Shown one piece after another: positions 1-26,495 of a DNA stretch of 26,495 bases (position 1 is the first letter of the stretch; each line of letters opens with the position of its first letter). Under the pieces are notes generated by a model. That model searched no databases and was not told where the DNA came from. It saw nothing but the letters and a program-made list of their open reading frames with translations. This stretch comes from a virus. The stretch lies in IMG/VR virus record IMGVR_UViG_3300050011_000005, positions 1-26,495 of that record; one strand, written 5' to 3'. The translations under genes were made by a program, and so were the position numbers.

Positions 1-2583
1 GACGCGATACCCTCGAGCTACACCTCGAACGATGCGGGCTCGCTCAATACCTCGGTCACCTACCCCAACGATCAATGGGCGCAGATCACCGTAGGGGCAA
101 TCGGAACGGCCAATGGCGCTGGCGTCGGAGTCATTCTCCGCGGTTCGACAAGTGCCAATACGCTCTATCGCATTTTCGGCAGCTCCTCCCCGGGCGTGGT
201 GTTCCTGTACAAGCGCGTGGCCGGAGTTGGCACACTTCTCGCGACAGCCACGGGTGTCTCTCTTATCGCCGGCGACGTCCTCTATGCCCAAGCGGTAGGC
301 ACGACGATCACGGTATCGAAGAACGGCACGCAGATACTGAGCGTGACGGATGCCTCGATCTCCTCCGGCATCCCCGGGATTCATTACAGTTCGACCGACA
401 ACGCATCGGATTCGATTGCGGCATTCAGCGCGGGCAATTTCTTTACGCTGCTGTCGGCTCTCGCGTCGGGCGGATCAGCGGGCACCGCAGCCATGACCAG
501 CGGCATAGCGCTTGCCGCAGCAGCGGCCGGTGAATCAGTCTTCACGCCGATATTGGTCCCGGCGCCACCAATCCTCAGCCAGCCCCTTGCGTATGGGATT
601 GCCTCGATTCCGGCCGCGTGCAGCGATGGGTTGTATCGCGGGCAGTTCCCTCTAGGCAGTCCCGCGCCAGTGCAGATATCGCCCACAGCCGGGACGTACA
701 CGGGTACTCAGACCATCACGCTTTCGTGCTCTACCACGGACGCGAGCATCTACTACACGACCGATGGCAGCGCGCCCGCGTATCCAATTTCTGGCACGAC
801 TCAGATGTATACGGCGCCGCTGTCCGTTGCGGTAAGCCAGGTCGTCAATGCAATTGCCATATCTCAAAATCGTTACCCGACTGACATAGCTAGCGCTTCT
901 TACACTATCTACGTGGCCCCGCCCGTCCTCGCCGCTGCCCCGACATTCAGCCCATCGGCCGGCACCTACGGCGGTGCTCAGAGCGTGACGCTTGCGAGCG
1001 CAACGCCTGGAGCGGTGATTCACTACACCACGGACGGATCGACGCCGACCGGATCGAGTACCGTATATTCAAGCCCGATTACAGTGAGCGCGACGACGCA
1101 GGTAAGGGCTATCGCGTCTGCTGGAGGGTTTCTCAATAGCACGGTGGCGAGCGCTACTTACACGATTAGCGCGAGTGCCGCACTTGGGTTTCCAGTTACC
1201 GGCTACTGGAACGCACAGCCTCAAACCAGCAACAATGCCTACCTTCAAGGGCTGGCGCATAACTACAATTTCAACATCTTCGTCGGTTGGATATTTAGCC
1301 CAACAATTCCGAGCAACATGCAGTATGTCAAGGCGCAGGCGACTGCGGCGGGCAACTATTGCAAGACTCTTGTTTACCAAATCGACAACGAATGGTGGCC
1401 GTCAACGTCCGCCGTCGGTTTCTTCGACTATGCGATGCTTGCGGCGCTCAACCTCAGCCCATATTGGTGGCTGGTATCCAACTACCCTGGCACGACACAA
1501 GTCGCGTCTCAGGATGGATTGCCGAAGGTGGCGACCAATACCACTAGCGCATCCCCCGTCGTCAACGTCGCCAGCATGGGGTCAATCGTTGGTCCCGGCA
1601 ATGTCAACTGTCCGCAGATGTTGGCCTGGCTATTTTATCAAGAGTACGTGCTCGGCAACTCCAAGGCATTGAATTCCAGCAACCCGGTCTATCCGGCGAA
1701 CCCATACTTGGACGGAGTGCTGCAAGACAATCAGGAAACATCGCCATCGGTTAGTGGGTGTTGGCTCAATACAGCGGTGAATTACGTCTGCAACTTCTCG
1801 ACACAGAACCCGTCGGTGATGCCTGCGCAGGCGACAGGGTTCAGCCAACGCGTCGCAAAGATGCGCTCGCTATACTCGACAACGCCTGGTGGCACACCGT
1901 TCCTCAACGGGGGCAACTGTGGCGGATTCCCGTTCGGTTCTGCGGCGGTATATCCGGCTGCGGTACATGGATTATACGATATCGCGATGGCTGAAAATCC
2001 GTTCGGCTTGTTCGAGTACTACGGCGGCAGTGTATATACAACCATGCTCGCGGCATTCGTTGCATACGAAGTGCTGCTGAACCAGGCCCCCGGCAACTAC
2101 TGCGTAATTCTTACTGAAAGTCCGTCGTCTGTCGGTACTACACAAACGCCATTTACTTCGTCGCTTCAATCCGCATGGCTCGCGTCAGACTGGCAGGCAA
2201 TCCGGTATCAGTTGGGCAATGCAATGCTGATGCGTTGGTCATGGTGGATCGGCCCGGCAGCGGGACAGGTGTGGCAGTTCGATGAAGTGCTTGGTGGCAC
2301 GACGTACAACAAACTCAACTGGGCAGGGCAGCCCGTTGGCGCTCGCAGTCTCACCCCATGGCTCGCACAGGGGCCGTATGGCTTGTATCTGGCAAATTTC
2401 GACAATTGTGTCTGGATCATTAACCCAAAAGGCAATGGCGCGCAGACGTTCAACATGCCATTCAGCGGGCACTTTCTTGCGACGCTGGGATACGGCGGCA
2501 GTTACAATAACGGTGCTGCATTTACTGCATCAACAAGAATGACGTTGCAGGATAGAGACGCCGTTTGTGTTCGAAACGCGTAA
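1..2583 (+). CDS. Tail fibre / surface depolymerase-like protein, 5' end outside the window
   Basis: The reading frame is open from base 1 to the TAA at 2581-2583, so the gene begins upstream; at least 860 residues are visible. The N-terminal visible part is beta-rich and holds at least one copy of the 20-residue motif (MTSGIALAAAAAG at about 493-531) found in the next gene. Two chitobiase/beta-hexosaminidase C-terminal-type domains follow at about 661-912 and 931-1179, each with SPxAGTYxGxQxxTL, then YYTTDGS or HYTTDGS, and ending SATYTI or SASYTI. From about 1180 a large aromatic-rich domain resembles glycoside-hydrolase-like TIM barrels, with QIDNEWW and YLDGVLQDN as possible acidic active-site segments and a terminal INPKGNGAQTF strand region. 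I infer a receptor-binding or glycan-degrading virion protein; the catalytic assignment is tentative. The C-terminus may have been replaced (see the relic at 2595-2654). Confidence 0.72.
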   Translation, partial: DAIPSSYTSNDAGSLNTSVTYPNDQWAQITVGAIGTANGAGVGVILRGSTSANTLYRIFGSSSPGVVFLYKRVAGVGTLLATATGVSLIAGDVLYAQAVGTTITVSKNGTQILSVTDASISSGIPGIHYSSTDNASDSIAAFSAGNFFTLLSALASGGSAGTAAMTSGIALAAAAAGESVFTPILVPAPPILSQPLAYGIASIPAACSDGLYRGQFPLGSPAPVQISPTAGTYTGTQTITLSCSTTDASIYYTTDGSAPAYPISGTTQMYTAPLSVAVSQVVNAIAISQNRYPTDIASASYTIYVAPPVLAAAPTFSPSAGTYGGAQSVTLASATPGAVIHYTTDGSTPTGSSTVYSSPITVSATTQVRAIASAGGFLNSTVASATYTISASAALGFPVTGYWNAQPQTSNNAYLQGLAHNYNFNIFVGWIFSPTIPSNMQYVKAQATAAGNYCKTLVYQIDNEWWPSTSAVGFFDYAMLAALNLSPYWWLVSNYPGTTQVASQDGLPKVATNTTSASPVVNVASMGSIVGPGNVNCPQMLAWLFYQEYVLGNSKALNSSNPVYPANPYLDGVLQDNQETSPSVSGCWLNTAVNYVCNFSTQNPSVMPAQATGFSQRVAKMRSLYSTTPGGTPFLNGGNCGGFPFGSAAVYPAAVHGLYDIAMAENPFGLFEYYGGSVYTTMLAAFVAYEVLLNQAPGNYCVILTESPSSVGTTQTPFTSSLQSAWLASDWQAIRYQLGNAMLMRWSWWIGPAAGQVWQFDEVLGGTTYNKLNWAGQPVGARSLTPWLAQGPYGLYLANFDNCVWIINPKGNGAQTFNMPFSGHFLATLGYGGSYNNGAAFTASTRMTLQDRDAVCVRNA

Positions 2584-2594
2584 GGACAAACTAG

Positions 2595-2654
2595 AATGAA
2601 GGTAGCACGACAACGTTCACGATGTACGACGGCGACGGCCGGATACTAATCTAG
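2595..2654 (+). pseudogene. Relic of a fibre-gene 3' end between two fibre genes
   Basis: Frame 3 encodes NEGSTTTFTMYDGDGRILI followed by TAG at 2652-2654. A TAG at 2592-2594 lies just before it in the same frame, so it is not attached to any upstream reading frame. It resembles the last residues of the preceding protein: NNGAAFT...RMTLQDRDAVCV aligns with NEG...TFTMYDGDGRILI. The TAG overlaps the GTG start of the next gene (TAGTG), the kind of junction seen elsewhere in this operon. I infer that this is the original 3' end of a homologous fibre gene, cut off when the current C-terminal module was inserted or the gene was rearranged. The stretch is too short for certainty. Confidence 0.45.
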
Positions 2655-4939
2655 TGAGCATTTTAATTTCGGCCGCCAATTCCGGTCTTGCGACGACGAC
2701 GTCTCTGACGAATCCACAGAGTTGCACCAAACTTGTTTGGGCTAAAACTTCGGCCGCGGTTACCAGTTTTCAAAGTTTGCTGATCGCCGCCAACTCGGGA
2801 TTTACAGCATTTAATGCGTTGCTGGCATTGCCATCGCTGTCGGTCACTACGGCTCCCGGCACTTACCAGAATTTCGGCTCACAGCCCACATGGACTAATT
2901 GGAATTGCTATGCGATGACCTCAACCACGGCTGGAGCCGGCAGTCTCATTGGTTACTTTGAAGATAATGCTGGCGGAGGATTCGTATCGCAGTCAATGAC
3001 TGGCGTATCGTTCACGAACGTCAACGACTGGATTGCCGCTAATTATCTGAATCAGGCCATGCAGATGGCCTATTACATGGAGTGGAACATTCCACTCACG
3101 CTTGCGCAGCTCAACGCGCAGTTTCTATCTGCCACTCCTATCGTAGCGCTTGGAAATCTAAGCCGTTACCTGTCACTCACGAATGCGGCGACGGCCGGTA
3201 CTGATTCGAGCGGCAACAGCTTCAACATGACGGCAGTTGGCACGCTTGCTGACGGATCCAGTTTGCCTACCTTTCCGTCCGGCGCTGCGCTGGCTTCCTC
3301 GGCTGCTGGAAACTCTGGCGTTACCGCCACCCTCAATCAGGGCCTCTCGTGCCTCATGGGCGGCCGGTCGTCGTTCACGGCCGGCGGCAGCCTGTCGGCG
3401 ACAGCGCAGAGCGCTGGATCCTCGCAAGCGACCATCGTTCAGTGGGCGAGCGTGGTGCTTTCATCCCCGCTCTACGCTGGCTTGGGCGGTGTACTCGACG
3501 GTTATCTGTGGCCGATCGCGCAGCCTCAGGCTGGAACCACGGTCTACTACGACCCCACGTACATGACCGTGGCTCCAAGCGGGGCGATCACCGCGACGTC
3601 GAATAATTTCTCGGCGCTGATTGGCTTTTACGATCCGTCCGCTGGTTGGTGCGAGGCGCTGTACAGTTACACGCCTACCCTGGTGAGCTACGCGCAAGGC
3701 GGCTCGAGCTTCACCGCCACGATATCAAATCTACCGTTTGCCTCACTCGCGACGGCAGCGGCCAATGATTCGACATTGCAGGCTGACCTCACCGCGAGTA
3801 TTCAGGCAACTGTGGCTGCTGGCGGCGTTTCAGGTTTGACCGCAGATCTCACGGCCGCTCCAGGATTCGGTATGCTGGCCCGCGGCAACGGTTCAGCTCA
3901 AAGCGCGCTCACGACCGGCATTGCTCTCGCCTGCCTCGCGGGCGGGCGCAGTTACGGCGGGGATTCATTGACCACGGGGATTGCCCTTGTCTCTCGCCCC
4001 ACGGGAGCGTCCAACGCGAGCGGCGCGGTTATCACAGGGATTCGCCTGGCCACAGCCATGAGCGGCGCTGGGGCCATCTCAGGCACCCCCACGACGGGTA
4101 TTCGGATCGCATCGAGCGCGGGCGGCCGGTCACAGATCGGTGCGCCGCTGCTGACGGACTTCAACCTGCACGCTTCGTCAGCCGGGTCTGGATCCGCAGT
4201 ATCCTCGATAATCGTGCCAAAGCCACTCACCGCGCAGATTGGCGGCAACTCAAGCATGTTGGTGGCGACTATTCGTACCGGCGTCACATTCAAGGCGCGC
4301 GCTCGAGGCGCGGGGTCGTTTCAGGGCACAGCCTTCCCCCAGGGCGCCGCTCTCGCTGCTATGATTAGCGGCAATTCGATTTTTGATCCGCCGCTGACCA
4401 CGCTGGAGCGCTATCACTTGCCGATCCTGCTCTCTCACCAAATACCGGGGATTTACCAGCCTGGACCGCTCCCCGAGGGGCAGTTCCCGATGGGGCCCGG
4501 CGAAGTGTCGGTCTACGCGATCGACTGGACGTACTGGCTCGCATTCCTGTGGCAGCCGGGATATTCGGCGGCATTGGGCTATGTGATCCGCCCCTTCCCA
4601 TGGACCGGCTACGAGTACATTTGCACGACGGCCGGACAGACTGGCAACTACGCACCCGTGTGGCCGGACAATGCGGTGGGCGAGATGGTCGTCGACGGCA
4701 GCGTGGTGTGGACCAGCCAAGCGCTGAGCGTCGCATCGTTGCAGACAAGCGTCGTGTCCGCGTCCTATAGTGCGCCTCTCGGGATCGTTACTACCGGGTA
4801 CGTGATCGTGAACAACTTGACCCCGGTGCAGATCGACGCGACGACGGCCACGCCTGGGAAGACTTACGAAGTCATGTGCACCGCCGCGCTGGCGAGCGGA
4901 GATTTTTTGATTGGCAAACTCATTTTCGACGTGAATTGA
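2654..4939 (+). CDS. Tail fibre-like protein with 20-residue tandem repeats
   Basis: A 761-residue protein starting at GTG 2654, with no strong ribosome binding site, but the start overlaps an upstream TAG. The composition is rich in Gly, Ala, Ser and Thr with few charges, as in trimeric beta-structured phage fibres. Residues about 377-576 are ten consecutive 20-residue units with the pattern xxLTTGIxLxxxxxGxSxxx and no insertions; three or so looser units lie at nucleotides 3281-3435. Near the C-terminus, after the sequence PEGQFPMG, comes an aromatic segment ending YICTTAGQTGNYAPVWP and VDGSVVWTS. This resembles the short sugar-binding or connector modules common in phage tail proteins. The preceding gene has a matching GQFPLG linker after the same repeat motif, so the two proteins share modules. 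The role as a structural adhesin is inferred from composition and position. No enzymatic motif is seen. Confidence 0.7.
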   Translation: MSILISAANSGLATTTSLTNPQSCTKLVWAKTSAAVTSFQSLLIAANSGFTAFNALLALPSLSVTTAPGTYQNFGSQPTWTNWNCYAMTSTTAGAGSLIGYFEDNAGGGFVSQSMTGVSFTNVNDWIAANYLNQAMQMAYYMEWNIPLTLAQLNAQFLSATPIVALGNLSRYLSLTNAATAGTDSSGNSFNMTAVGTLADGSSLPTFPSGAALASSAAGNSGVTATLNQGLSCLMGGRSSFTAGGSLSATAQSAGSSQATIVQWASVVLSSPLYAGLGGVLDGYLWPIAQPQAGTTVYYDPTYMTVAPSGAITATSNNFSALIGFYDPSAGWCEALYSYTPTLVSYAQGGSSFTATISNLPFASLATAAANDSTLQADLTASIQATVAAGGVSGLTADLTAAPGFGMLARGNGSAQSALTTGIALACLAGGRSYGGDSLTTGIALVSRPTGASNASGAVITGIRLATAMSGAGAISGTPTTGIRIASSAGGRSQIGAPLLTDFNLHASSAGSGSAVSSIIVPKPLTAQIGGNSSMLVATIRTGVTFKARARGAGSFQGTAFPQGAALAAMISGNSIFDPPLTTLERYHLPILLSHQIPGIYQPGPLPEGQFPMGPGEVSVYAIDWTYWLAFLWQPGYSAALGYVIRPFPWTGYEYICTTAGQTGNYAPVWPDNAVGEMVVDGSVVWTSQALSVASLQTSVVSASYSAPLGIVTTGYVIVNNLTPVQIDATTATPGKTYEVMCTAALASGDFLIGKLIFDVN
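3782..4381 (+). repeat. Ten-unit 60-nt (20-aa) in-frame repeat array
   Basis: The codons for the conserved core (TTGIAL, ITGIRL, TTGIRI, TDFNLH and similar) begin at 3911, 3971, 4031, 4091 and 4151, exactly 60 nt apart. Weaker units keep the same phase at 3791, 3851, 4211, 4271 and 4331. The DNA copies have diverged considerably while the period has no indels, which points to selection on a regular protein fold such as a beta-helix or trimeric beta stalk rather than to recent slippage. Confidence 0.85.
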
Positions 4940-4942
4940 GGA
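4938..4942 (+). promoter_or_regulatory. Strong ribosome binding site for the SGNH hydrolase
   Basis: GAGGA overlaps the TGA stop of the fibre gene (4937-4939) and lies 6 nt before the ATG at 4949. It fixes that start and suggests translational coupling. Confidence 0.7.
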
Positions 4943-4948
4943 ATATTT

Positions 4949-6238
4949 ATGGGCCTATATACATCCAATCCTGTAACAATTCCAGGATTGAGTGAACCGA
5001 ATTTGCCAGTACCCGCCGCCAACGTCACCGGCCCTCTCGCCAACGCGACGATACCGGCGGGGAATGTGACGGGCTCGGGAGGGTTACTCAGCCTTTCACT
5101 GATGCCCAAGTGGATGCAGGCGCGCGGCCGCGTTCTCGCAAAGACGGGCGGTGCGAAGATTCTAACGATTGGCGAATCAACGACGCGCGGCAACGGTTCT
5201 GGCGGCGCTACCGGGAACATGGGGTTGTCTTATCCCACGCAGTTAGCGCAAATGCTGTCGGCGCGCGGGCTGCCGGCGAGTTGGAACTCTTTTGCCGGTG
5301 ATGGTAACTATGGCGGCATCGCTAATTACACGTCGCAAGTCGACAATCGTCTGGTAGTCGGAGCAAATTGGGTTTCATCATTTGCCAACACCAGGCAAGT
5401 TCTGGGTGGGCAGGACACCATCAACACTTCCGCTGGCGCTGTGAGTGCCGCTAATACGGTTACGTTTACAGTCACTCAGTCCCAGTTTGACACGGTAGAT
5501 ATCTATTGTTTTGCTGACGCAACTTTTTCCTACACCGTCTCCGTGGATGGTGGTCCAGTGCTTCAAACCGTCAATGTGGTCCCTGTTATCTACAATGGCT
5601 TTGCAGGAACGGCGCTGCAGAAAAACACCATCGCGGTGCCGCTGGGCACACATGCCATCAATATTGTTAAGTCTTCAGGAGCCAGCGGCGGCCCAGGTGC
5701 GTTTGACCTTTCCGGTATCGTTGCCTACAACTCGACAACTCCAGAAGTTCAGGTCATCAACGCCGGTATCAGCGGTGGCATCACCGGAACGGCCATGATG
5801 ACGGGGTGGAATTATACGAACACAGGAGGACCCTACGGCTGGGATCGTCTATCGGCGCTCGCTGGCGGAACATTCAATGTGTGGGCTCCGGACCTGACCA
5901 TCTTGAGTTTAATGATCAACGATGCTGTCGCGGCAACACCGCTGGCGACTTATTCTGCCAGCATTCAGGCCATTGTGACGGCGGCACTGACTTCTGGTGA
6001 TTGCCTCATGATGGTAGGTCCTCCTGGCTCCACATCCCTGCAAACCGATGCTATTCAACGGCAGTACGGGGCAGCCGCTCTTGCGGTTGCCGCCGCCAAC
6101 AATATCGTGGGGGTAAACTTCCAACAGCGATGGGTATCCTACGCCAATATGACGCCTGCTTATGCCGATACCATCCATCCCAACGGAGTGGGTTACGCGG
6201 ATGAAGCAGCCACGCTTGCCAATCTACTGATGCAGTGA
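4949..6238 (+). CDS. SGNH/GDSL-family hydrolase (virion-associated esterase-like protein)
   Basis: A 429-residue protein with the four SGNH sequence blocks in order. Block I is ILTIGESTTRG with nucleophile Ser77. A Gly273 candidate for the oxyanion hole lies in VINAGISGG. Asn324 lies in LTILSLMIND. Block V is DTIHPN with Asp407 and His410. Members of this family hydrolyse ester bonds, often removing acetyl groups from sugars. Residues 1-60 are a low-complexity beta-type leader (repeated GPLANATIPAGNVTG-like phrases) that could attach the enzyme to a fibre, as in tail-spike deacetylases. A 130-residue beta-rich insertion (about 140-260) lies between blocks I and II and could bind carbohydrate. 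Its place directly after two fibre genes suggests it acts on O-acetylated capsule or lipopolysaccharide at the cell surface. That substrate is inferred. Confidence 0.85.
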   Translation: MGLYTSNPVTIPGLSEPNLPVPAANVTGPLANATIPAGNVTGSGGLLSLSLMPKWMQARGRVLAKTGGAKILTIGESTTRGNGSGGATGNMGLSYPTQLAQMLSARGLPASWNSFAGDGNYGGIANYTSQVDNRLVVGANWVSSFANTRQVLGGQDTINTSAGAVSAANTVTFTVTQSQFDTVDIYCFADATFSYTVSVDGGPVLQTVNVVPVIYNGFAGTALQKNTIAVPLGTHAINIVKSSGASGGPGAFDLSGIVAYNSTTPEVQVINAGISGGITGTAMMTGWNYTNTGGPYGWDRLSALAGGTFNVWAPDLTILSLMINDAVAATPLATYSASIQAIVTAALTSGDCLMMVGPPGSTSLQTDAIQRQYGAAALAVAAANNIVGVNFQQRWVSYANMTPAYADTIHPNGVGYADEAATLANLLMQ

Positions 6239-6309
6239 GAAAACAATGACAGCCGCCAAGCGGCAACGCCTCTGCGCTCAACCTCACAGTCTGCAAACGC
6301 ATGTGAGCC

Positions 6310-7905
6310 ATGTTCGATTTTCGTTCGCCTGATTACCTCCCGGTCATCCGTCAGCGCATCGAGCGGTTGCAGAAGATCAGGGCGAATCCGGATAAGATAC
6401 CGGCGCTCAAGGTCTACTATCGGGAGAACCCGATACGGTTTATCGAGGATTTTGGGGTAACTGTAGACCCCCGCAACGCGGGAACGTCCGTGCCAATCAC
6501 AATGCCGTTCGTGCTCTTTCCTCGCCAGCGTGAATGGCTAGAGTTCACCTTGCAGAACTGGAAGGACAAGGAATTCGGGATCACCGAGAAGTCGCGGGAT
6601 GTTGGCATTAGCTGGCTCGCAATCGCGCTCTCGTGCACGCTGTGCCTCTTTCGAAAAGACTTGGCCATTGGCTTCGGCTCGCAGCAAATGGACAAGGTGG
6701 ACCGGCTGGGAGACCCATCGAGCCTATTCTACAAAGCGCGCATGTTCATGATGAACCTTCCGGTAGAATTTCGCGGCGGATTCGACATCAACAAGCATGC
6801 CCCGCACATGCGAATACTGTTCCCAGAATCAAAGTCCTCGATGGTCGGTGAGGTTGGAGATAACATCGGTCGAGGCGGTCGGACGGCAATCTATTTCATT
6901 GACGAAGCGGCGCACCTCGAACATCCCTTGCTGGTCGATCAATCCCTATCCGCTACGACCAATTGCCGCTTCGATATGTCGAGCGTATACGGGACGGCGA
7001 ATCCGTTTGCAGAGAAAGCGAACGGCGGGAAGTACCGGAAATTTTCGTTTAGCTGGCGCGACGATCCACGCAAGGACGATGCGTGGTACGAGGCACTGAA
7101 ACTCAAGTTCGATCCAGTGACCATTGCGCAAGAGTTCGACATGAACTACGGCGCGAGCATCGAGGGAGTTGTGATCCCATCCGACTGGGTAAGCGCCGCC
7201 GTCGATGCCCACCTCAAGTTGAACCTACCGCCATCCGGCAAGAAGCACGGAGCCCTCGACGTAGCGGATGCGGGCGTAGACAAGAACGCCTTCGCGGTGC
7301 GCCACGGCAACGTGTTGCTGCACGCCGAGTCCTGGAGCGGCAAGGGGTCTGACATCTTTGCCACCTGCGAGCGGGCGTTCCTGCTGGCCGATACGCACGG
7401 GCTGCAATCCTTCGCCTACGACAACGACGGGCTGGGGGCCGGGATCACGGGGGACGCGAGAATCATCAACGCACGGCGCCGTGCGGTCGGTCAGAAGCCG
7501 ATCGCGATCGAGCCGTTCCGTGGATCAGGCAAGGTGCTGTTCCCGGAACGAATGATGATTCCGGGGAGAAAGAACGAGGATTTCTTTGCTAACCAAAAAT
7601 CGCAGAGCTGGTGGCATCTGCGCTTCATGTTCCAAGAAACGTGGCGCGCGGTGAGCGGTCAGACGTATGATCCGCAGATGGTCATCAGCATTGCCAAGGG
7701 ATTCAAGGAACTGCCGCGCCTGCTCATTGAGCTATCGCAACCCACATACTCGCAGAATACGGCGGGAAAGATGCTCATCGACAAGGCCCCTGAAGGATCC
7801 CAAAGTCCAAATTTGGCAGATTCCGCCATGATGTTGTTCGCGCCTCAAAAACCTCCGATGAAAATCAACCCCAACCTGCTGGCAGACCGCGAACATGTCG
7901 CTTAA
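6310..7905 (+). CDS. terL: Terminase large subunit (packaging ATPase and nuclease)
   Basis: A 531-residue protein that translocates DNA into the prohead through the portal and cuts the concatemer. The ATPase domain has a variant Walker A, KSRDVGIS at residues 94-101, and a Walker B, IYFIDEAA, with Asp198 and Glu199. A coupling-type motif, VYGTANP, lies at about 227-232. The RNase H-like nuclease domain has LDVADAG (Asp317, Asp320), FAYDNDG (Asp371, Asp373) and NLADSAM (Asp504) as metal-binding acids. The length is normal for the family. The 71-nt space before it holds no clear gene; the ATG at 6310 follows GTGAG, a weak binding site. The gene is followed by the portal with an 11-nt overlap. 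No small terminase gene is recognisable next to it, so that subunit is either encoded elsewhere or unrecognised. Confidence 0.95.
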   Translation: MFDFRSPDYLPVIRQRIERLQKIRANPDKIPALKVYYRENPIRFIEDFGVTVDPRNAGTSVPITMPFVLFPRQREWLEFTLQNWKDKEFGITEKSRDVGISWLAIALSCTLCLFRKDLAIGFGSQQMDKVDRLGDPSSLFYKARMFMMNLPVEFRGGFDINKHAPHMRILFPESKSSMVGEVGDNIGRGGRTAIYFIDEAAHLEHPLLVDQSLSATTNCRFDMSSVYGTANPFAEKANGGKYRKFSFSWRDDPRKDDAWYEALKLKFDPVTIAQEFDMNYGASIEGVVIPSDWVSAAVDAHLKLNLPPSGKKHGALDVADAGVDKNAFAVRHGNVLLHAESWSGKGSDIFATCERAFLLADTHGLQSFAYDNDGLGAGITGDARIINARRRAVGQKPIAIEPFRGSGKVLFPERMMIPGRKNEDFFANQKSQSWWHLRFMFQETWRAVSGQTYDPQMVISIAKGFKELPRLLIELSQPTYSQNTAGKMLIDKAPEGSQSPNLADSAMMLFAPQKPPMKINPNLLADREHVA

Positions 7906-9439
7906 ATCCTGGTTGCTGCGCAAGAAGGCCGCCCCTGCGCTCGACTACAAAGCCCTCGCGCGCCCGACGCCAGTCATGCGTATTTCCGAGAACATTCTCG
8001 CATCGGTCAAGGCGAAGCCGCGAAAGAAGATTCGATTCCAGCCGCCCATCCTGCCGCCTGGCGTCATCCCGCCCGATGTCGTCAAGAACCCGAATGCTAT
8101 GGTGATGGACAGTACCGACGTGCCGTACATCGCCTTCGACAGCGCGCAAATCTTGCCATTTTACCAGTACGCGAATCAGTTCCAATCGGGGCTTGGATTC
8201 CCTGGCTACCCGTACCTTGCCGAGAAACAGCGCATCAGCGAGTACCGCGCGCCGTCCGAGACGACCGCGAACGAGATGACCCGCAAGTGGATCAAGTTCA
8301 AGAGCAACGGCACGGAGGATCGTAGCGAACAGATAGCGGAGCTTGAAAAGGCGTTTAAGGATTTCAAGGTCCGCCGAGCGTTCAAGCGGGCGCAGTTGCA
8401 GGATGGATTTTTTGGCCGCTCACAGATCTACATCCGCATCCAAAACCAGTTGGACGACGACACGCGCAAAAAGCCGCTGATGATCGACCCCACCGGCATC
8501 CCAAAGGGCTCATTGCTTGGATTTCAGGTCATCGAGCCCTACTGGACGACGCCCTATTGGTACGAGACAAACGACCCCACGAGCCCGGATTTCTACAAGC
8601 CGGTGTGGTGGTTCATCCTCGGCAAGCAGACTCACGCCTCGCGGCTCATGATTTTCGTCTCGCGAGAATTGCCGGATCTATACAAGCCGGCCTTCAACTT
8701 CTCGGGCATGTCACTCACTCAGCTCTGCGAGCCCGACATCGAGCAATGGCTCGGCACCCGCAATGCCGTCGCGCGCATCATTCGCAATTTCCGCACTAGC
8801 GTGCTCAAGACCAACATGGCGGCAACGCTCTCGGGTGAGGACACGAGCGGTGAATACGGCAATCGCGCCAAACTGTTCACCGAGACCGCCGACAACGAAG
8901 GTCTGATGATGCTCGACAAGGACACGGAGGAGTTCTTGCAGGTCAACACGCCGCTTTCGGGGCTGGCCGAACTCCAGGCGCAGTCGCAAGAGCACATGTG
9001 CCCGCCGTCGCATATCCCGCTGGTGAAGCTGACTGGTATCACCCCGTCGGGCCTCAATGCGTCGGGTGAGGAGGAAATGCAGGTCTGGTACGACTACGTG
9101 AAGACGCAGCAAGTCAATGATTTCGATGACCATATCGTGATGACATCACATACGATACAGTGCCATTTATGGGGCAAGATCTACGATGACATAGTGCATG
9201 AATTCGTAGAACTGACGGAGCTTGACGGCGAAGGGCTCGCCCGCGTGCGCAAGAGCGATGCCGAGGCCGGTAGCGCGTATATTCAGACGGGCGTCGTATC
9301 ACCGGAAGAAGAACGTGAGCGGATTGCTCGTGATCCCAACAGCGGATATGACGGCCTGTCCGGCGCGCCCCCGGACCCGCCTCCCCAAATGCAATCGCCT
9401 TCTGGTTTTGAGGATGACGGTGACGATGACGAAAACTAG
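7895..9439 (+). CDS. Portal protein, DUF1073 / HI1409 family
   Basis: A 514-residue portal, the ring at the packaging vertex through which DNA enters and leaves. Family hallmarks are GMSLTQLCEPDIEQWLGTRN, then LFTETADNEGLMMLDKDTEEF, then AQSQEHMCPPSHIPLVKLTG followed by ITPSGLNASGEEE. These correspond to the crown and stem segments conserved in HI1409-like portals. The C-terminus ends in a Pro-rich then Asp-rich tail (DDGDDDEN). The start overlaps the terminase by 11 nt. As I recall, databases sometimes label this family 'anti-CBASS Acb1 family', because in some phages the portal is fused to an Acb1 phosphoesterase. I see no such C-terminal domain and no pair of HxT motifs here, so only the portal role is supported. 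Confidence 0.92.
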   Translation: MSLKSWLLRKKAAPALDYKALARPTPVMRISENILASVKAKPRKKIRFQPPILPPGVIPPDVVKNPNAMVMDSTDVPYIAFDSAQILPFYQYANQFQSGLGFPGYPYLAEKQRISEYRAPSETTANEMTRKWIKFKSNGTEDRSEQIAELEKAFKDFKVRRAFKRAQLQDGFFGRSQIYIRIQNQLDDDTRKKPLMIDPTGIPKGSLLGFQVIEPYWTTPYWYETNDPTSPDFYKPVWWFILGKQTHASRLMIFVSRELPDLYKPAFNFSGMSLTQLCEPDIEQWLGTRNAVARIIRNFRTSVLKTNMAATLSGEDTSGEYGNRAKLFTETADNEGLMMLDKDTEEFLQVNTPLSGLAELQAQSQEHMCPPSHIPLVKLTGITPSGLNASGEEEMQVWYDYVKTQQVNDFDDHIVMTSHTIQCHLWGKIYDDIVHEFVELTELDGEGLARVRKSDAEAGSAYIQTGVVSPEEERERIARDPNSGYDGLSGAPPDPPPQMQSPSGFEDDGDDDEN

Positions 9440-9557
9440 GAAGGAATCGCCTCGACAGGTGACCGATTCCGTTGCGCCCGCAGTCAAGCGAAAAGAACCA
9501 CCCAAGGCACCTCCAGGCGCAATGTACTTTCGCGGAGCGCTCGTAAGACGGCGATGA
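9426..9557 (+). CDS. Small basic Pro/Lys/Arg-rich protein between portal and Mu gpF-like gene
   Basis: A 43-residue frame starting at ATG 9426 (an in-frame ATG also lies at 9414) and ending at TGA 9555-9557. It overlaps the portal's 3' end, and its stop overlaps the next ATG as ATGA. GAGG lies about 12 nt before ATG 9426. The protein is strongly basic: it begins MTKTRKES, has VKRKEPPKAPPGAMY in the middle and ends RGALVRRR. Without it there would be a 114-nt gap in an operon that otherwise has almost none, and the phasing of both junctions supports it. The function is unknown. A DNA-contacting head peptide or a portal accessory are only guesses. Confidence 0.5.
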   Translation: MTKTRKESPRQVTDSVAPAVKRKEPPKAPPGAMYFRGALVRRR

Positions 9558-10405
9558 AGCTCCTCGCACCCGAGACTACCGCCTTACCCCCGATCGTGCC
9601 CTCTGCGGCCCTGTGCGCGTGGTATTACGATCAATTGAAGCGATTGCTTGACGCCATGGCCGGCAGCATGGAGTTGCACATTCTGGCGGCCCTCAAGCGC
9701 AATGAGCCAACGATCGGGCTGGCTCAAGATGCCTCACCGTCTATCGGGTTGAAGCGCGCCGTGAACAAATGGGGTTCGGCTTGGGTGTCGAAGTTCGATG
9801 CCATGTCGGCCGACATTGCCAAGAAGTTTGCACAGCGAAGTTCCCGCCACGTCGATATCTCGAATGCCGCCGCGTTCAAAAAGGCGGGTTTTACAGTGCA
9901 ATTTCAGCCTACGCCGGCGGCGAAAGAGGCATACCAGGCCGTGATCGGCTGGAATGTGGGGCTCATCAAGAACCTGCCGCGCGACTATCTGGACGGTGTG
10001 CAGAATGCGGTCTGGGCCGGCGTGATGAAGGGCCAGGACTTGGAGTCGATCGCCAAGACATTGCGCGAGCGGCACGGGATGAGCGTGCGGCGCGCGGCGC
10101 TGATTTCGCGGGATCAGACGTCCAAGGCTATGGCCCTGATCGACAACGTGCGCGCGACCGAGGCTGGAATTACGCACGCCATTTGGATGCACTCACATGC
10201 CGTGAAACATCCGCGACCGTCCCACCTGGCGTTCAGCGGAAGCATTTACGAATTGAAAAAAGGCGCTTATTTGGATGGCGAATGGGTCTGGCCGCACACG
10301 GCCATCGGGTGCCGCTGCTACTACAGGAAAATAATTCCCGGCGTAAATGATCCTGACATCAAGAAGCTGATCGAGCGCGAGCGTTTGCGGCGCGATGGCG
10401 CTTAG
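9554..10405 (+). CDS. Head morphogenesis protein, Mu gpF / SPP1 gp7-like
   Basis: A 283-residue protein of the minor head protein family that follows the portal in many phages and is incorporated in small numbers in the head. The Mu gpF domain spans about residues 130-265. It has KNLPRDYLDGVQNAVWAG, a helical segment with RRAALISRDQTSKAM, and the family ending HTAIGCRCYYRKIIPG, where the Gly-Cys-Arg-Cys pattern is typical. The start overlaps the upstream small gene by 4 nt (ATGA). No fused toxin domain is present, unlike some MuF polymorphic toxins. The family role in prohead assembly or DNA ejection is established only for a few members. Confidence 0.88.
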   Translation: MKLLAPETTALPPIVPSAALCAWYYDQLKRLLDAMAGSMELHILAALKRNEPTIGLAQDASPSIGLKRAVNKWGSAWVSKFDAMSADIAKKFAQRSSRHVDISNAAAFKKAGFTVQFQPTPAAKEAYQAVIGWNVGLIKNLPRDYLDGVQNAVWAGVMKGQDLESIAKTLRERHGMSVRRAALISRDQTSKAMALIDNVRATEAGITHAIWMHSHAVKHPRPSHLAFSGSIYELKKGAYLDGEWVWPHTAIGCRCYYRKIIPGVNDPDIKKLIERERLRRDGA

Positions 10406-11615
10406 GTCTAACATTGCGCGCATGACAATCGTTTTCGACAGATCAGCGCGTAGCTTCGACATCGACGGACGCATGCGTGTCGAAAAAGCGATCATCTCGA
10501 AAGCCTGCGTCAATCCGTATTGGGGCGCTGAAATTCCGAACTACAAGGAATTGGGCTTAGATCCAGCAAAAAAATACATGCTGTATCGGGACCCGGCCGA
10601 GCTTGAGGCGGCCGCGCCAACCTACGAAGGTATCCCGCTATTGCTTATTCATAAGGCCGTTTCAGCGAACGAGCCCGAGCAAAGGCTTGTTGTTGGCGCG
10701 GTCAGCAACGTGAAATATGAGCACCCCTATCTCACTGCATCGCTGTCTGTCTGGACGAAAGAAGCAATCGATTTAATCGAGAGCGGCGACAAGGAACAGT
10801 TGTCATGCGGCTACCGATTCACCTGCGACTTGACGCCGGGTTCTAAGGATGGTTTACAGTGGGATGCCGTCATGAGAGGATTGGTAGGAAATCATTTAGC
10901 TCTTGTTGACGAAGCAAGAGTTGGACCAGAAGCCATCGTTCCAGATTCAGTTCCTTCGGAGCCCCCCATGAAATCGAAGTACGCCGCCCGATTCCCCAAG
11001 CTCACTTTCGCGAATGACGCGGACGTGATCGCCTTCGACGCCGCGATGGACGAGGAAAAGAAGGAAGCCGAGGACGCTGCGCGCGAAGCGGCCGAGGACA
11101 AGGCCCACGACTGTTACGGCAAGACGGCCGATGAGTGGGAAAAGATGGAGGCCAAGGACAAGAAAAGCGCTCGCGACGAATGGAAGAAAGCCGAGGACAA
11201 GAAGGCGAAAGACGCCAAGGCCGCGAAGGATGCGACACCCGCCGAGCCGGCCGATGACCCGAAAAATAAGGGCATGGACGGCAAGTTGACGAAGGCCGAA
11301 GTCGAAGCATTGCTCGCGAATGATCGCAAGGAACAGCGCGCATCCATCATGACGGCGGTCAACGATTTGGCCGAAGCGCGCAAGGCGGTCGAGCCGCTGG
11401 TCGGTGTGATCGCTCTCGATTCCGCCGAGGCGGTCTACGTCTACGCGCTCGGCAAGAACAAGATCGACGGCACCGGCTGGCCTCTTGCGGCCCTCAAGGC
11501 CAATGTCGAATCCTTGAAGTCACGCGCTGCGCCGGCCAAGGCCAAGATCGTCGGCGATTCGGTGGGTGGGTCCGCCCTCTTGGCCGCCTTCCCGGGGCTC
11601 GCGCGCTTCCAATAA
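10395..11615 (+). CDS. DUF2213 prohead protease-like / scaffold fusion protein
   Basis: A 406-residue protein starting at ATG 10395, overlapping the previous gene by 11 nt; an alternative in-frame ATG at 10422 (MTIVFDRSARSFD) would also fit the family. Residues about 15-190 are the DUF2213 domain, with KACVNPYWGAEIP, YMLYRDPAEL, GIPLLLIHKAV, ASLSVWTKEAID, EQLSCGYRFTCD and GNHLALVDEARVG. This arrangement resembles phage capsid maturation proteases, with His of NHLALV and Ser of LSCGY as candidate catalytic residues. From about 192 the sequence becomes a highly charged Lys/Glu/Asp/Ala-rich, probably helical scaffold, ending in a conserved GGSALLAAFPGLARFQ. An in-frame start at 10968 could make the scaffold alone. 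Position just before the cement and capsid genes fits a prohead assembly role. Confidence 0.85.
   Translation: MALRSNIARMTIVFDRSARSFDIDGRMRVEKAIISKACVNPYWGAEIPNYKELGLDPAKKYMLYRDPAELEAAAPTYEGIPLLLIHKAVSANEPEQRLVVGAVSNVKYEHPYLTASLSVWTKEAIDLIESGDKEQLSCGYRFTCDLTPGSKDGLQWDAVMRGLVGNHLALVDEARVGPEAIVPDSVPSEPPMKSKYAARFPKLTFANDADVIAFDAAMDEEKKEAEDAAREAAEDKAHDCYGKTADEWEKMEAKDKKSARDEWKKAEDKKAKDAKAAKDATPAEPADDPKNKGMDGKLTKAEVEALLANDRKEQRASIMTAVNDLAEARKAVEPLVGVIALDSAEAVYVYALGKNKIDGTGWPLAALKANVESLKSRAAPAKAKIVGDSVGGSALLAAFPGLARFQ
10958..10961 (+). promoter_or_regulatory. Internal ribosome binding site for a separate scaffold product
   Basis: GGAG followed by six C residues and an in-frame ATG at 10968-10970 lies exactly at the boundary between the DUF2213 domain and the charged scaffold region. 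Initiation here would give a 215-residue protein starting MKSKYAARFPKLTFANDADV. Confidence 0.5.
10968..11615 (+). CDS. Probable nested scaffold protein (internal start)
   Basis: This is the 215-residue C-terminal product predicted from ATG 10968 within the DUF2213 gene, in the same frame. It contains only the charged, coiled-coil-like region and the hydrophobic C-terminal end. The gene-within-gene arrangement of protease and scaffold is established for lambda C/Nu3 and several other phages. Support here is the GGAG binding site and the start's position at the domain border. Expression has not been shown. Confidence 0.5.
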   Translation: MKSKYAARFPKLTFANDADVIAFDAAMDEEKKEAEDAAREAAEDKAHDCYGKTADEWEKMEAKDKKSARDEWKKAEDKKAKDAKAAKDATPAEPADDPKNKGMDGKLTKAEVEALLANDRKEQRASIMTAVNDLAEARKAVEPLVGVIALDSAEAVYVYALGKNKIDGTGWPLAALKANVESLKSRAAPAKAKIVGDSVGGSALLAAFPGLARFQ

Positions 11616-11626
11616 GGGGCTGATTT

Positions 11627-12331
11627 ATGGCACTCGCAGGCTTTCAGCAATTCGTCAATACTCAGCCCGCGCCGGGTAAGCCAGGCGATTGGGCGGGCGC
11701 GAATCCACGCGCTTTCATCGGCGGCCCGATCGCGGGCTATGTCTCCGATGGCACGGTGATTTGCGGCAATTTCGCTTGGTTCAACCCGGCGTCCGGGATC
11801 GCGAGCGCGACCTACTCATCGGGGTGGCTGCTCGGCTTCGTGCAGATCGAAGATCAGGCGATGATTACCGCCTTCTTGGGTTTCAACAACACGACCATTA
11901 CCGCGGGCCTCCCGGTGGTTGGTGTGAGCCAGGGCGATGTCTGGGCGAACTTCGCGGCTGCGGCTGCCGCCGCGGCTCAGGTCTACGCGACATCGGGCAC
12001 TGGAGCGGCATCCACGACGTCGGGTGGCAATTATGCGACGCCCTTCTACGCCATCAATGCGGTACCGGCAGCGGCATCTTTTACGGGCGTGATCGCCGCA
12101 TCGGCGAATGGTGCCTACACGCTCACCACATCTGCGGTGACGGGCACGATTGCCATCGGGCAGTTCGTCGCGGGAACCAACGTCCCGGCCAACACGATCA
12201 TCAACGGTTTCGTGAGCGGCACCTACGGCGGCGTGGGTGTCTACACGGTCGCGAATTCGACCGCGGTCGGCTCTGAGGCGATGACCAGCCAAGCCGGCAC
12301 GATCACCAAAATCTCGACCTGGCAGGCATAA
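11627..12331 (+). CDS. Capsid cement/decoration protein, Gp24-like, paralog 1
   Basis: A 234-residue protein preceded by AAGGGG 7 nt before the ATG. The core begins GFQQFVNTQPAPGKPGDWAG and continues with GNFAWFNP, GFVQIEDQAMITAFLGF and SQGDVWANF, ending KISTW. The same skeleton occurs in the next two genes. This matches the structural cement family that binds the outside of capsids built from DUF2184 proteins and stabilises them. Residues about 151-221 are an inserted beta module (FTGVIA...LTTSAVTGTIAIGQFVAGTNV...GVGVYTVANSTAVGS) of a type common in phage surface proteins. The low charge and Ala/Gly/Thr-rich composition fit an exposed beta protein. The function is assigned from family and position. 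Confidence 0.82.
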   Translation: MALAGFQQFVNTQPAPGKPGDWAGANPRAFIGGPIAGYVSDGTVICGNFAWFNPASGIASATYSSGWLLGFVQIEDQAMITAFLGFNNTTITAGLPVVGVSQGDVWANFAAAAAAAAQVYATSGTGAASTTSGGNYATPFYAINAVPAAASFTGVIAASANGAYTLTTSAVTGTIAIGQFVAGTNVPANTIINGFVSGTYGGVGVYTVANSTAVGSEAMTSQAGTITKISTWQA

Positions 12332-12334
12332 CCC

Positions 12335-13297
12335 ATGGCACTCACTCAGCCGACCAACACCGGGTTTCAGCAAGTCATCAACGTCCTGCCGGCGCAGGGC
12401 CAGCAAGGGGATTTCTTCGGCACGAACCCGCGGGCCATCTTGCTTGCGGGGCCCGGGATTTGGGTGGCTCCGTCCGGCGGCATTTTGGCGGGAAACTTCT
12501 GTTCGGCGAATCAATCGACTGGCGCCGTCACTCAGGCGCCTGGAACTTCGGGTGCTCAAATCGGCTTCGTGCATCGCGCGAACAACGCGCTTATCACGAG
12601 TTTTCTGGGGTTCAGTACCTTGCTGATTCCGGCTGGATTGCCGGTGGCGATTTTCAGCCAGGGCGATTTCTGGGACATGTTCCCGAACGGCGCCTCCCCT
12701 GGTCAAAACGTGTACGCGGACCCGATCACGGGCGCGGCCATTGCCGCCACTGCGGCGGGTACCGCATGGGTCGGCACGGGCTACATCGCGGCTGGCACCG
12801 TCGGCTGGACGGGGACCGGGTACATAGTCGGCAACACGCTCACGGTTTCCTCTACCCTCACGGGCGCGATCGCGCAGTGGCAGTCGATCACCCTGACCTC
12901 ACCCGCGACGGGCGAGACGGCGACGCAGATCAATTTGAATCCTGGCACCTATTTGACGGCCGGCAGCGGAACGTCCTGGACGGTGAGCGGATCACCACAG
13001 ACGGTCGGCAGTGCGGCGGTGCCCGTGTTGCTCACCGGAACATCGGCCAGTCAGTTCACCGCATCGACCACGGGATCGGGTTCCTTGGCCGTCGGCAGCG
13101 TGCTGAACGGCGTCGGCGTCACGGAAGGCTCCACGATCCTGGCGGGCAGCGGTCCCTACAGCGTGACCGGCCAGCAGGCGGTGTTTTCGAGCGGCAGCCC
13201 GGGTGCCATGGGCGCTGGCGGCAGCATCCTGACCGCCTGGAAAGTGAACAGTTACGCCAACCCGGGCGAAAACGCCCTCATCTCGACCTGGGGCTGA
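12335..13297 (+). CDS. Capsid cement/decoration protein, Gp24-like, paralog 2
   Basis: A 320-residue protein separated by only 3 nt from paralog 1. It keeps the same core: GFQQVINVLPAQGQQGDFFGTNPRA, AGNFCSANQ, GFVHRANNALITSFLGF, GLPVAIFSQGDFWDMFPNG and a final ALISTWG. It is longer than paralog 1 because it carries two inserted beta segments, about residues 161-232 (NTLTVSSTLTGAIAQWQ... ending SPQTVGSAAV) and 233-291 (FTASTTGSGSLAVGSVLNGV... GPYSVTG). I infer that these modules project from the capsid and that the core binds the shell. Relative to paralog 1 this is an ancient duplication with strong divergence. Confidence 0.8.
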   Translation: MALTQPTNTGFQQVINVLPAQGQQGDFFGTNPRAILLAGPGIWVAPSGGILAGNFCSANQSTGAVTQAPGTSGAQIGFVHRANNALITSFLGFSTLLIPAGLPVAIFSQGDFWDMFPNGASPGQNVYADPITGAAIAATAAGTAWVGTGYIAAGTVGWTGTGYIVGNTLTVSSTLTGAIAQWQSITLTSPATGETATQINLNPGTYLTAGSGTSWTVSGSPQTVGSAAVPVLLTGTSASQFTASTTGSGSLAVGSVLNGVGVTEGSTILAGSGPYSVTGQQAVFSSGSPGAMGAGGSILTAWKVNSYANPGENALISTWG

Positions 13298-13300
13298 TCC

Positions 13301-14287
13301 ATGACTCTCGCGCCCAACGGTTTTCAAAGCGTCATCAACCCGCAGCCCGGCGTTGCCAAAGCGGGTGACTTTGCCGGCGCGGGACTACGCACGGTCATCC
13401 TGGGTGGCGGTAAGGTTGCCCGCCTAATCGCAGCTCCTTCACCGAACCAGCCGTATGTCGGGCAGTTCGCGTGGGCCGATCAGATCGGCGGGTTGGTGTA
13501 CGGCACCTATACCGGGTCGATTGCGGCCAAGCTCGGCTTCATTCACAACGACGATCAGGCCATCATCGTGCCGTTTCTTGCTGGGACGGAAAGCTACATC
13601 GAGGCCGGCCAGCCGGTCACGCCGTTCAGTCAGGGCGCGTTCTGGGCGAACTTCCCCTTGGGCGCTACCGCTGGACAAAAGGTGTTCGCGAACTACGCCA
13701 CCGGTTCAGTGTATGCCGCAGCCACGGGCACCACGACCACGGTGGCCGCCATCACGACCGGATCCATTGCAGCGACCACTGGTGTTCTGACCGTCACGAC
13801 GCTCGCGAGCGGCACGCTGGTTGCGGGCGATGTCGTGACCGGCGCGAACATCACCACGGCCGGCATTACGAACGGCGTTCTCATCACCGGACAGTTGACC
13901 GGCACGATTGCCGGCGGCGCGGGTGCAACCTACTCGACCAATTACACTGGAGCCACAGCGGTATCCGGCGGCGCGATGACGGCAAAGAATGCGGTGGAAA
14001 CGCCCTTCTACGTCGACACTCCCGCCTATGTTCCTGCGGTGTTCGCGGGCTACATCAGCGCGGCGGGATCGCTCACCGTGACCTCGACGGCTTCCGGTAC
14101 GGTCACCATCGGGCAGACGCTCGCGCTCGCGAACGGCACTGCATCGATTCCATCGAACACTCAAATTACCGCAGGATCGGGACCGTACACGGTCACGCCT
14201 GCCGGTAATCCGATCGGCTCAGCTTCTGCGCCTGTGAATTTCATCGGTTCTCTTGGTACACTCGCCATTATTTCGACCTGGGGCTAA
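13301..14287 (+). CDS. Capsid cement/decoration protein, Gp24-like, paralog 3
   Basis: A 328-residue protein, 3 nt after paralog 2. Core matches are NGFQSVINPQPGVAKAGDFAG, GQFAWADQIGG, KLGFIHNDDQAIIVPFL, GQPVTPFSQGAFWANFPLG and the terminal AIISTWG. Two beta modules are inserted, about residues 151-228 (GVLTVTTLASGTLVAGDVVTG... ATYSTNYTGATAVSG) and 250-314 (GSLTVTSTASGTVTIGQTLAL... GPYTVTPAG). The second module is close in pattern to the second module of paralog 2. It lies directly before the major capsid gene. I infer outer-capsid decoration. Three full-length cement genes in a row is more than the single copy usual for such phages, as far as I know. Confidence 0.8.
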   Translation: MTLAPNGFQSVINPQPGVAKAGDFAGAGLRTVILGGGKVARLIAAPSPNQPYVGQFAWADQIGGLVYGTYTGSIAAKLGFIHNDDQAIIVPFLAGTESYIEAGQPVTPFSQGAFWANFPLGATAGQKVFANYATGSVYAAATGTTTTVAAITTGSIAATTGVLTVTTLASGTLVAGDVVTGANITTAGITNGVLITGQLTGTIAGGAGATYSTNYTGATAVSGGAMTAKNAVETPFYVDTPAYVPAVFAGYISAAGSLTVTSTASGTVTIGQTLALANGTASIPSNTQITAGSGPYTVTPAGNPIGSASAPVNFIGSLGTLAIISTWG

Positions 14288-14290
14288 TTT

Positions 14291-15352
14291 ATGAATGGTT
14301 ACAATCCCGTTGCCTTCGACGCCGCGATCAAAGCCGGTCAAGGCCCAATGCTTCTCGACGCCATCCGCGCCCAGTTCGGCTTGAGCGGTACGCTCGAGTA
14401 TGAGGATTGGCTGCCGCGCGATGCCGCCGGCCGGATCGCCATGGACGCACAGAGCGAACTCGTGACGGTGAGCAACGCGGGTATCCCGGCGCTGCTCTCG
14501 ACGTACCTTGATCCGAAACTGATCGAAGTGCTGGTCGCGCCGATGCGCGCCGCCGAAGTCGCGGGACTCGAAAAGAAGTACGGCTCATGGACCGACAATG
14601 TGGTGATGTTCACCGTCGTCGAATCTGAGGGCGAGGTCGCCGCCTACGGCGATTACTCGACCAACGGCAGCGTGGAAGCGAACTTGAACTTCCCGCAGCG
14701 GCAGAGTTTCCATTACCAGACGTTCACGCAGTACGGAGAGAAGCAGTTGGCGAATGCCGCCTTGGCGAAGGTGGATTACGCTGCTCGCTTGCAGATTGCC
14801 TCCGCGCTGATTCTGAACAAGTACCAGAACTACACCTATCTCTTTGGCGTGACGAATTTGCAGAATTACGGGTTGACCAATGATCCCAGTCTTCCCGCTG
14901 CCATCACGCCGACCTATTCGTGGCTGACGAACGCATCGGCCACCGCGTTGACCGTCTATCAGGATATCGTGCGGCTGTTCATTCAGTTACAGGGCCAGAT
15001 GAACGGCACCATCACGGAAACCGACAAGATGGTGCTGGCGCTCTCCCCGCAGAACAAGGCGGCGCTGAACTACATCTCGACGTACAACGTCAACGTGTAC
15101 AAGTCGCTGAAGGACAACTTCCCGAACCTGCGCATTGTCGACGTGCCTGAGTACGCGACGACCGCCGGCCAGCTCGTGCAGTTGTGGGTCGAGGAAGTTG
15201 AGGGCCAACGTTCGGTCGAGGTGGCTTTCACCGAGAAGATGCGCGCGCACAATATCGTGCAGGACACGTCGAGCTGGAAACAAAAGCGATCCCAAACATC
15301 GCTAGGCGCTGTGATTTTCCGCCCCATGGCGGTCGCGCAGATGCTTGGATGA
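14291..15352 (+). CDS. Major capsid protein, DUF2184 family (HK97-fold)
   Basis: A 353-residue protein, the shell subunit. Recognisable family segments are SELVTVSNAGIPALLSTYLDP, MRAAEVAGLEKKYGSWTDN, FTVVESEGEVAAYGDYSTNG, the aromatic NFPQRQSFHYQTFTQYGEKQ, a helix containing DYAARLQIASALILNKYQN, and a C-terminal part with QRSVEVAFTEKMRAH followed by QKRSQTSLGAVIFRP. The length is typical for the family. The start follows the third cement gene by 3 nt, and the stop overlaps a small ORF (ATGA). Its place after protease/scaffold and cement genes is the standard order. Unlike HK97, no N-terminal scaffold segment is seen, consistent with the separate upstream scaffold. Confidence 0.93.
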   Translation: MNGYNPVAFDAAIKAGQGPMLLDAIRAQFGLSGTLEYEDWLPRDAAGRIAMDAQSELVTVSNAGIPALLSTYLDPKLIEVLVAPMRAAEVAGLEKKYGSWTDNVVMFTVVESEGEVAAYGDYSTNGSVEANLNFPQRQSFHYQTFTQYGEKQLANAALAKVDYAARLQIASALILNKYQNYTYLFGVTNLQNYGLTNDPSLPAAITPTYSWLTNASATALTVYQDIVRLFIQLQGQMNGTITETDKMVLALSPQNKAALNYISTYNVNVYKSLKDNFPNLRIVDVPEYATTAGQLVQLWVEEVEGQRSVEVAFTEKMRAHNIVQDTSSWKQKRSQTSLGAVIFRPMAVAQMLG

Positions 15353-15519
15353 AAGATATCGTCACATATCGATTGGTATATCGTGACGACGATACTTGGT
15401 CGATAGAAAGCACTGACGATGATGAAGAAAATCGAACTTTTCACGATTTTCAATCGGCATTGAAAGCGATGGTTATATTGTGCGGGTCGATTGTTGTCGC
15501 ATGTAGCAATCGCAGGTAG
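15349..15519 (+). CDS. Small acidic ORF with C-terminal hydrophobic segment, after the capsid gene
   Basis: A 56-residue frame from ATG 15349, overlapping the capsid stop as ATGA, to TAG 15517-15519, 3 nt before the next start. Residues 1-35 are polar and acidic (RDDDTWSIESTDDDEENRT) and residues about 40-52 are hydrophobic (AMVILCGSIVVAC). The DNA is visibly richer in A and T than its neighbours, which points to recent acquisition or different constraint. I do not recognise the family. The precise fit between two phage genes supports a real gene, because otherwise this would be a 170-nt gap. The hydrophobic end is too short for a confident membrane span. Confidence 0.5.
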   Translation: MKDIVTYRLVYRDDDTWSIESTDDDEENRTFHDFQSALKAMVILCGSIVVACSNRR

Positions 15520-15522
15520 TCA

Positions 15523-15993
15523 ATGACCGCGCTCACCGGGCAGGCTGGCGGAACATCTGGCGTTACCGCCCTTCTCTCGACGCCGCGCCGCGGCCCGCAG
15601 ACGACTGGTTATGTCGCGGGTCCCGGCAATACCATCATGGGTCATTTCGTCTGGGCCGATCCCATTGAAGGGACGGTCGCCAACACCCGCACGGCTCCCT
15701 GGCAATTGCTGCGCTATCTCCTGCCGGTCCATGGAGACTGGAATCGCGTCTATTTCGAGAATGGCTTCTGGTATCTGCGCTCAGGACTGCCGGCAACTGT
15801 GTTCGCAGCGGGAAATTTGCGCATGAGATTCGCAGGCGGCGCTCAATCGGGATCCCCGGTTTATGCCGCGCTGGTGGACGGCAGCGCAATCTCGGGAGTA
15901 GCATTGAACGCGGAATTAACGCCTTGGGTCGTCACAAGTAATTGTGGGCCATGGGGCTTTGCCCATATTTCAACCTGGAGCACCTTCGCATGA
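15523..15993 (+). CDS. Fourth, reduced cement/decoration-like protein
   Basis: A 156-residue protein on the far side of the capsid gene. It shares scattered core features with the cement paralogs: GNTIMGHFVWADPIEGTVAN aligns with the GxFAWAD segment of paralog 3, GLPATVFAAGNLRMRF aligns with the GLPVxxFSQGDxWxxF segment, followed by SGSPVYA and the terminal HISTW. It lacks the inserted beta modules altogether, and its N-terminus (MTALTGQAGGTSG) differs from the GFQQxxN start. I infer a diverged member of the same family, perhaps occupying different sites on the capsid. It could instead be a separate small head protein. The 4-nt ATGA overlap links it to the next gene. Confidence 0.6.
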   Translation: MTALTGQAGGTSGVTALLSTPRRGPQTTGYVAGPGNTIMGHFVWADPIEGTVANTRTAPWQLLRYLLPVHGDWNRVYFENGFWYLRSGLPATVFAAGNLRMRFAGGAQSGSPVYAALVDGSAISGVALNAELTPWVVTSNCGPWGFAHISTWSTFA

Positions 15994-16217
15994 GCAACGT
16001 TCATTTGCAGCACGGCCGACGCGAAGCGCACGAGGCTGAAGCCGCGGAGCAGTCACAGGCAGCGGCCATCGTCGCCGAGGCGGAAGCGCAGGCGCAGGCA
16101 GCGGCCATTGTTGCCGAAGCATCCAAGTTGAGCGAGCCGCCGGTTTCAGCGGAACCCTCGGGCCAAGAGCTCATCATTGAACCATCCACCGAATCGGAGA
16201 GTGAATCCCATGGCTGA
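15990..16217 (+). CDS. Ala/Glu-rich small protein with internal repeat
   Basis: A 75-residue protein; the start at ATG 15990 is chosen because it overlaps the preceding TGA (ATGA), although the frame is open further upstream. It is predicted to be helical and charged, with HEAEAAEQSQAAAIVAEAEA and then a second QAAAIVAEA 13 residues later, and ends in an acidic tail (EPSTESESESHG). No known family is recognised. Its position just after the head genes and before a neck gene suggests a head or neck accessory protein. It overlaps the next gene by 8 nt. Confidence 0.6.
   Translation: MSNVHLQHGRREAHEAEAAEQSQAAAIVAEAEAQAQAAAIVAEASKLSEPPVSAEPSGQELIIEPSTESESESHG
16056..16120 (+). repeat. Two in-frame direct repeats of 26 nt, 39 nt apart
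   Basis: CAGGCAGCGGCCATCGTCGC at 16056 recurs with a few third-position changes at 16095. Each copy encodes QAAAIVAEA. The 39-nt period equals 13 codons, so copy number could change without breaking the frame. Confidence 0.75.
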
Positions 16218-16605
16218 TACCGTTGTCGTTGCTTGCAAGCTCCCTCACGGAGTCCATCTTGAGTTGGGGTACGACCCGACCACCGGCATTCAGGATGACG
16301 CAAAATATCAGCGTGTTCGCATCAATGGCACACTGACCGGCTTGGAGCCGGGATCCAAAGCCACCGCCGGTGAGTGGGCGCTGACCCCGAACGTCGACAA
16401 GGCATTCTGGGACGAATGGCTCAAGCGCAATCAGAAGTTGGGCTTCGTGAAGGAAGGGCTGATCTTTGCGCAACCGGAAGCGAAAAGCGCGGGCGCTGCG
16501 AGTCGCGAGCGCGAGAACCTGACCACGAAGCTCGAACCGTTGAACCCGGTCAAAGACCCGCGCGTTGGAATCCGCAAGGTCGAGCCGTACAACGCACGCG
16601 CATGA
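16210..16605 (+). CDS. Conserved small phage protein, neck/head completion region, unknown function
   Basis: A 131-residue protein. ATG 16210 is preferred over upstream in-frame starts because GGAGA lies 9 nt before it and the sequence MADTVVVACKLPHGVHLELG is the natural beginning. The N-terminal half looks beta-structured (VRINGTLTGLEPGSKATAG) and is followed by NVDKAFWDEWLKRN and a basic, flexible C-terminus ending VGIRKVEPYNARA. Similar proteins starting with a CKLPxGxxL strand occur between capsid and DUF4054 genes in related phages, to my recollection without a known function. The stop overlaps the next ATG (ATGA). Confidence 0.65.
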   Translation: MADTVVVACKLPHGVHLELGYDPTTGIQDDAKYQRVRINGTLTGLEPGSKATAGEWALTPNVDKAFWDEWLKRNQKLGFVKEGLIFAQPEAKSAGAASRERENLTTKLEPLNPVKDPRVGIRKVEPYNARA

Positions 16606-17090
16606 CCGTCGTCTCCTGCCCGCCATCTTGTCCGCCACCGACATTGGGGTTGGTGCAATTCAGTTTGGCGGAATTATTGGGGCTTTACCCGGTATTCACG
16701 CCTCAGTCGGCGGTGCTATCGCAGAACTTCACGCTGGCAACCACGCTGCTCAACAACACCTGTGGAAGTCGTGTGCAGGATGCGAACTTACGGCAAACGC
16801 TGCTGTACCTGCTGACGTGCCACATCACGGCGCTCAACAATGGAGTGGGGTCGACGCCCGCCACCGGATTGGTGGGGCGCATCTCGGATGGTTCCGAGGG
16901 TAGCGTATCGGCGACGGCTGAATATGAGACGGGCCCGGCTGGACCGAATCAGGCGTACTTTGTACAGACGCAGTGGGGTGCCACCTTCTGGACCGCCACA
17001 GCGGCTTTCAGGACGATGCGGTACTTTCCCTCACGCCAGGGTCGGATCGGCCAGCCCTGGGGCTATCCGTTCGGTAATGGCGGCTTCTAG
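16602..17090 (+). CDS. DUF4054 head-tail connector/adaptor protein
   Basis: A 162-residue protein; ATG 16602 overlaps the previous TGA, and the upstream extension of this frame is the shadow of the preceding gene. The pattern fits DUF4054: an early FPVF-like segment (ELLGLYPVFTP), a helical stretch with LRQTLLYLLTCHITALNN, then GLVGRISDGSEGSVSATAEY and a C-terminal WTATAAFRTMRYFPS, here followed by GNGGF. By analogy with gp6/gp15-type adaptors it would bind below the portal and connect the head to the neck. The N-terminus is unusually Pro/Cys-rich (SCPPSCPPP). It overlaps the next gene by 14 nt. Confidence 0.8.
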   Translation: MTVVSCPPSCPPPTLGLVQFSLAELLGLYPVFTPQSAVLSQNFTLATTLLNNTCGSRVQDANLRQTLLYLLTCHITALNNGVGSTPATGLVGRISDGSEGSVSATAEYETGPAGPNQAYFVQTQWGATFWTATAAFRTMRYFPSRQGRIGQPWGYPFGNGGF

Positions 17091-17649
17091 CGCTACGGTT
17101 AAGGGTGGCGATAAGGCCGGGAAGGCGCTGGCCGCGCTCGGCAAGAAGATTGCGACCGGGAAATACGTCAAGGTGGGCTTTTTGGAGGGGGCGACTTACC
17201 CCGCCGCGGTTCACCGGCCGAAGCAAGGCGGCCTGTCGGTTGCACAGGTCGCATTTTGGAACGAGTTCGGCACCGTGACATCCCCGCCCCGGCCGTTCTT
17301 TCGGCAGATGATTGCCGCGGGGATACCGGAGTGGCCCAAGATGTTCGCGGCGGCGCTCAAGGCGTCAGGCTACGACACCCGCCAAGCCTTGACCTTGATG
17401 GGAATCGAAATGTCGGCGCAGCTTCAAGAATCGATCCGCAGCGGGAATTTCGCGGCTTTGTCGCCGATTACCCTGATGCTGCGCAAGATGGCTGACGATG
17501 ACCCGGGTCTCGTGATATCGGGTAAGACCGTGGGCGAGGCTGCGCAGCGCGTGGCGCGCGGCGAGTCTGGGGCGGCCGGCGACCGGGCGCAGCCATTGCT
17601 CGATCAGCAGATTATGGTAGAGGCCGTAAATTATGAGGTGAAAGCGTGA
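17077..17649 (+). CDS. HK97 gp10-like / virion morphogenesis neck protein
   Basis: A 190-residue protein; ATG 17077 is chosen because the sequence MAASSATVKGGDKAGKAL begins the conserved region and the start overlaps the end of DUF4054 by 14 nt. Signature segments are YVKVGFLEGATYP, VAQVAFWNEFGTVTSPPRPFFRQMI, a helical middle and, near the C-terminus, LSPITLMLRKM. The NEFGT...PPRPFFR phrase is characteristic of gp10-like head-tail or tail completion proteins. These occupy the neck or the top of the tail and are needed for joining. The exact position in the particle cannot be read from the sequence. Confidence 0.72.
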   Translation: MAASSATVKGGDKAGKALAALGKKIATGKYVKVGFLEGATYPAAVHRPKQGGLSVAQVAFWNEFGTVTSPPRPFFRQMIAAGIPEWPKMFAAALKASGYDTRQALTLMGIEMSAQLQESIRSGNFAALSPITLMLRKMADDDPGLVISGKTVGEAAQRVARGESGAAGDRAQPLLDQQIMVEAVNYEVKA

Positions 17650-18041
17650 ACCTCCACACGGCAACCCGCGGAATTGTCCAGTCGATCAACCCCGACATCA
17701 TGGCGACTATCGAGCGCAGCGCGGGCTACGACACGCTCCCGAGCGGCAAGCGCAAGCCGAAGTTTCTCGCAGCCCAATCGGTCATGATCCAGGTTCAGCC
17801 CATGACCACAGGCGATATTCGGCATGCAGAATTCCTGAATTTGCAGGGCGTGATGCGTGTGGTTTACGGTTACGGCAGTACCGAAGGCATCGTTCGCGCG
17901 ACACAAAAAGGCGGCGATTTGCTGACATTCCCGCCATTTCCTGGCCAGCCGGTATGCACATGGCTCACGAGCGAAGCGCTTGAGGTTTGGAATTCTGGGT
18001 GGTCGAAGGTCATTGCTATTTTGCAGACGGGCCCAGTATGA
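17646..18041 (+). CDS. Neck/collar-like phage protein
   Basis: A 131-residue protein starting at GTG 17646, which overlaps the preceding stop (GTGA). The recognisable parts are IQVQPMTTGDIRHAEFLNLQ followed by GVMRVVYGYGSTEGIVRATQ and KGGDLLTF, then a segment ending GWSKVIAILQ. This beta-rich pattern is shared by small proteins that sit between the gp10-like and neck terminator genes in related contractile-tailed phages, some annotated as collar or head-tail joining proteins. The assignment rests on pattern memory and position. The stop overlaps the next start (ATGA). Confidence 0.6.
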   Translation: MNLHTATRGIVQSINPDIMATIERSAGYDTLPSGKRKPKFLAAQSVMIQVQPMTTGDIRHAEFLNLQGVMRVVYGYGSTEGIVRATQKGGDLLTFPPFPGQPVCTWLTSEALEVWNSGWSKVIAILQTGPV

Positions 18042-18367
18042 CCGACAAGCGCAAATGGCTCGAATACGACGACGATCCCAAGTCCCATTGGGTCGCTCAC
18101 CCGGTCAAGTCCTTTGAGAGGAATCCTGACTTCACGCACGCGATCTTTTGCCCTGGCTGCGAATGCGGCCACGGCTGGACGGCGGGCTGGACGTTCAACG
18201 GCAACCTCGACAAGCCGACCATCAGTCCGAGCCTATTGGTGAATTGGGTCAGGGGAGACGGCGTTGCTGTCCGCTGCCATTCGTTCATCAATGACGGCAT
18301 GATTCAGTTCCTCGATGACTCGACGCATGCGCTGCGAGGCCAGAGCGTTGCGCTGGAGCAATTCTAA
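18038..18367 (+). CDS. DUF6527-family protein embedded among neck genes
   Basis: A 109-residue protein; ATG 18038 overlaps the previous TGA. The family pattern is clear: FCPGCECGH (Cys38, Cys41, Cys43, His45, a likely metal site), WTFNGNLDKPTISPSLLV, then RCHSFINDGMIQFLDDSTHA (Cys80, His81, His97) and LRGQSV near the end. DUF6527 proteins occur in many phages. As I recall, a member called BubE in bacterial ubiquitin-like (Bub) operons has been described as a peptidase; whether phage copies are enzymes is not something I can state. It does not look like a virion part, yet it is translationally linked to neck genes. A processing, metal-binding or anti-host role is possible. Confidence 0.8.
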   Translation: MTDKRKWLEYDDDPKSHWVAHPVKSFERNPDFTHAIFCPGCECGHGWTAGWTFNGNLDKPTISPSLLVNWVRGDGVAVRCHSFINDGMIQFLDDSTHALRGQSVALEQF

Positions 18368-18369
18368 CC

Positions 18370-18933
18370 ATGAACGCCACGGTTTCCCCTCAGACATCGG
18401 ACGTCGAAGCAGCGCTGCGCTCCTTGATCCAGGGCATCATCGGCGGCTCTCCCCCCGTCCCGGTGATCCTGGGGTTAGGCAATCGCGTCCCGATGCCCGA
18501 GGGGGCTTTTATCGCCATGACCATCGTTACGGATCAGCGGCTCGCGACGAATTTCGATACTGACACGGATGGGTTTTTGCAGACGCCCGCGCAGCCCGGC
18601 ATCACATCGAGCCTTGCATCGACCAAGCTCGATGTGCAATTCGACTTCTATGGCCCGAATTCTCACGACTGGGCCAAGATGGTTGGAACGCTTTTTCGCG
18701 ACGATTATGCGTGCGAAGCCTTGGGCTCCGTGTGTCAGCCGCTCTATGCCGATGACGCACGCTTGATGCCGCTCATCACCGCCGAGGATCAATATCTAGA
18801 ACGCTGGATGCTGTTGGCGTCGATCGACTACAACCCAACCGTCGTGACAGGACAAACGTTCTCCACTACACTCGACGTCGTTGCGAAAAACGTTGACGCA
18901 GAATTCCCGCCCTCCGGAGCCACACCGCCATGA
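18370..18933 (+). CDS. Neck/tail terminator protein, LIC_12616-like
   Basis: A 187-residue protein directly upstream of the sheath gene. Matching family features are an N-terminal helical stretch (VEAALRSLIQGIIGG), GNRVPMPEGAFIAMTIVTDQR, STKLDVQFDFYGPNSHDWAKM, then VCQPLYADDARLMPLITAEDQYLERW and a final beta strand region VTGQTFSTTLDVVAKNVDAE. Proteins of this family cap the tail tube and form the interface with the head neck. The C-terminal end is Pro-rich (FPPSGATPP). It overlaps the sheath start by 4 nt (ATGA), so production of terminator and sheath is probably coupled. Confidence 0.82.
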   Translation: MNATVSPQTSDVEAALRSLIQGIIGGSPPVPVILGLGNRVPMPEGAFIAMTIVTDQRLATNFDTDTDGFLQTPAQPGITSSLASTKLDVQFDFYGPNSHDWAKMVGTLFRDDYACEALGSVCQPLYADDARLMPLITAEDQYLERWMLLASIDYNPTVVTGQTFSTTLDVVAKNVDAEFPPSGATPP

Positions 18934-20429
18934 GCCCATCGATCCCGGCTACCTACTTCGTCAATTCGACTCCGAGCGTGCTTTCGGCGGGCGGGACGAA
19001 TCAGACACTGAACGCGGTATTCATCACCACCGATCCATCGATTCCGATCGGCATGGTTCTCGCCTTCTCGAACTACAATGCGGTCGCCGCGTGGTTCGGC
19101 GCCACGGCTCCCGAGACGGTACTGGCCGGTATCTATTTCAGCGGGTTCAACGGCGCGCAGCAGCTTCCCACCACGCTCTTTTTCGTTCAGTTCAACGCTG
19201 GTTCCGTGCATGGCTATTTGCGCGGCGGCTCCGTTTCCGGGTTTAATCTGGCGCAGATCCAGGCCTTTTCCGGCGTGATCGACGTGGTGGTGGATGGAAC
19301 CCCGATCACGACCTCGACCATCAGTCTAGCGGCGGCCACGTCTTTCTCGAACGCCGCATCGATCATCACCAGCGCATTAGGTGCTGCCGCAACCTGCACC
19401 TACGATTCGTTGCGCCAAGCCTTTGTCATCACCAGCGCGAGCGCGGGCGCGAGTTCATCGGTCGCCAATCCCACAGACACGTCGCTCTCGCCGCTGCTGC
19501 TACTGACTCAAGCGACCGGTGCTGTTATCTCGCCGGGCGCCGTCGCGCAGACGCAGGCCGGCATGATGAACGTCGTCACCAGCCAGACCACGAACTGGTG
19601 CCCGTTCATGACGGTGGCGGAAGTGACGCTCAGCGCCAAACTGAATTACGCGAATTGGCTGCAATTGCAGAATCAGCAGTTCATGTACGTGTGTCAGGAC
19701 TCAAATGCCGCCGTGCTTTCTCAAGGGGCCTCCGCTGCCTTCGGTCCATTGGTCGCGGCTTACAATGGCGTGGTCCCGGTCTATGACGTTCCCGCTGCCG
19801 GCACGCAGCCTGGCCAAGTCGCGGCCTTCATCTGCGGCATCACGGCATCGATCGATTTCTTTGAGATGAATGGTTACGTCGATTATGCGTTCAAGTCGAA
19901 CGGGGCTTTGGTCCCGCAGATCACGAGCGCGACGCAGGCCGCTGCGTTGCAAAGCAATGGCTACTCGTTCTACGCCAACGTTGCGACACAGGCGAGCCAG
20001 TTCCAGTTCTTGTACGCGGGCGGCATCACCGGCCAGTGGGAATGGATCGATGAATACGTTGCTCAGATTTACTTCAATTCCTCGTTGGTCGAGGCCGGAA
20101 TATCGTTGATGACTCAGGTCAAGTCCCTGCCGAACAACCCGCGCGGTGACAACCTCATCCGCGCCGCGATGCTCGATCCCATCGGCGCTGCGGTCAATTT
20201 CGGCACGATCCAAAATGGCGTGGAATTGAGCAATGCTCAGATCGCGGAACTGGCCACCGCCGCCGGCGTGGACATCTCGACGCCGCTGTTGCAGCAGGGG
20301 TGGTATCTGCAAGTGGTTCCGGCGACCGCCATAGTGCGCGCGAATCGCGGGCCTCGGCAGGTAAATATTTTCTACACTAATGGGGGTTCGGTGCATACCT
20401 TGAACCTAAGCTCGACCTTCGTTCAATAG
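18930..20429 (+). CDS. Contractile tail sheath protein, DUF3383 family
   Basis: A 499-residue protein of the DUF3383 sheath family, which forms the outer contractile sleeve of the tail. Family features are an N-terminal strand region with LNAVFITTDPSIPIG, YNAVAAWFGATAPE, FSGFNGAQQLPTTLFFVQF, GYLRGGSVSGFNLAQIQAFS and VVDGTPITTSTISL. The C-terminal part has NPRGDNLIRAAMLDPIGAAV and a last strand, HTLNLSSTFVQ. Length is normal. Its presence, with the tube gene directly after, establishes the myovirus morphology. The upstream gene overlaps by 4 nt, and the tube gene follows after 9 nt with its own binding site (AGGA at 20428-20431). Confidence 0.92.
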   Translation: MSPSIPATYFVNSTPSVLSAGGTNQTLNAVFITTDPSIPIGMVLAFSNYNAVAAWFGATAPETVLAGIYFSGFNGAQQLPTTLFFVQFNAGSVHGYLRGGSVSGFNLAQIQAFSGVIDVVVDGTPITTSTISLAAATSFSNAASIITSALGAAATCTYDSLRQAFVITSASAGASSSVANPTDTSLSPLLLLTQATGAVISPGAVAQTQAGMMNVVTSQTTNWCPFMTVAEVTLSAKLNYANWLQLQNQQFMYVCQDSNAAVLSQGASAAFGPLVAAYNGVVPVYDVPAAGTQPGQVAAFICGITASIDFFEMNGYVDYAFKSNGALVPQITSATQAAALQSNGYSFYANVATQASQFQFLYAGGITGQWEWIDEYVAQIYFNSSLVEAGISLMTQVKSLPNNPRGDNLIRAAMLDPIGAAVNFGTIQNGVELSNAQIAELATAAGVDISTPLLQQGWYLQVVPATAIVRANRGPRQVNIFYTNGGSVHTLNLSSTFVQ

Positions 20430-20438
20430 GACACTTCC

Positions 20439-20870
20439 ATGGCGAGTATCACAAGCTCAAATGCGCAAATGACTCTGTTGGTTCCCGCCGTGTTCTCGGC
20501 GCCGCAGATCATCCAACAGTTCGCGACCGACGACGCTTTTGCGTCCGATCTCGTGGATACCGGCGAAATGGTGCTGGGCGTGGATGGGGTGGCGAGCTTC
20601 GCCTACATCCCCTTCCTGACTCCCTCGACCATCGCGCTACAGGCGAACAGCCCCAGCATCAGCGTGTTCGAGGATTGGAGCGCAGCGGAGATTTCCGCTC
20701 AGGAGAAGTACCCGGCGAGCATGATTATCCTGCTGCCTGCGATCAATAAGTCCTTCGCGCTGACGAATGGCGGCCTGATGAAGATAACGCCATTCCCGAG
20801 CGCCAAGAAGACGTTGCAGCCGGTCCACTACCAGATCATGTGGAACTACGTCACGCCGAGCAATTACTGA
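20439..20870 (+). CDS. Tail tube protein, DUF3277-like
   Basis: A 143-residue protein following the sheath gene, preceded by AGGA 7 nt upstream of the ATG. The tube family pattern is seen in TGEMVLGVDGVASFAYIPFL, SPSISVFEDWSAAEISAQEK, PASMIILLPAINKSFALTNG and KKTLQPVHYQIMWN. It would polymerise into the rigid inner tube through which DNA passes. It is small and beta-rich with no signal sequence. The stop overlaps the next start as TGATG. Confidence 0.87.
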   Translation: MASITSSNAQMTLLVPAVFSAPQIIQQFATDDAFASDLVDTGEMVLGVDGVASFAYIPFLTPSTIALQANSPSISVFEDWSAAEISAQEKYPASMIILLPAINKSFALTNGGLMKITPFPSAKKTLQPVHYQIMWNYVTPSNY

Positions 20871-21319
20871 TGGCACGCCGCGAGGTAAAGGTCACGATCA
20901 CCGCTGAGGGTCGTGACAAGGGCAAGGTATTCGTGCTCAAGGAGATGAGTGCAGATCAGGCCGAATGGTGGGCGACACGCGCGTTTCTGGCTCTTACCAA
21001 TGCGGGCGCTTCGATCCCCGACGGCGCGCGACAGGCCGGCATGGCGGGATTTGCGCTGATGGGGCTGGAATCGCTCTACCAACTGCGCGCCGAGGTTTTG
21101 AAACCGCTCATGGATGAGATGTTCGAGTGCGTGCGGTATGAGCACAATCCAAGTCATCCTTTGCAGCCCATCGCCGCGGGCGAAGCCTCGCAGATTGAAG
21201 AGGTGGCAACCCGGCTGAAACTGCGGATTGACCTATTCGAGCTTCACACGGGTTTTGTCGGGCTCGCCAGCAAATTGACTTCGGCGTTCGCATCCCCCAC
21301 CGCCGCGCTGGCGAGCTGA
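20870..21319 (+). CDS. Tail assembly chaperone, short (in-frame) product
   Basis: A 149-residue protein. ATG 20870 overlaps the tube stop (TGATG) and is better than an upstream in-frame ATG inside the tube gene. It starts MARREVKVTITAEGRDKGKV, contains EMSADQAEWWATRAFLALTN and MAGFALMGLESLYQLRAEV, and ends with helical EVATRLKLRIDLFELHTGF. This is the pattern of chaperones that coat the tape measure before tube polymerisation. In many phages the gene yields a second product by ribosomal frameshifting. Here a slippery heptamer lies at 21250-21256 and the -1 frame stays open for 75 codons beyond it. Confidence 0.8.
   Translation: MARREVKVTITAEGRDKGKVFVLKEMSADQAEWWATRAFLALTNAGASIPDGARQAGMAGFALMGLESLYQLRAEVLKPLMDEMFECVRYEHNPSHPLQPIAAGEASQIEEVATRLKLRIDLFELHTGFVGLASKLTSAFASPTAALAS
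21250..21256 (+). other. Probable -1 programmed ribosomal frameshift site G GGT TTT
   Basis: GGGTTTT is read in the chaperone frame as G GGT TTT, exactly the X XXY YYZ form. A -1 slip re-pairs as GGG TTT and continues TGT CGG GCT in a frame with no stop until 21481-21483. That frame has a TGA just upstream (21229-21231), so it can only be entered after that point, and no good start codon with a binding site is seen for it. Confidence 0.72.
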
Positions 21320-21483
21320 TCGATTACGAGAACGTACCGGCCCTGATCGGTACGGTGGTGTCCATCGGTAAGGCAACCCTCATCGAGTTGCAAACCGTGT
21401 ATGGCGTGCTCGATCTCCATAACTTACTGGAAATTATCAGCGTCGATTCGCATAATGACTACATCATGAACAAGGGTGATTAG
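21256..21483 (+). CDS. Frameshift-accessed C-terminal extension of the tail assembly chaperone
   Basis: After slipping at GGGTTTT the ribosome would add 75 codons, giving a 204-residue fusion of residues 1-129 of the chaperone with this extension. The extension contains GELIDYENVPALIGTVVSIG, YGVLDLHNLLEIISVDSHN and a final YIMNKGD. The xDLxxLLEIxxVDxHN phrase resembles the second half of gpG-gpT-like chaperone pairs, the part that contacts the tape measure or tube subunits. It fills the otherwise empty space between 21319 and the tape measure gene. Confidence 0.68.
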   Translation, partial: CRARQQIDFGVRIPHRRAGELIDYENVPALIGTVVSIGKATLIELQTVYGVLDLHNLLEIISVDSHNDYIMNKGD

Positions 21484-21486
21484 ATC

Positions 21487-23100
21487 ATGAGTACCGTGGT
21501 CGACGAACTGATCGTACTGTTCAAACTTGACGGCTCCCAGTATAAGAAGGGCGCCGAAGACGCGACCCGTACACAGCGCGATCTCCAGGGCTCGTTCAAG
21601 AAATCCACGGAATCGATCAGTAAGACGCTGACCGAACTCACCCGCAATATCGCAATCGCCTTCGTGGGGTTTGAGGGCGTCAAGGGGCTGCTCAGCTTCC
21701 TCACCCGAGTCAATCAGGCGCAAGCTTCGCTATTCCTGTTCTCGCGCAACCTGGGGCTTTCCGCGCGGTCCATAGATCAGTTCAACACCCTGCTTCATCT
21801 GGCCGGCGGATCTGCCGAGGGCGGGCAGAACGCGCTCCAGCAATTGAATGCAGAGCTTACGAAGATGTTCAGCCAGGGGCAACCCTCGAACATGCTCCAG
21901 TATTTCGCGCAGTTGGGCGTGCATTTGCGTGACGACCAGGGCCGGGTGCGCAGTTCGATCGACATTTACAAGGAGTTTTTCGCGCTCTTCAAGAAGACGC
22001 CAGAGAGCTATCAATACGCCCTATCGATGGGCGTTCCGCAGGACATCTTGCAATACGGCATGGCATCCCCTGCCGATCAGCAGAAGCTACTGAAAGAGGC
22101 CGAAGAAGCGACCAAGCGCACCACGCAGGACAACACACGCGAGGCATTGAAGCTGCAGCAGCAGTGGGAGCTTACGCAAAAGATCATCGAGGGAATCGGC
22201 AAGGAATTCCTTGAAAAGATCACGCCGACAATGCAGCGACTGTTGCCGGTAGTCGAGAAGATATCCCTGGCTTTTGGCGACTGGATCGCGGGATTCAATA
22301 GCGAAGACCCGAAGAACTTCTTCGCTAAGGTCAATGAGCAAGTCGATTCGTTGCTCACAAAATTGCAGGGTGTGCGCGCCGAAATTGGCAAGATTCTATC
22401 GGGTGATTTCTCCGATGTGACGGCGGCTATCGGGAAGTCGGTTGACGAAGACACGAACTTTACCCACCCAGAAAGGGCGTGGGAGAAACTGAAAAATGAC
22501 CCGGTATTCGTCAAGCCTGCCGAAGATATACTTGGGAAAATAGGCTCTTGGTTTCGCAGCGGAATATTCGGCATCGACATGCGAGCGGCTGAAGAGCGCC
22601 ATAATTTACCCGCGGGAATGCTGCCGGCCATTGCCAAGCGGGAATCCAATATGGACCCCTCGGCAGTCAGCCCAAAGGGTGCCGTTGGCATCATGCAGTT
22701 GATGCCGTCCGTCTTTCCGGGAGCGGGTCGCGATCCACGGCGCGATATCGAGATGGCTGCGGCAGAGCTTGAACGCCTGCATCATGTCTACGGGAATTGG
22801 GCGAAGGCGCTAGCCGCTTACAATGATGGCCAAGGAAATCTAGCCAACAACATTGCACGCGGGACAGTGCCGAAAGAGACCATTAATTACGTGCCGGCCG
22901 TCATCAACGAAATGCGCCGGGCCCGAAGCAATGCGGGAGCGCCCGCGAAAGCCGGCGATGCGTCGCTCACAATCAATGGTGGCGTCACGATCAACACGCA
23001 GGCGACGGACGGCAAGGCCGTGGCGGTTGACTTCATGGCGGAAATGAACAAACGCCGTCAGGGTCTGACGTTCCAAGTTGATACGGGGATGATCCCGTGA
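21487..23100 (+). CDS. Tape measure protein with lytic transglycosylase (SLT) domain
   Basis: A 537-residue protein. The N-terminal two thirds are mainly helical, with coiled-coil-like stretches such as KKGAEDATRTQRDLQGSFKK and EEATKRTTQDNTREALKLQQ, plus a hydrophobic stretch near residue 60. This fits a tape measure that sets tail length. The SLT domain starts near residue 370: catalytic Glu386 in AKRESNMDPSAVSPKGAVGI, then MQLMPS, ALAAYNDGQGN and ETINYVPAV. Such domains cut peptidoglycan glycan strands and are injected to open a channel for DNA. The protein is short for a contractile-tail tape measure. Using the usual rule of about 0.15 nm per residue, it implies a tail near 80 nm. It ends MIP with a GTGA overlap to the next gene. 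Confidence 0.85.
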   Translation: MSTVVDELIVLFKLDGSQYKKGAEDATRTQRDLQGSFKKSTESISKTLTELTRNIAIAFVGFEGVKGLLSFLTRVNQAQASLFLFSRNLGLSARSIDQFNTLLHLAGGSAEGGQNALQQLNAELTKMFSQGQPSNMLQYFAQLGVHLRDDQGRVRSSIDIYKEFFALFKKTPESYQYALSMGVPQDILQYGMASPADQQKLLKEAEEATKRTTQDNTREALKLQQQWELTQKIIEGIGKEFLEKITPTMQRLLPVVEKISLAFGDWIAGFNSEDPKNFFAKVNEQVDSLLTKLQGVRAEIGKILSGDFSDVTAAIGKSVDEDTNFTHPERAWEKLKNDPVFVKPAEDILGKIGSWFRSGIFGIDMRAAEERHNLPAGMLPAIAKRESNMDPSAVSPKGAVGIMQLMPSVFPGAGRDPRRDIEMAAAELERLHHVYGNWAKALAAYNDGQGNLANNIARGTVPKETINYVPAVINEMRRARSNAGAPAKAGDASLTINGGVTINTQATDGKAVAVDFMAEMNKRRQGLTFQVDTGMIP

Positions 23101-23774
23101 GTCTGCTATTCCCGAACGTCCCCAATCTTCCGGGTGTCCCGCCGCTCAACCGCTCGCCGTTGCCCTCAATCGAGGCCTTCGTCAACTTGGGATCCTCGAT
23201 CGGGACCGTCTTGGGAGGTGCGACGCAGCAATCCTTGTGGGGAATTTTCGATCAGCCGGCCGCGGGAACCGATGGGACTACGCCGGACGCTACCCGGGTG
23301 ATTCAACCGGATTCCATCCGCGAATTCTCCAAGCGCGCTGAGTGGCGCATCTCGAATTACCCCGTGCAGCAGGGATCATTCACCAGCTACAACAAGGTGC
23401 GCCTGCCGCCTGAATACGCCGTGAAAATGGTCAAGGGCGGTTCCTTGGACGATCGCACGCTGTTCGAGGCTAATTGCGAGGCGGTTTCCGGATCCATCAA
23501 CCTCTACACGATCATGACCCCGGAAAAGACGCATATCGACTGCAGCGTGTCTCGGTTTGAGATTGAGCGCAAAGGGGCACCGGATGCCTATTTCGAGGAG
23601 GTGTACCTGTACTTTCAGAAGATCATCCAGGAAATCCCCAACTACTCGACCACGCCGAACACGAGCAACGCCGCCAGCCCCTCGGCGGTCCCGAACGCAT
23701 CCCAAGGGACCGTGACAGCAACCGCGCCAGATCCCGGCGTTACCGCCCCTCTCGCCACCGTGGGCATTCAGTGA
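23097..23774 (+). CDS. Dit-like baseplate protein (distal tail hub)
   Basis: A 225-residue protein starting at GTG 23097 over the tape measure stop. Its middle, residues about 77-175, has the sequence EWRISNYPVQQGSFTSYNKV, LPPEYAVKMVKGGSLDDRTLFE, TIMTPEKTHIDCSVSRFEIE and DAYFEEVYLYFQKI. This matches the Dit-like N-terminal domain found in contractile phages between the tape measure and plug genes, where it would form the ring ending the tail tube. Residues 1-60 are Pro/Leu-rich and 180-225 are Ser/Thr/Ala/Pro-rich and probably disordered. The family is inferred from pattern and gene order. Confidence 0.66.
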   Translation: MSLLFPNVPNLPGVPPLNRSPLPSIEAFVNLGSSIGTVLGGATQQSLWGIFDQPAAGTDGTTPDATRVIQPDSIREFSKRAEWRISNYPVQQGSFTSYNKVRLPPEYAVKMVKGGSLDDRTLFEANCEAVSGSINLYTIMTPEKTHIDCSVSRFEIERKGAPDAYFEEVYLYFQKIIQEIPNYSTTPNTSNAASPSAVPNASQGTVTATAPDPGVTAPLATVGIQ

Positions 23775-24136
23775 TGCTCCAGGTGCCCATATCGGCCGTT
23801 CCCGCTCAGACCCTCAACATCGTACTGGATGGGCAGAACGCCTCCCTGAGCGTCTATACGGAGGCTGTGAACGCCGACTGGTACACCTTCGCGCAGCCGA
23901 ACCCCCTGAATCTGCCGGCCACGAACCTTGTGACCTTCTTCGACGTCTCGCTCAATGGGATGCCAATCAAGACCGGCATCCCTTGCTACAACCTCTGCCG
24001 GTTGCTGGCCGACACGCAATACACGGCTTTTGTCGGTGATTTCGTGTTCGTCGATGAACAGGGGACCAGCGATCCCATTTACACGGGCTTCGGCGGCCGG
24101 TTCGCGCTGATCTATCTCGAGGCGGTCGACCTGTGA
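23774..24136 (+). CDS. Baseplate plug protein, Pam3 gp18-like
   Basis: A 120-residue protein. ATG 23774 directly follows the previous stop (TGATG); a GTG one codon earlier is also possible. The features are IPV-like start (QVPISAVPAQTLNIVLDGQN), then SLSVYTEAVNADWYTFAQPN and, near the end, FVDEQGTSDPIYTGFGGRFALIY. The C-terminal GTSDPIYTGFGxRFxLIYL phrase is typical of baseplate plug proteins. These sit inside the baseplate hub and are encoded just before the hub gene, as here. It overlaps the hub gene by 4 nt (GTGA). Confidence 0.8.
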   Translation: MLQVPISAVPAQTLNIVLDGQNASLSVYTEAVNADWYTFAQPNPLNLPATNLVTFFDVSLNGMPIKTGIPCYNLCRLLADTQYTAFVGDFVFVDEQGTSDPIYTGFGGRFALIYLEAVDL

Positions 24137-25059
24137 ACGTTTTCGTTGAGCGCCAACTGCGGCACACCTTCGTGCTTTCTGGCGCCGGCACGTTCTCGAA
24201 CGGCAGCAATACGCTGCAAATTGCCGGTTTACGCTCATCGGCGCGCATCGACACGAAGCAATACCCGGCGTGGCCCGCGGCTGAAATCGAGATTTACGGC
24301 CTACTCCAGGCCGACATGAACACGCTGACGGACATTCAATCCCACCCGAAAGGCACCCTGTACAACGCGGTTCTGGTCGAAGCGAATACCGGGAATGGCT
24401 GGACGACGGCCTACGCCGGCCAGATTGTCGCGGCGCAGCCGAACTATCAGGATGCGTCGAATGTGGCGTTGACCATCATGGCGCGCACGCTGTACCTGGA
24501 AACGATCAATGCGGCGACCCCCAATAGCTTTGGCAGCGGTGGAGGCGCTGACGTGGCGACGATGGTATCCCGCATCGCCGCCCTGATGGGTGCCCAGTTC
24601 CAGAACGTCGGCGTACAGCAGACATTGAGCGGACCCTACTTTCCGGGGACATTGGGCGACCAGCTCTGCGCGATCGTCGCGCACGCGAATATCGATATTT
24701 TCTACGATTATGGCCCGGTCTCAAAGAAAATATCGATTCCTAGCAACAACCCGACCACGATCATCATTGCGCCCAAGGGCACGCCGCGGCCGAGCGAATC
24801 AATCACCCTGACGCCGAATACCGGCATCGTCGGATACCCGTCGATCGACAGCTTTTGGGGCAATATCTACGCGCGCGTCCTCTACAATCCGGGCCTCAAG
24901 TTCGGCGGCCAGATTACCCTGTCGGGGAATGCCATCCCGCGCACCAACGGCACGTTTCAGATAATGCAAATGACCCACACCCTGCAATCGGCGATGCCGG
25001 ATGGCCCGTGGTTCACGGACCTTTTCTTGCTCGCGGCAGGGACGCAGGCGCCGATATGA
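24133..25059 (+). CDS. Baseplate hub protein
   Basis: A 308-residue protein starting at GTG 24133. It begins RQLRHTFVLSGAGTFSNGSN, continues LRSSARIDTKQYPAWPAAEI, EIYGLLQADMNTLT and YAGQIVAAQPNYQDASNVAL, and ends GTFQIMQMTHTLQSAMPDGP then WFTDLFLL. This matches hub proteins of the gp41-like class in E217- and Pam3-type phages, functional counterparts of gp27/gpD. They form the ring that carries the spike and contacts the tube. Position between plug and spike supports the assignment. The stop overlaps the spike start by 4 nt. Confidence 0.82.
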   Translation: MNVFVERQLRHTFVLSGAGTFSNGSNTLQIAGLRSSARIDTKQYPAWPAAEIEIYGLLQADMNTLTDIQSHPKGTLYNAVLVEANTGNGWTTAYAGQIVAAQPNYQDASNVALTIMARTLYLETINAATPNSFGSGGGADVATMVSRIAALMGAQFQNVGVQQTLSGPYFPGTLGDQLCAIVAHANIDIFYDYGPVSKKISIPSNNPTTIIIAPKGTPRPSESITLTPNTGIVGYPSIDSFWGNIYARVLYNPGLKFGGQITLSGNAIPRTNGTFQIMQMTHTLQSAMPDGPWFTDLFLLAAGTQAPI

Positions 25060-25721
25060 GCAATTTCGGCCAGCAAACCCCGGGCACGAACGCGGACGAA
25101 TCGAACGCGATCATTTTTCTGTTCCAACGGCTGCTATCCCGCATCCGCACGCTCGATTTGGTCAAAGTGATTTCCTGCACCAATGCTGGCGGCGTCTCTC
25201 CCGTGGGTACAGTGAACGTGCAAGTGCTGGTCAACCAGATGACCGGCGAGCGGCAAAGTGTTCCACATGGAACAATCTACAGCGTGCCCTATCTGCGGAT
25301 TCAGGGCGGCGCGCATGCGGTCATTCTGGATCCACAGGCCGGGGATATCGGGCTGTGCGGCTTTTGCTCTCGCGACATATCGAGCGTGAAAGCCTCGAAA
25401 GCCGCGGCGAATCCCGGCAGTTACCGCATGTTCGATTGGGCGGATGGGGTGTACATTTTTGGTTGCCTGAACGGCACGCCGACGCAATACGTGCAGTTCG
25501 TCGCTGGCGGAATGAACCTTGTTTCGCCGACTGAAATCACGTTGCAGGCGCCGAACGTGACCGTCAATGCGTCAACCGCCCTGACCGTCACGAGCCCCAC
25601 GGCGGGATTCAGCGGCGCCGTGACCGCTACCGATGACGTGACGGGACAGACCAAGAGCCTGCATAATCACACGCACGGTGGGGTTACCACCGGTTCTGGG
25701 ACCACGGGACCCCCGACATGA
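25056..25721 (+). CDS. Membrane-puncturing spike, Gp138-like
   Basis: A 221-residue protein; ATG 25056 is chosen for its 4-nt overlap with the hub gene, although the frame is open upstream. The N-terminal OB-like region contains ALILFQRLLS-type helix (IIFLFQRLLSRIRTLDLVKV), then VNVQVLVNQMTGERQSVPHG and HAVILDPQAGDIGLCGFCSR. A beta-helical C-terminal region (PTEITLQAPNVTVNASTALT) leads to LHNHTHGG with His203, His205 and His207, typical of the metal-binding tip of such spikes. It forms the trimeric needle under the hub that pierces the outer membrane when the sheath contracts. The family normally occurs in phages of Gram-negative hosts. Confidence 0.88.
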   Translation: MSNFGQQTPGTNADESNAIIFLFQRLLSRIRTLDLVKVISCTNAGGVSPVGTVNVQVLVNQMTGERQSVPHGTIYSVPYLRIQGGAHAVILDPQAGDIGLCGFCSRDISSVKASKAAANPGSYRMFDWADGVYIFGCLNGTPTQYVQFVAGGMNLVSPTEITLQAPNVTVNASTALTVTSPTAGFSGAVTATDDVTGQTKSLHNHTHGGVTTGSGTTGPPT

Positions 25722-26080
25722 GTGCGCCATTTTCGTCGCTTTTGCTTGATCTAGACAACAACGACTTGTGTCTCGATGCCCTTGGCAACATCGCAGTGTG
25801 TACCGCGCCCTATGCTGTAGCCCAAGATGTCGCTTGTGCCATAAAGACATTTTTAGGAGACGTATTTTACGATACCACGCAGGGCATCCCATACCTGACA
25901 AAAATCCTCGGGAAAACTCCACCGCTCAGCTATTTCAAGGAACAGATCGTCAACGCGGCCCTGACCGTGCCCACGGTAGTCTCCGCGGTGTGCGTCATCA
26001 CGGCGCTCAAGAATCGCCAGGTGACCGGATATGTGAGTTTCACTGATGCGGCCGGGGTCGAGCGGCGAGTAACCTTGTGA
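25718..26080 (+). CDS. Baseplate wedge protein, gp25-like
   Basis: A 120-residue protein overlapping the spike stop (ATGA). It has the layout of Mu gp46/T4 gp25-like wedge proteins: an N-terminal LDLDNNDLCLDALGNIAVCT strand pair, then AQDVACAIKTFLGDVFYDTT followed by QGIPYLTKILG, and a C-terminal strand region VTGYVSFTDAAGVERRVTL. The DVFYDTTQGIPY segment is the conserved family core. These proteins initiate sheath assembly at the baseplate. The next gene, baseplate J-like, is its usual partner and overlaps by 4 nt (GTGA). Confidence 0.82.
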   Translation: MSAPFSSLLLDLDNNDLCLDALGNIAVCTAPYAVAQDVACAIKTFLGDVFYDTTQGIPYLTKILGKTPPLSYFKEQIVNAALTVPTVVSAVCVITALKNRQVTGYVSFTDAAGVERRVTL

Positions 26081-26495
26081 GCACTCCAGCGCCCTTCTCT
26101 ACCAATGTTCCGCCGATCCAGATCACGGCTACCGGCGTTGTTCTGCCGAGTGAAGCGGCGATATTGGCGGGGGTTTCTCAAGACTTAAACGCTTGTTTCG
26201 GCGGCAACCTCAACCCAAGCCTGAAAACCCCTCAAGGCCAGCTTGCCCAGACCTATACGGCGATCATCGCCAACGCCAATTCCGCCTATGCGTCGCTGAT
26301 CCAGGGCGTCAATCCGCCCACATCCAGCGGTTTCATGCAGGACGCCATCGGGCGCCTGTACTTCATGCTGCGCAATCCGGGGCTGCCGACCGAAGTAACG
26401 GTGACCTGTATCGGGCTGCCGGGTGTGGTGATCCCGATCGGCGCGCAGGCTCAGGACACGAGCGGCAACCTCTATACCTGCACGGTAGCGGTGAC
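26077..26495 (+). CDS. Baseplate J-like wedge protein, 3' end outside the window
   Basis: The frame begins at GTG 26077, overlapping the gp25-like stop, and stays open for 139 codons to the window's end. The visible part includes PPIQITATGVVLPSEAAILA, VSQDLNACFGGNLNPSLKTP, QGQLAQTYTAIIANANSAYA, SGFMQDAIGRLYFMLRNPGL and VTCIGLPGVVIPIGAQAQDT. The GFMQDAIGRLYF and GVVIPIGAQAQDTSGNLY phrases are characteristic of the gp47/gpJ family, whose members form the wedge arms that link the hub to the tail fibres. Its place after gp25-like supports this. Confidence 0.88.
   Translation, partial: MSTPAPFSTNVPPIQITATGVVLPSEAAILAGVSQDLNACFGGNLNPSLKTPQGQLAQTYTAIIANANSAYASLIQGVNPPTSSGFMQDAIGRLYFMLRNPGLPTEVTVTCIGLPGVVIPIGAQAQDTSGNLYTCTVAV

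Follow-up and report, generated by a model that had tools for sequence, protein, structure and literature searches.

Phage heads with cement (decoration) proteins of this class are usually described as carrying one protein at all trimer sites. The window, a stretch of 26,495 nucleotides (IMG/VR record IMGVR_UViG_3300050011_000005), derives from an uncultivated contractile-tailed phage whose lineage keeps three tandem cement paralogues before its major capsid protein (MCP) gene and a fourth after it. The three upstream genes and the downstream one, here termed C1 to C4, are listed with their neighbors in Table 1. The C1/C2, C2/C3 and C3/MCP spacers are 3 nt each, and the first-pass annotation had given the gene coordinates and the product lengths (234, 320 and 328 aa) exactly; its short fourth product has 156 aa. 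That annotation did not include the 57-aa ORF, whose start overlaps the MCP stop (ATGA) and whose end lies 3 nt before C4; its GC content is 42% against 59% for the window. A scan for promoters and terminators returned signals no commoner than in shuffled sequences.

Table 1. Features of the cement gene array in the window (module residues are numbered within each protein)
Feature	Position	Strand	Evidence and remarks
Head maturation protease gene	10395..11615	+	phrog_2229 1.8e-104; 5' context
C1, cement paralogue 1, 234 aa	11627..12331	+	PF23982 1.3e-15; phrog_2122 9.6e-21; core and one module, site B
Module of C1, residues 157-220	12095..12286	+	module HMM 3e-18; site B, after TPFYA strand, before last core strand
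C2, cement paralogue 2, 320 aa	12335..13297	+	PF23982 9.3e-16; phrog_2122 1.5e-32; core and ~155-residue insert, site A
C2, probable module 1 (divergent), residues 161-229	12815..13021	+	module HMM E 0.027 (marginal)
C2, module 2 (divergent), residues 238-285	13046..13189	+	module HMM 5.8e-5
C3, cement paralogue 3, 328 aa	13301..14287	+	PF23982 9.4e-15; phrog_2122 1.5e-26; core and modules at A and B
Module A of C3, residues 153-227	13757..13981	+	module HMM 3e-7; before penultimate core strand
Module B of C3, residues 253-309	14057..14227	+	module HMM 3e-7; before last core strand
Major capsid protein (MCP), 353 aa	14291..15352	+	phrog_264 3.9e-64
57-aa ORF, function not assigned	15349..15519	+	between MCP and C4
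C4, diverged cement paralogue 3' of MCP, 156 aa	15523..15993	+	phrog_2122 1.3e-7; no module, no FQ N-arm

All four proteins match phrog_2122, and C1, C2 and C3 pass the cut-off of 27 bits for the Pfam family XM1_gp53 (PF23982) with 58, 58.5 and 55.2 bits, respectively. Pairwise BLASTP comparisons among these three give E-values of about 1e-21 to 1e-24, well outside chance, at a mutual identity of ~40-45%, and each of them retains the N-terminal arm and the core motifs. The HK97-type MCP gene (phrog_264) that begins 3 nt 3' of C3 provides the neighborhood that marks the cement family, and its product finds Pa193 gp26 (1e-18) and the E217 capsid protein (1.3e-18) with phmmer. Against the Pfam family Phage_cement (PF22758; E217 gp24/Pam3 gp6), C3 scores 16.8 bits (E 0.008), below the cut-off of 27, and C1, C2 and C4 give no match; several relatives of the window proteins pass that cut-off (4e-16 to 2e-17). 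Profile searches of PDB sequences with the core yielded chance matches only and did not recover the E217 and XM1 decoration chains. The core fold of C1-C3 is assigned from sequence profiles, by which the three proteins are predicted to be paralogous capsid cement proteins of the XM1_gp53/phrog_2122 family; PF23982, phrog_2122 and BLASTP bear out the Gp24-like identity and the paralogy claimed in the first-pass annotation, and place the proteins with XM1 gp53 as well.

The characterized and annotated relatives include: 1) Vibrio phage XM1 gp53, which shares PF23982 and the conserved core with C1-C3 and whose gene 53 adjoins the capsid gene 54; its N-terminal domain touches the capsid protein and its C-terminal domain trimerises, in a T=7 head whose asymmetric unit contains 7 decoration subunits (PMC10457771); 2) Pseudomonas phage E217 gp24/Pam3 gp6 and Pa193 gp25, linked to the array by the matches of its relatives to PF22758 and by a homologous capsid protein; E217 gp24, structure 8FRS, forms trimers on threefold and quasi-threefold axes, with an N-arm that connects neighbors (PMC10329688); 3) the phrog_2122 minor head proteins of Bcep781-like, Acinetobacter, Aeromonas and Klebsiella phages, direct homologues that adjoin a homologous capsid gene. 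Unlike the window, with its three modular paralogues and a fourth 3' of the capsid gene, XM1 has one described decoration protein, of 160 residues, and E217 and Pa193 show one that is present as 180 copies in trimers on a T=9 shell, tandem paralogues not being reported. The Bcep781-like, Acinetobacter, Aeromonas and Klebsiella phages likewise show one cement locus per matching record.

The insertions that set C1, C2 and C3 apart fall in two loops on either side of the penultimate core strand, loop B being the last hairpin and loop A the one that precedes it. C1 is occupied at B, C2 at A and C3 at both. The first-pass annotation had counted 1, 2, 2 and 0 modules in C1 to C4, of which the counts for C1, C3 and C4 stand and that for C2 is shown in part: the insert of ~155 residues has the length of two divergent modules, with significance for the second only, whose 11.4 bits exceed 1000 of 1000 shuffles (maximum 8.6). 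The first is supported mainly by the length of the insert and by the presence of 2-3 modules at the same place in most C2 orthologues. The accompanying description of modules inserted before the end of the protein applies to C1 and to module B of C3, both in the last hairpin, but not to the C2 insert and module A of C3, which sit in loop A. In the AlphaFold2 model of C3 (pLDDT 89.2, pTM 0.85) both modules are separately well folded between core strands, with their strands within residues 147-229 (A) and 246-317 (B); in that of C2 the core blocks have pLDDT values of mostly 81-95 and the poorly resolved insert of about 35-60.

Pfam searches of the modules, in the window cement proteins and in their relatives, gave no Ig, Big or carbohydrate-binding (CBM) match, and a reading of the modules as Ig-like or carbohydrate-binding domains was dropped for want of such support. 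Modules of the relatives match phrog_21413 and phrog_38233 (tail fibre), and the same module also occurs in tail sheaths and neck-type genes. Among single-copy homologues the protein lengths form a ladder that corresponds to 0, 1, 2 or 3 modules. Relatives of 300-375 aa with second HMM matches were considered as two fused cement cores, which was ruled out by reading their sequences and by the module HMM.

Scans of viral contigs with C1-C4 as single-protein queries gave no match, and relatives of the array were found there by scanning with MCP and family alignments. The order C1-C2-C3-MCP-C4 is shared by at least six other uncultivated phages, which is a new observation. The array of four is present in seven genomes including the window, as against one cement gene per matching record in phage isolates with detectable homologues. 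Two of the six further genomes have terminal repeats and therefore look complete. No support was found for an artefact of assembly or annotation, nor for tandem duplication in the very recent past, and both are refuted by the divergence of C1-C3 and by the recurrence of the array in these genomes.

C1, C2 and C3 are all present in every array. In the tree C2 and C3 each form a single clade (support 96/96 and 99/95), and a single clade of C1 is not rejected (p-AU 0.38). Site B is occupied in C1 of 7/7 genomes and never in C2. The number of modules at the same locus varies from 0 to 3, and within one genome the modules of C1 and C2 are 71-82% alike as against 49-52% for their cores. Together these observations show that the paralogues form conserved lineages with module turnover, and indicate that modules have also moved between paralogues, namely C1 and C2.

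We propose that the array probably encodes a multi-paralogue cement layer that displays exchangeable surface modules, in which C1, C2 and C3 would be co-expressed paralogues of the trimeric cement protein of E217/XM1-type heads. This leaves several arrangements of the three to be weighed. Interchangeable homotrimers might compete for all sites, their genes persisting through drift or through some advantage of a mixed surface, as the highly variable module number and the transfers between C1 and C2 would allow; however, the three core lineages have long been conserved in a fixed order, beyond what drift would give, and we consider free mixing unlikely. Alternatively, C1, C2 and C3 homotrimers could each keep to their own class of trimer site in a fixed pattern, namely the true three-fold and the two quasi-three-folds of a T=7 shell, should the array phages have one. 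Such a division, which would refine and not exclude the proposed layer, is favored by the separateness of the lineages in 7/7 genomes, by the paralogue-specific insertion sites and fixed residues and by the T=7 head of the related XM1. Moreover, Dec of phage L tells apart the one three-fold and two quasi-three-fold site types (PMC7602432). Nevertheless, XM1 and the single-copy relatives occupy all sites with one protein, and we regard the division as rather unlikely.

A third arrangement, an obligate heterotrimer with one each of C1, C2 and C3, would account for three genes of equal standing, 3 nt apart and all present in every array. The herpesvirus triplex (Tri1/Tri2A/Tri2B; PMC7602432) offers a precedent for a trimeric three-fold cap made from more than one protein, homology not being claimed. 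However, the paralogue-specific residues are few, seven positions spread over the N-terminal core, the part that was compared, and the heterotrimer appears doubtful.

The first-pass annotation had described the fourth gene as a short module-free relative. Its homology is confirmed, and no module was seen in C4 of any relative, but it is more than a short copy: C4 and the other downstream copies form one separate clade (support 100/97), and the FQ N-terminal arm is found in 0/18 of these as against 45/45 upstream or single copies, C1-C3 included. Given that C4 falls below the PF23982 cut-off (13.5 of 27 bits) and does not have the arm, it is called a diverged relative and not a standard cement protein, despite its phrog_2122 matches (1.3e-7 and 2.4e-9). 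C4 is probably an older paralogue in which the arm was lost or replaced. In two relatives (L193 and L196) a protein of 619-742 aa has the C4 domain at its C terminus; C4 therefore most probably binds to a special site or forms the base of a head fibre. These long proteins resemble, by analogy only, the Phi29 head fibre gp8.5 with its capsid-contacting base and long extension, although the base of gp8.5 is N-terminal and the C4 domain C-terminal. The armless, separate C4 clade and the occurrence of the module in tail sheath and neck-type genes might also indicate that no more than one or two of these proteins serve as virion cement, the others residing in the neck or tail or not being packaged; yet arm and core motifs are preserved in each of C1-C3, which makes this improbable.

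A heteromeric layer is conceivable, though we advance it tentatively: C1-C3 would not be interchangeable, with either one per symmetry-distinct trimer site or an obligate C1:C2:C3 trimer, and would present a spatially patterned surface of different exchangeable modules, to which C4 would add a fourth component at a special site (a head-fibre base in some relatives). Capsids with more than one decoration are known from Sf14 (beta-tulip gp33 and Hoc-like gp20) and T4 (Hoc and Soc), and Hoc-like relatives of Sf14 gp20 differ in how many Ig-like domains they have; those decorations are non-homologous and sit at different axes, whereas those of the window are paralogues with modules inside the cement core.

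In the proposed cement layer the conserved core, judged from XM1 and E217, would presumably attach to (quasi-)three-fold positions of the capsid via its N-terminal half and arm, and its C-terminal half would presumably trimerise. Loops A and B of the C-terminal half carry one to three autonomous beta modules, which, being inserted there, should therefore project from the shell as exchangeable ornaments and would extend its reach to cells, glycans and other surfaces. As first suggested for this locus, the capsid may bear several decorations, some perhaps binding glycans or the host surface; the Ig-like domains of another phage, Douge, have been tested on cells (PMC13033339). The array makes two questions testable: how quasi-equivalence can be broken in a phage shell through paralogues, and by what route surface modules spread across head and tail sheath. 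Furthermore, loops A and B tolerate roughly 60-230 residues, which makes them natural insertion points for display on harmless phages.

The window derives from a contractile-tailed phage, of which this 26.5-kb fragment retains genes for the portal, protease, capsid, sheath, tape measure and hub. The three cement genes C1, C2 and C3, upstream of the major capsid gene, are spaced by 3 nt, as are C3 and the capsid gene; downstream, a small ORF that overlaps with the stop of the capsid gene leaves a gap of 3 nt to the diverged paralogue C4. C1-C3 match PF23982, the family of the minor capsid protein gp53 of Vibrio phage XM1, at twice the cut-off score, all four proteins match phrog_2122, and the cores of C1-C3 share ~40-45% identity. 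Because searches of PDB sequences with these proteins recovered none of the solved decoration chains, their predicted core-fold identity with the latter is based on Pfam and PHROG profiles. Just upstream of the terminase gene are encoded a protein with repeats resembling, by eye rather than by profile, chitobiase-type C-terminal domains and a tail protein that is SGNH hydrolase-like in appearance; residues 633-705 of the 761-aa protein match the head decoration family phrog_20658 (E 1.8e-4).

Location of features in the window and in related loci
Feature	Location
795-aa repeat protein	window 196-2583
761-aa protein	window 2654-4939
Tail protein (phrog_15881)	window 4949-6238
57-aa ORF of unknown function, 42% GC (window 59%)	window 15349-15519
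Tail sheath with inserted module	L003:10893-12737
Tail sheath with inserted module	L004:14063-15790
Tail sheath with inserted module	L029:4418-6133
Tail sheath with inserted module	L053:10195-11904
Tail sheath with inserted module	L085:6458-8386
Head protein (phrog_1912) with module, MAG-borne phage	L139:10249-10827
phrog_1876 protein with module, MAG-borne phage	L139:11133-12077
Repetitive 742-aa protein ending in C4 domain	L193:10865-13090
Repetitive 619-aa protein ending in C4 domain	L196:7185-9041
Cement protein with Gly-rich repeat, Acetobacteraceae prophage	L125:5913-6908

The copy-number survey proposed in the first-pass annotation, covering 160 capsid loci taken from both bacterial genomes and viral contigs, mostly found one cement gene (149/160). 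The order C1-C2-C3-capsid-C4 recurs in six other genomes: G007 (51 kb, with an exact 127-bp overlap from the first base of the contig), G014 (54.6 kb, with an exact 123-bp terminal repeat), L191, L193 (to which L192 is near-identical), L195 and L196. Nine of the 160 loci gave two cement matches, seven of them real, with some contigs duplicating one another; L030 and L134 were rejected as frame artefacts. Among 50,697 phage records, C2 and C3 themselves and one orthologue each of C2 and C4 matched 127, 13, 59 and 109 records, respectively, at one place each, and no description of tandem cement paralogues was found in the open-access papers searched. In a phylogeny built on the N-terminal core, free of modules, C2 and C3 of all seven array genomes each form a single clade (96/96 and 99/95), and a single C1 clade is not rejected (p-AU 0.38); the triplication in this conserved array is thus old. 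C4 belongs to a clade (100/97) together with the copies located downstream in two-copy phages, and this clade is separate from all upstream copies.

The inserted β-modules were initially counted as 1, 2, 2 and 0 in C1-C4. An HMM built from relatives upholds this for C1, C3 and C4; in C2, two are only probable, because the second half of its ~155-residue insert scores 11.4 bits (maximum of 1000 shuffles, 8.6) while the first is marginal (E 0.027). The AlphaFold2 model of C3 (26 aligned sequences; pLDDT 89.2, pTM 0.85) places its modules between core strands, as separate strand stretches (within residues 147-229 and 246-317); that of C2 is confident for the core only. Alignments and motif positions define two insertion sites, A before and B after the penultimate core strand, with C1 using B, C2 using A and C3 both. 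Since both lie in the C-terminal half, which in the XM1 homologue forms the trimer while the N-terminal half touches the capsid protein (PMC10457771), the modules are likely displayed outward.

Module content turns over between array genomes: with C2 of the window as probable, it is (1,2,2,0) here, (2,1,0,0) in G007, (3,2,1,0) in G014 and L191, (2,2,2,0) in L193, (2,2,1,0) in L195 and (3,3,1,0) in L196. Site B is occupied in C1 of 7/7 and in C2 of 0/7 (G014 as read from its printed sequence). The module common to C1 and C2 is more alike than their cores in G014 (82% versus 49%) and L191 (71% versus 52%), so modules have moved between paralogues. Protein lengths of single-copy relatives step with 0, 1, 2 and 3 modules (mostly about 157-193, 228-244, 299-306 and 371-378 aa), inserted at site A where sequences were read. 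Relatives' tail sheaths also harbour this same module (~65 residues), as do genes for head and neck-type proteins in one phage, L139. The suggested profile search of the modules was carried out and returned phrog_21413 and a tail-fibre family, with no Ig or carbohydrate-binding family in Pfam. Acetobacteraceae prophages (L125, L132, L141, L157, L159 and others) carry a different Gly-rich repeat, GSGYTSAPTVTI, at a third core loop of the cement protein.

Downstream copies lack both modules (0/18) and the FQ N-arm motif (0/18, versus 45/45 upstream or single copies). In both L193 and L196, an extended N-terminal region of repeats precedes the C4 domain; phi29 gp8.5 offers an analogy by which these proteins would naturally be read as putative head fibres with a capsid-binding base.

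In the T=7 shell of XM1, each asymmetric unit carries seven decoration subunits (PMC10457771), making one true and two quasi-three-fold trimer classes, so that C1, C2 and C3 could each fill one; a C1-C3 heterotrimer or free mixing would also fit. Most likely, C1-C3 would jointly make the cement layer, with the modules of each facing outward.
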